DNA of 64,000 bases from Acidobacteriota bacterium (lineage in GTDB: Bacteria; Acidobacteriota; Thermoanaerobaculia; UBA5066; Gp7-AA6), in contig DAHUXD010000003.1 in the NCBI GenBank assembly GCA_027307335.1, positions 62,001 to 126,000 on the forward strand. The letters are read 5' to 3'. A program made the position numbers and the translations under genes. A model generated the notes under the pieces. It was not told the origin of the DNA. It searched no databases and saw only the letters and a list, made by a program, of their open reading frames with translations. Within the stretch, counting starts at the first letter, position 1. The number at the start of each line of letters is the position of its first letter. This document shows positions 1-64,000 of this stretch, in pieces.

Positions 1-218
1 CGGGCAGGAGCATCTATCTCGTCGGCGGCGGGCGCACCACGGCGGGCCTCATCGATGCCCGCCTCGTGGACGAGCTGCGGCTCATCGTCTATCCCGTGAT
101 CGCCGGAAAAGGGAAGGAGCTGTTCGCGAGCGCCGCGCGACGGCAGGCTCTCGAGCTGAGGACGGTGAAGCCGGTCGACGGTGGGAAGGCGCTGCTGACC
201 TACGGGATGGCCTCCTGA
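1..218 (+). CDS. RibD C-terminal / dihydrofolate-reductase-like protein, 3' end only
   Basis: Only the last 71 codons are inside the window (reading from base 3). The visible part has the glycine-rich LVGGG turn, a VDELRL stretch and a YPVIAGKGKELF segment. These are typical of the C-terminal half of small RibD-C/DHFR-fold reductases (YwjB/YyaP-like), which bind NADPH. The start and substrate cannot be judged. A degraded copy of the IAGKGKELFASAARR segment lies at about 4182-4262. A short dispersed repeat begins three bases after the stop codon. Confidence 0.7.
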   Translation, partial: GRSIYLVGGGRTTAGLIDARLVDELRLIVYPVIAGKGKELFASAARRQALELRTVKPVDGGKALLTYGMAS

Positions 219-220
219 AC

Positions 221-239
221 AAGTCAGGACTGACCCCCG
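221..239 (+). repeat. Dispersed ACTGACCCC repeat, single copy
   Basis: AAGTCAGGACTGACCCCCG matches the core shared by the copies at 6562-6590, 7178-7203, 7622-7651 and 8561-8590. It separates the reductase tail from the next gene and may supply part of that gene's promoter. Confidence 0.65.
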
Positions 240-266
240 AAGGAGCGTCGTATCATTTCTAGCCAG

Positions 267-674
267 ATGGAGGCGAAGCATCCGCGATTCTCGTCGCTGG
301 CGCGCGCGGTGAAGGCTGGCATCCAGCTCATTCCGGACGAGGCGCCCCGCGGCCGCTACTTCGGGGTTTCGCCGGCCACCGGTCGTCTCGGGTGCGATGC
401 GCTGGCGGCGGCCTGGTTCGCCGAGTACTACGACGGCGAGCGGCCTGACCACGAAGACCGCGGCCTCGATCTGTTCCTCGCTCGACCGCTTAACCAGGCC
501 TATCCAGTGTTGGCCGAGGAGATGGGGCCCGGCTGCGCGTTGGGCGTCCCCGGATGCCCCGCTCCGGATCGGCCGCCTGGGCAGGTCCTCGAAGCGAAGA
601 TCATCCACCTTGAGGATCAGCACGGGTTTACTCGCGAGCAGGTCTCGCAGTGGCTCGACGACCGGAACCTCTGA
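267..674 (+). CDS. Hypothetical protein, 135 aa
   Basis: I do not recognise the family. The protein is soluble, acidic, and has no signal peptide or membrane segment. It has an N-terminal AxKHPRFSSLAR stretch, a central run with three cysteines (CDAL, CALGVPGC, CP) and an amphipathic C-terminal helix ending QVSQWLDDRNL. The ATG has no Shine-Dalgarno sequence. A TATCAT hexamer at 251-256 ends 10 bases before it, which would fit a leaderless or nearly leaderless transcript. GC-rich third positions agree with the neighbouring real genes. It is followed by repeat-type sequence, so it stands alone. Confidence 0.6.
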   Translation: MEAKHPRFSSLARAVKAGIQLIPDEAPRGRYFGVSPATGRLGCDALAAAWFAEYYDGERPDHEDRGLDLFLARPLNQAYPVLAEEMGPGCALGVPGCPAPDRPPGQVLEAKIIHLEDQHGFTREQVSQWLDDRNL

Positions 675-685
675 CGGGGCTGAGA

Positions 686-773
686 GGGTCAGTCCGAGTT
701 GTTGATCTCCGCCTGACGAGACGAGGGCCCGACGCTCGGCAATGAGCGACGTCGACGAGTCGGGACTGAACCC
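686..773. repeat. MITE-like inverted-repeat element, about 88 bp
   Basis: The left end reads GGGTCAGTCCGAGTTGTTG and the right end, read on the other strand, GGGTTCAGTCCCGACTCG. These are imperfect inverted copies of the dispersed ACTGACCCC repeat. They enclose about 50 bp with no coding signal. The right end touches the stop codon of the SLH remnant at 774-776. No transposase is present. Confidence 0.5.
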
Positions 774-965
774 TCACATCAGCTGGAACGTCTTGACCAG
801 GAACACGGCCATCTGCCCGCGGCTGTTGGGAGTCGAGGGGCAGTAATTCCCACCGCCGCAGCCGGCCGTGATGCCTTCCGCGGACAGCTCCTCGATCCAG
901 TCGGCGAAAAGACTCGGGCAGGCCACATCCTGGAAGAGGCCGCCGCGGGGAGAGCCTATATATCG
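774..965 (-). pseudogene. C-terminal remnant of an SLH-like domain protein
   Basis: The minus strand encodes about 60 residues with the pattern FADWIEELSAEGITAGCG, then NYCP, then RGQMAVFLVKTF and a stop. From memory this is the end of the S-layer-homology-like domain found at the C-terminus of many secreted acidobacterial proteins. Homology stops near 965, where the frame runs into a copy of the dispersed repeat (969-992). There is no start codon or signal peptide for this piece. It is therefore a truncated fragment caught between two repeat copies and unlikely to make a functional protein. Confidence 0.65.
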
Positions 966-968
966 GAA

Positions 969-992
969 GGGGGTCAGTCGACTTGTCGACTT
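969..992 (-). repeat. Dispersed repeat copy bordering the SLH remnant
   Basis: GGGGGTCAGTCGACTTGTCG is the inverse orientation of the ACTGACCCC family. It marks the point where SLH similarity ends. Confidence 0.5.
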
Positions 993-1109
993 CCACGCGC
1001 CGGCCGATCGGCCTGGCGTCGCGATGCCCCTGCTCCCGGGCGGATCGGTGCCGGGGCGGGCCCCAAAACCTCGGCGAACCTTTCGCGGGCGCCGGCGTAT
1101 CCTCCCTTT

Positions 1110-1478
1110 GTGATGGCCAAAGGAAAGCCCGATGCCCGCAAGAAATCGGACGTGCTGCAGGGCACGCTCGACCTGATGATCCTGAAGACGCTCCAGGGGA
1201 TGGGGCCGCTGCACGGGTTCGGGATCGCCCGCCGGCTCGAGCAGTTGAGCGAAGAAGTGCTCCGTCTGAACGAAGGCACGGTCTACACCTCCCTCCTGAG
1301 GCTGCAGCAGGCGGGGTGGATCGTCGCGGAGTGGGGCGCCTCGGAGAACAACCGTAAGGCGAAGTTCTACTCGATCACGAAGAGCGGCCGGAAACAGCTG
1401 GCGAAGGAGACCGAAGACTGGGAGCGGATCTCCGGCGTGATCGGCCGCGTCCTGCGGCTGGCGAGCGAGGAGTCATGA
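1110..1478 (+). CDS. PadR family transcriptional regulator
   Basis: The protein is 122 aa and fits the short PadR-s2 class. It has an N-terminal winged helix (LQGTLDLMILKTL, then GPLHGFGIARRL), a recognition region LNEGTVYTSLLRLQQAGWI and a basic beta-wing NNRKAKFYSIT. It lacks the long C-terminal dimerisation helix of PadR-s1. The start is GTG 1110 or ATG 1113. A TATCCT hexamer at 1098-1103 leaves only 6 bases before the GTG and no Shine-Dalgarno is visible, so the message may be leaderless. The stop overlaps the permease start by 4 bases (ATGA). In acidobacteria such PadR genes are regularly paired with ADOP permeases and presumably repress them. Confidence 0.93.
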   Translation: MMAKGKPDARKKSDVLQGTLDLMILKTLQGMGPLHGFGIARRLEQLSEEVLRLNEGTVYTSLLRLQQAGWIVAEWGASENNRKAKFYSITKSGRKQLAKETEDWERISGVIGRVLRLASEES

Positions 1479-4144
1479 CCGGCCGGCTGCGGACACTGTG
1501 GACGCGGCTCCGCGGCACGGTTCGCCGTGAGGATGAGGAGCGCGACCTCGAGTTCCGGGACGAGATCGAAGAACACGTCCGACTCCTGGCCGAGCGATAC
1601 CAGCGCGAGGGCATGGCGGCGGACGACGCCGTGCTCGCGGCGCGGCGGCAGTTCGGCAGCACCACGCTGCTCGAGGAAGACCGGAGGGACATGCAGGTGA
1701 TTCCGGCCCTCGAGGCGCTCCGCGCCGATCTGATCTATGCGCTCCGGATGCTTCGAAAGAATCCCGGCTTCGCGGCGGCGGCCATATTGACGCTGGCGCT
1801 CGGGATCGGCGCGAACACGGCGATCTTCACCGTGTGCAACGCGGTGCTGTTCAAGCCGCTGCCCTACGCCGAGCCGAATCGCATCGTGACGCTCTGGGAA
1901 AGGCAGAAGGACGGGGCGCTCGGCGAAGTGGCGCCGGCGAATTTCGTGGATTGGCAGAATTCCAGCCGGTCCTTCAGCGCGATGGGGGCGATGAGGGCGC
2001 GCAGCTTCGCGTCCAGTTTCGTTCTGGGCGGACAGCGCGAGGCGTCGCGGCTGGCCGGAGGGGACGTCTCGTCGGGTTTCTTTCCCGTTCTGGGCGTCCG
2101 CTTCCTGCTCGGACGCAATTTTCTTCCGGAAGAGGATCGGTCCGGCGGGAATCGGGTCGCGATTCTGAGCTACCCGACGTGGCGGGATCGATTCGGCTCG
2201 GACCGCGACATCGTGGGCAAGTCGATCAGCCTCGACAGCCAGAGCTACACGGTCGTCGGCGTGCTGCCGGCGGATTTTCGGTTCGGGAGCGCCGCGGCGG
2301 ACTTCGAGCCGCGCAGCCAACCCGACGTCTGGATTCCGCTCGCGCTCGATCCCCGGAAGCTGCAGCGGGGCGCGCACATGTTCCACGTGATCGCGCGGCT
2401 CGCGCCCGGCGTGACGCTGGCGCAGGCCCGGGCGGAGCTCGACCTGATCGGGGCGAACCTGGCGCGGGCCTATCCGGACCAGGACCGCGACCGGGGCATT
2501 GCCGCGGTTCCGATGGCCGACCGGGTCACGGAGACCGTTCGCGGGCCGCTGCGGATGCTCCTGGGCGCGGTCGGGCTGGTGCTCCTGATCGCCTGCGCGA
2601 ACGTCGCGAACCTTCTGTTGAGCCGGGCGGCGGCGCGCCAGACGGAGATGGCGGTCCGGGTCGCCCTCGGCGCCAGCCGCCGGCGGCTGGCCCAGCAGCT
2701 TCTGACGGAGAGCCTGATGCTAGCCGGCATCGGCGGAGCCGCGGGCCTTCTCGTCGCGCTGGCCGTGACGCGCGCCCTCGCTCCGCATCTGCCCCCCGAC
2801 CTCTCGCGCGCGGCGGGCATGGCCGGAGACGTGCGAGTCCTGGCGTTCACCGCGGTGATCTCGCTGGCGACCGGCATTCTCTTCGGACTGGCTCCGCTGG
2901 TCGGCATGAGGCGCGTCAGCGCGGGAGAATCGCTGAAACAGAGCTTCCGCGTCGCGGGTTCATCGCACAGCCGCCTGCGGAACGTCCTGGCCGTGGCGCA
3001 GATCTCGATCGCGATCGTTCTTCTCATCGGCGCCGGCCTGATGGCGAAGAGCCTGTGGGCGCTGATGCACGTCCCGCCGGGGTTTCGCGCGGACAACATC
3101 CTGACCGCGCGTCTGTCGCTGCCACCGTCGTATTCCGACAACAAGAAGATCGTCGCCTTCGAACGCCAGCTGCTGGAGACCCTGGATCGAAAGCCGGGCG
3201 TGCAGTCCGCCGGGCTGGCGACGTACCTGCCGCTCGGCGGTCTGGACAACGATGCATCGTTCATCGTCGAAGGCCGGCCGCCGCTGCCGGTCGGGATGTA
3301 CAACCCCGCGGAATACCGCCCGGCGAGCGCGGGCTATTTCGAGACGATCGGGATTCCGGTCAAGCGCGGACGAACGTTTGCGCCGGCGGATACGGCGGAT
3401 GCGCCCTGGGTCACCGTGATCAACGAGTCGATGGCGCGCCAGTATTGGGAACGGCGAGACCCGATCGGTCAGCGTATCCAGTTCGGACCCGGTGACCCAT
3501 GGCGCACGGTGATCGGGGTGGTGGGCGACGTGCGGTACGAGGGACTGGACGGGGAGACGAAGCCCGAGATGTACGTACCGATGGACCAGTCGTTCAACAC
3601 CGAGAGCGGCCCCACCCTCGTGCTCCGGACCGCGCTCGATCCCGGTGCTGCCGCGAGAGAGCTCCGCGCGACCGTTGCGGCGATGGATCGCGAGATCCCC
3701 GTGGACCAGATCCAGACGATGAAGCAAGTGGTGTCGGGGTCGGTCGCGCAGCCGCGTTTCCGCACGGTGATCCTGGCGGCATTCTCGATCCTCGCCCTCG
3801 TGATGGCGTCGATCGGAATCTACGGGGTGATGAACTACCTCGTGATTCAACGAACGCGCGAGTTCGCGATTCGAATGAGCATGGGAGCGACGCGAGCCGA
3901 CGTCCTGCGGCTGGTGCTGGGTCGGGCCGCGGCGCTGATCGGTGCGGGTCTCTGCCTGGGGCTCGCCGGGTCCGTGGGCCTGGTGCGAGTCATCGCGGGG
4001 CTGCTCTTCGGCACGGCTCCGCTGGACCCACTCGCGTTCGCGGCGGCGCCGACGCTGCTCGCCGGCGTCGCCCTGGCCGCCAGTTATCTCCCGGCATCGC
4101 GGGCGACGCGGGTCGATCCCATGATTGCTCTGCGCTGCGACTGA
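1475..4144 (+). CDS. ADOP-type ABC transporter permease (MacB/FtsX family)
   Basis: The 889-aa membrane protein has the acidobacterial duplicated orphan permease layout. An N-terminal helical prefix (about 1-75) is followed by a first membrane helix at about 98-125 (LTLALGIGANTAIF), a MacB-type periplasmic core to about 350 and an FtsX bundle at 355-460. A second core (about 510-740) and a second FtsX bundle to the end complete it. No ATPase is encoded nearby, as is usual for this family, so the partner ATPase must come from elsewhere if one is needed. It is translationally coupled to the PadR gene. The substrate is unknown; efflux of lipids, peptides or drugs is the usual guess for MacB relatives. 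Confidence 0.93.
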   Translation: MTGRLRTLWTRLRGTVRREDEERDLEFRDEIEEHVRLLAERYQREGMAADDAVLAARRQFGSTTLLEEDRRDMQVIPALEALRADLIYALRMLRKNPGFAAAAILTLALGIGANTAIFTVCNAVLFKPLPYAEPNRIVTLWERQKDGALGEVAPANFVDWQNSSRSFSAMGAMRARSFASSFVLGGQREASRLAGGDVSSGFFPVLGVRFLLGRNFLPEEDRSGGNRVAILSYPTWRDRFGSDRDIVGKSISLDSQSYTVVGVLPADFRFGSAAADFEPRSQPDVWIPLALDPRKLQRGAHMFHVIARLAPGVTLAQARAELDLIGANLARAYPDQDRDRGIAAVPMADRVTETVRGPLRMLLGAVGLVLLIACANVANLLLSRAAARQTEMAVRVALGASRRRLAQQLLTESLMLAGIGGAAGLLVALAVTRALAPHLPPDLSRAAGMAGDVRVLAFTAVISLATGILFGLAPLVGMRRVSAGESLKQSFRVAGSSHSRLRNVLAVAQISIAIVLLIGAGLMAKSLWALMHVPPGFRADNILTARLSLPPSYSDNKKIVAFERQLLETLDRKPGVQSAGLATYLPLGGLDNDASFIVEGRPPLPVGMYNPAEYRPASAGYFETIGIPVKRGRTFAPADTADAPWVTVINESMARQYWERRDPIGQRIQFGPGDPWRTVIGVVGDVRYEGLDGETKPEMYVPMDQSFNTESGPTLVLRTALDPGAAARELRATVAAMDREIPVDQIQTMKQVVSGSVAQPRFRTVILAAFSILALVMASIGIYGVMNYLVIQRTREFAIRMSMGATRADVLRLVLGRAAALIGAGLCLGLAGSVGLVRVIAGLLFGTAPLDPLAFAAAPTLLAGVALAASYLPASRATRVDPMIALRCD

Positions 4145-4181
4145 AGAATACTTCCGCGTTGCTCCTCCCCCCTCCGGGGGA

Positions 4182-4262
4182 TCCGGCCCATCGTCATAAG
4201 GCGATCGCCGGGAAAGGGAAGGACCTGTTCGCGAGCGCGGCGCGGCGGCCGCCGCTCGAGCG
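4182..4262 (+). pseudogene. Degraded fragment of a RibD/DHFR-like gene
   Basis: About 80 bases align base for base with 77-157 of the reductase gene at the window start, covering the IVYPVIAGKGKELFASAARR segment. The match holds across the AGKGKDLFASAARR codons. It then dissolves on both sides and has lost start, stop and most of the gene. It sits in the gap between the permease and phoD. Confidence 0.55.
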
Positions 4263-4392
4263 CGACGAACAGCACGCGGCGCAGACGCGGGCGAGTCACC
4301 GGCACAGCACGCGATTCTCGCCCACGAACGGAACTCCTCCGCCCTCGAAATCCGCAAACCAAACCGACCCCAATCCGTAAAAGGGATCGACG

Positions 4393-6456
4393 ATGACGCT
4401 CAATCGACGCGAGTTCGTTCGGTTGGCCGCGGCGATGGGGGCCTCGCTGGCGTGGGGCGGCTCGGCTCGGGCGTCGACGACCGGATGGCACGAGCGGCGT
4501 GACCTGTATCCGGAGGGCGTCGCCTCCGGCGATCCCGATTCGGAGAGCGTCATCCTCTGGACCCGGCGGCCGTTCGAGTCGGGCGGCCGGCGTGAGCTCA
4601 CGGTGGAGGTCGCCGAGGATGCCGCGTTCCGCCGGGTGGTCGCCAGGGCGTCGGCGCCGGTCTCGGCGGAATCGGACTGGACGACGCGCGTGCTGGTCGG
4701 TCATCTGAAGCCGGCGCGCGTCTACTGGTACCGCTTCACCGATGGAGAGGGGAACGGCAGCCGCGTCGGCCGGACGATCACCGCGCCGCTGCCGACCGAT
4801 CCGCGGCCGGTCCAGTTCGCCTTCGTCAGCTGCCAGAGCCTCAACGACGGCAAGCTCAACGGCTATCGCCGCATGATTTTCGAGGACGAGCGCGCGGCGC
4901 CCGCCGATCAGCTCGGCTTCGTCCTCCACCTCGGCGACTTCATTTACGAGGTCGTCCAATATCCCGACGAGCAGCCGAAGCGGTACGACCGCACGGTCTA
5001 CGACGTCGGTCGGATTCCCGACGGCGGCCAGACCGGCAAGTGGCATTACCCGCTGACCCTCGAGGGCTACCGCATCGTCTACAAGGGCTACCTCGCCGAT
5101 CCCGACCTGCAGGACGCGCGAGCGCGCTGGCCGTTCGTCGCCATGTGGGACAACCACGAATTCTCCTGGCAGGGCCGGCAGAGCATCCAACAGGCAGGAG
5201 GCGAGCCGCGACCGGGCCAGACGATCAAGGTCGCCGCCAACCAGGCATGGTTCGAATACGTCCCCGCGCGCGTGAAGGCGCCGAGCGGATCGTTCGACAC
5301 GTTCGGCACGGTGGACGTGAAGAACGTGAAGATCGAACAGTGGGACGACAGCTTCCTCGGGATCGAACCCAACAACCTGAAGGCCATCAACAGCCTGATC
5401 GGCTATCGATCCTTCCGCTACGGCCGGCACCTCGATCTCCTTCTCACCGACCAGCACAGCTTCTGCGGCGACAACCCGACCGATGGGGAGGGCGTCGAGA
5501 AGATCTACGACGAGGCGTTCGAAGGCATGTTCTCGGAGCCGGCGACGATCGCGCTCGACGCGGGCCGGACCTTCGACGGCGGCAAGCCGCCCGCCGAGCT
5601 GACCTTCGGCGAGGTGCGCATCCCGAATCCGCGAAAGGACTCACCGCCGCGCACGGTCCTCGGAGCCGCTCAGAAGCAGTGGTTCATGGACGCGCTGCGC
5701 CACTCCACGGCCACCTGGAAGATCTGGGGCAATTCGCAGGGCGCCCTCGACGAGCGCGCCGACCCCCAGAACCTTCCCGAGGGATTGACGAAGCAGAAGT
5801 GGCCGGCCGACACCTACGCGGTGTTCCTCCCCGGCTACGACTGGGGCACCGCCTTCCACGAGCGGGCCGAAATCTACGACCTCGTCCGCGATGCGAAGAT
5901 CACCGGGTTCGCGATCGTGTCGGGCGACCGCCACGCCTTCGGGGCCGGCTACGCCGCCTCTCTATTGCCGCCCGCCAAATTCGAGCCGGTCGGGATCAGT
6001 TTCGTCGGCGCCTCGCTGTCCAGCCCCGGGGGGATGGAGGCTCTGGAGCACAAGCTTCCCAAGGATCATCCGCTCCGTGCGCTGTTCCTCGCCGACCGGC
6101 CCTCGGGTCCGCCCGACTGGACCCACAACATGCTCTTGAAGCACGGCGTCCGCTCGTGCCTCGAATACGCGAAGAGCTTCGACTTGAAGCGCGCCCTCGC
6201 CCTTTCCAATCCGGCCCTTGCTCCGCACGTCGAATTCGTGGATCTGGGCGGTCACGGCTATGCGACGGTCCGGCTCACCGGCAACGAGATGCGGACCGAG
6301 TTCGTCTGCATCCCCCGCCCGATCACGCGCAGCGATCGTCCCGATGGCGGTCCCCTCCGCTATCGGGTCGTCCACACGGCATCGCTCTGGAAACCGGGCG
6401 AACGGCCTTTGCTTCGCCAGCAAGTCATTGAAGGCGATCCCGGCCTTTCGATCTGA
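4393..6456 (+). CDS. phoD: PhoD-like alkaline phosphatase/phosphodiesterase, Tat-exported
   Basis: The protein is 687 aa, longer than classical PhoD (about 550). The N-terminus carries a twin-arginine signal (NRREFVRLAAAM, cleavage near GSARA at about 25). The PhoD N-terminal domain follows (YPEGVASGDPDSESVILW, about 37-54), then the metallophosphatase body with metal-ligand motifs GDFIYE, WDNHEF and SGDRHAF. It should hydrolyse phosphate mono- or diesters outside the cytoplasmic membrane using Ca/Fe. The start is supported by the Tat motif; the upstream AAAGGG is a weak ribosome site. A 171-bp piece of this gene is duplicated at 8596-8768. Confidence 0.93.
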   Translation: MTLNRREFVRLAAAMGASLAWGGSARASTTGWHERRDLYPEGVASGDPDSESVILWTRRPFESGGRRELTVEVAEDAAFRRVVARASAPVSAESDWTTRVLVGHLKPARVYWYRFTDGEGNGSRVGRTITAPLPTDPRPVQFAFVSCQSLNDGKLNGYRRMIFEDERAAPADQLGFVLHLGDFIYEVVQYPDEQPKRYDRTVYDVGRIPDGGQTGKWHYPLTLEGYRIVYKGYLADPDLQDARARWPFVAMWDNHEFSWQGRQSIQQAGGEPRPGQTIKVAANQAWFEYVPARVKAPSGSFDTFGTVDVKNVKIEQWDDSFLGIEPNNLKAINSLIGYRSFRYGRHLDLLLTDQHSFCGDNPTDGEGVEKIYDEAFEGMFSEPATIALDAGRTFDGGKPPAELTFGEVRIPNPRKDSPPRTVLGAAQKQWFMDALRHSTATWKIWGNSQGALDERADPQNLPEGLTKQKWPADTYAVFLPGYDWGTAFHERAEIYDLVRDAKITGFAIVSGDRHAFGAGYAASLLPPAKFEPVGISFVGASLSSPGGMEALEHKLPKDHPLRALFLADRPSGPPDWTHNMLLKHGVRSCLEYAKSFDLKRALALSNPALAPHVEFVDLGGHGYATVRLTGNEMRTEFVCIPRPITRSDRPDGGPLRYRVVHTASLWKPGERPLLRQQVIEGDPGLSI

Positions 6457-6544
6457 GATGGCCCTAGGCCGGTTGATCGCGGCCGCTGCTGATGCTTGCG
6501 GTGGGGACCTCGCTGTCCGAAAGGGGGACGGGAAGCCAGCTCTC

Positions 6545-6590
6545 ACTGACCCCGTCTAGCCGAAATCAGAAATCAGGACTGACCCCGTTC
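6545..6590 (+). repeat. Two adjacent ACTGACCCCG repeats
   Basis: ACTGACCCCGTC (6545-6556) is followed by a full copy at 6562-6590, with AAATCAGAAATCAGGACTG as its left part. It lies in the 200-bp gap after phoD, which otherwise shows nothing coding. Confidence 0.65.
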
Positions 6591-6657
6591 TCGTCCTCGC
6601 TTCGACTTCGAATGCTAAGGTTCCGTCCCCAACTGACGTTCGAAGCGAGGTGTCGCC

Positions 6658-7161
6658 ATGGCAACCAGAGTGACCCGCCAGACCGTCGATCTGTCGTCGT
6701 ACCCCGGCCTCGTCGTGATCTATCTCGGAATGCGCGTGAATCGCTTGGCCGGGCTCAAGACCTTGCTCGGGTTCGGGCCGCGGATCGCGAGCTCCGCCGC
6801 GGATCAGCCCGACGGCCTGCTGCTGCACGAGAACATCGTCTATTCGCTCTTTCCGATGAACGTCGGGATGCGCCAGTACTGGCGCGATATGGATAGCCTT
6901 CTCGCCTGGTCCCGCTCCGAACCACACCGAACCTGGTGGAGGAACTTTCTTCGCGACTCCGGAGGGACGGGCTTCTGGCATGAAACCTACCTCATGCAAG
7001 GGGGCATGGAAGCCGTCTACGACGACGTTTTCAAGCCCATCGGCTTCATGAAGTTCGCCCCGGTCCTCCCCGCCCGAGGACCCATGTTCGGATCCGCGCA
7101 GCGCGCGCGTCACGGCCAGAGCGGCGATCCGGTGGTCAGCGAGAAAGAGCTCTACGAGTAG
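6658..7161 (+). CDS. DUF4188 family protein
   Basis: The 167-aa protein resembles the DUF4188 family (monooxygenase-like, ferredoxin-like fold). Conserved elements are VVIYLGMRVNRL near the N-terminus, LLHENIVYSLFP, GMRQYWRD, and RDSGGTGFWHETY followed by GGMEAVYDD. No membrane segment or signal is present. Relatives have been linked to aldoxime dehydratase-like or quinone-oxidising activities, but no reaction is established, so none is assigned. A GAGGTG ribosome site precedes the ATG. It is monocistronic, with dispersed repeats on both sides (6562-6590 and 7178-7203). Confidence 0.82.
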   Translation: MATRVTRQTVDLSSYPGLVVIYLGMRVNRLAGLKTLLGFGPRIASSAADQPDGLLLHENIVYSLFPMNVGMRQYWRDMDSLLAWSRSEPHRTWWRNFLRDSGGTGFWHETYLMQGGMEAVYDDVFKPIGFMKFAPVLPARGPMFGSAQRARHGQSGDPVVSEKELYE

Positions 7162-7177
7162 CGGTCGACCGCGACCA

Positions 7178-7203
7178 AGTCAGAAATCAGGACCGACCCC
7201 GTC
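7178..7203 (+). repeat. Dispersed ACTGACCCC-type repeat
   Basis: AAGTCAGAAATCAGGACCG followed by ACCCCGT. It differs by one base in the core from the 6562-6590 copy and lies 16 bases after the DUF4188 stop. Confidence 0.65.
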
Positions 7204-7247
7204 CCCCAGGCACAATTTCTGCAGAAATACCCCTGCAGGAGGGCTGT

Positions 7248-7475
7248 ATGTACCTGTTGGTCGAAGCGAACACGGACAGGGGCCGTCGGCGCTTCCTCAT
7301 CGGAGGCGACTCCGGCCGCGCGGCGGAGGCCCTGATTCGGACCTTCGTCGGCGAGGATGACCGCATCATGGATGAGTCGGGCGAATGGTTCGAAGCCTCT
7401 GAGATCGACCTCGCGAGCATCGCGGCCAACCACCTTCCGGCGCGCCGCAGCGAAGCGCTGCACCTGGTGATGTAG
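7248..7475 (+). CDS. Hypothetical protein, 75 aa
   Basis: I do not recognise a family. The protein begins MYLLVEANTDRGRRRFLIGG and contains a FVGEDDRIMDESGEWFE stretch. It looks like a small alpha/beta protein without signal or membrane helix. The strong site GCAGGAGGG, six bases before the ATG, is among the best ribosome sites in the region and argues that the gene is real. Repeats flank it on both sides. Confidence 0.6.
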   Translation: MYLLVEANTDRGRRRFLIGGDSGRAAEALIRTFVGEDDRIMDESGEWFEASEIDLASIAANHLPARRSEALHLVM

Positions 7476-7885
7476 CCGCACTCGTCAGCCTGGTGTTCGT
7501 GAGGCGGATCCTGCGTCTTGAAGAGCGCAGGGCGGAGTCCGTCCTGATCTCTGACTTGGGCAGGACTCCGCGGGTCAACCGCTAGATCAGGGACGAAATC
7601 AGAAAGCAGACCCCGTCTTTCCCAAATCAGAAGTCAGGACTGACCCCGTTCCGCCCCGGAACAAGGGAACCCCTCCTAGGGAACTCCAAAACCTCGCCCC
7701 AACGATTCGCAGCATCGTGCTCCGCAATCAATATCTTCGTGAGAATAATGAAGTTGTGGAATTGTCGGTTCGGAGTCATAAAGGGTGGGGGGCCGCCACA
7801 TCGGCGCCCGCCTTTCATGAAGCTGGCATCAGCGAACGCAGGAATCGCACAGCAATCTGAATGCAGCCGAGAACAGGAGATGTCT
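7476..7885. other. Gene-free region with repeats and a possible promoter
   Basis: The 410 bases hold an inverted repeat copy near 7540-7566 and two direct copies at 7594-7617 and 7622-7651, then a less GC-rich stretch. Within it TTGTGG (7754-7759), a 17-base gap and CATAAA (7777-7782) could promote the DinB-like gene, leaving a leader of about 95 bases. I see no other gene here. Confidence 0.45.
7594..7651 (+). repeat. Tandem pair of dispersed repeats
   Basis: A shortened copy (AAATCAGAAAGCAGACCCCG, 7597-7616) is followed after a few bases by a full copy (AAATCAGAAGTCAGGACTGA onward, 7624-7651). Both are in the same orientation as the 6562 and 7178 copies. Confidence 0.65.
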
Positions 7886-8410
7886 ATGAGAAAGATTCGA
7901 ACGAGAACGATTGCGGGCGCGGTCGCGATGGCGGCAGTGCTAAGCCCTGGCCCGCTGCGCGCGCAGACCACGCAGGCGGCCCTGTCCAAGGAGGCAGGGA
8001 CACTGTCCGACAAGTTCGCCGGCTTGGCGCGGGTCATGGCGGGGAAATACAACTGGAAGCCCGCTGAGGGTGTGCGTTCCGTTGGCGACGTCTTCAACCT
8101 GATCGTCAAGGAGAACAGCCTCCTCATCGCAACGCTTACCGGCGCAGGCGACGGCCAGGGCGGCGGCCGCGGAGCGCAGGTCCTCGAGCCGGAAAAACTG
8201 CAGGAAGCGCTGAGGGACTCCTACGCAAACCTGCAAAAAGCCATCGAGGGACTCTCGGACGCCGACCTGAAGGCGCCGGTGAAACTGTTCGGCAAGGATT
8301 TCACCAAGGAAGGCGCCGTCCGCTATCTCTTCGCGGACCAGCATGAGCACCTCGGCCAGTCGATCGCCTATGCGCGCTCCAACGGTGTCGTACCGCCCTG
8401 GTCGAAGTAA
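7886..8410 (+). CDS. Secreted DinB-like protein
   Basis: The 174-aa protein has an N-terminal signal peptide (basic MRKIRTR, hydrophobic core, cleavage after LRAQ at about 27). A four-helix DinB/YfiT-type domain follows. The C-terminal signature DQHEHLGQSIAYAR ending VVPPWSK is typical. The first metal-ligand histidine, usually inside a VxEVxxH motif, is not present here (DVFNLIVKEN), so metal binding may be altered. ATG 7886 is chosen because AGGAG at 7875-7879 is properly spaced; ATG 7880 is too close. The cellular role is unknown; relatives include bacillithiol or mycothiol S-transferases. Confidence 0.82.
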   Translation: MRKIRTRTIAGAVAMAAVLSPGPLRAQTTQAALSKEAGTLSDKFAGLARVMAGKYNWKPAEGVRSVGDVFNLIVKENSLLIATLTGAGDGQGGGRGAQVLEPEKLQEALRDSYANLQKAIEGLSDADLKAPVKLFGKDFTKEGAVRYLFADQHEHLGQSIAYARSNGVVPPWSK

Positions 8411-8452
8411 GAAGAGACCCCGACATCCCGGGGAAGCGGGCAGCATCTGAAG

Positions 8453-8589
8453 GGGTCAGTCTTGATTTGCTGACTTCGCGGCGATCAGGGCTGACCCATT
8501 CTTAGCCCTCCTCGGGCCATCTCCCAAACATTAGCGACCTCACCAGGTCCGACACGACGGCCAAATCAGCAAATCAAGACTGACCCCAT
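8453..8589. repeat. MITE-like element with 25-bp inverted ends
   Basis: The left end, GGGGTCAGTCTTGATTTGCT plus GACTT, and the right end (8563-8587) are inverted copies differing at about two of 25 positions. They enclose about 85 bp without coding content. A further core copy (GGGCTGACCC) lies inside near 8486. The 137-bp size and lack of an ORF suit a non-autonomous element. The right end is immediately followed by the phoD fragment. Confidence 0.6.
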
Positions 8590-8595
8590 TTGCCA

Positions 8596-8768
8596 GCGAT
8601 GCGAAGATCACCGGATTCGCGATCGTGTCGGGCGACCGTCACGCCTTCGGGGCCGGCTATGCCGCCTCTCGATTGCCGCCCGCCAAGTTCGAGCCCGTCG
8701 GGATCAGTTTCGTCGGCGCCTCGCTGTCCAGCCCCGGGGGGATGGAGGCTTCGGAGCACAAGCTTCGC
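8596..8768 (+). pseudogene. Partial duplicate of phoD (internal fragment)
   Basis: Bases 8596-8766 match 5888-6058 of the phoD gene with about eight substitutions in 171 positions and no gaps. They cover the SGDRHAFGAGYAAS metal-site region through GGMEA. Several changes are synonymous but not all. The copy has no start or signal. After GGMEASEHKL it runs into unrelated sequence and stops. It begins 8 bases after a dispersed repeat, so the repeat element probably took part in moving it. Confidence 0.8.
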
Positions 8769-8908
8769 CAAAGAATGGGCGAAATGGAAGAGCAAGTACT
8801 CCCCAGAACCTAAGTCCGGACACTGAACCATCCGGTCAGCTCTGCAGCTTGCGGGCGTGAAAGCCCGGCCATGCCCCAGCTTGTTTCGGAGTTTTGCCCC
8901 TCAACATG

Positions 8909-8937
8909 CCCCTCTCCCCTACAAGCGGGGAGAGGGG
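8909..8937. terminator. Hairpin downstream of nrdJ (dispersed CCCCTCTCCC type)
   Basis: A perfect 11-bp stem, CCCCTCTCCCC with GGGGAGAGGGG, has a 7-base loop, 31 bases past the nrdJ stop. No strong T-run follows on the minus strand, so termination is plausible but not assured. The sequence belongs to a hairpin type also seen at 13557-13579 and in weaker form at 15859-15887 and 34271-34306. Confidence 0.5.
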
Positions 8938-8967
8938 AAAGCAGCTCGGGAAAGAGCTGCGTGCGTT

Positions 8968-11772
<2,805 letters not shown>

Positions 11773-11883
11773 CCCGCCCTCCTCCTTCCCCCCACCGAGG
11801 CAGATGGTCCCCACCGCTTGCCCGACCTGGTCACCGTCCGTGCTTTCAAGTTGCTTGCGGAGGAGCTGCCAGCGTTGCAATCG

Positions 11884-11912
11884 AGGGTACGGCTGGCAGG
11901 AGGGCGAGTCAA
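11884..11912 (-). promoter_or_regulatory. Predicted nrdJ promoter
   Basis: On the minus strand TTGACT (11907-11912), a 17-base spacer and TACCCT (11884-11889) form a sigma-70-like promoter. It predicts a leader of roughly 105 bases before the ATG. I looked for a cobalamin riboswitch in this leader and saw no B12 box. Confidence 0.55.
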
Positions 11913-11920
11913 GCGGAAAT

Positions 11921-11932
11921 ACAACATGTAGT
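11921..11932. promoter_or_regulatory. Possible NrdR-type operator upstream of nrdJ
   Basis: ACAACATGTAGT is a degenerate 12-bp palindrome (ACWACATGTWGT) lying 8 bases upstream of the nrdJ -35 box. Its CWA/TWG arms resemble the NrdR box that controls ribonucleotide reductase genes. NrdR boxes normally occur in pairs, and I see only one clear copy. Confidence 0.4.
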
Positions 11933-11990
11933 GGTTTCTGTGCATCGGGGCGCTTGGAATAGTGGCACGGGAGTTGCTGTTCTTGAAGGC

Positions 11991-12320
11991 GTGAAACGAG
12001 AAAAAGGCGCCGTTCATCAAATCGACATGTGGGAACCGCGCGACGCCGAGAAAAAGGCCGCGCACGCCAAGGTTTCCTTCCGGTCCGTCTTCCCCGTCGC
12101 CGACGGGAGGCTCGCGATCGGCTCGTTCAACCGGCCGCTGCTCGACGACGAGTGCCGCCGGCTGCGCGCCGCCTGGGAGCGGTCGACCCTGCCCGGCGTC
12201 GAGGATTTCGAGGTGACGCCGAAGCAGGTCTCGTTCGTGACGCCCGAGGGATCGGTCGACGCGACGTGGCGATCGATCGACCGCCTGCTCGCAAATCCCT
12301 CGCTGCGCAAGGCTTCCTGA
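11991..12320 (+). CDS. Hypothetical protein, about 109 aa
   Basis: Family not recognised. The body contains FRSVFPVADGRLAIGSFN, DDECRRLRAAWER and VTPKQVSFVTPEGSVDATW. That suggests a small soluble domain beginning with a beta-strand pair, with no signal or membrane segment. The start is unclear: GTG 11991 has GAAGG close upstream, while ATG 12027 (97 aa) has no ribosome site. The strongly GC-rich third positions support coding. It is divergent from nrdJ and 55 bases before the Fe-S carrier gene, which has its own promoter. Confidence 0.55.
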   Translation: MKREKGAVHQIDMWEPRDAEKKAAHAKVSFRSVFPVADGRLAIGSFNRPLLDDECRRLRAAWERSTLPGVEDFEVTPKQVSFVTPEGSVDATWRSIDRLLANPSLRKAS

Positions 12321-12324
12321 GCGG

Positions 12325-12354
12325 TTGCACCGCCGTCCGGAAGCGGACCATAAT
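12325..12354 (+). promoter_or_regulatory. Predicted promoter of the A-type Fe-S carrier gene
   Basis: TTGCAC (12325-12330) and CATAAT (12349-12354) are 18 bases apart. They give a leader of about 15 bases containing GAGAGG before the ATG at 12376. Confidence 0.55.
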
Positions 12355-12375
12355 TCACGGTTGAGAGGTAACGAA

Positions 12376-12756
12376 ATGTCTACCGTTCCGTCCACGCCGA
12401 TGCCGATCACCGGAGCGCCCGGATCGGGAGCGCTGCTTTCGCTGACCGACGCCGCCGTCGCCAAGGTCAAGCACTTCGCGGGCACGATGCCCGACTCGCA
12501 GAACAAGCCGCTGCGCATCTTCGTCCAGGGCGGCGGGTGCTCGGGATTCCAGTACGGGTTCACGTTCGACGACAAGAAAGAGGGCGACGCCGTCATCGAG
12601 ACGGGCGGGATCGAGGTCATCGTCGATCCGCAGAGCGCCCAGTATCTGAAGGACGCCAGGGTCGACTACGTCGAGGACTTCCGGGGAGCCGGGTTCTCGG
12701 TGACCAATCCCAACGCCAGCGGGGGATGTGGTTGCGGCAAGTCGTTCCAGGCGTAA
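12376..12756 (+). CDS. erpA: A-type iron-sulfur cluster insertion protein (ErpA/IscA family)
   Basis: The 126-aa protein carries the HesB/IscA fold and the three invariant cysteines, C55 in GGGCSGFQY and C118 and C120 in GGCGCGK. These hold the Fe-S cluster for transfer to target enzymes. A 20-residue Pro/Ser-rich N-terminal extension precedes the usual start of the fold (LLSLTDAAVAKVK). The ATG follows GAGAGG by 7 bases. It has its own promoter and a strong terminator, so it is monocistronic. Likely clients in this window are the Fe-S subunits of ActB and the aldehyde oxidase. ErpA versus IscA cannot be settled from sequence alone. Confidence 0.9.
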   Translation: MSTVPSTPMPITGAPGSGALLSLTDAAVAKVKHFAGTMPDSQNKPLRIFVQGGGCSGFQYGFTFDDKKEGDAVIETGGIEVIVDPQSAQYLKDARVDYVEDFRGAGFSVTNPNASGGCGCGKSFQA

Positions 12757-12782
12757 GACTCGGATTTTCAGGGTCCCGACCG

Positions 12783-12808
12783 AAGCCCCGCGAAAGCGGG
12801 GCTTTTTG
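12783..12808 (+). terminator. Rho-independent terminator after the Fe-S carrier gene
   Basis: A 9-bp stem, AAGCCCCGC with GCGGGGCTT, around a GAAA tetraloop is followed at once by a T-run (12803-12807). Confidence 0.9.
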
Positions 12809-12835
12809 ATTCTTGGGGTGCCGTATCGCCCTGAG

Positions 12836-13528
12836 ATGATGCGCGCCATGTCTTCCTGGCGCGCGAAGCTTTCCTGGATCGGCGCGGTCGCCGTGATCGT
12901 GGCGGTCGTCGCGCTGGGACGCGTCGTCCCGTACCGCGAATGGGTCCGGGACTTCGCCCGCTGGATCATCGGGCTCGGCCCCGCCGCCTACGTGCTCTTC
13001 GTCTTCGCCTACGTCCTCGTGACGGTCCTCATGATGCCGGCGATCCTGCTGACGCTGACCGCCGGCTTCGTCTTCGGCCTCGGCCGCGGCTTCGCCATCA
13101 CCGTTCTCGCGGCGACCTGCGGCTCGGCCGCCTCGTTCCTGATCGCCCGCCACCTCGCGCGCGAGCGCGTCGCGCGCTATGCCGGCGGCAACCCCCGCTA
13201 CTCGGCGATCGATCGGGCGATCGGCCGCGAGGGCTGGCGCATCGTTTTCCTCCTGCGCCTCTCGCCGCTCGTGCCCTTCGTCTTCTCCAACTACTTCTAC
13301 GGCCTCACGGCGATCCGCTTCTGGCCCTACGTGTTCGCGAGCCTGACGGGCCTGCTGCCGCTGACGTTCCTGTATGTGTCCTTCGGCGCGGCGGCCCGCG
13401 GCGCGCTCGTCGAGCCGGCGGGGCCGCCCGGCACGTGGAAGTGGGCACTGCTCGCGGCGGGGATCGTCGTGACGACGATCGCGACGCTGTACGCGAGGAG
13501 GGTGGTGAAGAAAGCGCTGGAGGCGTAG
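12836..13528 (+). CDS. TVP38/TMEM64 family membrane protein (VTT domain)
   Basis: The protein of about 230 aa has five to six hydrophobic segments. A first anchor lies at about 13-30 and the VTT/SNARE-associated core at about 45-200 (LMMPAILLTLTAGFVFG, then SAASFLIARHLARE and FLLRLSPLVPFVFSNYFYG). These re-entrant loop motifs match the DedA/TVP38 group of lipid scramblase-like or proton-driven transporters of the inner membrane. Three in-frame ATGs (12836, 12839, 12848) are possible and none has a good ribosome site. The neighbouring terminator shows it is transcribed separately from the Fe-S carrier gene. Confidence 0.87.
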   Translation: MMRAMSSWRAKLSWIGAVAVIVAVVALGRVVPYREWVRDFARWIIGLGPAAYVLFVFAYVLVTVLMMPAILLTLTAGFVFGLGRGFAITVLAATCGSAASFLIARHLARERVARYAGGNPRYSAIDRAIGREGWRIVFLLRLSPLVPFVFSNYFYGLTAIRFWPYVFASLTGLLPLTFLYVSFGAAARGALVEPAGPPGTWKWALLAAGIVVTTIATLYARRVVKKALEA

Positions 13529-13556
13529 GGACGCGGAGGTCGCCCCTCACCCCTAC

Positions 13557-13579
13557 CCCCTCTCCCGGAGGGAGAGGGG
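13557..13579. terminator. Perfect hairpin between convergent genes
   Basis: A 10-bp stem, CCCCTCTCCC with GGGAGAGGGG, has a three-base loop. A T-rich run follows about 8 bases later on the plus strand. It lies between the convergent TVP38 and GWxTD genes and could stop transcription from the plus side. It belongs to the same dispersed hairpin type as 8909-8937. Confidence 0.6.
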
Positions 13580-13590
13580 TAACGCTCTTT

Positions 13591-14691
13591 TTATTGCGGC
13601 TTCTGCTTCGCGGCGGAGAGCGTCGTCAGGATGTCGGGCTCGCGCTGCAGGATGTTGTCGCCGTAGCCCTTCTTCGTCACGAACACCGCGTCGACCTGCA
13701 GGTACGACACGTTCTTCGGCAGCAGTTCCTTCCGGTAATGCCAGACCTCCTGGTAGTCCTTGCTCGCGTTCGCGGCCTCGGTGCCGGGCCCGACGTAGCG
13801 GTCGTTGGTGGTGGCCATCTGCGCCATCGTGACCTTGCCGCTCCCCTGTCCGTTCGCCTGCGCCTGCGCCGCCTGCACCTGCACCCGCTTCTGCGCGATG
13901 AACGAGTCGTGGTCGTCGACGGACGACATGCCGGCGTTCTCCGACTTGTCCTCCTTCGCGCCGAGCTTCCGTCTTCCGCCGTACGTCGGCGGGCCGAGCA
14001 GGACGAACACCATCCCGCGATCCGTCAGGCTCCCCCGCTTCTCGCCCTGCTTGAAGTTCACGTCCGCGAACGCGACCCGCTTCTCGAACCCCGGCTGGAA
14101 CGACGGATCGTCCTCGAGATTGCGGGCCTTCCAGAACTGGACGACGAAGGCCTGCCGGGCGTCGTCCGTCGATGCGGCCGCCCACCCCGCCTTCTCCGAA
14201 TCGGACATCAACCACTTCACCGGTCCGTCGCCCCACTCCGCGTTCACCGGGTCCGGCTTCGTCTCCGGCCGGAAGTTCGCGTACGCGCGCGCGATCGACG
14301 GACCCTGGGACGCGATCGACTTCTGCGCCGCCGCGAACGCCGCCACCGCCTTCTTCGAGTACGCCTTCTCGTCGATGCCCGCGTCGGGCTTGACGTTCAG
14401 GAACGCCTCGAAGTCCGCCTGGGCCTTGTCCGCCGACCCCAGGTTCGCGTCGCACACCCCGCGGTAGAACGCGAGCGGCCCCTCGAGCTGCGCCTTCATC
14501 CCCGAGTTCGCCGGTTTGGCCGCCTCGACGTCCATGACCTCGATCGTCACGAGCGCGTCGGCCCACTTCTCCGCCTTCACCTGTTCCTTCATCTGCTGGA
14601 ACAGCTCGGGGAGGGTCGGAGCCGCCAGACTTCGTCCGGCCGCCGCGAGACCCAGGAGAACGATCCGGATCCGTCGTGCCGCCGTCGTCAT
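13591..14691 (-). CDS. GWxTD domain-containing secreted protein, paralogue 1
   Basis: The 366-aa protein has an N-terminal signal peptide, a helical TPR-like section (about 30-130, LPELFQQMKEQVKAEKWADA) and a GWxTD domain. That domain contains FWKARN, then GSLTDRGMVFVLLGPPTYGG near 230 and a YQEVWHYRKELLP strand pair. The family is common in Acidobacteria and Bacteroidota, with no established activity, and is thought to be envelope-associated. GGAGGTG precedes the ATG, and a TAGAGT -10 lies about 30 bases upstream. It is the most downstream of three tandem paralogues and closest to paralogue 2. Confidence 0.88.
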   Translation of the reverse strand: MTTAARRIRIVLLGLAAAGRSLAAPTLPELFQQMKEQVKAEKWADALVTIEVMDVEAAKPANSGMKAQLEGPLAFYRGVCDANLGSADKAQADFEAFLNVKPDAGIDEKAYSKKAVAAFAAAQKSIASQGPSIARAYANFRPETKPDPVNAEWGDGPVKWLMSDSEKAGWAAASTDDARQAFVVQFWKARNLEDDPSFQPGFEKRVAFADVNFKQGEKRGSLTDRGMVFVLLGPPTYGGRRKLGAKEDKSENAGMSSVDDHDSFIAQKRVQVQAAQAQANGQGSGKVTMAQMATTNDRYVGPGTEAANASKDYQEVWHYRKELLPKNVSYLQVDAVFVTKKGYGDNILQREPDILTTLSAAKQKPQ

Positions 14692-14784
14692 GGCCCACCT
14701 CCCGACGCGTCGTCCCTCGTCACTCTACACAGGCGGAGAAGGACTTTGTGTCCGGTATTTCTACCTTTCGACAACCCGACGGCC

Positions 14785-15840
14785 CTAGGAGGGCTTCTGC
14801 TTCGCCGCGGACAACGTCGTGAGGATGTCCGACTCGCGCTGCAGGACGTTCTGCCCGTAGCCCTTCCTCGTCACGAAGACCGCATCCACCTGGAGGTAGG
14901 AAATGCCCTTCGGCAGGAGTTCCTTCCGGTAGTGCCAGACCTCCTGGTAGTTCATGTTGGACTCGGGGGCGACCGTGCTCGGCGAATTCTGTCGGTCGGC
15001 CATGGCGGCGATCTGGCTCGACGTGTGCGTGCCGGCGGTCGCCTGATTCATCGCCCTCGCGTCGCTCATCGTGTTGCGCGAGGACATCCCCGACGCCTCC
15101 GAGGAATCGTCGCCCGTCTTCAGCGGCTTGCGTCCGCCGTACGTGGGCGGGCCGAGCAGGACGAACACCATCCCGCGGTCCGTCATGCTCCCCCTCGTCT
15201 CGCCCTGCTTGAAGTTCACGTCCGCGAACGCCACCCGCTTCTCGAACGTCGGCTGGAACGTCGGGCTGTCCTCGAGGTTTCGGGTCTTCCAGAATTTGTC
15301 CACGAACGCCTGCCGCTCGTCGTCGGTCGTCGCGGCCGCCCACGCGGACTTCTCGGAGTCCGTCATCAGCCACTTCACCGGGCCCTCGCCCCACTCCGCG
15401 TTCGCCGGCTCCGGCTTCGCGGGCGGCGGCTGGAACTCCGCGTAGGCGCGCGCCAGCGACGGACCCTGGGACGCGATCGCCTTCTGCGCGGCCGCAAAGG
15501 CCGTCACGGCCTTCTTCGAGTAGAGCTTGTCGTCGATGCCGGCGTCCGGCTTGGTGCGGAGAAACATCTCGAAGTCCGTTTGCGCCTTGTCCGCCGACCC
15601 GAGGTTCGCCTCGCACACCCCGCGGTAGAACGCGAGGGGGCCCTCGAGCTGCGGCTTCAGCGCCTGGTTCGCCGGCTTCGACGACTCGACGTCGATCGCC
15701 CCGATCGTCGCCACGGCGTCCGCCCACTTCTCCGCCTTCACCTGGTCCTTCATCTGCTGGAAGAGTTCGGGAATGCTCGGAGCGGCGGTGAGGAGGGAGG
15801 AGGAGAAGAGAAGCAGGAGGACGGGGGCGATTCGTTTCAT
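14785..15840 (-). CDS. GWxTD domain-containing secreted protein, paralogue 2
   Basis: The 351-aa protein has a signal peptide (MKRIAPVLLLLFSSSLLTAA). It then follows the same layout as paralogue 1, including LPELFQQ replaced by IPELFQQMKDQVKAEKWADA, DSEKSAWAAAT, FWKTRN and GSMTDRGMVFVLLGPPTYGG. The variable region between the GPP motif and the C-terminal YQEVWHYRKELLPK strands differs most among paralogues and may define the partner. GGAG lies 6 bases before the ATG. The 93-base gap to paralogue 1 holds that gene's own -10-like sequence. Confidence 0.88.
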   Translation of the reverse strand: MKRIAPVLLLLFSSSLLTAAPSIPELFQQMKDQVKAEKWADAVATIGAIDVESSKPANQALKPQLEGPLAFYRGVCEANLGSADKAQTDFEMFLRTKPDAGIDDKLYSKKAVTAFAAAQKAIASQGPSLARAYAEFQPPPAKPEPANAEWGEGPVKWLMTDSEKSAWAAATTDDERQAFVDKFWKTRNLEDSPTFQPTFEKRVAFADVNFKQGETRGSMTDRGMVFVLLGPPTYGGRKPLKTGDDSSEASGMSSRNTMSDARAMNQATAGTHTSSQIAAMADRQNSPSTVAPESNMNYQEVWHYRKELLPKGISYLQVDAVFVTRKGYGQNVLQRESDILTTLSAAKQKPS

Positions 15841-15858
15841 GGCGTCTCCTTCATCACG

Positions 15859-15887
15859 CCCCTCTCCCTGGCCGTGGGGGAAGAGGG
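15859..15887. repeat. Imperfect CCCCTCTCCC-type hairpin repeat
   Basis: CCCCTCTCCCTGGCCGTGGG begins a gapped stem that closes with GGAAGAGGG, between GWxTD paralogues 2 and 3. It resembles the hairpins at 8909-8937 and 13557-13579. Confidence 0.4.
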
Positions 15888-15923
15888 TTTTCGAGGCCGT
15901 CGTGCCGTCGCGCGCTCCGGCTT

Positions 15924-17078
15924 CTACCCTCCGGGGTTCGGGGCCGCGGGGAGCGGGGGGACGGCCCTGGCCTCGTCCGCGGGCTTCTTCTTCGCGGCGT
16001 CGAGCGTCTGGAGCGTCGCCGTGTCGCGCTGCAGGATGTTCACGCCGTAGCCGTGCTTCGTCACGAAGACGACGTCCACCTGGAGGTAGCCGACGTTCTT
16101 CGGCAGCAGCTCTTTCCGGTAGTGCCAGACCTCCCGGTAGTTGTTGTTCGACTCGGCCGCCTGCGTGCCGGGTCCCGACATGCGGTCGGCGATCGCGGCG
16201 GCCTGTCCCGACGTGATGCGGTTGTTCGGCGAGAGGCGTTGCGCGCTCGACTGCGCCGCCGCGATGTCGCCGTTCGTCACCGTGGACATGCCGGCCGCCT
16301 CCGACGTGTCCTCGCCGTTGCGGATCGGCCGGCGCCCGCCCCACGTTGGCGGCCCGAGCAGCACGAAGACCATGCCGCGGTCGGTCAGGCTCCCCCGCTT
16401 CCTCTCGTCCTGGTTGAAGTAGACGTCCGCGAAGGCGGCGCGCCGCTCGAATCCGGTGCGGAACGTGTTGTCGGCGCTGCCCGGGTGCGGGTTGCGCGCC
16501 TCCCAGAACTTCTCGACGAACTCGGCGCGCTCGTCGTCGGAGGTCAGGGCCGCCCACCTCCGCTTCTCGTCGGCCGTGATGATCCACTGCACCGGGCCGT
16601 CGGCCCATTGCGCGTCGGGCGGGTCGGCCGCGTTCGGCGGCGGCCGAAACTCCTGGTACTTCTGGAAGAGCGAGGGGCCGCCGGAGGGGATCGCGGGCGG
16701 AGCGGCCGCCTCCCCGCCCGACCGCCGCGCCTGCTCGAACGCCGCGACCGCCTGCTTCGAGTACATCGACGGGTCGATCGAGGCGCTCGGCGTCTCCGCG
16801 AGGAAGGCCTGGAAGCTCGCGCGCGCCTCGTCGGTTCGGCCGAGGTTCGCCTCGCAGACGCCGCGATAGAAGGCCGTCGGGCCGCCGAGCTGCCGGCGGT
16901 AGCTCTCGTTGCCGGGTTTCGAGGCCTCGGCGTCGAGCGCGTCGAGCGTCTTCAGCGCCTCGGCCCACTGGCCGCCCTTCACCTGCGCCTTCGTCTTCTG
17001 GAAGAGATCGCCGAGCGACTCGGCATGGAGGGAAGCGGAAACGACCAGGAGGATCAGACCGAACTTCAGACGGGTCAT
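15924..17078 (-). CDS. GWxTD domain-containing secreted protein, paralogue 3
   Basis: The 384-aa protein has a signal peptide (MTRLKFGLILLVVSASLHA), a helical section beginning LGDLFQKTKAQVKGGQWAEA and a Pro/Gly-rich insertion near 125-140. Its GWxTD domain contains QWIITADEKRRW, FWEARNPHP and RGSLTDRGMVFVLLGPPTWGG. It is the most diverged of the three and has a Pro-rich C-terminal tail. A TAGAAT -10 (17097-17102, minus strand) and GGAG before the ATG mark it as the head of the cluster. It is divergent from the respiratory operon, with only 95 bases between the start codons. Confidence 0.88.
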   Translation of the reverse strand: MTRLKFGLILLVVSASLHAESLGDLFQKTKAQVKGGQWAEALKTLDALDAEASKPGNESYRRQLGGPTAFYRGVCEANLGRTDEARASFQAFLAETPSASIDPSMYSKQAVAAFEQARRSGGEAAAPPAIPSGGPSLFQKYQEFRPPPNAADPPDAQWADGPVQWIITADEKRRWAALTSDDERAEFVEKFWEARNPHPGSADNTFRTGFERRAAFADVYFNQDERKRGSLTDRGMVFVLLGPPTWGGRRPIRNGEDTSEAAGMSTVTNGDIAAAQSSAQRLSPNNRITSGQAAAIADRMSGPGTQAAESNNNYREVWHYRKELLPKNVGYLQVDVVFVTKHGYGVNILQRDTATLQTLDAAKKKPADEARAVPPLPAAPNPGG

Positions 17079-17173
17079 GACAGGACTCCGGAACGGATTC
17101 TATGCCCGCCGGGCCGTGGCCGGACATTCTTCCGGACGGCGGCGGACTTGCAATATATTGCCGACCGCGCCCC

Positions 17174-17829
17174 ATGGCTCAGATTTTCCATCGGTCGACG
17201 AACACTCTGTCCCGCGTCTCGGTGTTCGGGGCCGTCTTTTTCATCGCCTTCCTCCTGTGGCTCTTCGACGCCGTCAACCGCTCGCCGTACATCACCCAGC
17301 AGGGGATCGCGCGGGTCCAGCCGGTCCAGTTCTCCCACCAGCACCACGTCGGGGCGATCGGCATCGACTGCCGCTACTGCCACACCTCGGTCGAGAAGGC
17401 GGCCTTCGCCAACATCCCGCCGACGAAGACGTGCATGAACTGCCACGCCCAGATCTGGAACCAGTCGCCCGAACTGGAGCCCGTCCGGGAGAGCTGGCGG
17501 ACCGGCCGCTCGATCGAATGGGTCAAGGTCTACGACCTGCCGGACTACGTCTACTTCAATCACTCGATCCACGTCGCCAAGGGCGTCGGCTGCGAGACCT
17601 GTCACGGGCGCATCGACCGGATGCCGCTCGTGTCGCAACATCCCTCCCTCGAGATGTCCTGGTGCCTCGACTGCCACCGGGCGCCGGAGAAGTACATCCG
17701 GCCCCGGGAGGACGTCTTCACCATGGGCTACGTGCCCGCCGGAAGGCAGGAGGAGATCGGCGAGAAGCTCAAGGCCGAGTACCACATCCGTCCCACGCGC
17801 GAGCTGACCGACTGCTGGACGTGCCATCG

Positions 17830-17833
<4 letters not shown>
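17174..17833 (+). CDS. actA: Alternative complex III subunit ActA, pentaheme cytochrome c
   Basis: The 219-aa protein has one N-terminal membrane anchor (about 15-33) and a periplasmic domain with five CxxCH haem sites: CRYCH (66-70), CMNCH (87-91), CETCH, CLDCH and CWTCH at the very end. It carries electrons from the Fe-S subunit ActB toward the monohaem ActE and the oxidase. ATG 17174 is chosen because the anchor starts just after it; an earlier in-frame start would add an unlikely Pro-rich leader. TATATT at 17154-17159 may be its -10. This is the first gene of a 12-gene operon, overlapping actB by 4 bases. Confidence 0.94.
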
Positions 17834-20788
<2,955 letters not shown>

Positions 20789-20796
<8 letters not shown>

Positions 20797-22189
20797 CGCG
20801 GCCACGCCGACGCCCCCCGCCGAGAAGCCGGCGACGACGACCGGGATCCTCGCGCCGGGCTACTCCTTCACGACGCTCACCGACAAGATCGCGTCGATTG
20901 CGCTGTCGCGTCGGACGCCGTTCGTCTGGTTCATCGGCGCGGGCGTCGGCTTCCTGCTGACGATGATGCTGCTGACGGCCCTGACCTGGCTCCTCTTCCG
21001 GGGCATCGGCATCTGGGGCGTCAACCAGCCGGTCGGGTGGGGATTCGAGATCGTCAACTTCGTCTGGTGGATCGGCATCGGCCATGCCGGCACGCTGATC
21101 TCGGCGATTCTGCTGCTGCTGCGCCAGCCGTGGCGCAACTCGATCAACCGGTTCGCCGAGGCGATGACGATCTTCGCCGTCGCGTGCGCCGGTATCTACC
21201 CCGCGTTCCACACCGGCCGGCCCTGGCTCGACTACTGGCTGATCCCGTACCCGAACTCGATGGGCATGTGGCCGAACTTCCGCAGCCCGTTGATCTGGGA
21301 CGTCTTCGCGGTCTCGACCTACGCGACCGTGTCGCTCCTCTTCTGGTACGTCGGCATGATCCCGGACCTCGCGACCCTGCGCGACCGCGCGAAGAAGCTG
21401 TGGGCGAAGATCATCTACGGCATGCTGGCGATGGGCTGGCGCGGATCGGCCCGCCACTGGAGCCGGTACGAGACGGCCTCGCTCCTCCTCGCCGGCCTCG
21501 CGACGCCGCTCGTCGTCTCGGTCCACACGGTCGTGTCGTTCGACTTCGCCGCGGGCATCGTCCCCGGTTGGCACGCGACGATCTTCCCGCCCTACTTCGT
21601 CGCGGGCGCGATCTACGCGGGTTTCGCGATGGTCATGACGCTCGCGATCCCCCTGCGGAAGCTCTACGGCCTCGAGGACCTCATCACGATGAAGCACCTC
21701 GACAACATGGCGAAGATCCTCCTCGCGACCGGCCTCATCGTCGGCTACGGCTACGTCGTCGAGGCCTTCATGTCGTACTACAGCGGCAACACGTACGAGC
21801 GGTTCATGATCTGGAACCGTCTGCACGGCCCGTACAAGCACGCGTACTGGGCGCTCCTCTTCTGCAACCTCGTGATGCCGCAGGCCCTCTGGTTCCGCAA
21901 GGTGCGCCGCAGCGTGCCCTGGCTCTTCGTCATCGCGATGGTCGTCAACGTCGGGATGTGGCTCGAGCGCTACGTGATCGTCGTCGTCAGCCTTTCGCGC
22001 GACTTCCTGCCGTCCTCGTGGGGTCTCTACAAGGCGACCGTGTTCGACTGGGCCACGTTCATCGGAACGATCGGTCTTTTCCTCGCGCTGATGTTCCTCT
22101 TCATCCGCTTGCTGCCGATGATCTCGATCTTCGAGATGCGCGCGATCCTGCCCGAGGCGAAGGTCCGCGAGGAGGAGGCGGAGGCGTGA
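20789..22189 (+). CDS. actC: Alternative complex III subunit ActC, NrfD-like integral membrane protein
   Basis: The 466-aa protein has about ten transmembrane helices of the NrfD/PsrC family. It provides a quinol site and possibly a proton path at the periplasmic side of the membrane. Recognisable are a cytosolic N-terminus, the first helix after SRRTPFVWFIGAG, the conserved WWIGIGHAGTLISA segment and HTGRPWLDYWLIPYPNS. The C-terminal pair ends near PMISIFEMR. The start overlaps actB by 8 bases and the stop overlaps actD by 4 (GTGA). Confidence 0.95.
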
Positions 22190-22722
22190 GCGGACCGAAG
22201 CTCTACGGCCTGATGGCCGAGTTCGAGAATCCGCAGGACCTCGTGGAGGCGACGCGGCGCGCGCGCGAGGCGGGCTTCACCAGGCTCGACGCGTACTCGC
22301 CGTACCCGATCGAGGCCCTCACCGAGGCGCTCGACATCCACGACCGCAAGCTCCCGGCCGTCGTCCTCGGCGGCGGCATCCTCGGCGGGCTCTGCGGCTA
22401 CGCGCTCTGCTACTGGACGACCGTCGTCAACTACCCGCTGGTCGTCGGCGGAAAGCCGTACCACAGCGCGCCGGCCTTCATCGTGCCGACGTTCGAGACG
22501 ACGATCCTGTTCGCGGCCTTCGCGGCCGTGCTCGGCATGCTCGGGCTGAACGGCCTGCCGATGCCGTACCACCCTGTCTTCAACTCGCCGCGCTTCGCGC
22601 TCGCCTCGCGCGACCGCTTCTTCCTCTGCATCGAGGCCCGCGACCCGAGGTTCGACCACGACGAGACCTGGGCGTTCCTGACGAAGCTCGGGCCGCGCGT
22701 GGTCATGGACGTCGAAGAATGA
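22186..22722 (+). CDS. actD: Alternative complex III subunit ActD (DUF3341)
   Basis: The 178-aa protein has a short soluble N-terminal domain (LYGLMAEFENPQDLVEATRR) and two membrane helices at about 65-85 and 108-130. The pattern DAYSPYPIEALTEAL is diagnostic of DUF3341. It is a structural membrane subunit of ACIII with no cofactor. The GTG start overlaps the actC stop by 4 bases and is preceded by GAGGAGG. The end overlaps the actE start by 4 bases (ATGA). Confidence 0.93.
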   Translation: MSGPKLYGLMAEFENPQDLVEATRRAREAGFTRLDAYSPYPIEALTEALDIHDRKLPAVVLGGGILGGLCGYALCYWTTVVNYPLVVGGKPYHSAPAFIVPTFETTILFAAFAAVLGMLGLNGLPMPYHPVFNSPRFALASRDRFFLCIEARDPRFDHDETWAFLTKLGPRVVMDVEE

Positions 22723-23384
22723 GGCGCCTTCGCTTCGCCGTGCTCGTCGCGCTCGCGCTGGCGTCCGCCTTCTGCCGCCAGGACATGCAGGACCAGCCCA
22801 AGTACAAGAACCTGCGCGGGTCGGCGTTCTTCGACGACAAGCGCTCGGCGCGGCCGGTCGTCGAGGACACGGTCGCGCGCGGTTCGCTCTGGCAGGACGA
22901 CCGCTTCACGACCGGCAAGGCCGACGGCAAGCTGGTCGCGGCGCTGCCGGTGCCGCTCACCCGCGAGCTGCTCGAGCGCGGCCGCGATCGCTACGGCATC
23001 TACTGCACCCCCTGTCACGGCCTGACGGGCAACGGCATGGGCATGGTGGTCCAGCGCGGCTTCCGGCAGCCGCCGTCCTTCGAGATCGACCGGCTGCGCG
23101 AGGTCCCGGTCGGCTACTTCTTCGACGTGATGTCGCACGGCTTCGGCGCGATGCCCGACTACGCCGCGCAGATCCCGACCGCCGATCGCTGGGCGATCGC
23201 CGCGTACCTGCGCGCGCTACAGCTGTCGCAGCGCACGACGATCGCGGACGTGCCGGCGTCGGCGCGTCCCGCCCTCGAGAGCCCCGACGCGCCCGCGAAG
23301 GCCGCGCCGCTGCCCGTGGACGTCGACGACTGGCGGCGGGCCGTCGACGAGGGGCCGACCGAGCCGCCGGAGAGGGAGCACTGA
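22719..23384 (+). CDS. actE: Alternative complex III subunit ActE, monohaem cytochrome c
   Basis: The 221-aa periplasmic cytochrome has a hydrophobic N-terminus ending ALASAFC. The cysteine there may be lipidated, though F at -1 is not a standard lipobox. One haem site, CTPCH, lies near 95, with a later methionine-containing stretch (GAMPDYAAQI) as probable axial ligand. It is the exit cytochrome from ACIII toward the CoxB cytochrome domain. The Pro/Ala-rich C-terminal tail is poorly conserved. ATGA overlap with actD. Confidence 0.93.
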   Translation: MRRLRFAVLVALALASAFCRQDMQDQPKYKNLRGSAFFDDKRSARPVVEDTVARGSLWQDDRFTTGKADGKLVAALPVPLTRELLERGRDRYGIYCTPCHGLTGNGMGMVVQRGFRQPPSFEIDRLREVPVGYFFDVMSHGFGAMPDYAAQIPTADRWAIAAYLRALQLSQRTTIADVPASARPALESPDAPAKAAPLPVDVDDWRRAVDEGPTEPPEREH

Positions 23385-23388
23385 TTTG

Positions 23389-24576
23389 ATGGACGCCACC
23401 AACGATTCCCGGCTCGCCGGCGAGACGGTGCGTCTCTCCCGCGCGGCGTTCGTCGTGGGCCTGGTCGCCCTCGGGGGCGCCGTCGCGTACGGCACCGCGC
23501 ATCCGGACCAGTTCTTCCACTCCTATCTGCTCGCGTTCATGTTCTGGAACGGCCTGACGGTCGGCTCGCTCGCGGTCCTGATGCTCCAGTACCTGACGGG
23601 CGGGGCGTGGGGGATCTCGATCCGGCGCGAGCTCGAGGCGGCGACGCGCACGCTGCCGCTGACCGCCGTCGCGTTCCTGCCGATCGCGTTCGGGATGCAC
23701 TCCCTCTACGAGTGGACGCACGCGGACGCCGTCGCGCACGACGAGGTCCTGCTGAAGAAGGCCGGGTATCTCAACGCGCCGTTCTTCCTCTTCCGCGCGG
23801 CGCTCGCCTTCGCGATCTGGATCGCGATCGCGTGGGCGCTCAACCGCTGGTCGCGCGAGCAGGACTCGAGCGCGGATCACCGCGCGGTCGATCGAAAGCT
23901 GCAGCTGCTCTCCGGGGGAGGGCTCGTCGCGTACGCCCTGACGACGACGTGGACGGCCGTCGACTGGGTCATGTCGCTCGAGCCGCACTGGTTCTCGACG
24001 ATGTACGGCGTGATCTACATGGCCGGACAGGGGCTCGGCGCGCTCGCGCTCGCGACGCTCGCGGTCGTCCGCCTATCGAAGACGCGCCCGGTCTCCGAGT
24101 TTCTCGGCGGCCGGCACATGCACGACCTCGGCAAGATGATGTTCGCGTTCACGATGTTCTGGGCGTACGTCACGTTCTCCCAGTACCTGATCGTCTGGTC
24201 CGGCAACCTGCCCGAGGAGATCTCCTGGTATCTCGCGCGGTTCCGCGGCGGCTGGGGCTGGGTGGGCCTCGCGGTCCTGATGCTGCAGTTCGTGCTTCCG
24301 TTCCTGCTGCTGCTCTCGCGGCGCGCGAACCGCGACCCGCGGACGCTGACGCTCGCGGCCGCGCTCGTCGTCCTGATGCGCTTCATCGACTTATCGTGGA
24401 TGATCCTGCCCGCGTTCTCGCAGGGCCACTTCCGGATCCATCCGACCGATCTGACCGTCCCGCTCGCGCTCGGCGGCATCTGGGCCGGGCTCTACCTGAG
24501 GAACCTCGCGGGGCGGCCGCTCCTGCCTGTGCACGACCCCGGCTTCGAGGAGGCGCTCGCGCATGGCCGCGACTGA
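23389..24576 (+). CDS. actF: Alternative complex III subunit ActF, NrfD-like quinol:cytochrome c oxidoreductase
   Basis: The 395-aa protein has about ten membrane helices and is homologous to ActC but shorter. Landmarks are the helix VLMLQYLTGGAWG, then GMHSLYEWTH, the central WTAVDWVMSLEPHWFSTMYG and the FSQYLIVWSGNLPEE segment characteristic of ActF. It forms the second NrfD-like bundle of ACIII. ATG 23389 follows GAGAGGGAG by 8 bases and is preferred to TTG 23386. It overlaps the next gene by 14 bases. Confidence 0.94.
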   Translation: MDATNDSRLAGETVRLSRAAFVVGLVALGGAVAYGTAHPDQFFHSYLLAFMFWNGLTVGSLAVLMLQYLTGGAWGISIRRELEAATRTLPLTAVAFLPIAFGMHSLYEWTHADAVAHDEVLLKKAGYLNAPFFLFRAALAFAIWIAIAWALNRWSREQDSSADHRAVDRKLQLLSGGGLVAYALTTTWTAVDWVMSLEPHWFSTMYGVIYMAGQGLGALALATLAVVRLSKTRPVSEFLGGRHMHDLGKMMFAFTMFWAYVTFSQYLIVWSGNLPEEISWYLARFRGGWGWVGLAVLMLQFVLPFLLLLSRRANRDPRTLTLAAALVVLMRFIDLSWMILPAFSQGHFRIHPTDLTVPLALGGIWAGLYLRNLAGRPLLPVHDPGFEEALAHGRD

Positions 24577-25054
24577 GCATCCCGAAACCGGCCACGGCGT
24601 CGCGGTCGAGCCCGACCGGGTGCCGCTGCGGCTCGTGATCGGCATGGCGGCGCTCCTGACCGGAATGGCCGTCGTCGCCGCCATCCTCATGGTCGTGTAC
24701 TTCAAGTTCATGGCCCGGGGCGCGGCGAAGAGCGACGCGAGCGTGGTCGCCGAGGCGGGCCTCGAGCGCCGCGAACCGGCGCTCCCGCCGGCGCCGCGCC
24801 TCGAGATTCGCGGGGTCCGGCGCTGGACGGATTTCCAGGCGGCCGAGCGCGAGCGGCTCGGCTCCTACGGGTGGATGGACCGTTCGACCGGCGCCGTGCA
24901 CATCCCGATCGAGCGCGCGATCGAGCTGATCGCCGAGCGCGGCGTGGGACCGCTGCCCCAGGCGCCGGTGGCGCTGCCGCCGTCCGTGCAGATGCCCGCG
25001 GCGCCGCCCGCCCCGGCCGTGCCGACGCCGCCAGCGCAGCGAGGGACGAAGTGA
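24563..25054 (+). CDS. Small membrane protein of the ACIII-oxidase operon
   Basis: The 163-aa protein has one membrane helix (about 25-48, LVIGMAALLTGMAVVAAILM). A periplasmic stretch follows with a conserved-looking core, RRWTDFQAAERERLGSYGW then IPIERAIELIAERG, and a Pro/Ala-rich tail. The core recurs, from memory, in proteins placed between actF and SCO1 in other ACIII operons, where it is simply called hypothetical. A role in assembly, or as a small ACIII or oxidase subunit, is inferred from position only. It overlaps actF by 14 bases and the SCO gene by 4 if that gene starts at GTG 25051. Confidence 0.75.
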   Translation: MAATEHPETGHGVAVEPDRVPLRLVIGMAALLTGMAVVAAILMVVYFKFMARGAAKSDASVVAEAGLERREPALPPAPRLEIRGVRRWTDFQAAERERLGSYGWMDRSTGAVHIPIERAIELIAERGVGPLPQAPVALPPSVQMPAAPPAPAVPTPPAQRGTK

Positions 25055-25983
25055 CGCGCGGGAACGGAACGCCCCCACGCGTCATCCCGAGGGCCGAAGT
25101 CCCGAGGGATCCCTTTCTCCACCGCATGATCGCTTCAAAGAGATTCCTCGCTGCGCTCGGAATGACAGTCGTTTTCGCCGCGACGGTCCTCGCCCAGGCC
25201 ATGGAGCCGCCGCCGGGCCGCATCATCCGCGCGGACGAGAAGCCGGAGATCCTGAAGGACATCGGCATCGACCAGCGTCTCGACGCCCCCCTGCCGCTCG
25301 ACGTGCCGCTGCGCGACGAGGCGGGGCGCGCGGTTCGGCTCGGCGACTACTTCGGGAAGCGCCCGGTCGTGTTCGCGCTCGTCTACTACAACTGCCCGAT
25401 GCTCTGCACGCAGGTCTTGAACGGCCTCGTCGGCGCGCTCAACACGATCTCGCTCGAAGCCGGCCGCGACTTCGACGTCGTCGCCGTCAGCTTCGATGCC
25501 CGCGACAAGCCGTCCGACGCCGCCGCGAAGAAGGACGCGTACCTGACCCGCTACAAGCGCCCGAACGCCGCCGAGGGCTGGCACTTCTTGACCGGCGATC
25601 CGCCGGCGATCGAGCGCATCACGAAGGCGGCGGGCTTCCGCTTCAAGTGGGACGAGTCGCGCGGCCAGTTCGCCCACGCGAGCGCAGTCATCGTCGCGAC
25701 CCCGGACGGCCGTCTCGCGCGCTACTTCTACGGCATCGAGTACTCGCCGCGCGACCTGCGCCTCGGCCTCGTCGAGGCCTCGGCCGGCCGCATCGGGACG
25801 CCCGTGGACCAGGTCCTCCTCTACTGCTTTCACTACGACCCGACGAGCGGCAAGTACGGCGCGGTCGTCATCCGGATGATCCGCATCGCCGGCCTCGCGA
25901 CGATCGCGGCGATCGGCTTCTCGATCTGGATGATGTCGCGGCGGCGGCTGAAGGTCGTTCGGGCCGCCGGAGAGGCTCGCTGA
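25051..25983 (+). CDS. SCO1/SenC family copper chaperone
   Basis: The thioredoxin-fold protein has the copper motif CPMLC (in [12 protein letters not shown]) and the partner histidine in FAHASAVIV. An added C-terminal membrane helix lies near [16 protein letters not shown]. It delivers copper to the CuA site of CoxB. Two starts are possible. GTG 25051 (310 aa) overlaps the previous stop and has GAGGG upstream. ATG 25126 (285 aa) begins a perfect signal peptide but has no ribosome site. The DNA from 25081 to 25166 is a dispersed inverted-repeat element. The first part of the signal peptide, up to LGMTV, is therefore encoded by repeat DNA. Confidence 0.9.
25081..25166. repeat. Inverted-repeat element inside the 5' end of the SCO gene
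   Basis: The left arm GTCATCCCGAGGGCCGAAGT continues to GGGATCCCTTTC. The right arm, read on the minus strand, is GTCATTCCGAGCGCAGCGAG continuing to GAATCTCTTTG. Both arms share the GTCATyCCGAG end. This motif is familiar as a dispersed intergenic repeat in many bacterial genomes. Here the reading frame passes through it without a stop. Confidence 0.7.
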
Positions 25984-26978
25984 TGCATTTCCTGCCGGAG
26001 GAGGCCTCGTCGTTCGCCGGGCACGTCGATGCGCTCTATCTCTTCCTCATCCTCGTGACGGCGTTCTTCTCGCTCCTGATCGGAACGCTCGTCGTCGTCT
26101 TCGCGATCCGGTACCGGCGCAAGTCCCCCGACGAGATCGCGACCGACGTGCACGAGTCGGGAGCGCTCGAAATCATCTGGACGGTCATTCCCTTCGGCCT
26201 CACGATCGTCATGTTCTTCTGGGGCGCCAGCGTGTACTTCCGGATCACGCGGCCGCCGACGAACGCGATCGACGTGTACGTGACCGCCAAGCAGTGGATG
26301 TGGAAGCTCCAGCACGCCGACGGCCACCGCGAGATGAACGAACTCCACGTCCCGATCGGCCAGCCCGTGCGGCTCACGATGGCCTCGGAGGACGTGATCC
26401 ACAGCTTCTACGTTCCGGCGTTCCGCTTCAAGCGGGACGTCGTGCCGGGCCGCTTCTCGGTCGCGTGGTTCCAGGCGACGAAGCCGGGCAAGTACCACCT
26501 CTTCTGTGCGGAGTACTGCGGCACGCGGCACTCGAACATGATCGGCTGGGTCTACGCGATGACGCCCGCGGACTACCAGGCGTGGCTCGCGGGCGGCAAT
26601 CCCGGCGAGTCGCTCGCCGCCGCCGGCGCGAAGCGCTTCGTCGAGAACGCGTGCAACACGTGCCACGGCGACGTGCCCGGCGCGCGCGGCCCGTCTCTCG
26701 CCGGCGTCTACGGCCACGCCGTGCGCCTGTCGAACGGCCAGACCGTCATCGCCGACGAGGCCTATCTGCGCGAATCGATCGTGAATCCGCAGGCGAAGCT
26801 GGTGGCCGGCTACCCGACGATCATGCCGACGTTCCAGGGGCTGATCGGCGAGGAGGGCCTCCTTCAGCTCATCGCCTACATCAAGTCCCTCTCGCCGCCG
26901 GCGCCCGCGGGCGCGGCGGCGGCTTCCCCGGCGCCGGCGCCGGCGCCGACGCCCGAAAGGAAGGCCTCGAGGCCATGA
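25983..26978 (+). CDS. coxB: Cytochrome c oxidase subunit II with fused cytochrome c (caa3 type)
   Basis: The 331-aa subunit has two N-terminal membrane helices (about 17-42 and 62-82) and a cupredoxin domain with the CuA ligands (IHSFYVPAF and [12 protein letters not shown]). A C-terminal class I cytochrome c follows (CNTCH at about 222-226, probable Met ligand in YPTIMPTF). The tail is Pro/Ala-rich. The fused haem domain accepts electrons from ActE, as expected for a caa3 oxidase coupled to ACIII. The ATG overlaps the SCO stop by one base. The end overlaps coxA by 4. Confidence 0.96.
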
Positions 26979-28612
26979 GCACGTCCGAACCCGTTCCCGC
27001 CGTCCGTCCGGCCCGCCCGGACTATCTCAACGCGAGCTACGGCGTCCGGTCGTGGCTGCTGACGAGCGACCACAAGCGAATCGCGATCCTGTACCTCATC
27101 ACGGTGACGTTCTTCTTCGCGATCGGCGGCGTGGCGGCGGCCCTCGTGCGGCTCGAGCTCCTCACGCCGGCGGGCGACGTGTTCCAGGCGGAGACCTACA
27201 ACAAGATCTTCACGACGCACGGCATCATGATGGTCTTCTTCTTCCTGATCCCCGCGATTCCGGCGGTCCTCGGCAACTTCCTCGTGCCGCTGATGATCGG
27301 CGCCAAGGACCTCGCCTTTCCGAGGATCAACCTGCTCTCCTGGTATCTCCTGGTCATCGGCGGCCTCATCGCGCTGTGGGCGCTGATCCACGGAGGGCTC
27401 GACACGGGCTGGACGTTCTACACGCCGTACTCGACCGTGTACTCGAACGGCTGGGTCGTCGTCACGGCGGTCGGCATTTTCATCGCCGGCTTCTCCTCGA
27501 TCCTGACCGGCCTGAACTTCATCGTCACGCTCCACACCATGCGCGCGCCGGGCATGACGTGGACGCGGATGCCGCTCTTCTGCTGGGGCATGTACGCGAC
27601 GGCGATCATCCAGATCCTCGGAACGCCGGTCATCGCGATCACGCTGCTCCTCGTGGGGGCCGAGCGGCTGTTCCACCTCGGCATCTTCGACCCGGCGCAG
27701 GGCGGCGACCCCGTGCTGTTCCAGCACCTCTTCTGGTTCTACTCGCACCCCGCCGTCTACATCATGATCCTGCCCGCGATGGCGGTCATCAGCGAGCTCG
27801 TCACCGCGTTCTCGCGCAAGCCGATCTTCGGCTACAAGTTCATCGCCGGCTCCTCGATCGCGATCGCGGCGCTCTCGTTTCTCGTCTGGGGACACCACAT
27901 GTTCGTGTCGGGACAGTCCGTGTACGCCGGGCTCGTCTTCTCGATCCTGTCGTTCATGGTCGCGATCCCGTCGGCGATCAAGGTGTTCAACTGGACGGCG
28001 ACGCTCTACAAGGGGTCGGTGTCGTACCAGACGCCCCTGCTCTACGCGCTCGGCTTCATCGGTCTCTTCACGTTCGGCGGCCTGACCGGGCTCTTCCTCG
28101 CGTCCCTCGGGCTCGACATCCACGTGCACGACACGTACTTCATCGTCGCGCACTTCCACTACATCATGGTGGGCGGGACGATCATGGCGTACCTCGGCGG
28201 CATGCATTACTGGTGGCCGAAGATCTCCGGGAAGCTCTACCCGGAGTACTGGTCGCGCGTCTCCGCGTGGGTCATCTTCATCGGCTTCAACCTGACGTTC
28301 TTCCCGCAGTTCATCGTGGGTTACCTCGGCATGCCGCGCCGCTACCATCAGTACCCGGAGGAGTTCCAGGTGCTGAACGTGATGTCGACGGCGGGCGCCT
28401 CGATCCTCGGCATCGGCTATCTCATCCCGCTCGTCTACTTCATCTGGTCGATGCGCTACGGCAAGGACGCCGCGGACAACCCGTGGGGCGCGACCGGTCT
28501 CGAGTGGCAGACGCCGTCGCCGCCGCCGACCGAGAACTTCGTCGAGACGCCCGTCGTGTCGGGGCGGCCCTACGACTACGCGACGGGCCGGGAGGAAGTC
28601 GCCCTTGGCTAG
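26975..28612 (+). CDS. coxA: Cytochrome c oxidase subunit I, type A2
   Basis: The 545-aa catalytic subunit has 12 predicted helices. It holds low-spin haem ligands (TTHGIMMVF and HFHYIMVGG), CuB ligands (WGHHMF) and the cross-linked His-Tyr motif. That motif reads [13 protein letters not shown], not GHPEVYI. The YS pair without the helix-VI glutamate is the mark of A2-type haem-copper oxidases such as the Rhodothermus caa3 enzyme. The enzyme reduces oxygen to water and pumps protons. It overlaps coxB by 4 bases and coxC by 8. Confidence 0.96.
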
Positions 28613-29303
28613 CCCGACGCACGCCGCGCTCGCGCACGACGACGCGCCGCCGGAGCTCCGGCACCACTTCCCCGACCTCGCCAAGCAGCGCGAGGCGTCG
28701 TCGCTCGGCATGTGGGTCTTCCTCGTGACCGAGGTCCTCTTCTTCGGCGGGATGTTCCTCGCCTACGCGATCTATCGCGAGACCCACCGGCGCGCCTTCG
28801 AGGGCGCCTCGAACCTGCTCGACCTGAAGCTCGGCGCGACCAACACCATCGTGCTGATCGTGTCGTCGCTGACGATGGCGCTCGCCGTCTGGGCGAGCGG
28901 CCGCAGCAGAAAGAACGCGACCGTCCTCTTCCTGGTCCTGACGATGCTCCTCGGCGCGACGTTCCTCGGCATCAAGTACGTCGAGTACAAGCAGAAATTC
29001 GAGCGCCACGAGGTCCCGGGACCCCACTTCGTGGTGCCGCAGGACGAGGAGACGCACCAGCCGCTGCCGCGGCAGAGCGAGATGTTCTTCTCGCTCTACT
29101 TCTGCATGACGGGGCTGCACGCGATCCACATGATCATCGGCCTCGGGCTCGTGTCGTGGCTCGTGGTCCGCGCCCGGCGCGGCGAGTTCTCCGAGCGCTA
29201 CAACACCCCGGTCGACATGGTCGGCCTGTACTGGCACTTCGTCGACATCATCTGGATCTATCTCTTCCCGCTGCTGTATCTGCTCGGGAGGCACACGCTG
29301 TGA
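28605..29303 (+). CDS. coxC: Cytochrome c oxidase subunit III
   Basis: The 232-aa protein has five membrane helices, matching the short bacterial subunit III that lacks the first two helices. Landmarks are [19 protein letters not shown], then [16 protein letters not shown] and the terminal [20 protein letters not shown]. It is a structural subunit that stabilises proton uptake. The start is TTG 28605, within the coxA end and 6 bases after GGAGGAAG; no ATG fits. The stop overlaps the subunit IV start (GTGA). Confidence 0.95.
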
Positions 29304-29608
29304 GCGCGCACGGGAAGGGCCACGGCGGCGTCGGTGCCTACATCGGGGTCTTCCTGACCCTGATGGCGCTGACGCTCCTGACGGTGTGGGCCGCCTACCA
29401 GCACCTCGGGATCTGGAACACGCCCGTCGCGCTCGGCATCGCGACGACGAAGGCGGCCCTCGTGGCCCTGATCTTCATGCACCTGAAGGACTCGCCGAAG
29501 CTGACGGCGATGGTCGTCGGCTCGAGCCTCCTCTTCCTGGCGTTCCTGATCTTCGTCACGGCGTCGGACTACCTGACGCGGAAATGGGTCCCGATCTACT
29601 TCCGCTAG
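29300..29608 (+). CDS. Cytochrome c oxidase subunit IV (CtaF/Cox4_pro family)
   Basis: The 102-aa protein has three membrane helices and the KAALVALIFMHLKDSPKL segment typical of prokaryotic subunit IV. The GTG start overlaps coxC by 4 bases. It is the last gene of the respiratory operon. Its final 53 bases overlap, tail to tail, the end of the DMT transporter gene on the other strand, so no separate terminator fits between them. Confidence 0.93.
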   Translation: MSAHGKGHGGVGAYIGVFLTLMALTLLTVWAAYQHLGIWNTPVALGIATTKAALVALIFMHLKDSPKLTAMVVGSSLLFLAFLIFVTASDYLTRKWVPIYFR

Positions 29609-30515
29609 AGGCGGGCGCCGCGCGCCGCCGCCCCGGCAGCGCCGCCAGCAGCACCGCCACGAGGATCAGCCCGGCCCCGACCAGCACGCGCGGCGAGAAC
29701 GACTCGCCGAGGATCAGCGCCCCGAGGGCGACCGCGATGACGGTGTCGACGATCGGGATCGTGCCGATCACCGCCACCGGCACGCGGCCGAGGAGCCAGA
29801 AGAGGCCGGCGAAGGGCAGAGCGGTCCCGAGCACCGCGAGGTAGACGAGCGCGGAGATCGAGCGGGGCGTCCAGGCGAGGCGGGCGGAGGGCTCGAAGGT
29901 GACGGCGAGCAGCAGGAGCAGCGCCGAGCCCGACAGCGTCTGCAGCCAGGTGTTCCAGTCGGCCGCGACGCCGGCCAGCTTCTTCTTGTTGTAGACGTTG
30001 GCGTACGCCGCGACGATCGAGGACACGAGGACGAGGCCGCTGCCCTCGAGCAGGGACCGGTCCGGCGCCGAAAACAGCGTCCGGAGCGCCGGCCCCTCGA
30101 TCACGGCGACGCCGACGAGCCCGAGGCCGGCCGAGACGGCGATCCGGGCGGTGAGCGGCTCGTCCGGAAGCATCGCGTGCGCGAAGAGCCCGACGAAGAG
30201 CGGAAACGTCGCGAAGAGCACCGCCGACAGGCCCGAGTCGATCCGCTCCTCGGCGAGGAAGATGCACGCGTAGTTGACGCCGATCTGGAGCGACCCGCTC
30301 CAGAAGATCCGCGCCGTCCGGCCGCGAGCCGTGGCGCCTCCGCCGCGGCCGAGCGCGAACGGCGCGATCAGGGCGCACGCGAGCGCCATGCGGATGCCGC
30401 CGAACCACAGCGGCGGCAGGTCGCGCAGCCCGATCTTAATGACGAGCCAGGTCGAGCCCCAGACGGCGCAGAGAAAGACGTACATCGCGAGGGAGCGCCC
30501 GCGGAGCGCCGACAT
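29556..30515 (-). CDS. EamA/DMT family transporter
   Basis: The 319-aa protein has ten membrane helices in two EamA repeats. The first starts LCAVWGSTWLVIKIGLRDLPP (about 15-35), followed by FGGIRMALACALI, and the second begins near 165. It probably exports a metabolite or amino acid; the substrate is not evident. The basic Ser/Gly-rich tail (after 300) is the part overlapping the oxidase subunit IV gene. A TAGGAT hexamer (30522-30527, minus strand) ends 6 bases before the ATG and there is no Shine-Dalgarno. The message is predicted leaderless and divergent from the msrC homologue. Confidence 0.88.
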   Translation of the reverse strand: MSALRGRSLAMYVFLCAVWGSTWLVIKIGLRDLPPLWFGGIRMALACALIAPFALGRGGGATARGRTARIFWSGSLQIGVNYACIFLAEERIDSGLSAVLFATFPLFVGLFAHAMLPDEPLTARIAVSAGLGLVGVAVIEGPALRTLFSAPDRSLLEGSGLVLVSSIVAAYANVYNKKKLAGVAADWNTWLQTLSGSALLLLLAVTFEPSARLAWTPRSISALVYLAVLGTALPFAGLFWLLGRVPVAVIGTIPIVDTVIAVALGALILGESFSPRVLVGAGLILVAVLLAALPGRRRAAPASSGSRSGPISASGSPTP

Positions 30516-30521
30516 CGGCGC

Positions 30522-30547
30522 ATCCTAGCCCACGGTGGCGATAAGAT
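30522..30547. promoter_or_regulatory. Back-to-back leaderless -10 elements
   Basis: Only 38 bases separate the divergent start codons at 30515 and 30554. TAGGAT (minus, 30522-30527) and TAAGAT (plus, 30542-30547) each stand exactly 6 bases from their start codon. Each promoter's upstream half must therefore overlap the opposite gene, so the two transcription starts may interfere. Confidence 0.5.
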
Positions 30548-30553
30548 CGTCCC

Positions 30554-31051
30554 GTGCACACGCAGACGATCCCGCGTGGCGCCGACAAGCCGGAGCTGTA
30601 CCGCGAGCTCGCCGCCTCCCTCGTCGGGCTGCTCGAGGGCGAGCCGGATCCGATCGCGAACCTCGCCAACGCCGCCGCGCTCCTCGGGCAGTTCCTGGCC
30701 GGGGTCAACTGGTGCGGCTTCTACCTCGCGCGCGGCGGCGACCTCGTCCTCGGTCCGTTCCAGGGCAAGCCCGCATGCGTGCGCATCGCGTTCGGCAAGG
30801 GCGTCTGCGGGACGGCGGCCGAACGGCGGGAGACGCTCGTCGTGCCCGACGTGCAGGCGTTTCCCGGACACATCGCCTGCGACGAGGCGTCGCGCTCGGA
30901 GATCGTGGTGCCGATCGTCGCGAGCGGCGAGCTCCGCGGCGTGCTCGATGTGGACGCGCCGGCAACCGGCCGCTTCGACGAGGACGACCGCAAGGGCCTG
31001 GAGGCCTTCGTCGCGGCACTCGTGCCGCTCGTCGACTGGCGGAGGGCGTGA
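30554..31051 (+). CDS. msrC: Free methionine-(R)-sulfoxide reductase, GAF domain
   Basis: The 165-aa single GAF-domain enzyme carries the fRMsr pattern NWCGFYL, then LGPFQGKPACVRI, KGVCGTA and a FPGHIACDEASRSEIVVP stretch. The cysteines in KPAC, GVCG and HIAC are those used for catalysis and resolution. It reduces free methionine sulfoxide in the cytoplasm and protects against oxidants. The start is GTG 30554, with TAAGAT 6 bases upstream and no ribosome site. It lies 7 bases before the methyltransferase gene and is probably co-transcribed with it. Confidence 0.93.
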   Translation: MHTQTIPRGADKPELYRELAASLVGLLEGEPDPIANLANAAALLGQFLAGVNWCGFYLARGGDLVLGPFQGKPACVRIAFGKGVCGTAAERRETLVVPDVQAFPGHIACDEASRSEIVVPIVASGELRGVLDVDAPATGRFDEDDRKGLEAFVAALVPLVDWRRA

Positions 31052-31058
31052 AGGCTCG

Positions 31059-31679
31059 ATGAGCCGGGAGCACTGGGAGAAGGTCTACGCGTCGAAGTCC
31101 CCGGAAGAGGTCTCCTGGTTCCGCCCGCATCTCGAGCAGTCGGTCGGCTTCCTGGAGGCGGCGCGCCTCGGGCCGGAGTCGGCGATCATCGACGTGGGCG
31201 GCGGCGCCTCGACGTTCGTGGACGACCTCCTCGACCGCGGGTACGAGAACGTCACCGTCCTCGACCTGTCCGAAGGCGCCCTCGCGGCGGCGCGCTCCCG
31301 TCTCGGCCACCGGGCGTCGCGGGTGCGCTGGCTGTGCGCCGACGTGACCGACGCCTCGCTCGCGCCCGCCGCCTACGACTTCTGGCACGACCGCGCGGTC
31401 TTCCACTTCCTCCGGGATCCCGCGGCCCGCGCGCGCTACGTCGCCAACGTGCGGCGGTCGCTCAAGCCGGGCGGCCACGTCGTCGTGGCGACGTTCGGCC
31501 CGCACGGTCCGGAGAAGTGCAGCGGCCTCGAGGTCATGCGTTACTCGCCCGAGGAGCTGCACGCCGAATTCGGCTCCGACTTCGCCCGCCTGGCGAGCGC
31601 CACAGAGCACCATCGGACGCCCTGGGGCACGGAACAGGAGTTCGTCTACTGCTACTGCCGGATCCCCTCGCGGTCCTGA
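31059..31679 (+). CDS. Class I SAM-dependent methyltransferase
   Basis: The 206-aa protein has a Rossmann methyltransferase fold. Motif I is IIDVGGGASTFVDDLL (about 45-60), motif II VLDLSEGALAAAR, and the post-motif is DFWHDRAVFHFL. The N-terminal WEKVYASKSPEEVSWF is typical of a small family often annotated as methyltransferase domain proteins or thiopurine methyltransferase-like. No substrate can be named. It is in an operon with the fRMsr gene. Confidence 0.88.
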   Translation: MSREHWEKVYASKSPEEVSWFRPHLEQSVGFLEAARLGPESAIIDVGGGASTFVDDLLDRGYENVTVLDLSEGALAAARSRLGHRASRVRWLCADVTDASLAPAAYDFWHDRAVFHFLRDPAARARYVANVRRSLKPGGHVVVATFGPHGPEKCSGLEVMRYSPEELHAEFGSDFARLASATEHHRTPWGTEQEFVYCYCRIPSRS

Positions 31680-31769
31680 GTCCGAGAGACGGCGCCTGAT
31701 CTTGACGCCCGTGTCTTCCTGGCCTGCGGCGGCGGGCATAAGATCGCTCCCCCGCAGGTGGGAGGAGAG

Positions 31770-32495
31770 ATGGCGAGCAAGAAGAGTTTCGGCGGCAAGG
31801 TCATCTGGCTCGGTCATGCGTCGTTCCTCATCGAGTCGCCGAAGGGCATGCGGGTCGCGCTCGACCCGTTCATCGAGCACAACCCGAAGTTCCCGAAGGG
31901 GTTCGACTACGGCAAGGTGGACGTGATCGCTGCGACGCACGGGCACTCCGACCACTTCGGGGACGACGCGATCCACCTCGCAAAGAAGACACACGCGACC
32001 GTCGTCGGGATCTACGAGCTCGCCCTTCATGCGGGCAGCCACGGGATCGAGAAGGCGTCGGGAATGAACAAGGGCGGCTCCCAGAAGGTCGCCGGGGTCG
32101 AGTTCCGGATGGTTTCGGCGGACCACTCGGCGGGCGCCGCCGGCGGAGGAGACGTCGCCTACACCGGCGAGCCCTGCGGATACGTGATGACGTTCGAGGA
32201 TGGGTTCCGGATCTACCACGCCGGCGACACGAACGTCTTCGGAGACATGGCCCTGATCGCCGAGCTCTACGCGCCGGACCTCGCGCTCCTGCCGATCGGC
32301 GACTTCTACACGATGGGCCCGCGCGAGGCGGCGAAGGCCTGCGAGCTCCTCCGGGTGCCGCGGGTGATCCCGATGCACTGGGGCACGTTCCCGGCCCTGG
32401 TCGGGACGCCCGACGCGCTCCGCAAGGAGCTCCGCGACCGCGGCGTCTCCACGGAGGTCATCGAGCTCTCCCCCGGCTCCTCCTGGCCGAAATAG
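31770..32495 (+). CDS. Metal-dependent hydrolase, UPF0173 (metallo-beta-lactamase fold)
   Basis: The 241-aa protein has the HGHSDHFGDD metal motif (about 58-67), an N-terminal WLGHASFLIESP strand pair, the downstream ligand stretch IYHAGDTNVFGDM and a late MHWGTFP. This matches the UPF0173 YtkL/UlaG-like group of two-metal hydrolases. The natural substrate is unknown. GGAGGAG lies 3 bases before the ATG. A TAAGAT box at 31739-31744 gives a short leader of about 20-25 bases. Confidence 0.92.
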   Translation: MASKKSFGGKVIWLGHASFLIESPKGMRVALDPFIEHNPKFPKGFDYGKVDVIAATHGHSDHFGDDAIHLAKKTHATVVGIYELALHAGSHGIEKASGMNKGGSQKVAGVEFRMVSADHSAGAAGGGDVAYTGEPCGYVMTFEDGFRIYHAGDTNVFGDMALIAELYAPDLALLPIGDFYTMGPREAAKACELLRVPRVIPMHWGTFPALVGTPDALRKELRDRGVSTEVIELSPGSSWPK

Positions 32496-32499
32496 GGGG

Positions 32500-33621
32500 T
32501 CAGGTGAGGGGGAGCCGGCCTCCGAAGCCTTCCTCGTACGAGTGGAAGTGGCCGAGATCCTTCTCGGGATACTTCCAGCAGTAGTAGCCGGCGCCGGAGT
32601 CGAAGTCGACGAGCCACAGGCCCTTGATCTCGAGCCCGAGCGCCATGAGCTCCTTCGCCCACGCCTCCGCGACCTCGCGGCGCTCGTCTTCTCCCGCGAG
32701 CTTGCCGTAGCGCTCCACCGCCGCGGCGGTGATCTCCTGGACCCGCGGCATCAAACCGCGCGCCTCGTCCAGCGTGAAGACGCGGGGCGAAACCCGGGGA
32801 TCTCCGGCGTCGGGGCCGCCGCGCGCCGACGCGACGAGCCGGGCCGCGGCCTCGGCGTCGTCCTCTCCCACCCCGGCGGCCCAGCGCTCGAGCACCGCCA
32901 CCCCCTCCTCGCGCCGGCCGCCGCGCAGCAGCAGGAGCCCCCGCTCCTTCATGCGGTCGGGGTCCGGCGGCGCGAGCGCATCCGAGAAGTCGAGGGCCGA
33001 GAGCGCCTCCTCCCAGCGATGGCGCTTCTCCCACGAGCGCCGCAGGTTCAGGAGGACGCGCGCGAGGATCTCGCGATTCGAATCCGGACGGAGCGCATCG
33101 TCGCCGAGCGCGACCGGCGCCCCGAAGATCGTGGACAGCCGGCGCGCGAGCTGCTCCGGGTCGCCGACGACGCCGCCGTCGAACGGATCGAGATAGGCGC
33201 CGCCGAGGGCGGGCCCGCCGACGACGAAGTGGCCGGGGAGACCGACGCCCTCGACCGCGACGCCGGCGCGGCGGCCGACCTCGACGGTGACGATCGACAG
33301 CGTGATCGGCATGCCGCGCTTCCGCGCGAGCACGCGCGCGACGGAGGAGTTCGACGGGTCGTCGTAACCTTCGCGGTCGCCGCGGAAGCCCTCCTCGTCG
33401 AAGAGTACACGGCGCAGGGCATCGACGCTCGCGCCGAACGGACTCCGACGCACGCGGTCGACGAGGCCCTCCATGCGGCGGCGGGCGGCCTCCAGGTCCT
33501 CGGAGGGGTCGACGAGGAGCGAGACCAGGAGCGCCCCCTCGAACAGATCGGGCTCGTCGGCCCCGGCCAGAATGCGCCAGCGCCGGAGGAGGTCGTCTCC
33601 GGCCCGCGGCGGCGCGGTCAC
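32500..33621 (-). CDS. SirB1-type transglutaminase-like protein fused to DUF2203
   Basis: The 373-aa protein has two parts. Residues about 20-270 form the SirB1/transglutaminase-like core (NSSVARVLARKRGMPITLS, then GVGLPGHFVVGG and AYLDPFDGG) with a TPR-like helical tail. Residues about 280-373 are a DUF2203 domain (FTLDEARGLMPRVQEI, then GLEIKGLWLVDFDSG and CWKYPEKDLGHFHSYEEGF). DUF2203 normally occurs alone, so the fusion is notable. In the SirB1 core the usual catalytic cysteine is not evident. The GTG start overlaps the O-methyltransferase stop by 4 bases, so the two genes are co-translated. Confidence 0.82.
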   Translation of the reverse strand: MTAPPRAGDDLLRRWRILAGADEPDLFEGALLVSLLVDPSEDLEAARRRMEGLVDRVRRSPFGASVDALRRVLFDEEGFRGDREGYDDPSNSSVARVLARKRGMPITLSIVTVEVGRRAGVAVEGVGLPGHFVVGGPALGGAYLDPFDGGVVGDPEQLARRLSTIFGAPVALGDDALRPDSNREILARVLLNLRRSWEKRHRWEEALSALDFSDALAPPDPDRMKERGLLLLRGGRREEGVAVLERWAAGVGEDDAEAAARLVASARGGPDAGDPRVSPRVFTLDEARGLMPRVQEITAAAVERYGKLAGEDERREVAEAWAKELMALGLEIKGLWLVDFDSGAGYYCWKYPEKDLGHFHSYEEGFGGRLPLT

Positions 33622-34253
33622 CCCTCGCGCCGCGCGATCGCGACGCCGTCCCGCAGCGGAACGATCACCGCACGGAACTCGTCGAGGGAAAACAGCATGC
33701 GGTTGAACTGCCGGAGGCCCTCCGTGGCGCCGTCGCGGGCGCCCACGTCCACGACCTTCCCGGACCAGAGCACGTTGTCGGCGAGGAGGTATCCGCCGCG
33801 GCGGACGCGAGGCGCCGCGGATTTCAGCGCCGCCGGGTAGCCGTCCTTGTCCACGTCGATGAAGATGACGTCGAAGTAGCCGGTCGTCTCCTCGAGCGCC
33901 TTCACCGCATCGCCGATTCGGAACGCGACGCGCTCCGACAGCTCCATCCGGTCGAGATAGCCGCGCGCCCTCTCGGCGTTCTTCGGATCGCCGTCCGTGT
34001 AGAAGACCTGGCCGCCGCGGCCGACGGCCCGGGCGAAGAACGCCGTCGAGTAGCCGATCGCGCTCCCCATCTCGAAGACGCGCGCGGCGCCGATCGAGCG
34101 GGCCAGGATCTCGAGCAGGGTCGCCACGACGGGACCCACGATCGGCACGTCGTGCTCGGCGGCGTACGCCTCCATCTCGGCGATCACGGGGTCGCGGGGC
34201 GGCACCAGCTCCCGGACGTACAGGTCGAGCTCGGGGGCGATGATGGGCGTCAC
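33618..34253 (-). CDS. O-methyltransferase family 3 (COMT-like)
   Basis: The 211-aa enzyme has the caffeoyl-CoA/catechol O-methyltransferase pattern. It shows MGSAIGYSTAFFARAV (SAM motif I, about 62-77), FIDVDKDGYP (metal aspartates) and LLADNVLWSGKVVD. It probably methylates a catechol-type hydroxyl with a divalent metal. The GTG start has TAGAAT (34260-34265, minus strand) exactly 6 bases upstream and no ribosome site, suggesting a leaderless mRNA. It leads a two-gene operon with the SirB1-DUF2203 fusion. Confidence 0.92.
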   Translation of the reverse strand: MTPIIAPELDLYVRELVPPRDPVIAEMEAYAAEHDVPIVGPVVATLLEILARSIGAARVFEMGSAIGYSTAFFARAVGRGGQVFYTDGDPKNAERARGYLDRMELSERVAFRIGDAVKALEETTGYFDVIFIDVDKDGYPAALKSAAPRVRRGGYLLADNVLWSGKVVDVGARDGATEGLRQFNRMLFSLDEFRAVIVPLRDGVAIARREG

Positions 34254-34259
34254 ATCGGG

Positions 34260-34336
34260 ATTCTATGGCGTCCTCCCCTTCCGTCCGGGAGAGAGCCGGG
34301 GCGAGGGAGCCGTATCGCCGCGGTCCCTCCTATAAT
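34260..34336. promoter_or_regulatory. Divergent -10 elements TAGAAT and TATAAT
   Basis: TAGAAT (minus, 34260-34265) lies 6 bases from the methyltransferase GTG. TATAAT (plus, 34331-34336) lies 9 bases from the M20 peptidase ATG. No clear TTGACA-like -35 is seen for either. A weak hairpin repeat of the CCTCCCC/GGGGCGAGG type (about 34271-34306) lies between them. Confidence 0.55.
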
Positions 34337-34345
34337 CCCGCCCCC

Positions 34346-35515
34346 ATGGCTTCCCTCGAGGCGCTGCTGGCCGCCTTTCCGTCGCCGGAGCTCGACGAGC
34401 TCGTCGCGACGCGGCGCGACCTGCACCGGCATCCCGAGCTGGCCTTCGAGGAGCGTCGGACCGCGGGGATCGCCGCGGGGCGGCTGCGGTCCTACGGGCT
34501 CGCGCCGCGCGAGGGCGTCGGGAAGACGGGCGTGACCGCCGACGCAGGCGGCGCCGGACCCCGCCTCATGCTGCGCGCCGACATGGACGCGCTGCCGCTG
34601 ACCGAGGCGACCGGCGCGCCGTACGCGTCCGAGGCCCCCGGACGCATGCACGCGTGCGGCCACGACGGGCACGTCGCGATCGCGCTCGCCGTCGCCCGTC
34701 GCCTGACCGCGACGCCGCCCCCGGCGCCGCTGCGCTTCCTGTTCCAGCCGGCCGAGGAGGGTCGGGGAGGCGCGCAGGCCTGCGCCGCCGACGGCGTGCT
34801 CGACGGCGTCGGCGCGGCGTTCGGCCTCCACCTCTGGACGCCGCTGCCCGCCGGCAGGATCGGGATCAACCGCGGGCCGCTGATGGCCGCGGTCGACCAG
34901 TTCGAGATCACGGTCGAGGGCCGCGGAGGCCACGGCGCGGCGCCGCACGAGACCGAGGACTCGATCCTCGCGTCGGCCCGCATCGTCGACGCGCTGCAGT
35001 CGGTCGTCGCGCGAGAGATCTCGCCGCTCGAGCCCGCGGTCGTCACCGTCGGCTCGATCCACGGCGGCACCGCGTTCAACATCATCCCCGGCTCGGTGCG
35101 CATGGAGGGCACCGCCCGCTCCTTCACCGAGGCGGTGGGCCGGGCGCTTCCCGAGAAGATCCGCCGCATCGTGGAGGGCACGGCGTCCGCGTGCGGCGTG
35201 CGCGCCACCCTGCGGTACGAACGCGTCAACGGCGCGACCATCAACGACGCGAAGATGGCGGACCTCGTCATCGAGACGGCCTCGCGCGTTCTCGGCGAGG
35301 AAAACGTCGAGACGGACACGCGCACGCTCGGCGGCGAGGACATGTCGGTCTTCCTCGAGCGCGTCCCCGGCTGCTTCTTCTTCGTGGGCTGCGGACTCGA
35401 GGGACCGCCCCGCGCGCACCACTCCCCCCGCTTCGACGTCGACGAGCGCGCGCTCGCCGTGGGGACGCTCGTCATGGAGGCCGTGGTGCGCGAGGCGGCG
35501 CGACGCCTCGCCTGA
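34346..35515 (+). CDS. M20 family amidohydrolase/peptidase
   Basis: The 389-aa zinc hydrolase is of the M20D type (IAA-amino acid hydrolase/N-acyl-L-amino acid amidohydrolase). It shows LHRHPELAFEE (about 31-41), the metal motif HACGHDGHVAIAL, the acid pair QPAEEGRGGAQ and the lid domain with GRGGHGAAPH. The last ligand lies in GGEDMS and AHHSPRFDVDE. It should hydrolyse an N-acyl or N-aryl amino acid amide in the cytoplasm. The ATG has TATAAT 9 bases upstream and no Shine-Dalgarno. The SSS symporter begins 48 bases later and may import the substrate. Confidence 0.93.
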   Translation: MASLEALLAAFPSPELDELVATRRDLHRHPELAFEERRTAGIAAGRLRSYGLAPREGVGKTGVTADAGGAGPRLMLRADMDALPLTEATGAPYASEAPGRMHACGHDGHVAIALAVARRLTATPPPAPLRFLFQPAEEGRGGAQACAADGVLDGVGAAFGLHLWTPLPAGRIGINRGPLMAAVDQFEITVEGRGGHGAAPHETEDSILASARIVDALQSVVAREISPLEPAVVTVGSIHGGTAFNIIPGSVRMEGTARSFTEAVGRALPEKIRRIVEGTASACGVRATLRYERVNGATINDAKMADLVIETASRVLGEENVETDTRTLGGEDMSVFLERVPGCFFFVGCGLEGPPRAHHSPRFDVDERALAVGTLVMEAVVREAARRLA

Positions 35516-35563
35516 CGGGCGCCGCGCCGCGATCCGGCGACGCCGGAGCCCGATGAGCCCGCC

Positions 35564-36952
35564 GTGCCCGCGCTGACCCTCGCCGCGCTCGCGCTGTATC
35601 TCGCCGCCGTGCTCGCGATCGGCTTCGCATGGCGGCGGCGCGCCGGCCGCGACGCGGTCTCCTACTTCGTCGCCGACCGCTCGCTGAACACCTTCTGGGG
35701 CTTCCTCGGCCTCGCGTCGCTGACGACCGGCGGCTCGACGACGATCGCCCTCGCCGCGCTCGTGTACACGCACGGGATCGCCGGCCTGTGGCTCGACCTC
35801 TCGGGGGCGCTCGGGCTCCTCGTGCTCGGCCTCTTCTTCGCGCGGCGGGTACGCCGCGAGGAGGCCGTGACGCTGCCGGAGATCCTCGGCCACGCGTACG
35901 GGCTGCCGGCGCGCCGCGTCGCGGCGTTCCTCGTGCTCGTGTCGGAGATCGTCTGGTTCGCGCTCCTGACCGAGGCGACGCAGGTCGTGCTGACCGCGGC
36001 CTTCGGGCTCGAGCCGACCCGCGCGATCGTCCTGTCGACCGCCGTCTTCGTGGCGTACACGGCGCTCGGCGGCCAGTACGCCGTGGTGCGGACGGACCTC
36101 CTCCAGTACGGACTGATGGTCGCGGGGATCCCGGGCGTCGCTTGCGCGTGCGCGCTCTCCGGTTCGCGCGGTCTCGGCGGATTGCCCGCCGCCGCCTGGA
36201 GCTTCCCGACGTCGCCGACCTTCTCCGCCGGCGACGCGCTCGCGATGCTGGTCCTCGTGGGCCTTCCCCACGTCGTCGGCAGCGACGTGTACCTGAAGCT
36301 CTCCTCGTGCCGCGACGAGGCGGTGGCTCGCCGCTCCGCGCTCCTCGCGGCCGCCTCGAAGGTCCTCTTCGGCCTCTCGGTCGCCGCGATCGCGCTCGCG
36401 GCCCGGAAGGCGCTGCCTCCGGTCGCGCCCGAGAGCGTGCTGCCGGCCGCGGTGCTCGGCTTCGCGCCACCGGCGCTCGCCGCCCTCGTCCTCGTCGCGC
36501 TCGTCGCGACGATGCAGACCTCCGCGGACATCGTGCTGCTGTCCGCCTCCGCGGTCACGGCGCGCGACCTCGCGCCGGCCGTCTCCGGGGGGCGGCCGAT
36601 GTCGGTCGCCGCCGCGCGCTTCCTGCCGGTCGTCTACGGCGTCCTCGGCCTCGCAACCGCGCTCGCCCTCGACCGCGACGTGCTCCGGACGCTCCGACTC
36701 GGCTACTCGATCTTCGCGTCCGGCCTGATCCTGCCGACGCTCGTCGCGCTCGCGCCCGAGCGCTTCCGCGCGCCGACGCGCGGCGTGATCGCCGCGATGG
36801 TCGCCGGAGGCGCCGCCGCGATACTGGGACGTTTCGCCCCGGCGCTCTCCGGCGGGAGGGACCCCGTGCTCATCGGCACGGGCGTGAACGCGATCGTGCT
36901 GCTCGCGGCCTACGCGCGGTCGAGAGCCGCTACTGTCCCCCGACGCCCCTGA
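35564..36952 (+). CDS. Sodium:solute symporter family protein (SSS)
   Basis: The 462-aa protein has about 12-13 helices and an SSS family signature region. It shows ADRSLNTFWGFLGLASLTTGGSTT near 35-60, VFVAYTALGGQYAVVRTDLLQ near 160-180 and the Ala/Leu-rich end. It would couple Na+ entry to uptake of a small solute. The start is GTG 35564. Position after the amidohydrolase suggests the two act on the same compound, but no substrate is implied by sequence. The 3' end overlaps the convergent secreted-protein gene by 23 bases. Confidence 0.88.
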   Translation: MPALTLAALALYLAAVLAIGFAWRRRAGRDAVSYFVADRSLNTFWGFLGLASLTTGGSTTIALAALVYTHGIAGLWLDLSGALGLLVLGLFFARRVRREEAVTLPEILGHAYGLPARRVAAFLVLVSEIVWFALLTEATQVVLTAAFGLEPTRAIVLSTAVFVAYTALGGQYAVVRTDLLQYGLMVAGIPGVACACALSGSRGLGGLPAAAWSFPTSPTFSAGDALAMLVLVGLPHVVGSDVYLKLSSCRDEAVARRSALLAAASKVLFGLSVAAIALAARKALPPVAPESVLPAAVLGFAPPALAALVLVALVATMQTSADIVLLSASAVTARDLAPAVSGGRPMSVAAARFLPVVYGVLGLATALALDRDVLRTLRLGYSIFASGLILPTLVALAPERFRAPTRGVIAAMVAGGAAAILGRFAPALSGGRDPVLIGTGVNAIVLLAAYARSRAATVPRRP

Positions 36953-38099
36953 GCGGCGCCTCCCCGAGGCACTCGTACGCCGGCTCCTCGGCCGCGCGGA
37001 TCGTGGCGAAGTCCCAGATGCTCTTCTCGCCCTCCGCGGGGCGGAGCGGCTGATAGACGACGAGGTGCGCGGGGCAGCCCGGCCGCTCGAATTCGACGAC
37101 CGCGACGCCGACCTGCTTGACGCCGACCCGCACGTCCTTCGCGTCGACGAACCGCCGCTTGACCGTCTCGACCGGGTCGAACGCCCACGCCTCGGCCTTC
37201 TTCTGCCGTTCGGCGATCCGCGCGAGGTCCGGCGCGAAGACGGGCTGCCGCACGAGCCCCCAGTAGGCGAGGTCCGTGTCGGCGTGTTCGCTCCACTCCG
37301 GTTCGACGCTCTCGGACAGGATCCGGAACTTGCGCTCGCCGAAGACGAAGTTCGAAACGAGGGTGAAGCTGCGGTAGCGCGGCGGCAGCTCCTTGTTGAT
37401 GAAGGTGTCGACGGCGATCCGGCGCGTCAGCCCGTCCGGCGAGATGGTCACTTCGATGGCCGACTTCGGCGCGGTGATCGAGAACGTCGGATCGAGGCGG
37501 CCGTGGTCCATGCGCAGGATCTGCGTCTCGACGAGCCGCGGCTCGCCGGCGTGGACGATCTGGAGCGCGACCTGCGGACGGTCGTCGAACCGGAAGAGGA
37601 CCGTGCGAAACGTCTCGAGCTGGTCGCACTTCGACGGGTCGTCGGTCTGGGAGCAGCGGAGCGGGAGGTGTCCGACGAGCAGAGGATTCCAGTCGCTCCC
37701 CTTGCCCTTCTGGAAGACGGCGAAGATCGGGTTCTCGAACGGCAGCCTCGCCCGTGAGACGAAGCCGACCGCGAGCATCCAGGGCGGGAGGCTGCGCACC
37801 GTGCCGATCCCCTCGACGAGCGCCTCGGCCGCGCCGTCGTTGTCGAGGTCCGCCTCCTCGACGCGCGTGATCTTCGAGAAGGAGATGTACGGGTTCTCGT
37901 AGCGCGCGAGGCCCTTGCCCGAGACGGACCCCTTGTGCAGCGACGAGGGCACGCGCTCGGGCGGGACCGGCGTCGGGATCGGCGTCGGCGCCGCCGTCGG
38001 GCGCGGCGTCGGCGGAACCGGCGCGCCGGGCGCGAAGGCGGCGCACACGAGGAACGCGGCGGCGCCGAGCGCGGGGCCCCTTCCCAAGAGCCTTGTCAT
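36930..38099 (-). CDS. Hypothetical secreted protein
   Basis: The 389-aa protein has a signal peptide (MTRLLGRGPALGAAAFLV) followed by a Pro/Thr-rich linker (about 26-48). A long beta-rich region includes EADLDNDGAAEALVEG, which resembles an FG-GAP/VCBS-like calcium loop. Four cysteines in the mature part (RCSQTDDPSKC, GCP, YECLG) could form disulfides. I do not recognise the family as a whole. TAGATT on the minus strand about 15 bases before the ATG may be its -10. Confidence 0.7.
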   Translation of the reverse strand: MTRLLGRGPALGAAAFLVCAAFAPGAPVPPTPRPTAAPTPIPTPVPPERVPSSLHKGSVSGKGLARYENPYISFSKITRVEEADLDNDGAAEALVEGIGTVRSLPPWMLAVGFVSRARLPFENPIFAVFQKGKGSDWNPLLVGHLPLRCSQTDDPSKCDQLETFRTVLFRFDDRPQVALQIVHAGEPRLVETQILRMDHGRLDPTFSITAPKSAIEVTISPDGLTRRIAVDTFINKELPPRYRSFTLVSNFVFGERKFRILSESVEPEWSEHADTDLAYWGLVRQPVFAPDLARIAERQKKAEAWAFDPVETVKRRFVDAKDVRVGVKQVGVAVVEFERPGCPAHLVVYQPLRPAEGEKSIWDFATIRAAEEPAYECLGEAPLRGVGGQ

Positions 38100-38202
38100 G
38101 ATCCGTTGCCGATGAATCTACCAGATTCGGCCCGTTTTCCCGCGCCGAAGGGCCTTCGGGACGAGCGTCGGACGGCGCGGGGTGCATTACCCTACGACCT
38201 CG

Positions 38203-39048
38203 ATGCGCGTCTTCGACTGCCACGTCCACGTCCAGCCGTGGGAGCAGATGCATCCCGGCGTCCGCGCGGTGATGTCCGGGAACCGTCCGGACCTCCCCGA
38301 GATCCAGGAGGCCCTCTCGGACCCGGGGCGCCTCCTCGCGCTCATGGACCGCGAGGGCGTCGAGCGAGCGGCCCTGATCAACTATGTCGCCCCCGAGGTC
38401 ATGGGCTTCGACCGGACGGCGAACGACTGGGTCTCCCGCTACGTCCGCAGCCACGAGGACCGCCTGCTCGCCGTCGGATCCGTCCACCCGCGCCACGAGC
38501 CCGACGCGGGCGCCGAGACGCGCCGCCTCTTCGAGACGCTCGGCATCCGGATGATCAAGATCCACCCGCCGCACCAGGTCTTCGCGCCGAACGCGTACCG
38601 CGACGGTCTCGAGGGTCTGGGCGACGTGTACGCCGAGGCGGAGAAGGCCGGCCGTCCGGTCATGATCCACACGGGGACGTCGATCTTCCCGGGCGCGCGC
38701 AACCGGTACGCCGACCCGATGGCGGCGGACGACGTCGCCGTCGACTACCCGAGGCTGAAGATCGTCCTCGCGCACGCGGGGCGTCCTCTGTACATGGACA
38801 CCGCGGTGTTCCTCGCGCGCCGCCACCCGAACCTCTGGCTCGACCTTTCCGGCATCCCGCCGAGGAAGCTCCTCGAGTACCTGCCGCGGCTCGAGGACCT
38901 CTCGGACAAGTGCCTGTGGGGGACGGACTATCCGAGCCCCGGCGTGGCGTCGATGCGGAAGAACGTCGAGGACTTCCTCGCGCTCCCGCTGTCGGACGCC
39001 GCGAGGCGGCGCATCCTCTGGGACAATGCTGCGGCGCTTATGGGGTGA
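38203..39048 (+). CDS. Amidohydrolase family 2 protein
   Basis: The 281-aa TIM-barrel metal hydrolase/decarboxylase has the N-terminal CHVHVQPW metal pair (about 5-12), IRMIKIHPPHQVF, then VMIHTGTS, LAHAGRP and the C-terminal acid in WGTDYPSPGV. This is the amidohydrolase_2 group (ACMSD/decarboxylase-like). The reaction is not predictable. The ATG 38203 start is chosen because the barrel begins at once (MRVFDCHVH). TACCCT at 38188-38193 is 9 bases upstream, without a ribosome site. Confidence 0.9.
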   Translation: MRVFDCHVHVQPWEQMHPGVRAVMSGNRPDLPEIQEALSDPGRLLALMDREGVERAALINYVAPEVMGFDRTANDWVSRYVRSHEDRLLAVGSVHPRHEPDAGAETRRLFETLGIRMIKIHPPHQVFAPNAYRDGLEGLGDVYAEAEKAGRPVMIHTGTSIFPGARNRYADPMAADDVAVDYPRLKIVLAHAGRPLYMDTAVFLARRHPNLWLDLSGIPPRKLLEYLPRLEDLSDKCLWGTDYPSPGVASMRKNVEDFLALPLSDAARRRILWDNAAALMG

Positions 39049-39087
39049 GCGACGCGGCGGCGCCGTTCAGATAAGCTCTTGCCGCTC

Positions 39088-40014
39088 GTGGAAACAGCGG
39101 CGAAATCCGTGCCGGAAGGGCGAATCCTCGTCGTCGGGGCCGGAACGATGGGCCGGGGAATCGCCGGCCTCTGCGCGCTTACGGGCTACGACACCTGGGT
39201 GTTCGACGCGGACCCCGGCGCCCAGCGCGCGGTGCGCGCGTCGATCGAGACGTCCTGGTCTCGCGCCGTCGAGAAGGGCAAGGTCACGGCCTCCGCCGCC
39301 GACGCGGCCCGCCATCGCCTCCGGATCGCCGAGCGCCTGCGCGACGCCGCCAACGTGGACTTCGTCATCGAGGCCGTGCCCGAGGCCCTCGACCTGAAGC
39401 GCATGGTCCTCTCCGAGCTCGACGACGTGTGTCCGGACCGGACCGTGTTCGGGTCGAACACCTCGTCGCTCCCGATCACGCGGATCGCGCACGCGACGGG
39501 ACGCCGCGACCGGGTGATCGGCATCCACTTCTTCAATCCCGTCGCCGCGATGCCGCTCGTCGAGATCGTCCGCGGCCGCGAGACCTCGCCGGAGACGGAG
39601 GAGCGCGCCGTCGCCTTCGCCCGCTCGCTCGGCAAGGAGGTCGTCCGGGTCGCCGACTCGCCGGGGTTCGCCACGTCGCGGCTGGGCGTGGCGCTCGGCC
39701 TGGAGGCGATGCGGATGCTCGAGGAGGGCGTCGCGGGCGCCGCGGACATCGACCGGGCGATGGAGCTCGGCTACGGGCACCGCATGGGCCCGCTGAAGAC
39801 GAGCGACGTCGTCGGCCTCGACGTGCGCCTCGCGATCGCCGAGACGCTCTCGGCCGAGCTTCCCTCCGAGCGCTTCGCGCCGCCGGGGATCCTCCGCGAG
39901 CTCGTGGCGGGGGGAAGGACCGGCAAGAAGGCCGGCGAGGGCTTCTTCCGCTGGGAGGGCGAGAAGGCCGTCGCCGAGGGACCCCGCGCGGCGGAACTGG
40001 CGAAGAAACGATGA
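39088..40014 (+). CDS. 3-hydroxyacyl-CoA dehydrogenase
   Basis: The 308-aa protein has an N-terminal NAD-binding Rossmann domain (VVGAGTMGRGIAGL, about 15-28), FVIEAVPEALDLKR and the signature GSNTSSLPIT. The catalytic histidine is in IGIHFFNPVAAMPLVEIVRG, and the C-terminal helical domain contains GLGVRL-like DVVGLDVRLAI. It oxidises (or in synthesis, forms) 3-hydroxyacyl-CoA; the closest types are Hbd/PaaH/FadB2. GTG 39088 is preferred to TTG 39079 because TAAGCT at 39072-39077 would overlap a start there. It overlaps the next gene by 4 bases. Confidence 0.92.
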   Translation: METAAKSVPEGRILVVGAGTMGRGIAGLCALTGYDTWVFDADPGAQRAVRASIETSWSRAVEKGKVTASAADAARHRLRIAERLRDAANVDFVIEAVPEALDLKRMVLSELDDVCPDRTVFGSNTSSLPITRIAHATGRRDRVIGIHFFNPVAAMPLVEIVRGRETSPETEERAVAFARSLGKEVVRVADSPGFATSRLGVALGLEAMRMLEEGVAGAADIDRAMELGYGHRMGPLKTSDVVGLDVRLAIAETLSAELPSERFAPPGILRELVAGGRTGKKAGEGFFRWEGEKAVAEGPRAAELAKKR

Positions 40015-40517
40015 CCGACGTTCGCGACCGCCGGGGCGTCAATCTGGGCCTGATCTTCGTGTGCGTGGGCCTCTACCTCATCCTGAAGCGGTCCTTCCAC
40101 TTTCACGGCCCGGCGCCGGTCCTCCTGCTGATCGGGACGGTCCTGCTGTTCGTGTCCGCCCTGCGGAACTTCCGCGGGCCCCTCGTGGCGGCGGGCGTCC
40201 TGCTCGGCCTCGGGGCGGGATACCTGCTGCGCGACCCGCTCGAGCCCTGGATGCCCGCCTGGGCGACGCTGCTCCTCGGCCTCGGGTCCGGGCTCCTGCT
40301 CGTCGGCCTCCTCGACCGGAGCGCCGGCCGCGAGCGCCGGCCCGCCCCCGTCGTTCCCGGCGTCATCCTGGTCGCGATCGCCGTCATTACCGCGCTCGCC
40401 GGCAACCTGCGGGTCCCGCCCGCCCTCTACGACGCGCTCTGGCGCTTCTGGCCGTTCGCGCTGGTCGCGGCAGGGATCCTGCTGGTCGTGAGCGCCCTCC
40501 GAGGCCGAAAGGGCTGA
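40011..40517 (+). CDS. Small integral membrane protein, hypothetical
   Basis: The 168-aa protein has five to six hydrophobic segments with short Arg-rich loops. One is GLIFVCVGLYLILKR and another VLLLIGTVLLFVSALRNFRG. The pattern resembles the membrane part of LiaF/DUF5668-like proteins, which sense envelope stress, but there is no C-terminal soluble domain. It is translationally coupled (ATGA) to the 3-hydroxyacyl-CoA dehydrogenase gene with no obvious functional link. Confidence 0.72.
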   Translation: MTDVRDRRGVNLGLIFVCVGLYLILKRSFHFHGPAPVLLLIGTVLLFVSALRNFRGPLVAAGVLLGLGAGYLLRDPLEPWMPAWATLLLGLGSGLLLVGLLDRSAGRERRPAPVVPGVILVAIAVITALAGNLRVPPALYDALWRFWPFALVAAGILLVVSALRGRKG

Positions 40518-40579
40518 TCCCCGAAAACGATTCGTTTCGACCATTCGCGGCCAGCATCCCGCGCCCTTACACTCCTCCT

Positions 40580-41407
40580 GTGGCAGGCCATGGTCCGATC
40601 CAGCGGCGCGTCGGTCACGTGGTCACGCGCCTCATGATGTGGGAGCCCCTGCGGCGCTCGCGGCTCGGCCGCAGCGTTTACGGATGGATGTACCTCTTCG
40701 GCAAGTCCCGCGCCGAACGCTCGGAGTCGGAGTTCTTCCGGAGGCTCGTCGGCCCCGGCATGACCATCGTGGATCTCGGCGCCAACGTCGGCTTCTACAC
40801 AGCACAGTTCTCGGAGAGCGTCGGCAACGGCGGCTCCGTGATCGCCTTCGAGCCGGATCCCTTCTGCGCGGATATCCTCCGGCGCCGCATCGGCGCCCTG
40901 GAGTCCGCCGGCAACGTGCGCATCGAGGACGCGGCGCTCGGCGCCGCGCGCGGCGAGACAATTCTCTATTGCAGCCACCGGGACCGGGCGGAGAGCCGCA
41001 CCCATCCGCTGGATCCGGCGATTCCGGGCGAGACGGTCCGCGTGCCCGTGTGCACGCTCGACGAATACTGCCGCGAGCACGGCATCGAGCGGATCGACGG
41101 CGTGAAGGTGGACGTCGAGGGCGACGAGGTCAGCGCCCTGAGGGGCATGCGCGAGATCCTGACCACGCGCCCCCCGGGGTGGATCTTCATCGAGTTCTCG
41201 CCGGACCAGCTCCGCGGCGCTGGGGAGACCCCCGAGTCCTTCTGGTCGCTGCTGCGGGAGCACGGCTACCGCACCTACGCGCTCGAGAACGGACGGACGG
41301 CCGGGGCGATCGAGGACACCGACGCGTTCACGCGCGCCCACCAGCACGAGGACAGCAACGTCTTCGCGGTCCATCGCAGCCGTCCCGAGGCGGCGCTGCC
41401 CTCCTAG
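40580..41407 (+). CDS. FkbM family methyltransferase
   Basis: The 275-aa protein has the FkbM layout. SAM motif I is IVDLGANVGFYTAQFSESVG (about 62-81), motif II VIAFEPDPFCADILRRR, then VRVPVCTLDEYC and the characteristic VKVDVEGDEVSALRGM. It probably O-methylates a sugar or polyketide-like hydroxyl. GTG 40580 is chosen because TACACT (40568-40573) ends 6 bases upstream; no ribosome site is visible. The 3' end overlaps the convergent DUF4149-like gene by 4 bases. Confidence 0.9.
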   Translation: MAGHGPIQRRVGHVVTRLMMWEPLRRSRLGRSVYGWMYLFGKSRAERSESEFFRRLVGPGMTIVDLGANVGFYTAQFSESVGNGGSVIAFEPDPFCADILRRRIGALESAGNVRIEDAALGAARGETILYCSHRDRAESRTHPLDPAIPGETVRVPVCTLDEYCREHGIERIDGVKVDVEGDEVSALRGMREILTTRPPGWIFIEFSPDQLRGAGETPESFWSLLREHGYRTYALENGRTAGAIEDTDAFTRAHQHEDSNVFAVHRSRPEAALPS

Positions 41408-41967
41408 GAGAGGTCCAGGATCTTCGGCTGCGGCTTCGGCGCGGGCGCCGGGCCCGGGGGCGCGGAGCGCCGCTCGACGAGGAGCCGCGACGTCACCACG
41501 ACGACGAGGAGCGCCGCCGCGATCTCGAGCCAGAAGAATCCCGTCGCGAGGCGGTGATACCGCGCGAGGAGCACCCGCGACGGATCGCCCGCCGGAAGGT
41601 TGTCGATCAGCCCCGGCGCTTCGCGGCGGATGCGGTCGATCGGCGGGATGAGAAGCTGGCGGATCACGAGGGCGGCGAAGAAGCCGAGGATCGGCAGGCG
41701 GGTCAGCAGCGCCCGGGAGGCGCGCGCCGCGCCGCGGGTGAGGAGCCACGACGTCCCGAAGAGGAGAACGAAGCTCGCCTCCGCGATGGCGCAGAGCCTC
41801 GAGAGGATCGGGCTCTGGAGCGCCCCCGCCATGTCCCGCGTGGGGAGCACCGAGAAGACCGCCGGCGCGACGACCGCCCCGAAGAACACCGGCGGCGCGA
41901 AGGCCATCGCGAGCGCGAGGAGATGGATCGTCAGGACCAGGGAGTCGAGGCCGGCGACACGCCTCAC
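41404..41967 (-). CDS. DUF4149/TMEM205-like membrane protein
   Basis: The 187-aa protein has four membrane helices at about 8-30, 50-68, 80-97 and 135-155. The MAFAPPVFFGAVVAPAVFSV stretch is typical of the TMEM205/DUF4149 family. A charged loop (PIDRIRREAPGLIDNL) and a Pro-rich tail follow. The function is unknown. The GTG start overlaps the MqnD-like stop by 4 bases, so the two genes form an operon. Confidence 0.8.
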   Translation of the reverse strand: MRRVAGLDSLVLTIHLLALAMAFAPPVFFGAVVAPAVFSVLPTRDMAGALQSPILSRLCAIAEASFVLLFGTSWLLTRGAARASRALLTRLPILGFFAALVIRQLLIPPIDRIRREAPGLIDNLPAGDPSRVLLARYHRLATGFFWLEIAAALLVVVVTSRLLVERRSAPPGPAPAPKPQPKILDLS

Positions 41968-42806
41968 GGCGCGTACTCGGCGGTCACCTCCGGGGTCAGG
42001 CCGGCGGCGTGGGCGCGGTCGAGCAGCCGCTGCACCGCCCTCCGCCCGGCCTCGCCGTAGCCCTGCGTCCAGGCGTTGACGTACATGCCCACGAAGCGGT
42101 CCGCCTTCGCCCGGTCGAGCCCGCGCGCGTATCGCATCGCATGATCCAGCGCGTCCCGGCGGTGCGCCAGGCCGTACTCGATCGACCGCGAGAGCGCGCG
42201 GGAGATGCGGGCGATGCGGTCCGGGCCGAGGTCCCGCCGCACGACGTTGCCGCCGAGCGGCAGCGGCAGGCCGGTCTCTTCCTTCCACCACCGGCCGAGG
42301 TCGACGACGGCGAGGAGCCCCTCGTCCGAGTAGGTGAGCTGCCCCTCGTGGATCAGGAGTCCCGCGTCGATCCGGCCCTCGAGCACCGCCCCCTGGATCC
42401 GGTCGAACGGCATCGAAACGGTGTCGACGCCCGGCGCCCACAGGCGCAGCGCCAGCGCCGCCGTGGTCCGGTCCCCGGGGGACGCGACGCGCACCTGGCC
42501 GGATGCGATCTGCGCGCGCGTGACGGCCGCGCTCGCGACGACCACCGGGCCATACCCGTCGCCGAAGGAGGCGCCGTGCGGCAGCAGGAGATAGCGATCG
42601 GCGAGGTACGCGTAGGCATGGAACGAGACGGCCGTCACCGCGAGCTCGCCCGACATCGCCCGCCGGTTGAGGGACTCGATGTCCGACAGCTCGTGGACGA
42701 ACTCGAGGCCCTCCGTGTCGACGCGCCTCTCCGCGAGGGCGTAGAACATGAACGCGTCGTCGGAATCGGGGCTGTGGGCGACGGTGATGGTCTCGGCGGC
42801 GGTCAT
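41964..42806 (-). CDS. mqnD: MqnA/MqnD-like menaquinone biosynthesis protein
   Basis: The 280-aa protein has a periplasmic-binding-protein fold like MqnD (1,4-dihydroxy-6-naphthoate synthase of the futalosine pathway). It starts VAHSPDSDDAFMFYAL, then SLNRRAMSGELAVTAVSFHAYAY, DRYLLLPHGASFGDGYGPVVVA and LLIHEGQLTYSDEGL. No signal peptide is present, which agrees with a cytoplasmic enzyme and not a transporter protein. MqnD is the better match, but the wider MqnA/MqnD/SBP family has members of unknown function. Menaquinone would be the substrate of the ACIII encoded upstream. TAGAAT (42813-42818, minus strand) lies exactly 6 bases before the ATG. Confidence 0.78.
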   Translation of the reverse strand: MTAAETITVAHSPDSDDAFMFYALAERRVDTEGLEFVHELSDIESLNRRAMSGELAVTAVSFHAYAYLADRYLLLPHGASFGDGYGPVVVASAAVTRAQIASGQVRVASPGDRTTAALALRLWAPGVDTVSMPFDRIQGAVLEGRIDAGLLIHEGQLTYSDEGLLAVVDLGRWWKEETGLPLPLGGNVVRRDLGPDRIARISRALSRSIEYGLAHRRDALDHAMRYARGLDRAKADRFVGMYVNAWTQGYGEAGRRAVQRLLDRAHAAGLTPEVTAEYAP

Positions 42807-42812
42807 GGGCGG

Positions 42813-42818
42813 ATTCTA
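42813..42818 (-). promoter_or_regulatory. TAGAAT -10 for the mqnD-like gene, leaderless
   Basis: TAGAAT followed by CCGCCC and then ATG. The expected transcription start falls on the start codon. Confidence 0.55.
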
Positions 42819-42863
42819 TTTCGTGCGATGCGAGCCGGAGACTCGCTTCCGACCCCGCTCGAC

Positions 42864-42892
42864 TTGACTTGCAACGGGCGGATCGCCACAAT
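42864..42892 (+). promoter_or_regulatory. Strong predicted promoter of the Lys-rich peptide unit
   Basis: TTGACT (42864-42869), exactly 17 bases, then CACAAT (42887-42892). The predicted start near 42899 leaves a leader of about 220 bases before the small ORF at 43121. Confidence 0.6.
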
Positions 42893-42898
42893 GAAGTC

Positions 42899-43120
42899 AA
42901 GTGCTAAGTTCGCTGGGAAGCTCGTTCGACGGAAAGCACATCGACGCGGAAAAAGAAATCGCCGGATGGGTGGTCGCCCATCCGGCGAAAAAGCAAGAAC
43001 GTATGACCCATCAATCGTTCGGCAGCGGCAGACTGAAGGCGATACGCCCTTTAGCGGGGGCGCAAAAAGTAGCACCTCGCCCGCAGGCTGTCAATTGGCT
43101 GTCGGGAGGGAGGTGACGTA
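42899..43120 (+). ncRNA. Candidate structured leader or small RNA
   Basis: No gene in this stretch has host-like codon use. It contains a very stable 11-bp hairpin (42959-42986, CGCCGGATGGG with CCCATCCGGCG) flanked by A-rich runs. The segment AAGTGCT near its 5' end (42899-42905) is complementary to AGCACTT at 43186-43192, beyond the small ORF. A transcript from the promoter at 42864 to the terminator at 43214 could therefore close on itself. It resembles neither tmRNA nor 6S RNA closely enough to name. Confidence 0.4.
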
Positions 43121-43180
43121 ATGGCCACGAAGAAGAAGGCGGCGAAGAAGGCGAAGAAGGCGACCAAGAAGAAGAAGTAA
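43121..43180 (+). CDS. 19-residue lysine/alanine-rich peptide
   Basis: MATKKKAAKKAKKATKKKK is the whole product: 12 lysines in 19 residues, the rest Ala, Thr and Met. A near-perfect ribosome site, GGGAGGGAGGTGA, stands 4-8 bases before the ATG. A consensus promoter lies upstream and a strong terminator 34 bases downstream, which together support real expression. The composition resembles the tails of histone H1-like and other DNA- or RNA-binding proteins, so nucleic-acid or ribosome contact is a reasonable inference. No specific family is claimed. The lysine codons are all AAG. Confidence 0.6.
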   Translation: MATKKKAAKKAKKATKKKK

Positions 43181-43213
43181 GTCAAGCACTTACAGCTTCG
43201 AACACGGTTTCTC

Positions 43214-43238
43214 GGGGGCCTGCGGGCCCCCTTTTTTT
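43214..43238 (+). terminator. Rho-independent terminator after the Lys-rich peptide
   Basis: GGGGGCC (43214-43220) pairs with GGCCCCC (43225-43231) around a four-base loop, followed by seven T. Confidence 0.92.
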
Positions 43239-43291
43239 GTCCCCAAACGGGGACGCCTTCTGCCTCCGGGAACACCGCGATTCGGGCCCAG

Positions 43292-43311
43292 CTATATCGC
43301 TATTGATATAG
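43292..43311. promoter_or_regulatory. Palindromic operator of the second PadR gene
   Basis: CTATATC, six bases, then GATATAG form a perfect 7+7 inverted repeat that stands out in GC-rich DNA. The overlapping TATAGT (43307-43312) is a likely -10, ending 7 bases before the ATG at 43320. Binding of the regulator here would block its own transcription. Confidence 0.7.
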
Positions 43312-43319
43312 TTGCCGCG

Positions 43320-43925
43320 ATGTCGCTCCCTCACGTGCTGCTCGGTCTGCTCCACGAATCGCCGAAGACGGGTTACGACCTCGCGCGCGCGATCCGCGAC
43401 GAAATGGATCCCGCGTGGAGCGCGGGCTTCTCGCAGATCTACCCCGCCCTCGCCCGTCTCCGGCGGCGCGGCTGGGTGCTCCTCCGGGTCCTCGGCCCCC
43501 GCCACGGACCCCGCCGGCTCCTCTACCGGGTCACGGCCGCCGGCCGCCGCGAGCTCGCGCGCTGGCTCGCCGAGACGCCCCCCTCCCGGGCGGGGAACGA
43601 CCCCGCCCTCGCCCGCCTCGCGCTCCTCGACGCCCTCCCGCCCGCTCCGAGACGCGAGGCTCTCGCCTCGGCGGAGGACGCCGCGGAGGCCGAGGTGGAG
43701 CGCCTGCGCCGGCTTCCGCCCGCGGCCGGAACCCGGGCGCTCGCGCGCCGGGCGGCGATCGAGCGCGCGGAGGCGGTGCGGCGCTGCGTCCATGCCGTCC
43801 CGCGGCGGGAAAACGCCGCGTCGGAATCCGGGCCGGCGAAGCCGGGCCGGATTCCGAAAAAGGAATCGCTCCCGGCCTCGCCTTCCCACTCCGCCCGCCG
43901 CATCTCCCCCCGCAAGAAGCGCTGA
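43320..43925 (+). CDS. PadR family transcriptional regulator, long type
   Basis: The 201-aa protein has an N-terminal winged helix (HVLLGLLHESPKTGYDLARAI, about 5-25; FSQIYPALARLRRRGW, about 38-53; wing to about 80). An Ala/Arg/Glu-rich helical C-terminal region and a basic, low-complexity tail follow. There is no Shine-Dalgarno. A TATAGT box ends 7 bases upstream of the ATG and overlaps a palindromic operator, so autorepression of a leaderless message is likely. It may also control the aldehyde oxidase genes that begin 90 bases downstream. Confidence 0.85.
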   Translation: MSLPHVLLGLLHESPKTGYDLARAIRDEMDPAWSAGFSQIYPALARLRRRGWVLLRVLGPRHGPRRLLYRVTAAGRRELARWLAETPPSRAGNDPALARLALLDALPPAPRREALASAEDAAEAEVERLRRLPPAAGTRALARRAAIERAEAVRRCVHAVPRRENAASESGPAKPGRIPKKESLPASPSHSARRISPRKKR

Positions 43926-44014
43926 CCTCGCCCCGACCCGCGAGGCGCTCGCAGGGAGGGACCCGAAACACCGGCCCCCTGCGGACGTATGATCCGGAGT
44001 CCGGGAGGCGCGAC

Positions 44015-44731
44015 ATGAGCGACGAACCCGACGAACCTCGTAGCGGTTTCACACGGCGCGACCTGGTGCGCGGCAGCCTCGTCGGCGCGGTCGCGGCGAC
44101 GATCGGGGGCAAGGCGAGAGCGGCCGAGCCGGAGAGCATGGGTCCGGGCGCCGCGCCGCTCGAGCTGAACGTCAACGGCTCCGTCCACCGGCTCTCGCTC
44201 GAGCCCCGCGTCACGCTCGCCGACGCTCTGCGCGACCGGATCGGCCTGACGGGGACGAAGGTCGTCTGCGGGCGGGGCGCCTGCGGGGCCTGCACGGTCC
44301 TCCTCGACGGCAAGACCGTCTGCTCGTGCCTGACGCTGGCACACGAGGCGGCCGGCAAGCCGATCACCACGATCGAGGGGCTCGCCTCCGACGGCCGCCT
44401 GACGCCGCTGCAGGAGGCCTTCATCGCGACCGACGCGCTCCAGTGCGGCTTCTGCACGTCCGGGATGATCCTCTCCTGCAAGGTCCTCCTCGACACGAAC
44501 CCGAAACCCACGCGCCAGGCCATCCGCGAGGCCGTCGCCGGGAACCTCTGCCGCTGCGGCACGTACAACCACGTCTTCGAGGCCGTCGAGCGGGCGGCAG
44601 GACAGAAGACCGCGAAGGAGGGCGCGCCGCATCCCGCGCCCCGCACCCAGCAGCCCGAACCGAATTACGAAGACGACCCGCGCGTGGCCGAGGCCCTCCG
44701 CCAGGTCCTGGACGAGGAGGGAATGGCATGA
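44015..44731 (+). CDS. paoA: Tat-exported 2Fe-2S subunit of aldehyde oxidoreductase (PaoA-like)
   Basis: The 238-aa protein has a twin-arginine signal (TRRDLVRGSLVGAVAATIGG, cleavage near KARA). It carries two 2Fe-2S domains: plant-type CGRGACGACTVLLDG (with CSC) at about 90-110 and the all-helical CGFCTSGM/CRCGTY at about 150-195. It transfers electrons from the molybdenum site to FAD or an acceptor. GGGAGG lies 7 bases before the ATG. The Tat signal on only this subunit matches PaoA (YagT) of E. coli, which carries its partners to the periplasm. The C-terminal Pro/Glu-rich tail is extra. ATGA overlap with the large subunit. Confidence 0.9.
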   Translation: MSDEPDEPRSGFTRRDLVRGSLVGAVAATIGGKARAAEPESMGPGAAPLELNVNGSVHRLSLEPRVTLADALRDRIGLTGTKVVCGRGACGACTVLLDGKTVCSCLTLAHEAAGKPITTIEGLASDGRLTPLQEAFIATDALQCGFCTSGMILSCKVLLDTNPKPTRQAIREAVAGNLCRCGTYNHVFEAVERAAGQKTAKEGAPHPAPRTQQPEPNYEDDPRVAEALRQVLDEEGMA

Positions 44732-47016
44732 AAGAGAAGATCCGCGTCGGCTTCGAGGGCGACTTCCAGTTCAGGGAGATCGAGATCGCGGCCGGCGACC
44801 CCGCTCCCTGGGATCCCTCGCAGAAGTTCTCGGTCGTCGGGACGCGCCAGCCGCGGCTCGATGGCAAGGCGAAGGCGACCGGCGAGGCGAAGTACTCGAT
44901 CGACGTCCGCCTGCCGGGAATGCTGTACGGCCGCATCCTGCGCTGCATGCTCCCGGCGGCGACGGTGAAGTCGCTCGACCTCTCCGCGGCCCGGAAGATG
45001 CCGGGCGTGCGGGCCGCGATCGCGCTCGCCGAGCCGGGCGAAAAGCTGCGCTTCGCGGGACAGGAGGTCGCGGCCGTCGCGGCCGAGACACCCGACCAGG
45101 CGGAGGATGCCCTCGCGGCGATCCGGGTCGCCTACGAGGCCCGGCCGTTCGTCGTCTCGCTCGACGACGCCCGGAAGTCCGGCGCCCCCCTCGTCTTCGA
45201 AGGCAAGACCGAGACGAAGACGAGCGGCGGCGACGTCGAGAGCGGCGGGAAGAATCTCGCGCGCCACGGCAACGTCCTCGGGCCGCGCTCGACCGTCAAG
45301 GGCGACGTGGATGCCGGATTCCAGAAGGCCGCCGGCGTCGTCGAGGGGACGTACGACACGCAGGTGCAGACCCACTCGGCGCTCGAGACGCACGGTCTCG
45401 TCGCCCGCTGGGAGGGCACGGAGCTGACGGTCTGGGCGTCCACGCAGGGCATCTTCGACATGCGCGACCAGCTCGCCGAGACGCTCCAGATCCCCGTCTC
45501 GAAGGTCCGCGTCATCACGGAGTACATGGGCGGGGGCTTCGGCGCCAAGTTCGGCCCGCGAGTCGAGGGGCTCGCGGCGGCCAGGCTCGCGAAGGAGGCG
45601 GGCGCCCCCGTCAAGCTCTTCCTGGACCGCAAGGAGGAGCAGCTCGCGAGCGGCAACCGGCCGTCGGCCCGACAGACCGTCAAGGCGGGCGCCACGAGGG
45701 ACGGCAAGCTGACCGCGCTCCAGCTGACCGTGTACGGCAACGGCGGGACGAACGGCGGGACCGGCACGAGCGGCCCGGTCAAGAACGTCTACGCCTGCGA
45801 GAACCTGAAGGTCGACGAGTACGACGTCTTCACGAACGCCGGGCCGGGCACCGCCATGCGCGCGCCCGGCCACCCGCAGGGCGCCTTCGCCCTCGAGGCG
45901 ACGATGGACGAGCTCGCGAAGGCGATCGGGATGGATCCGCTCGAGTTCCGCCTGAAGAACGACCCGTCCGCCGTGCGGCGCGAGCAGTTTCGCGTCGGCG
46001 CGGAGAAGATCGGGTGGAAGGACCGGGACGCGCGCCGCAAGACGTCGGACCCCGAGATCCTCCGCGGCGTCGGCGTCGGCGCGGCCGTCTGGTACAACAC
46101 CGGCGGCACGGGCCCGCGGGCGACCGTGACGATCCACAAGGACGGCTCGGCCGAGGTCGAGCACGGCGTCCAGGACCTCGGGACCGGCTCGCGGACGATG
46201 GTCGCGATGGTCGCGGCCGAGGAGCTCGGGGTGCCGCTCGACGAGGTCTCGGTCTCGATCGGCGACTCGCGCCTCCCCTTCGCCCCGGACTCCGGCGGGT
46301 CCACCACGACGCCCTCCTCGGCGCCCGCGATCCGCCGCGCGGCCTGGGAGGCGAAGCAGGCGCTCGCTCGCGCGGTCGCGAAGGAGTGGAAGGTGCCGGC
46401 CGAGTCGGTGAAGGTCGAGAAGGGCCGGGTCTCCGCCGCCGGGAATCCCCCGCACGAGGCAACCTGGGCGGCCGCCTGCAAGCTCCTGCCGAGCGAAGGC
46501 GTGGCCGCCACGGCCGAGCGCGCCGACAATCACGAGGACGCCTGGAAGCGCTTCACGACCGGCTGCCAGTTCGCGGAGGTCGAGGTGGATACGGCGACCG
46601 GCAAGGTCCGGGTGAACCGCGTCGTCGCGGTCCACGACTGCGGCGTGCCGATCAATCCCCTGACGACCGAGAGCCAGATCCAGGGCGGCGTCATCCAGGG
46701 GGTCTCGTACGCGCTCTTCGAGGACCGGATCCTCGACCGGCCGACCGGGCGGATGGTCAACCCGAACGTCGAGGCCTACAAGATCGCCGGGGCGCTCGAC
46801 GTGCCGGAGATCGACGTCACGCTCGTCTCGGTGTGGGACGGGATCAACAACACCAACTCGGTCGGCATCGGCGAGCCGGCCACCGTTCCGACGGCCGCCG
46901 CGATCGCCAACGCCGTCTCGCACGCGCTCGGGGTGCGGATCCGGCAGATCCCGATCACTCCCGAGGTCGTCCTGGCCGCCGTAAGAGAGAGGGACTCGAA
47001 GGGAGGCCGGTCATGA
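44728..47016 (+). CDS. paoC: Molybdopterin-binding subunit of aldehyde oxidoreductase (PaoC-like)
   Basis: The 762-aa catalytic subunit belongs to the xanthine dehydrogenase/aldehyde oxidase family. It has an Ald_Xan_dh N-terminal domain (about 35-145, SVVGTRQPRLDGKAKATGEA), then cofactor-binding stretches YMGGGFGAKFG, AMRAPGHPQGAFALE and GVQDLGTGSRT. The catalytic glutamate is in GIGEPATVP near 710. It oxidises aldehydes with water as oxygen donor, probably in the periplasm. It has no signal of its own and would ride with the Tat subunit. It overlaps both neighbours by 4 bases. The gene order (small, large, FAD) differs from paoABC. Confidence 0.92.
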   Translation: MKEKIRVGFEGDFQFREIEIAAGDPAPWDPSQKFSVVGTRQPRLDGKAKATGEAKYSIDVRLPGMLYGRILRCMLPAATVKSLDLSAARKMPGVRAAIALAEPGEKLRFAGQEVAAVAAETPDQAEDALAAIRVAYEARPFVVSLDDARKSGAPLVFEGKTETKTSGGDVESGGKNLARHGNVLGPRSTVKGDVDAGFQKAAGVVEGTYDTQVQTHSALETHGLVARWEGTELTVWASTQGIFDMRDQLAETLQIPVSKVRVITEYMGGGFGAKFGPRVEGLAAARLAKEAGAPVKLFLDRKEEQLASGNRPSARQTVKAGATRDGKLTALQLTVYGNGGTNGGTGTSGPVKNVYACENLKVDEYDVFTNAGPGTAMRAPGHPQGAFALEATMDELAKAIGMDPLEFRLKNDPSAVRREQFRVGAEKIGWKDRDARRKTSDPEILRGVGVGAAVWYNTGGTGPRATVTIHKDGSAEVEHGVQDLGTGSRTMVAMVAAEELGVPLDEVSVSIGDSRLPFAPDSGGSTTTPSSAPAIRRAAWEAKQALARAVAKEWKVPAESVKVEKGRVSAAGNPPHEATWAAACKLLPSEGVAATAERADNHEDAWKRFTTGCQFAEVEVDTATGKVRVNRVVAVHDCGVPINPLTTESQIQGGVIQGVSYALFEDRILDRPTGRMVNPNVEAYKIAGALDVPEIDVTLVSVWDGINNTNSVGIGEPATVPTAAAIANAVSHALGVRIRQIPITPEVVLAAVRERDSKGGRS

Positions 47017-47984
47017 AGCCGTTCACGCTGGTCCGGCCCACCTCCCTCGCCGAGGCGGCGCGGCTCTCCGCCGCCTCCGACGCCGAGATCAAGGCGGGCG
47101 GCGTCGACCTCGTCGACCGCATGAAGGAAGGGATCGACAGCCCGAAGACGGTCGTTTCGATCGTCGAGATCGCCGGGTACGACCGGATCGAGCCCGGACC
47201 GCCGGCCCGCCTCGGCGCCCTCGCCACGCTTGCGCGGATCGCCGACGACGCCGGGCTCCGGAAGGCGTACCCCGCGCTCGCCGACGCGGCCGCGGGAGCG
47301 GCGACGCCGCAGATCCGCCACATGGCGACGCTCGGCGGCAACCTCTGCCAGCGGCCGCGCTGTTGGTACTACCGTCTCGAGGAGTTCGAGTGCCGCAAGA
47401 AGGGCGGCGACGACTGCTTCGCGCGGGACGGCGAGAACCGGTTCCACGCGGTCTTCGACACCGACCTGACCTGCTGCTGCGTGCACCCCTCGGCGACGGG
47501 CACCGCTCTCCTCGCCTACGGCGCCTCGCTCGACGTCGTGGGTCCGAAGGGCAAGCGGACCCTCCCGATCGACCGGTTCTTCCACCGCCCCGTCAAGGAC
47601 CCGACGCGCGAGAACACGCTCACGGCGGGCGAGATCGTCGCGGGCGTCGCGATCCCGGCCCCGGCCGCCGGCTCCCGATCGGCGTACCGGAAGCTGAAGG
47701 AGAAGGAGTCCTTCGACTGGCCGCTCGTCGAGACGTGCGTCGCGTTCACGCTGTCCGGGGGGACCGTGCGCGGCGCCCGCGTCGTCTTCGGCTCGGTCGC
47801 GCCGACGCCATACCGCTCGATGGCCGCGGAAAGGGCGCTCGAGGGCGGCACGCCGTCCGACGCCCTCGCGAAGAAGGCCGCGGAGGCCGCGATCGCCGAG
47901 GCGAAGCCGCTCTCGCAGAACGCGTACAAGGTCACCCTCGCGAAAGTCGAGCTCGAGCGGGCGCTGCGCCAGGCGTGGGCCTGA
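47013..47984 (+). CDS. paoB: FAD-binding subunit of aldehyde oxidoreductase (PaoB-like)
   Basis: The 323-aa protein has a PCMH-type FAD domain (KAGGVDLVDRMKEG, then IRHMATLGGNLCQ) and a CO-dehydrogenase-flavoprotein C-terminal domain. Between them are extra cysteines (CQRPRC, FECRKKGGDDC, CCCVHPS). They correspond to the 4Fe-4S cluster known in PaoB but absent from ordinary xanthine dehydrogenase FAD subunits. This favours PaoABC over a xanthine dehydrogenase. GGGAGG precedes the ATG, which overlaps the large-subunit stop. Confidence 0.9.
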   Translation: MKPFTLVRPTSLAEAARLSAASDAEIKAGGVDLVDRMKEGIDSPKTVVSIVEIAGYDRIEPGPPARLGALATLARIADDAGLRKAYPALADAAAGAATPQIRHMATLGGNLCQRPRCWYYRLEEFECRKKGGDDCFARDGENRFHAVFDTDLTCCCVHPSATGTALLAYGASLDVVGPKGKRTLPIDRFFHRPVKDPTRENTLTAGEIVAGVAIPAPAAGSRSAYRKLKEKESFDWPLVETCVAFTLSGGTVRGARVVFGSVAPTPYRSMAAERALEGGTPSDALAKKAAEAAIAEAKPLSQNAYKVTLAKVELERALRQAWA

Positions 47985-47991
47985 CGCGATC

Positions 47992-48270
47992 GTGACGGAC
48001 GATCCCTACGCACCCATGCGCCGCTTCGCCCGGCGCGAGGGCGGCGGCTCGGCCGATCCCTTCCTCTGCCGGCACCTGAGGACGAAGAGCTGGCTCGCGC
48101 CGGACGCCTTCGGCCAGGGCGACCCGCGCCAGTCGCCGTCGACGTCGCAGTACTGGTGCCTGAAGACGATGCGCCCGGACGGGCCGGACGGGGACCTCGT
48201 CGTGCCCGAGTCCTGTACCGACGAGCGCATCTGCTTCGAGCCCGCGGTGGCGAAGGGCGGGGAGAGCTAG
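47992..48270 (+). CDS. Hypothetical protein, 92 aa, cysteine-containing
   Basis: Family not recognised. The GTG start is 7 bases after the FAD subunit. The body has FLCRHLRTKSWL, then SQYWCLKTMRPDGPDGD and a terminal CTDERICFEP. The four cysteines are spaced as two pairs and could bind a metal or form disulfides. No signal peptide is present. It occupies the place where a cofactor-insertion chaperone (PaoD/XdhC) is often found but does not resemble one, being far too short. Confidence 0.6.
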   Translation: MTDDPYAPMRRFARREGGGSADPFLCRHLRTKSWLAPDAFGQGDPRQSPSTSQYWCLKTMRPDGPDGDLVVPESCTDERICFEPAVAKGGES

Positions 48271-48312
48271 GCACCGCCGCCCTCGACGAACGAGAGTCCC
48301 GGAGGGGCCGCC

Positions 48313-49239
48313 TCAGGGACAGGTGGCGAACGCGGAGGTGTCCTGGACCGGCGCGAAGGCCGTGTCGATCGGGTTCGTGTAGGTCTTCGAGCCCCCCGTC
48401 TGGAGATCGGTGACCGTCGCGTCGACCCGGACGTTCGTCAGGCCTCCCTGGAACACCCATTTCCGGCCGTTGAGGGCGCATCCGTCGAGGGTCTTGACCA
48501 TCATCTCGAGGTTCGAAGGGGCGAAGAACCAGAACGTGCCCGTGTCCGGCGTCAGCGCCAGCGCGTGGCCGCTGCCGGCGCCGGAGGCGCTCGTCCATGT
48601 CGTCGTCACGCTGAACCGGGCGCCCAGGCAGAGCTGATCGTCGCTCGAGAAACACAGGTTCGCGCCCGACGGCTCGAAGACGACTTCGTCGACGTTGCCG
48701 AGAACGGTGCCGCCGTCGCCGACCTTCCGGAATCCGATCAGCGCGAAGGCCGCGACCGTGCCGAGAGGCGCCACGAAGGGCTGCGTGTCGAGGCGCTGCC
48801 ACGCGTCCGTCGCCGGCTCGAGGACCGGGGAATCGGCGCTGCTGAGGTATCCCGTGGTGCAGTCGGACGAGGAGTAGAACTGGGTCGTCAATGCGAAGAG
48901 GCCGCCCTGGGCCTGGCCTCCGGGCAGCCGAAAGCTCGCCCCCTCGTGGTAGGACTGCCCCGCCGTGACCGCGACGCAGATCCCGAACACGTTGAAGCCG
49001 AAGTTGTCGACCGGAGTCGTGTTCGTGATCTGGAGTGAGCCGGAGCCCGAGCTCCCTCTCGCATCGAGACCGTTCCAGGCGAGGGCGATTTCCCCGCTGT
49101 AGTTGGGCGCCCAGCCGCTGATGCTCGTGTTGAAGCCCGGGTTCGGCAGCAGGTTCTGCGCGAGGGCCGAGGCCGCCGTCCAGAGTCCGCACAGGAGCAA
49201 AGCTGAAACACTCGTCCGCCAAGAACGGCCGATCGCCAT
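48313..49239 (-). CDS. Secreted protein with CBM-like and acidobacterial beta-sandwich domains
   Basis: The 308-aa protein has a signal peptide (cleavage after ASALAQ, about 28) and an N-terminal carbohydrate-binding-like sandwich (NLLPNPGFNTSISGW, typical of CBM4/9-like folds). Its C-terminal module contains TPDTGTFWFFAPSNLEMMVK, CALNGRKWVFQGGLTNV and the end DTSAFATCP. That C-terminal module recurs, from memory, in many secreted acidobacterial proteins, with no known role. AGGAGGG lies 4 bases before the ATG. TAGAAT (49268-49273, minus strand) gives a short leader. Confidence 0.8.
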   Translation of the reverse strand: MAIGRSWRTSVSALLLCGLWTAASALAQNLLPNPGFNTSISGWAPNYSGEIALAWNGLDARGSSGSGSLQITNTTPVDNFGFNVFGICVAVTAGQSYHEGASFRLPGGQAQGGLFALTTQFYSSSDCTTGYLSSADSPVLEPATDAWQRLDTQPFVAPLGTVAAFALIGFRKVGDGGTVLGNVDEVVFEPSGANLCFSSDDQLCLGARFSVTTTWTSASGAGSGHALALTPDTGTFWFFAPSNLEMMVKTLDGCALNGRKWVFQGGLTNVRVDATVTDLQTGGSKTYTNPIDTAFAPVQDTSAFATCP

Positions 49240-49354
49240 GAGACCCTCCTTCTCGGTTTTGTGGAGGATTCTAGCGACGGGTCGGGCCGACCGCGCGTGA
49301 CGCAGGTCGCAGGCGATCCCACCGCGCGAGCGGCGCCGCCGAGTCGTCTCGCTT

Positions 49355-49415
49355 CCTCGCCCGAGCTCTCCCTCGGCGCTCACGCGCCTCGGGATGACCG
49401 CCGCGAGAGCGGCGG
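49355..49415. repeat. Dispersed hairpin repeats downstream of mglA
   Basis: CCGCCGC (49398-49404) and GCGGCGG (49409-49415) form a hairpin that abuts the mglA stop. The preceding CTCGGGATGAC run resembles the arm of the inverted-repeat element at 25081-25166. It may act as a terminator for the minus-strand operon, though no T-run follows. Confidence 0.45.
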
Positions 49416-50000
49416 CTACTTCTTCTTCAGATCCATCAGGACCTGGCGCGCCACGGCCTTGAGCGTGTCGAAGACGCCGGCCCCGGTCGTCGCGACCGCT
49501 TCGAAGGTCGGCTCGCGTTTGATGTTGAGCCGCCGGTAGAGCTCGTCGGCCGCCATCGCCGTCGGCAGGTCCCGCTTGTTGAACTGCAGCACGTACGGCA
49601 TCGTCGCGATGTCGTAGCCCTGCTCCTTCAGGTTCTTGTCGAGATTGCGGATCGACTCGACGTTCGCCTCGAGCCGCGCCTCCTGGGAGTCCGCGACGAA
49701 GACCACGCCGTCGACGCCCTTCAGGATCAGCTTGCGCGAGGCGTCGTAGAACACCTGGCCGGGAACCGTGTAGAGGTGGAACCGCGTCTTGAAGCCCTTG
49801 ACCGTGCCGAGGTCGAGCGGCAGGAAGTCGAAGAAGAGCGTCCGGTCCGTCTCGGTCGCGAGCGAGATCAGCTTGCCCTTGGCGGCCGGGTTCGTGCGGT
49901 CGTAGATGTACTGGAGGTTGGTCGTCTTGCCGCACAGCCCGGGCCCGTAGTAGACGATCTTGCAGTTGATCTCCCGGGCGGCGTAGTTGATGAACGTCAT
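49416..50000 (-). CDS. mglA: MglA-like small Ras-family GTPase
   Basis: The 194-aa protein has a P-loop [10 protein letters not shown] (19-28), a switch region with [25 protein letters not shown] in place of the DTAGQ element as in MglA, and the base motif NKRDLP. It is a polarity or motility switch that binds GTP and is turned off by the roadblock protein MglB encoded just upstream. The two genes are 38 bases apart. Gliding genes are not in this window, so the process controlled here is unknown. Confidence 0.93.
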
Positions 50001-50038
50001 CGAGACACCCTGACCGGCCGGCGGCGCGCGCCCTCGCC

Positions 50039-50539
50039 CTACTCCGAGAACAGGCGGTCGATGTCTTCGTCCGTGATCTCGGCGAAGGGGGAATCGAAGT
50101 CCGCCGCCAGCACCTGCTTCTCCTTCTCCGCCTTGCGCGCGATGTCCTCGAAGATCTTCTCGAGCTCCGACATGGCGCGGCGGACCCGCAGGCGCACGAG
50201 GCCGAGAGAGGTGCGTTCGTCGAAGATCACGACCAGGATGACCCGCTGCGCGACGATCGAGATGTGGATGTTGTCCCGCTCGCCCTCGTGGAACAGGATC
50301 GAGAACTCGCGCTCGCCGATCAGCCGCGCGAGCCCGTCGGTGGCCGCGACGTTGCCCGCCGTCAGCGACGCGAGCGAGGTCGTGTCGAGCGTCGTGAGGT
50401 CGCCGACCGCGGCGATCTGCTGCCCGTTCTTGTCGACGAGGAACACCACGTTGGCGTTCGCGTCCGAGGCGAGCCGCTGCAGCGAGTCCTTGATCTTGCG
50501 AAACTCGTCGTCGTACAGGACGAGATCGGGCAACGTCAT
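50039..50539 (-). CDS. Roadblock/LC7 domain protein (MglB-like)
   Basis: The 166-aa protein has a roadblock fold at about 15-125 ([16 protein letters not shown], then [20 protein letters not shown]). An acidic C-terminal helix ends [11 protein letters not shown]. It is predicted to be the GTPase-activating partner of the MglA-like protein encoded next. The C-terminal extension is longer than in the shortest roadblock proteins. An AT-rich stretch with TTACAAT just upstream (about 50564-50570, minus) may hold the promoter of the two-gene unit. Confidence 0.9.
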
Positions 50540-50620
50540 CGGATTAAGTAATTCTCCAGTCTTGAGTTAATTGTAACAGACGGCCGGAGGGGCGGGAGGC
50601 GGGACGCCGGGCCGAGCCGT

Positions 50621-51217
50621 TCACAGCTCGCGGCGGTTCTCGAGCGAGCGCGCCATCGTCACCTCGTCCGCGTACTCGATGTCGCCGCCGACCGGGAGAC
50701 CGAACGCGATGCGCGTCAGGCGCACGCCCGTCGGTTTGAGCCGGCGCGCGAGGTAGAGCGCCGTCGCCTCTCCCTCGACGTTCGGGTTCGTCGCGAGAAC
50801 GACCTCGCGCACCTCGGGTGTGACCCGGGACACGAGGCCCGCCACGTCGATCTCGTCGGGCCCGATCCCTTTCAGCGGAGAGAGCGCGCCCCAGAGGACG
50901 TGGTAGCGGCCGCGGAACTCGCGCGTCTTCTCGATCGCGGCGAGGTTGCCCGGCTCTTCGACGACGCAGAGGATCGTCGCATCGCGCTGCGGGTCCGAGC
51001 AGATCCCGCACGGGTCCTCCTCGGTCAGCGTGTTGCACACCGAGCACCGGCGGACGGCCGCGCGCGCGTCCCGAATCGCGGCGGCGAGGCGCTCGGCCTC
51101 CTCGTCGGAGGAGCGCAGCAGGTAATACGCGAGCCGCGCCGCGCTCTTCGCGCCGATGCCGGGCAGCCGCTGGAACTCGGCGGCGAGGCGCTCGAGGGAC
51201 CGGGGGATTGCCGCCAA
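50621..51217 (-). CDS. recR: Recombination mediator RecR
   Basis: The 198-aa protein has an N-terminal helix-hairpin-helix (FQRLPGIGAKSAARLAYYLL), a C4 zinc finger (CSVCNTLTEEDPCGIC, about 58-73), a Toprim domain beginning CVVEEPGNLAAIEKT and a Walker-like C-terminal end. It loads RecA with RecO/RecF at gaps. The start is TTG 51217, three bases after the ebfC stop; no ATG fits. The dnaX-ebfC-recR order is conserved in many bacteria. Confidence 0.95.
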   Translation of the reverse strand: MAAIPRSLERLAAEFQRLPGIGAKSAARLAYYLLRSSDEEAERLAAAIRDARAAVRRCSVCNTLTEEDPCGICSDPQRDATILCVVEEPGNLAAIEKTREFRGRYHVLWGALSPLKGIGPDEIDVAGLVSRVTPEVREVVLATNPNVEGEATALYLARRLKPTGVRLTRIAFGLPVGGDIEYADEVTMARSLENRREL

Positions 51218-51220
51218 CGC

Positions 51221-51517
51221 CTACCGCATCCCCGGCATCATCCCGCCGAGGAGCGAGGCCGTCTTCTTCTGCACCGCCTCGTCGACGCGGCGGGAGGCCT
51301 CGCGGCACGCGGCGAGGATCAGGTCCTGCAGCGTCTCCACGTCCTGCGGATCGACGGCGGCTTTCTCGATCTCGACGGCCTGGATCTCCTTCGCGCCCGA
51401 CATCGTCACCTTCACCATGCCACCGCCGGAGGTCGCCTCGATGCGCATCGCGGCGAGCTCCTCCTGCATCTTCGACTGCATGGCCTGGGCCTGCTGCATC
51501 ATCTTCTGGATGTTCAT
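51221..51517 (-). CDS. YbaB/EbfC family nucleoid-associated protein
   Basis: The 98-aa protein opens MNIQKMMQQAQAMQSKMQEE and contains a beta-sheet core (GGGMVKVTMSGAKEIQAVEI). The C-terminal helix has a Met/Gly-rich end. It binds DNA as a dimer and may help RecR. ATG 51517 is preferred because family members start at this helix; an upstream GTG would add five residues. A palindromic repeat (51532-51585) separates it from dnaX. Confidence 0.93.
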   Translation of the reverse strand: MNIQKMMQQAQAMQSKMQEELAAMRIEATSGGGMVKVTMSGAKEIQAVEIEKAAVDPQDVETLQDLILAACREASRRVDEAVQKKTASLLGGMMPGMR

Positions 51518-51531
51518 GCTGCAGTCGACCA

Positions 51532-51585
51532 CGTAGGGGCGGCCCTTGCGGCCGCCCGAGGGCGGGGACGAGCCCCGCCCCTACG
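51532..51585. repeat. Palindromic GTAGGGGCGG repeat between dnaX and ebfC
   Basis: CGTAGGGGCGG at the left end is mirrored by CCCGCCCCTACG at the right. An inner GGGCGGGGACGAGCCCCGCC forms a second hairpin. The type is familiar as a dispersed REP-like repeat of GC-rich genomes. It sits 5 bases after the dnaX stop inside a conserved operon and could weaken read-through. Confidence 0.7.
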
Positions 51586-51590
51586 CCGGT

Positions 51591-53234
51591 TCATTCCTCC
51601 TCCTTGATCTCGGTCAGCTCCCCGTGGAACAGCTCCATCGCCGACCGGACCATCGGGTCCGACTCCGCGCGGGAACTCGCGCGCTCGCGGGCGATCGTCG
51701 CCCGGGGCACCTCGCGGGCCGCGTTGCCGAGGTCGCCGTCCGCGGGAGGCCCGGTCTTGAGCACGATGCGCATCGGCCGGCCGAACGATTCGCGCGCGGC
51801 CTCCGTCAGCACCTTCTTCGCGGCGATGTCCTCGAGCGCCTCCTTGGCCGCGGCGCGGTCGATGCCGAAGCGCAGGACGAGGTCGTCGCCCTCGACCCGG
51901 ATCGACGCGGCGAGGCTGACCTGCGCCGCCGTCACCATGCGGCGCGCGCCGAGGAGGTCGTGGAAGCGCTCGAGCGGGTCTCCGCCGGCCGGGCCGGCCG
52001 CTGCCGACGCGGACGGATCCTCCCGCTCGGGCTCGACCGGGACGAGGGACACGATGCGGGGTCCGGAGCGCGGCGGCGCCGCGGGGGGCGGCGGCGGAGT
52101 CGGACCGCCCTGTCTCGCGGGGGGGAGTCCGGAGAGCGCCTCCTCGATGCCGCGCAGCCGGGGCAGCTCGGCCAGCCGCAGCACGAGCATCTGGATGGTG
52201 AGCGCGGCGTCCTCGACGCGGCGGGTCAGATCGCCGGCCTCGAGCGCGAGCGAGACCGCGCGGAGCAGGTTCTCGTACGGCATCGCCTTCGCGAGCACCG
52301 TGACGCGCTCGCGGTCCTCGTCCGCAGCCTCGGCGGCCCCTCCGGCGGCCACGAGCAGGAGCCGCCGCAGGAGGGCGGTGAACTCCTTCAGGACGTGCTT
52401 GGGATCGGCGCCGCTCTCGACGAGCCGGTCGAGGTGCGCAATCGCCGCCGCGCGGTCCCCGGAGGCGACCGCGGAGTACATCCCCTCGAGCAGCTCTCGA
52501 TCGACGAGCGCGAGGATCTCCGCGCAGCGGGCCTCGTCGACGGCGCCGCCCGAGAGCGTCGCCGCCTGGTCGAGCAGCGACAGCCCGTCGCGCAGACTCC
52601 CCTCGGCCGCGGTCGCGAGCAGGCGCAGCGCCCCCGGGGTCGCCGAAATCTTCTCGGCCTTCGCCACCTTCTGGAGCTGCGCGGTGATCTCCTTGACGGT
52701 CAGCGCGCGGAACGAGAAGCGCTGGCAGCGGGAGACGATCGTCGGCGGGATCTTGTGGAGCTCGGTCGAGGCGAGGATGAACTTCGTGTGGGCCGGCGGC
52801 TCCTCCAGCGTCTTCAGCAGCGCGTTGAAGGCCTCGTTGGTGAACATGTGCACTTCGTCGATGATCGCGATGCGGAAACGGTCCCGCTGAGGCGCGTAGC
52901 GGACGGTCTCGATCAGCTCGCGAGCGTGCTCGATCTTGCGGTTCGAGGCGCCGTCCATCTCCAGGACGTCGAGCGAGTCGCCGCGCGCGAGAATCTCGCG
53001 GCACGAGGCGCAGACGCCGCACGGCTGGACCGTGGGTCCCTTCTCGCAGTTGAGCGCCCGGGCGAGCATCCGGGCGGTCGAGGTCTTTCCGACGCCGCGG
53101 GGGCCGGTCAGGAGGTAGGCGGGAGCGATGCGGCCGGCCTCGATCGCGTGTTCGAGGGTCTTCGCGACGGCCTCCTGGCCGACGAGGTCCTCGAAGACTT
53201 TCGGACGCCACTTGCGGGCGAGGGCGACATGCAT
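51591..53234 (-). CDS. dnaX: DNA polymerase III subunit gamma/tau
   Basis: The 547-aa clamp-loader ATPase has a Walker A GPRGVGKTSTARML (about 43-56), a zinc module (CEKGPTVQPCGVCASC), Walker B IIDEVHMF and sensor SATPGALR-like regions. Domain III extends to about 370. The Pro-rich linker (GPTPPPPPAAPP) and tau-specific C-terminal domain follow. No slippery A-run is obvious, so a shorter gamma form by frameshifting is not predicted. The start lies 24 bases after the end of the SRP RNA. Confidence 0.95.
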   Translation of the reverse strand: MHVALARKWRPKVFEDLVGQEAVAKTLEHAIEAGRIAPAYLLTGPRGVGKTSTARMLARALNCEKGPTVQPCGVCASCREILARGDSLDVLEMDGASNRKIEHARELIETVRYAPQRDRFRIAIIDEVHMFTNEAFNALLKTLEEPPAHTKFILASTELHKIPPTIVSRCQRFSFRALTVKEITAQLQKVAKAEKISATPGALRLLATAAEGSLRDGLSLLDQAATLSGGAVDEARCAEILALVDRELLEGMYSAVASGDRAAAIAHLDRLVESGADPKHVLKEFTALLRRLLLVAAGGAAEAADEDRERVTVLAKAMPYENLLRAVSLALEAGDLTRRVEDAALTIQMLVLRLAELPRLRGIEEALSGLPPARQGGPTPPPPPAAPPRSGPRIVSLVPVEPEREDPSASAAAGPAGGDPLERFHDLLGARRMVTAAQVSLAASIRVEGDDLVLRFGIDRAAAKEALEDIAAKKVLTEAARESFGRPMRIVLKTGPPADGDLGNAAREVPRATIARERASSRAESDPMVRSAMELFHGELTEIKEEE

Positions 53235-53258
53235 GTTCGGGCTTTCGGGTCGAATTGT

Positions 53259-53391
53259 CCGGCGGCCGAAGATGAGCTCAGGTTGACCTGCGGCGCACGG
53301 GGGCGCCTCCTGATCGCTGCTTCCTTCCGGATCTGACGAGGTTCGGAGACTTCCGTCGCACAGGGCCCGAACTCATCCTCGGCCGCCGGAA
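53259..53391 (-). ncRNA. ffs: Bacterial signal recognition particle RNA (4.5S type)
   Basis: On the minus strand the conserved apical domain reads CAGATCCGGAAGGAAGCAGC, the SRP54/Ffh-binding motif with GGAAG. The 5' part (CCGGCGGCCGAGGATGAG) and the 3' part (CTCATCTTCGGCCGCCGG) are complementary over about 18 positions and close the long hairpin. The size, about 133 nt, is a little above E. coli 4.5S RNA. A TAGAAT -10 stands just upstream (53397-53402). Location directly before dnaX is common. Confidence 0.92.
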
Positions 53392-53396
53392 CGGGG

Positions 53397-53402
53397 ATTC
53401 TA
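53397..53402 (-). promoter_or_regulatory. TAGAAT -10 of the SRP RNA gene
   Basis: TAGAAT (minus strand) lies 5-6 bases before the predicted 5' end of the SRP RNA and after the stop of the small membrane protein gene. The dnaX operon may share this promoter by read-through. Confidence 0.55.
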
Positions 53403-53428
53403 TCAGGCGGAGGGCCGCCGGAAACCGG

Positions 53429-53629
53429 TCAGGAACGGCCCCGCAGGAGCACCACGAGGAGAGCGACGGCGAAGAGAACTCCCGCGATGAGATCCGTTCC
53501 GGCGAAGCCTCCGAGCGGAGGGCCCGGCCACGCGCCGAGCGCGTGCCCGATCGAGAACAGCAGCGCGAAGGCGGCGAGCCCCGCGAGTCCGGCGATGGCG
53601 AGCCGGGCCTGCGGGCTCCGCGGCTTCAC
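53429..53629 (-). CDS. Small membrane protein of the ECF sigma operon
   Basis: The 66-aa protein has two hydrophobic segments (LAIAGLAGLAAFALLFSIGHAL and DLIAGVLFAVALLVVLL) and a basic start. The family is unknown. The GTG start overlaps the anti-sigma stop by 4 bases (GTGA), which is why it is accepted despite its size. It may assist membrane placement of the anti-sigma factor, but that is a guess from position. Confidence 0.6.
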   Translation of the reverse strand: MKPRSPQARLAIAGLAGLAAFALLFSIGHALGAWPGPPLGGFAGTDLIAGVLFAVALLVVLLRGRS

Positions 53630-53880
53630 TCCTCCTTCCGGCAGCGTGAGATCACGAACCCCCACACGGCCTCGGCGAGGTTCTTCGGAACGTCCTTCGG
53701 CTTGAGCATCCGGAGCGTGCGGCCGGTGGCGCGGTACTCCTTGAGGAAGACGAGGCAGGGCGGGCAGTGTTCGAGGTGCCACTCGAGATCGCGGCGCACG
53801 TCCTCGGGCATCGCGCCGTCCTCGTAATCGACGAGATACTCGAGGATCAGGCGCTTGCAGGTGATCGCGTCGTGCGTCAT
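53626..53880 (-). CDS. Zinc-finger anti-sigma factor (zf-HC2 family)
   Basis: The 84-aa protein carries the HC2 zinc motif (CKRLILEYLVDYEDG, then HLEHCPPC at about 45-52). It ends FVISRCRKEE without a membrane helix of its own. Such proteins bind and hold the cognate ECF sigma factor. The start codon overlaps the sigma factor stop by 4 bases, so the two are made together, as usual for sigma/anti-sigma pairs. Confidence 0.88.
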   Translation of the reverse strand: MTHDAITCKRLILEYLVDYEDGAMPEDVRRDLEWHLEHCPPCLVFLKEYRATGRTLRMLKPKDVPKNLAEAVWGFVISRCRKEE

Positions 53881-54512
53881 GGCGCCACCCTCCGCTCTCC
53901 GCCGCCCGCGGGAGGCGCGGCCGCGACCTCGAGGAGGCGCTGCCGCACGAAGAGGCGCGCGCGGTGCAGCCGGGACTTCAGCGCCGCGAGCGAGATCTCG
54001 AGCACGTCGGCCACGTCGGCCGGCTTCATCTCCTCGACGTCCACCATCCAGATCGCGTCCCGGTACGGGGGCGGCAGCTCGTCCATGAACTCCGCGGCGT
54101 GCTCCGCGAGGTCGCGCGCGATCGCTTCGTCCTCGGCGCCGTCGACGAAGGCGGCGAACTCGGGCGAGGCCTGGCCGTCGTCGCGGTACCGCGGGACGTA
54201 GTCCTCGAGGGAGACCGTCGTGATCGGCTTTCGGCGCCGGGCCCGGGAGTAGGCCGCGTTCAGCGCGACCCGGTAGAACCACGAGAAGAACTTCTTCGAA
54301 TCGTCGAAGGTTCCGATCTTGCGGTAGAGGGTCAGGAAGGCGTCCTGGGTCGCCTCTTCGGCGTCCTCGCTGTTGCGGAGAACGCCGTAAGCGAGTGAAT
54401 AGACCCGCGCGTGATATCGATCGACCATCTCGCGAAACCCCTGCTCGTCGCCCCGCTTGATGCGGCGCACCAGCTCGAGATCCGAGGCGTTCTGGTCTTC
54501 GTGTGCCGCCAT
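53877..54512 (-). CDS. ECF-type RNA polymerase sigma factor
   Basis: The protein of about 211 aa has region 2 (FREMVDRYHARVYSLAYGVLRNSEDAEEATQDAF core: DRYHARVYSLAYG, then EEATQDAFLTLYR). A linker with SLEDYVPRYRDDG and region 4 (PPPYRDAIWMVDVEEM, then ISLAALKSRLHRARLFVRQRL) follow. ATG 54512 is listed. TTG 54518, two codons earlier, is better spaced from GGGAGA and could be the true start. The pair with a zinc-finger anti-sigma suggests response to envelope or redox stress. Confidence 0.92.
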   Translation of the reverse strand: MAAHEDQNASDLELVRRIKRGDEQGFREMVDRYHARVYSLAYGVLRNSEDAEEATQDAFLTLYRKIGTFDDSKKFFSWFYRVALNAAYSRARRRKPITTVSLEDYVPRYRDDGQASPEFAAFVDGAEDEAIARDLAEHAAEFMDELPPPYRDAIWMVDVEEMKPADVADVLEISLAALKSRLHRARLFVRQRLLEVAAAPPAGGGERRVAP

Positions 54513-54567
54513 GTGCAAGTACGACTCTCCCTGAGGGTACGGTTCCGATTAACCCGGGTTTTCAACG

Positions 54568-54656
<89 letters not shown>

Positions 54657-54682
54657 GGGGGCGGGGAATCCTACCAAACCGT

Positions 54683-54710
54683 GGGGTCAGGTCTCTCAAA
54701 GAGCGACTTG
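54683..54710 (+). repeat. GGGGTCAG-type dispersed repeat
   Basis: GGGGTCAGGTCTCTCAAAGA then GCGACTTG shares the GGGGTCAG end with the first-8.6-kb repeats but has a different body. It lies between tRNA-Ser and the CGNR gene. Confidence 0.45.
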
Positions 54711-54818
54711 CCCAGCTCGAGGGGAAAGATCACCGTATGGAGACCGGACCCATTGACTGTGCCTCCCCTCACCCGGGTAACCTCCGAAACCGCGCTACAC
54801 TGAAGCTACCGTCCGTCC

Positions 54819-55445
54819 ATGAGCACAAACGTCGAGTCGCTGGACTTTTTGTTCCTGGCAGGACACCCCGTGCTCGATTTTCTCAACACCCGTCCCGTCG
54901 TGAAGGGCAAGGCGGTCGAGCAGCTCGGGACGCTCGAGGAGTTCACGCGCTGGCTGATCCGCGCCGGGCGCATCGACGCGAAGGCCGCCGCGGACGCTCT
55001 CCGCCGCTGGAACGACGGACCGGAAGGCGAGCGCATCGCCGAGCGGGCGCGGGCTTTCCGGGAGACCCTGCGCGCCATGACCGATGGGCTCGTCCGCGGC
55101 CGCGGCGCGTCGACCGAGGGCGTCGCCGCGATCAATTTCGTCCTCGCGGAAAACGACGGCACGCTGCGCCTCGAGCGCCAGGGCGCGAAATTCCGAACCC
55201 GTTTCGCCGCGCGCTCGACCAGCCCGATCAGCCTGCTCGGCAGCGTCGCCGAGGCCGCCGCCGATCTGCTCTCGCGCGCCAACCTGGCGCTCCTTCGCCG
55301 ATGCGGCAACCCCGACTGCGTCCTCTTCTTCTACGACGGCACGCGCAACCACCGCCGGCAGTGGTGCTCGATGGGAACGTGCGGCAATCTCATGAAGGTC
55401 CGCGCGTTTCGCCGACGCCACCGCAAGCTGCGAACGGCTCCGTAG
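54819..55445 (+). CDS. CGNR zinc-finger/ABATE domain regulator
   Basis: The 208-aa protein has an N-terminal ABATE domain (LFLAGHPVLDFLNT, about 12-25) and a C-terminal CGNR zinc finger. The finger shows CGNPDCVLFFYD with CSMGTCGNLMKVRAFRRRH; four cysteines bind zinc and the basic end binds DNA. Such proteins are thought to be ligand-responsive transcription regulators. No ribosome site is present. TACACT (54796-54801) and TACCGT (54807-54812) are candidate -10 elements very close to the ATG. Confidence 0.9.
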   Translation: MSTNVESLDFLFLAGHPVLDFLNTRPVVKGKAVEQLGTLEEFTRWLIRAGRIDAKAAADALRRWNDGPEGERIAERARAFRETLRAMTDGLVRGRGASTEGVAAINFVLAENDGTLRLERQGAKFRTRFAARSTSPISLLGSVAEAAADLLSRANLALLRRCGNPDCVLFFYDGTRNHRRQWCSMGTCGNLMKVRAFRRRHRKLRTAP

Positions 55446-55512
55446 CCCCTCCTGTGCGCCGGGTCACGGCCGGGCCCGCCGAAAAGGCGCACACTCGGAG
55501 AAAGTTTCGAAC

Positions 55513-56529
55513 ATGTCGAGAAGCGTCGATCCCCCGGCCGGGGAAACTCCCGCGGAGCGGCGGACGGTCGCGTTCGGAATCGTCTCCGATTCGCTCGAGA
55601 GCGGCGACCATTCCGACGGCGACTCCACGTCGGTCACGCCGCGCCGGCGCCGCACCGACCCCGGGCCCGAGGCGAACATCATCCAGATCGCGCACCCGAA
55701 GGGCCTCGGCCTCGGCACGCGCTATCGGTTCCGACCCGGCTCGACCGTGGTTCTCGGGCGCGGCCGCGAGGCCGACGTCAGCCTGCCCGAGGTCTCCGCG
55801 ATCTCGCGCAGGCACGCGTCGCTCACCTATCGCATCGAGTCCGTCATCCTCGAGGACCTCGGGTCGACGAACGGCACGTTCGTCAACGACGTGCGCATCG
55901 AGCAGCCGGCCGTCCTGAAGAGCGGCGACCGCTTCGCGCTCGGGGCCGTACACTTCAAGTTCCTGCAGGAGCGCGACGTCGAGAACGCCTACTTCCAGGC
56001 GATCCACGACATGATGGTCCGGGACGGGCTCACGCAGATCTCGAACAAGCGCAAGTTCGAGGACGAGGCCGTCCGCGAGGTCGCGCGCGCCCGCCGCTAC
56101 GGCCGTCCGCTCTGCCTGCTCCTCTTCGACGTCGATCGCTTCAAGTCGATCAACGACGAGCGCGGCCACCTCGCCGGCGACTTCGTCCTGAAGGAGGTCG
56201 TCCGCCTGGTCTCCGACTTCTGCCGCAAGGAGCAGGTCTTCGCGCGCGTCGGCGGCGACGAGTTCGCGATCCTCACTCCCGAAGCGAAGATCGACGGCGC
56301 GAAGACGCTCGCGGAGCGCCTCCGGAGCCGCGTCGCCGGCCACGAGTTCGACTACGGCGGAGCCTGCTTCCGCGTGACGTGCTCGTTCGGCGTCGCGGAG
56401 CTGTCGGCCGAGATGAAGTCGCCCGAGGAGCTGTACGAGGCGGCGGACCGGGCCCTCTATGCCGCCAAGCGCGGGGGCCGCGACCGCGTCGAGTCCTTCG
56501 TACGCCCCGCGATCCGCTCGGTCGGCTAG
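55513..56529 (+). CDS. FHA domain diguanylate cyclase (GGDEF)
   Basis: The 338-aa cytoplasmic protein has an FHA domain at about 75-150 (LGRGREADVSLPEVSAISRR, then GSTNGTFVN), which recognises phosphothreonine. A GGDEF domain at about 165-325 has the intact GGDEF (247-251) and metal residues in FDVDRFK. It should make cyclic di-GMP. The feedback I-site position reads RKEQ where active I-sites have RxxD, so product inhibition is probably lost. A Ser/Thr-rich N-terminus (20-45) offers phosphorylation sites. GGAGAAAG precedes the ATG. It converges on a cluster of Ser/Thr kinases. Confidence 0.93.
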   Translation: MSRSVDPPAGETPAERRTVAFGIVSDSLESGDHSDGDSTSVTPRRRRTDPGPEANIIQIAHPKGLGLGTRYRFRPGSTVVLGRGREADVSLPEVSAISRRHASLTYRIESVILEDLGSTNGTFVNDVRIEQPAVLKSGDRFALGAVHFKFLQERDVENAYFQAIHDMMVRDGLTQISNKRKFEDEAVREVARARRYGRPLCLLLFDVDRFKSINDERGHLAGDFVLKEVVRLVSDFCRKEQVFARVGGDEFAILTPEAKIDGAKTLAERLRSRVAGHEFDYGGACFRVTCSFGVAELSAEMKSPEELYEAADRALYAAKRGGRDRVESFVRPAIRSVG

Positions 56530-56532
56530 GAG

Positions 56533-56563
56533 AGGGGTCAGACCCCTGCGGAGTCAGACCCCT
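56533..56563. repeat. AGGGGTCAGACCCCT palindrome and half copy
   Basis: AGGGGTC-A-GACCCCT (56533-56547) is a perfect 15-bp palindrome, followed by GAGTCAGACCCCT (56551-56563). It overlaps the last nine codons and stop of the DUF971 gene. Confidence 0.65.
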
Positions 56564-56870
56564 GCTCGGCGCCGAGGCGCCGCAGCGTCTCGAAGCTGTA
56601 GATCCCGTCGTTGTGTCCGTCCGCCCAGTCGAGCTGGAGCGCGTAGGCTCCGACACGCCGGTGGGCCACGGCCTGGAACGCGCGCGGCGTGAGCGGGCGC
56701 TCCGGGGGCTTGTAGACGTTGCCGAGGATGTCCTTCTCACCCTTGCACATGGCGCAGGGGCAGGCCCGACGCAGCTTCTCGAGCGGAAAGTAGTCCTCGC
56801 GGCCGTCGTCCCAGACGAGGACGAGCTCGTTGCCCACGAGAAGAACGTCGCGAGGCGTCGGGCTGGCCAC
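56538..56870 (-). CDS. DUF971 family protein
   Basis: The 110-aa protein has the DUF971/gamma-butyrobetaine-hydroxylase N-terminal-like fold. It shows LVLVWDDGREDYFPLEKLRR, then CPCAMCKGE (metal-binding cysteines near 36-41), VGAYALQLDWADGHNDGIYS and FETLRRL. The family is often linked to Fe-S assembly or associated with Mrp/ApbC proteins. The GTG start is 4 bases after the kinase stop, so it is probably co-translated with it. The last residues (QGSDSAGV) come from a palindromic repeat and are not part of the fold. Confidence 0.88.
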   Translation of the reverse strand: MASPTPRDVLLVGNELVLVWDDGREDYFPLEKLRRACPCAMCKGEKDILGNVYKPPERPLTPRAFQAVAHRRVGAYALQLDWADGHNDGIYSFETLRRLGAEQGSDSAGV

Positions 56871-56874
56871 GAAC

Positions 56875-59460
56875 CTACTTCATCCCCTCGACGAGCTGGA
56901 GGTAGGACAAGACGCGCAGGTAGCTGTACGCGTACGCCGAGGCGTCCCGCGTCAGCACGATGCGCGAGATCGAGTTCAGGCCGGCGAGGTCGGCCGGCGA
57001 GAGGTCGCGCCAGGTCTCCTTGCGGTGCGTGACGACGTCGTAGCGGAAGACCCTCCACGGATAGCTCGTCGGCTCGAGAACGTAGAGAGTCCTGCCGTCG
57101 GCCGCGAATCGCGCCGGCCGGTCGTCGGGCGAGATGCCGTCGAGAGGCATCGGCTCGCCGCCCTGGATCGGATAGAGATACACGCGGCGGTCGGGACCGC
57201 GGACGACGCCGCTCTTGCCGTCGGGCGTGATCGTGCCGCGAAAGAGGGTGTATCCCTCGGGGGTGAAGGCGCGCGGCTTTCCCCCGGCGAGGTCCTGCAG
57301 GTAGATGCGGAGGCCGTGCGTTCCCTCGCTCGCCGTCACGACGAGGCTCTTGCCGTCGGGCATGAAGTCGGCCGTGACCGGAGAGAGCCCGTCGTTGGGG
57401 ATCGGGCGCGGCTCGCCGACGCTCGTCGGCAACAGGACGATCTGAGGATTCGACGAGACGTTCTTGATCGAGATGGCCCACGCGCCGTCGGGTGAGAGGG
57501 CCTCGGTCGCCCCCTCGCCGAGACGCACCGCCGGCGATCCGTCCATCTTGCGCAGGTACGCCGAGTAGCCGGGCCCTCCGCCCTCGCCCGATTCGGTGAT
57601 CACGAGCAGCTTGCCGTCGAGCGAGATGTCCGAGGCGAGCGAGTAGTCGAGCCACGACAGCTCGCGCTCCTTCTCCTCCCCCGGCCCCCGTCCGAGAACG
57701 CCGAGGCGCGCGCTCTCGTTCGTCATCAGCACGCGGCCGTCTTTCGAGATGTCGCGGATCGTGCTGATCCCCGGAACGCGTCCCACCAGGCGCGTCTTGC
57801 CCGATCGCGTCACCGCGTGCACCGCCCGGTTGAAGCCGCCCTCCGCCGCCGTGTACCAGATCTCTCCGCCGTCGGTCGACCACGCGAGTCCCTGCGCGGT
57901 GGCATAGACGGGCGTGAGCGTCGTCTTCTTGCCGGCGAGGTCCACGATCGCCACCGAGCCGCCGTCGTCGCCCGGCGACGGGTGATCGATGAAGGCGATG
58001 ACGTCGCCGCGGGGCGACATTCTCGGATGGCTGATCCAGCCGGAGGTCTCGAACAGGACCTTGCCGATCGGATACTCGAGCCGGTTCCGCGACCCGGCAT
58101 CCCGGACGATCGCGAGATCCTTGCCGTCGGGCGACCAGTCCGCCCACTGCACGTCGTCGAGGATGTCGCGCGGAGCGCCGCCCGCGATCGAGATCCGCGC
58201 GAGCCGGCCCGAGCGGATGAACGCCTGGGTCTGCCGGCGGTTGAGAGAAACGGCCATCTCCCCCGTCTTCGAGATCGAGAGGACCTCGGCATCGACCAGT
58301 CCGAAGGGCCGGGACTCGGGGCTCTCGGGCCGATTGATGAAGATCTCGATCGGCTTCCCCTCCCAGCTCGCCGAGTAGAGGATCGTCTGGCCGTCCGGCG
58401 CGAAGAGCGATGAGGCGACCTCGCCGCGCGAGAACGTGATCTGGCGGAAGGATGGCGGCTGGACGAAGCCGGCCTTCTTGCCCGCCGAGTAGATGAACGG
58501 CGCGACGATCGCCGCGCCGACGAGCGCCGCGAGCGCGAGCAGGCCCCACGGGCGCTTCGGAGCGGCGAGAGGAGCATGCACGCCGGTCGCCGCGGAGGGC
58601 GCGGAGATGGTCGACAGCGCCTCGAGATCGAAGGCGAGGTCTCGCGCCGACTCGAAGCGCTCCTCGGGGTTTTTCTCGAGACAGTGGCGCACGATCCGGT
58701 CGAGACCAGGATGGATCTCCTTGTTCGTCTGCGACAGGTCGGGCGGCTCCTTCGAGAGGATCGCGGTGATCGTGTCCGCCGCCGTGTCCCCGCGGAATGC
58801 GCGCTGACCGGAAAGCATCTCGTAGAGGATCGTGCCGAAGGCGAAGAGGTCCGAGCGCTTGTCGGCCGTCTTGCCACGCACCTGCTCGGGCGCCATGTAG
58901 CCCATCGTGCCGAGGACGACGCCGGGCGTCGTCCCGCCGGAGACCGTCTGCAGGTCGGTCTGCGAGCCCTCCGGCTTCTCCGACTTCAGCTTCGCGAGGC
59001 CGAAGTCGAGGATCTTGACGCGGCCGTCGCGGGTCAGGAAGACGTTCTCGGGCTTCAGGTCGCGGTGAACGATCCCCTTCTCGTGCGCTGCGGCGAGCCC
59101 CTTCGCGAGCTGCACGGCGTAGTCGATGGCCTTGCGCACCGAGACCGCGCCGGGCCCGAGACGACTGCGCAGCGTCTCCCCTTCGAGGAGCTCGGTCACG
59201 ATGTACGGCGCGCCGTCGGCCGTGCCGATGTCGTAGACGGCCGTGATGTTCGGGTGGTTGAGGACGCCGGCCGCGCGGGCCTCCTGCTCGAAGCGCTTGA
59301 GGCGGTCGGCGTCCTGGGCGAACGACGCGGGCAGCACCTTGATCGCCACGTCGCGCCCGAGGCGCGGATCCGTCGCGCGATAGACCTCGCCCATGCCGCC
59401 GGCGCCGATCGGCGCGAGGATCTCGTAGGGACCGAGCGTGGTGCCGGCGGCGAGAGTCAT
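56875..59460 (-). CDS. Ser/Thr protein kinase with C-terminal beta-propeller, copy 1
   Basis: The 861-aa transmembrane kinase has a PknB-type domain at about 10-275: P-loop IGAGGMGEVY (18-27), K41, HRDLKPEN (132-139), DFGLAKL (152-158) and MAPEQVRG. A single membrane helix (about 307-326) is followed by a periplasmic TolB/WD40-like propeller with repeated LFAPDGQ, WSPDGKD, SPDGAW and FMPDGKS motifs. All catalytic residues are present. The propeller presumably senses an extracellular ligand. Downstream is the DUF971 gene. It is highly similar to copy 2 in the kinase half and less so in the propeller. Confidence 0.93.
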   Translation of the reverse strand: MTLAAGTTLGPYEILAPIGAGGMGEVYRATDPRLGRDVAIKVLPASFAQDADRLKRFEQEARAAGVLNHPNITAVYDIGTADGAPYIVTELLEGETLRSRLGPGAVSVRKAIDYAVQLAKGLAAAHEKGIVHRDLKPENVFLTRDGRVKILDFGLAKLKSEKPEGSQTDLQTVSGGTTPGVVLGTMGYMAPEQVRGKTADKRSDLFAFGTILYEMLSGQRAFRGDTAADTITAILSKEPPDLSQTNKEIHPGLDRIVRHCLEKNPEERFESARDLAFDLEALSTISAPSAATGVHAPLAAPKRPWGLLALAALVGAAIVAPFIYSAGKKAGFVQPPSFRQITFSRGEVASSLFAPDGQTILYSASWEGKPIEIFINRPESPESRPFGLVDAEVLSISKTGEMAVSLNRRQTQAFIRSGRLARISIAGGAPRDILDDVQWADWSPDGKDLAIVRDAGSRNRLEYPIGKVLFETSGWISHPRMSPRGDVIAFIDHPSPGDDGGSVAIVDLAGKKTTLTPVYATAQGLAWSTDGGEIWYTAAEGGFNRAVHAVTRSGKTRLVGRVPGISTIRDISKDGRVLMTNESARLGVLGRGPGEEKERELSWLDYSLASDISLDGKLLVITESGEGGGPGYSAYLRKMDGSPAVRLGEGATEALSPDGAWAISIKNVSSNPQIVLLPTSVGEPRPIPNDGLSPVTADFMPDGKSLVVTASEGTHGLRIYLQDLAGGKPRAFTPEGYTLFRGTITPDGKSGVVRGPDRRVYLYPIQGGEPMPLDGISPDDRPARFAADGRTLYVLEPTSYPWRVFRYDVVTHRKETWRDLSPADLAGLNSISRIVLTRDASAYAYSYLRVLSYLQLVEGMK

Positions 59461-59494
59461 CGAGGATGTCCCGGGAGAGGATGCCCGGGGAGCA

Positions 59495-62080
59495 TCACTT
59501 CAGTCCTTCCACGACGTACATGTCGGAGAGCGTCCGCGAGTAGCCGTAGACGTACGCCTGGCCGTCGGGGGTCGGGATGATCGGCGCGATGTCCTGGATC
59601 CCCGCGCCGTCGCCCGGCATGAATTCCTTCCACGGCTCCTTGCGACCGGTGGCGACGTCGAGCCTGGAAACCCGCGCGGGCACGTCGCGGCGCCGGAAGA
59701 CGTAGAGGAACCGGCCGTCGGTCGACCATCCGGCCGGGGTTTCCTCGGGCGCCAGCCCCGGAATCGGCTGAGGCTCGCCGCCCTCGATCGGATAGAGGTA
59801 ACGCCTTCGGTCGGGGCCGATGACGGCGACACGCTTGTCGTCGGGCGAAACCGTTCTCGGCACCAGCCGATACCCTTCCGGGGTCAGCGCCCGGGGATTG
59901 CCGCCGGCCGTGTCGATCAGGAAGATCCGGCTCCCATGGCCCGGTTCATTCGCGGTGAAGATGACCCTCCGGCTGTCGTGGAGCCAGTCGCCGGACGACT
60001 CGATCTCGAGCCCTCCGGTCGGCAGGAGTTTCTTGTCGCCGGCTCCGGTGGGATAGAGCCACAGTTTCGGATGCTCCTCGCGAGGCGTGTCGGCCGTGAC
60101 CCACCGGCCGTCCGGCGAGATTGCCATGCCGACGCCATCGCCGAGGCGCACGGGGGCCGAGCCGTCCGTTCCCCGAATGAAGCAGGAGTACCCGGGCCCG
60201 GAGCCCTCCCCCGTCTCGGCGAAGAGCAGAGTCTTGCCGTCGGCGGTGAGGTCGAACGCCGCCGACCAGTCGAGCCAGGAGAGATCGCGTTCCTTGACTT
60301 CGCCGGCCCCGCGCCCCAGCACGCCGATCCGGATGACGTCGTGCGAAACGAGCACCCGCCCGTCCCTCGCGATGTCCTGGAGCGTGAGGCTCTCGGTGAC
60401 GCGAGCGAGCAGCCGTTCGGAGCCAGAGAGCGTCACCGCGTGGACCGCGCGATTGCCGCCGGTGCGCGTCCCGGTAAACCACACCTCCTTGCCGTCGCGC
60501 GACCACGCGAGACCCTGGGCGGAGGAGTAGACGCCGGCCAGCACGGTTTTCTTCCCCGCGCGGTCCACGATGACGACCGAGCCTCCGTCGTCGCGCCGGA
60601 TCGGATGATCGAGGAAGGCCACGATGCTTCCATCCGGCGAGACACGCGGATGACTGATCCAACCGCTCGTCTGGTAGAGCACCTTTCCCGCCGGATACTC
60701 GATCTGGTTGCGCTGGTTCACGTCGCGCACGAGCGCGTAGCTCGTGCCGTCGGGACCCCAGTCGGCCCATTGAACGTCGGTCGAGATCTCGCGGGGCGCC
60801 ACGCCGCCCGAAACGCTCACCTGGGCGAGCGTGCCGGCCCGGATGAAGGCCTCCTCGATGTGCCGATCCACGAAAACGAGCATCTCTCCGGTTTTCGAAA
60901 TGGAAGCCACGTCCGCGCCGACGAGGCCGAAGATCCGTGACTCCGGCCGGTCCGTGCGCGTCGCGAACACCTCGACCGGCTTGCCGTCCCAGGCGGCCGC
61001 GTAGATGACGGTCTGGCCATCGGGGGCGAACCGCGCCGTGTAGAGCTCGCCGCGACGAAAGGTGAGCTGCTGGTAGTTCGGCGGCGGAACGTAGCCCGCC
61101 TGCTTGCCCGAGCGGTAGCCGGCCACGAGCCCCACGGCCAGGGCGACCGCCGCCGCGGCCAGCGCGGGACCGATCCACCGTCTCCTGGCTGCCGGCACGG
61201 CCGCGGCGACTGCCCCGGTCTGCGCCGAGATGCTCGAGAGCGACTCGAGGTCGAACGCGATGTCGCGCGCGGACTGGAAGCGCTCCTCGGGGTTCTTCTC
61301 GAGGCAGTGCCGCACGATCCGGTCGATGCCCGGATTCACTTCCTTGTTCGTCTGGGAGAGGTCCGGGGGCTCCTTTGACAGGATCGCGGTGATCGTGTCG
61401 GCCGCGGACTCGCCGCGGAACGCCCGCTGCCCGGAGAGCATCTCGTAGAGGATCGTGCCGAGGGAGAAGAGGTCCGAGCGCGCGTCGGCGGCCTTGCCCC
61501 TCACCTGCTCGGGCGACATGTAGCCCATCGTCCCGAGGACCACGCCGGGCTGGGTGCCTTCTACCGTCTGCAGATCGGTCTGCGATCCGCCTTCCTTCTC
61601 GGCCTTGAGCTTCGCGAGGCCGAAGTCGAGGATCTTGACGCGCCCGTCTCTCGTCAGGAAGAGGTTCTCGGGCTTCAGGTCCCGGTGGACGATCCCCTTC
61701 TCGTGCGCCGCGGCGAGTCCCTTCGCGATCTGCACGCCGTAGTCGATCGCCTTGCGCACCGGCAACCCGCCGGTCAGCAGACGCGCCCGCAGCGTCTCGC
61801 CCTCGAGCAGCTCCGTCACGATGTAGGGTGCGCCGTCCGCCGTGCCGATGTCGTGAACGGCGGTGATGTTCGGGTGGTTCAGAATCCCCGCGGCCCGGGC
61901 CTCCTGCTCGAAGCGCTTGAGGCGGTCGGCGTCCTGCGAGAAGGTCGCCGGCAGGACCTTGATCGCCACCTCGCGCCCGAGGCGCGGGTCCTTCGCCCGG
62001 TAGACCTCCCCCATGCCTCCAGCGCCGATGGGCGCAAGGATCTCGTAGGGCCCGAGGCGTGTCCCGGTGGAAAGCGGCAT
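59495..62080 (-). CDS. Ser/Thr protein kinase with C-terminal beta-propeller, copy 2
   Basis: The 861-aa protein is the same length as copy 1 and has the same layout. The kinase domain has IGAGGMGEVY, K41, HRDLKPEN and DFGLAKL, then SPEQVRG in place of APEQVRG. A membrane helix lies near 305-325 and a propeller follows with repeats such as RFAPDGQ, WGPDGTS, SPDGSIV and SPDGRW. TAGAAT (62093-62098, minus) is 12 bases before the ATG, without a clear ribosome site. Separated from copy 1 by 34 bases, it is probably the head of an operon with copy 1 and DUF971. Confidence 0.93.
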   Translation of the reverse strand: MPLSTGTRLGPYEILAPIGAGGMGEVYRAKDPRLGREVAIKVLPATFSQDADRLKRFEQEARAAGILNHPNITAVHDIGTADGAPYIVTELLEGETLRARLLTGGLPVRKAIDYGVQIAKGLAAAHEKGIVHRDLKPENLFLTRDGRVKILDFGLAKLKAEKEGGSQTDLQTVEGTQPGVVLGTMGYMSPEQVRGKAADARSDLFSLGTILYEMLSGQRAFRGESAADTITAILSKEPPDLSQTNKEVNPGIDRIVRHCLEKNPEERFQSARDIAFDLESLSSISAQTGAVAAAVPAARRRWIGPALAAAAVALAVGLVAGYRSGKQAGYVPPPNYQQLTFRRGELYTARFAPDGQTVIYAAAWDGKPVEVFATRTDRPESRIFGLVGADVASISKTGEMLVFVDRHIEEAFIRAGTLAQVSVSGGVAPREISTDVQWADWGPDGTSYALVRDVNQRNQIEYPAGKVLYQTSGWISHPRVSPDGSIVAFLDHPIRRDDGGSVVIVDRAGKKTVLAGVYSSAQGLAWSRDGKEVWFTGTRTGGNRAVHAVTLSGSERLLARVTESLTLQDIARDGRVLVSHDVIRIGVLGRGAGEVKERDLSWLDWSAAFDLTADGKTLLFAETGEGSGPGYSCFIRGTDGSAPVRLGDGVGMAISPDGRWVTADTPREEHPKLWLYPTGAGDKKLLPTGGLEIESSGDWLHDSRRVIFTANEPGHGSRIFLIDTAGGNPRALTPEGYRLVPRTVSPDDKRVAVIGPDRRRYLYPIEGGEPQPIPGLAPEETPAGWSTDGRFLYVFRRRDVPARVSRLDVATGRKEPWKEFMPGDGAGIQDIAPIIPTPDGQAYVYGYSRTLSDMYVVEGLK

Positions 62081-62092
62081 CGAGGTGAGGCG

Positions 62093-62098
62093 ATTCTA
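62093..62098 (-). promoter_or_regulatory. TAGAAT -10 of the kinase pair
   Basis: TAGAAT, then 12 bases, then the copy 2 ATG on the minus strand. No Shine-Dalgarno lies between, so the leader is absent or only a few bases long. Confidence 0.5.
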
Positions 62099-62112
62099 CC
62101 TTCGAGCGGGCG

Positions 62113-64000
62113 TCACCTGAGGCCTTCGACGACGTAGAGATCCGCCAGGACGCGCTGAAACGAGTAGACGTACGACTTCTCGTCGGGCGTCGCCCAGACG
62201 GGCGAGATCAGGGTGATCCCGGCGGGATCGAGCGGCATGAGCTCCTTCCAGAGCTCCTTCTTCCCCGAGGCGAGGTCGAGCTTCGAGAATCGCTCGGGGA
62301 CCTCGCCGCGCACGCGCACGAACAGCGACCGGCCATCCTGCGAGAAGCCGCTGGGAACGTCGCCGGGCATCAGTCCGTTGATGGGAGTCGGCTCTCCCCC
62401 TTCGAGCGGATAGAGGTAGAAGCGGCGATCCGGACCGATCGAGGCCACGAACCTTCCGTCGGCGGTGACGCTCCGGGCGAACATCCGGTATCCCTCCGGG
62501 GAGATGGCCTTGGGCTTCGGGTCGTCCAGGCCCTGCATCCAGAGGCGCGAGCCGTGATCCGGCTCGTTGCCGGAGAAGAGGATCCGTCGGCCGTCCGGCA
62601 GCCAGGAGGCCTGCTCGATGCGCACGCCGCTCGGCGGCAACGGTTTCGGCTCGCCGGCGCCGATCGGATAGAGAACGACGCGTCGCGCCGTGCTCGAGCC
62701 CGCAATCGCGAGGACCGTCCGGCCGTCGGGAGAGATGCCGAAGGCGAGCCCGGGCCCGAGGCGCACCGCGGGCGAGCCGTCCGCCTTGCGGACGTAGACC
62801 GAGCCGCCCGGACCGCCCCCCTCGCCGCTCTCGTCGAAGAGGAGGACCTGGCCGTCGGGCGTCATGTCCCGGATGAGCGACCAGTCGAGCCAGGAGAAGT
62901 CGCGCTCCTTGGGCCCGCCCGGAACGAGTCCCGAGATGCCCTGGCGGGCCTTCTCCTGAACGACGAGGACCTTGCCGGACTTCGAAGCGTCCTCGATCGT
63001 GAGTCCGCCCGTGCCCTGAGCCATGACCCGGACGCTGCCGCCGCGCGTCGCGGCGCACAGAGCGCGCTCGTTGCCGACGAGGGCTCCCGTGAACCAGACC
63101 TCGGAGCCGTCGGGCGACCAGACGAGTCCCTGGGCGCTCTCGAACAGGCCCGAGATCGCCCGCACCTTGCCCGAGTGATCGACGAGCGTGACGACGCCGC
63201 TGTCGTCCCCCTGAACGGGGTGATCGATGAAGGCGACCTCGCCGCCGGGGGACACGCGAGGATGGGAGATCCAGCCGGCCGTCTCGTAGAGAGAATGGCC
63301 GATGGGGTACTCCAGCCGAACCTTCCCTCCCTGCTGGCGGACGACGGCGAGGTTCGACCCGTCGGGAGCCCAGGAAGCGAACTGGACGTCTTCGAGGACC
63401 TCCTTCGGCGAGCCTCCGCCGGTCATGCCGATCCGCGCGAGCGTGCCGGTCCGGGTGAACGGGATCGAGGTGTGCCGGTTCAACGACACCGCCATCTCTC
63501 CGGACGGGGACACGGAGAGCACTTCGGCGAGCGACAGGCCGAAGGATCGCGATTCCGGGCTGTCGAGCCGGGAGACGAAGACCTCCATCGGTTTCCCGTC
63601 CCAGCTCGCGGAGTACAGGATCGTCTGGCCGTCCGGCGCGAATCGCACCGCGCCGATCGAGCCTCGTTGAAACGTGAGCTGCCGGAACGACGGCGGATGC
63701 ACGTAGCCCGCCCGCCTGCCGGCGAAGTAGGCCGCCGCCATGCCGGCGAGGGCGATCGCCACGCCGAGGAAGAGCGGCACGCGCCGCGTCCGCAAGGGCG
63801 CCGAGGGCGCCTCGTGCGCCGCCCGCGGGGACGAGAGACCGGACAGCGCCTCCAGGTCGAAAGCGACGTCGCGCGCCGACTCGAACCGTTCCTCGGGGTT
63901 CTTCTCGAGACAGTGCCGCACGATGCGATCGACGCCCGGATGCACGTCCTTGTTCGTCTGCGAGAGGTCGGGCGGCTCCTTCGTCAGGATCGAGGTGATC
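62113..64000 (-). CDS. Ser/Thr protein kinase with beta-propeller, copy 3 (5' end outside window)
   Basis: The gene runs off the right edge. Visible are the end of the kinase C-lobe (ILTKEPPDLSQTNKDVHPG, then RIVRHCLEKNPEERFESA), a membrane helix (PLFLGVAIALAGMAAAYFAG) and a complete propeller (RFAPDGQ, SWAPDGS, SPDGSEV, ISPDGRT, WLPDGRR, FSQDGRS repeats). It ends FQRVLADLYVVEGLR. The ending VVEGL(K/R) is shared with copy 2 (VVEGLK) and nearly with copy 1 (LVEGMK). Active-site residues lie outside the window. The 32-base gap to copy 2 contains copy 2's TAGAAT. Confidence 0.92.
   Translation of the reverse strand, partial: ITSILTKEPPDLSQTNKDVHPGVDRIVRHCLEKNPEERFESARDVAFDLEALSGLSSPRAAHEAPSAPLRTRRVPLFLGVAIALAGMAAAYFAGRRAGYVHPPSFRQLTFQRGSIGAVRFAPDGQTILYSASWDGKPMEVFVSRLDSPESRSFGLSLAEVLSVSPSGEMAVSLNRHTSIPFTRTGTLARIGMTGGGSPKEVLEDVQFASWAPDGSNLAVVRQQGGKVRLEYPIGHSLYETAGWISHPRVSPGGEVAFIDHPVQGDDSGVVTLVDHSGKVRAISGLFESAQGLVWSPDGSEVWFTGALVGNERALCAATRGGSVRVMAQGTGGLTIEDASKSGKVLVVQEKARQGISGLVPGGPKERDFSWLDWSLIRDMTPDGQVLLFDESGEGGGPGGSVYVRKADGSPAVRLGPGLAFGISPDGRTVLAIAGSSTARRVVLYPIGAGEPKPLPPSGVRIEQASWLPDGRRILFSGNEPDHGSRLWMQGLDDPKPKAISPEGYRMFARSVTADGRFVASIGPDRRFYLYPLEGGEPTPINGLMPGDVPSGFSQDGRSLFVRVRGEVPERFSKLDLASGKKELWKELMPLDPAGITLISPVWATPDEKSYVYSFQRVLADLYVVEGLR

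Follow-up and report, generated by a model that had tools for sequence, protein, structure and literature searches.

The window analysed here, a 64,000-nucleotide stretch of an Acidobacteriota contig (GenBank DAHUXD010000003.1), harbors a very small gene that annotation missed. Its open reading frame (ORF), MATKKKAAKKAKKATKKKK, occupies positions 43121–43180 of the plus strand and consists of 19 codons, 11 of which specify lysine (11/19, 58%). A perfect Shine-Dalgarno (SD) sequence, GGAGGTGA, is located on the same strand at 43109–43116, 4 nt before the ATG at 43121, and is identical in 15/15 members of the window's order. The micropeptide mRNA would end at a G+C-rich intrinsic terminator (43214–43238, plus strand), and a hairpin followed by a T-run is also found after the ORFs of relatives. 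The plus-strand promoter, TTGACT-17-CACAAT, lies at 42864–42892 and is the only promoter-like site in 3.4 kb, where 0.1 would be expected in shuffles; two members of the same family have TTGACA-18-GAGAAT and TTGACT-17-GAGAAT at the equivalent place. The promoter, the 19-residue ORF, the ideal ribosome site and the strong terminator had all been claimed in a preliminary description of this DNA and are confirmed here, while the lysine share, given there as 63%, is corrected. Judged by its sequence context, the ORF is very probably translated. The micropeptide has no match in Pfam or NCBIfam, and a literature search returned no description of the micropeptide/small-RNA locus. Gene callers, homology searches and most proteomics overlook low-complexity proteins of 19 residues.

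To the left of the locus lies the menaquinone gene mqnA/D (PF02621; 41964–42806, minus strand) and to its right a PadR gene. This arrangement is retained in the order, with mqnA/D on the left and on the minus strand in 15/15 loci and PadR on the right and on the plus strand in all except the truncated L062. The copy in genome G015 is also accompanied by mqnA/D. Before the PadR gene of the window, at 43291–43310, there is a CTATATC-N7-GATATAG palindrome that is kept in families f1 and f3 and is likely the PadR operator and promoter.

Distribution and composition of the micropeptide

Sequence comparison establishes that the ORF is conserved. It was found at 16 loci in the three families of the window's order (f1, f2 and f3), at 10 loci in f8, which is a fourth family of the same class, and at 5 loci in other Acidobacteriota classes. 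Every conserved locus combines a strong ribosome site with an 18–28-residue product made up nearly entirely of Lys and Ala together with Thr, Ser, Pro and Gly. At the nucleotide level, a search of 61 related genomes showed that two members of the same family carry homologues with 78–80% identity over ~290 bases, and that partial homologues exist in the order. The class was searched with a pattern consisting of the SD, a start codon and two lysines, which gave one genuine match per genome in f1, f2, f3 and f8; matches elsewhere in the class were unrelated ORFs and were rejected. An order-specific pattern run over 84,980 species genomes produced 13 matches, 12 in Acidobacteriota records, one named Thermoanaerobaculia; a match in Magasanikbacteria was discarded as a longer lysine-rich protein. 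Finally, a stricter lysine pattern applied to 396 genomes of the phylum located the gene in three families that belong to other classes (G257, G280, G294, G315 and G404). These genes encode peptides such as MATKKKAAKKTAKKKAAKK and have a strong promoter ~90 nt upstream, an SD and a terminator. The promoter reads TTGACA-16-TATATT in four of the five, and the fifth, G257, has TTGACA and CATATT. Thus, the search for the peptide in related genomes that had been proposed as a check recovered the gene, one per genome in the order and f8 and also in other classes, and these comparative data support the view of a self-contained micropeptide gene overlooked by annotation. Strong expression signals accompany the micropeptide in more than one class of this major soil phylum.

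The 24 complete ORFs of the order and f8 encode 18–25 aa, with hardly any residues other than K, A, T, S, P and G (K 257 and A 136 in total, followed by T, S, P and G). Among near relatives in f2 the ORF differences are mostly synonymous, for example 4 synonymous to 1 other, and the ORFs of f8 pairs are more variable than these. Because of this restricted residue usage and pattern of change, the micropeptide appears to be selected for composition and charge, not for sequence. As separate observations, seven of the 10 f8 loci (L023, L031, L033, L035, L036, L037 and L039) contain a possible upstream ORF (uORF) of 50–53 aa, located between ~175 and 15 nt upstream of the lysine ORF, with the sequence M(M)IARNW...VEGR...ATVRSRTA-stop or close variants and an end ~15 nt before the micropeptide start. 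The 3′ UTRs carry conserved, family-specific words before the terminator, TTTCCGGGATNCGGGGGC in f2, TTTTGGGGAGTCGTA in f8 and ATMTCAGGGG in the other classes.

A promoter, hairpin and terminator on the minus strand

Within the order the leader is better conserved than the ORF, and its top words are TAGCAC and TGTCAATC. Read on the minus strand, these words form a TTGACA-17/18-TAnnTT promoter with an extended −10. In the window this promoter (43066–43094, minus strand) consists of the −35 element TTGACA (43094–43089), a 17 nt spacer and the extended −10 element TACTTT (43071–43066). Sequence comparison leaves TTGACA and TGC-TAnnTT exact in 15/15 loci, with a spacing of 17 in f1 and f3 and 18 in f2, at a position 26–32 nt before the micropeptide start codon; the same word pair is carried by G015. 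The preliminary description missed this perfectly conserved promoter inside what it called the leader. Elsewhere in the class the pattern also occurs at promoter-like spacing, which would be expected of a generic promoter. Similarly, matches to TAGCA-N-TGTCAATY in other genomes cluster at 26–31 bases in total and were set aside as generic reverse promoters.

The RNA predicted to start at this promoter is ~105 nt long (42952–43060, minus strand) and forms a long irregular hairpin with a conserved CUGYCGCUGCCG apex, followed by an intrinsic terminator (42950–42988, minus strand). Across the loci it measures ~105–150 nt from the minus promoter to a hairpin and T-run. The terminator hairpin of the window (42959–42988, 12 pairs) had been described as an 11-bp hairpin of the plus-strand leader; the hairpin is real, but because its T-run lies on the minus strand it is a minus-strand terminator. 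When both strands were folded freely, the minus RNA was lower in energy in 15/15 loci, with a mean difference of 8.3 kcal/mol and z values of −1.5 to −5.7. Free folding was used in place of a GU-against-AC strand test, which was dropped because the structures counted came from the strand tested. What looks like a structured leader on the plus strand can thus reflect a small RNA gene encoded opposite to it, which comparison of the folding energies of both strands exposed.

Comparison across families gives further evidence for the minus-strand terminator. In the f2 alignment, 5/12 of its pairs are changed on both sides, 98.3% of the cells are paired and the covariation score was reached in 0/500 shuffles; the small-RNA body in f1 and f3 shows weak covariation (5 sequences). 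A covariance model built from f1 and f3 only (R2) retrieves the f2 members L061, L062 and L067 at the same place (E 7.5e-5 to 2e-3), with one copy per genome and none elsewhere in the class. The reciprocal model from f2 only (R1) retrieves all f1 and f3 loci, with a single weak extra match in G014 (E 0.14). A leader aptamer serving many genes was rejected, R1 finding one locus per genome and always at the micropeptide. Rfam contains no match to the small RNA. A hit to PhrS (E 0.0018) was rejected as it falls under the gathering score of that model and rests on the lysine codons, and the window contains no match to the 6S RNA model (RF00013). On a separate point, G000, the genome of the window, has no Rfam 6S match genome-wide, and that model matches only 5/14 control genomes; the 6S RNA of this lineage is either lost or unrecognised. 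Taken on sequence grounds, the minus strand probably carries an unannotated small RNA gene whose RNA is made. Without an Rfam entry, it would be among the few regulatory RNAs proposed for Acidobacteriota.

Several structural proposals of the preliminary description can be reassessed against these data. Covariance modelling of homologues, which it recommended, yielded covariation in the minus terminator and models that detect each other's families, but the pairing it placed at the leader ends was not conserved. This pairing, AAGTGCT with AGCACTT, folds only if the RNA is cut exactly there; the full-length transcript folds without it, the two nearest relatives have nothing equivalent, and a closed RNA with paired ends was therefore rejected as a cutting artefact. 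The suggestion of a dual-function RNA came near the mark, with the difference that there are two RNAs on opposite strands, not one. A lysine sensor does not fit, since the ORF has a terminator of its own and is not followed by a lysine gene. Attenuation by a lysine-rich leader peptide was likewise rejected, the downstream gene being PadR and not a lysine-related operon, and PadR being absent from the f8 loci.

Overlap of the two transcripts and rival readings

In 14/15 loci a proximal plus promoter, TTGnnn-16-TACAAT/TAAAAT, is located just beyond the minus terminator, and by position the two transcripts must therefore overlap if both are made. The proximal promoter is degenerate in the window, so that the promoter at 42864 must serve. 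With either plus promoter, the mRNA leader includes the complement of the whole small RNA. In f2 loci L061–L070, a palindrome, TCAAGAA-N5-TTCTTGA, is present ~200–230 nt before the ORF and in most cases shares bases with the −35 element of the plus promoter; it is a possible operator.

Our preferred reading, which we put at about even chances, is that two overlapping genes lie on opposite strands and that the antisense RNA adjusts how much of a polycationic micropeptide is produced. The plus strand would produce a short mRNA with a leader of ~160–220 nt, encoding a Lys/Ala micropeptide of 18–25 aa in the order and the sister family and of up to 28 aa elsewhere in Acidobacteriota. From the minus strand, a strong promoter ~30 nt before the micropeptide start codon would drive a structured small RNA of ~105–150 nt that ends at its own terminator, adjoining the plus-strand promoter. 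This RNA would be the full complement of most of the mRNA leader, and its complementarity would stop short of the SD and the ORF. We infer that the two RNAs are made and meet, and that their pairing, to which the conserved apical loop CUGCCG would contribute, would act with the collision of convergent transcription to lower micropeptide output. The case that the small RNA regulates the micropeptide is evenly balanced, and repression as the direction of that regulation is proposed tentatively. The micropeptide itself may be an abundant polycation with nucleic acid or some other polyanion as its binding partner, and a nucleoid- or ribosome-binding role is possible.

A possible plus-strand helix, CGGCAGC/GCUGTCG (43021–43103), closes an element of the leader that ends just before the SD. 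The two sides of the helix differ in a coordinated way between families, which have CGGCAGC/GCUGUCG in f1, GGCAG/CUGCC in f2 and CGGUAGU/ACUACCG in f3, and the element is lower in energy on the plus than on the minus strand in 12/15 loci. The 5′ strand of the helix is complementary to the apical loop of the small RNA, a hint that the small RNA may compete for the helix. The predicted accessibility of the SD has a mean of 0.30 both with and without bound small RNA, and thus no simple switch is seen. Sequestration of the SD by CACCUC, which only L058 and L059 showed when folded and f2 did not, was rejected, as was a mok-like leader ORF, leader uORFs not being conserved in f1–f3.

The main rival, which we regard as unlikely, holds that the minus RNA is the terminator-containing 5′ leader, an attenuator or riboswitch, of mqnA/D and that it overlaps the micropeptide mRNA only by chance. 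The constant position of mqnA/D downstream on the minus strand, and beside the G015 copy, favors this explanation, as does the order of elements ahead of a biosynthetic gene (a conserved promoter, a structured RNA, a terminator), which is usual for attenuators. Moreover, G008 (f2), the only well-assembled order member that lacks the micropeptide and the small RNA, also lacks mqnA/D. However, mqnA/D genes at 14 loci of sister families have no such leader, no terminator and no lysine ORF nearby, the leader being present in the order only, and the f8 loci keep the micropeptide without mqnA/D, PadR or the minus promoter. On this comparison the micropeptide and the small RNA are separable, the small RNA being an addition of the window's order, which weakens the attenuator explanation. 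In addition, the gap from the minus terminator to mqnA/D varies from ~67 to 222 nt and holds the conserved plus promoter, and no alternative antiterminator pairing was seen in f1 by eye.

The small RNA might instead act in trans on other mRNAs, with the micropeptide gene merely a neighbor on the same DNA. Such a role would suit a gene that stands by itself, with a promoter and terminator of its own and a conserved sequence in its loop, but the small-RNA locus was never found apart from the micropeptide, and the plus promoter forces the transcripts to overlap in 14/15 loci; we consider this explanation rather improbable. Still less probable is an ordinary, highly expressed gene for a small basic protein, accompanied by non-functional minus-strand signals. 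This would fit the other classes, which have just a promoter of the TTGACA-TATATT type ~90 nt upstream, an SD, the ORF and a terminator, but not the exact conservation of the minus promoter or the covariation in the minus terminator.

Comparison with known regulatory systems

In hok/sok and ldr/rdl, the complementarity of the antisense RNA is to a long 5′ UTR and spares the ribosome site (PMC4147584). The locus resembles these systems in having a small-protein mRNA with a long 5′ UTR and an antisense promoter inside the sense leader. It differs in that its product is cationic and hydrophilic, whereas theirs is a hydrophobic membrane peptide, in that it has no conserved leader ORF and is a single copy at a fixed position, and in that f8 and the other classes keep the peptide but lack the antisense promoter. 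Among the features of type I toxin-antitoxin loci, an mRNA for a protein of <60 aa is present (18–25 aa, with conserved SD and terminator), and at the sequence level a complementary antisense RNA with its own promoter is found in 15/15 loci. The composition of the 24 ORFs is not that of a hydrophobic, membrane-active peptide. For this reason, and because the peptide persists without the antisense promoter, we do not class the locus as a toxin-antitoxin system, and an obligate pair is unlikely.

Plasmid copy control by antisense RNAs is exemplified by CopA/CopT and RNAI/RNAII. Convergent promoters and a loop-bearing antisense RNA that covers the leader are shared with these systems, but the locus described here is chromosomal, and what it is proposed to control is a micropeptide rather than replication. 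Terminator-type riboswitches and attenuators have in common with the minus strand a promoter, a structured RNA and an intrinsic terminator before a biosynthetic gene, here mqnA/D; unlike them, the small RNA has no Rfam match and is absent from the mqnA/D genes of sister families, and inspection by eye in f1 showed no antiterminator.

HU and histone-H1-like bacterial proteins have lysine-rich tails with a KKAAKK-type composition. The micropeptide shares this composition, but here the tail-like peptide, which matches no Pfam or NCBIfam family, is the whole product. We offer as speculation, against the odds, that the widespread polylysine-like peptides of 18–28 residues in Acidobacteriota are free cationic regulators of the nucleoid, the ribosome or polyphosphate, to which one order added a dedicated antisense RNA, its target being a soluble polycation and not a membrane toxin.
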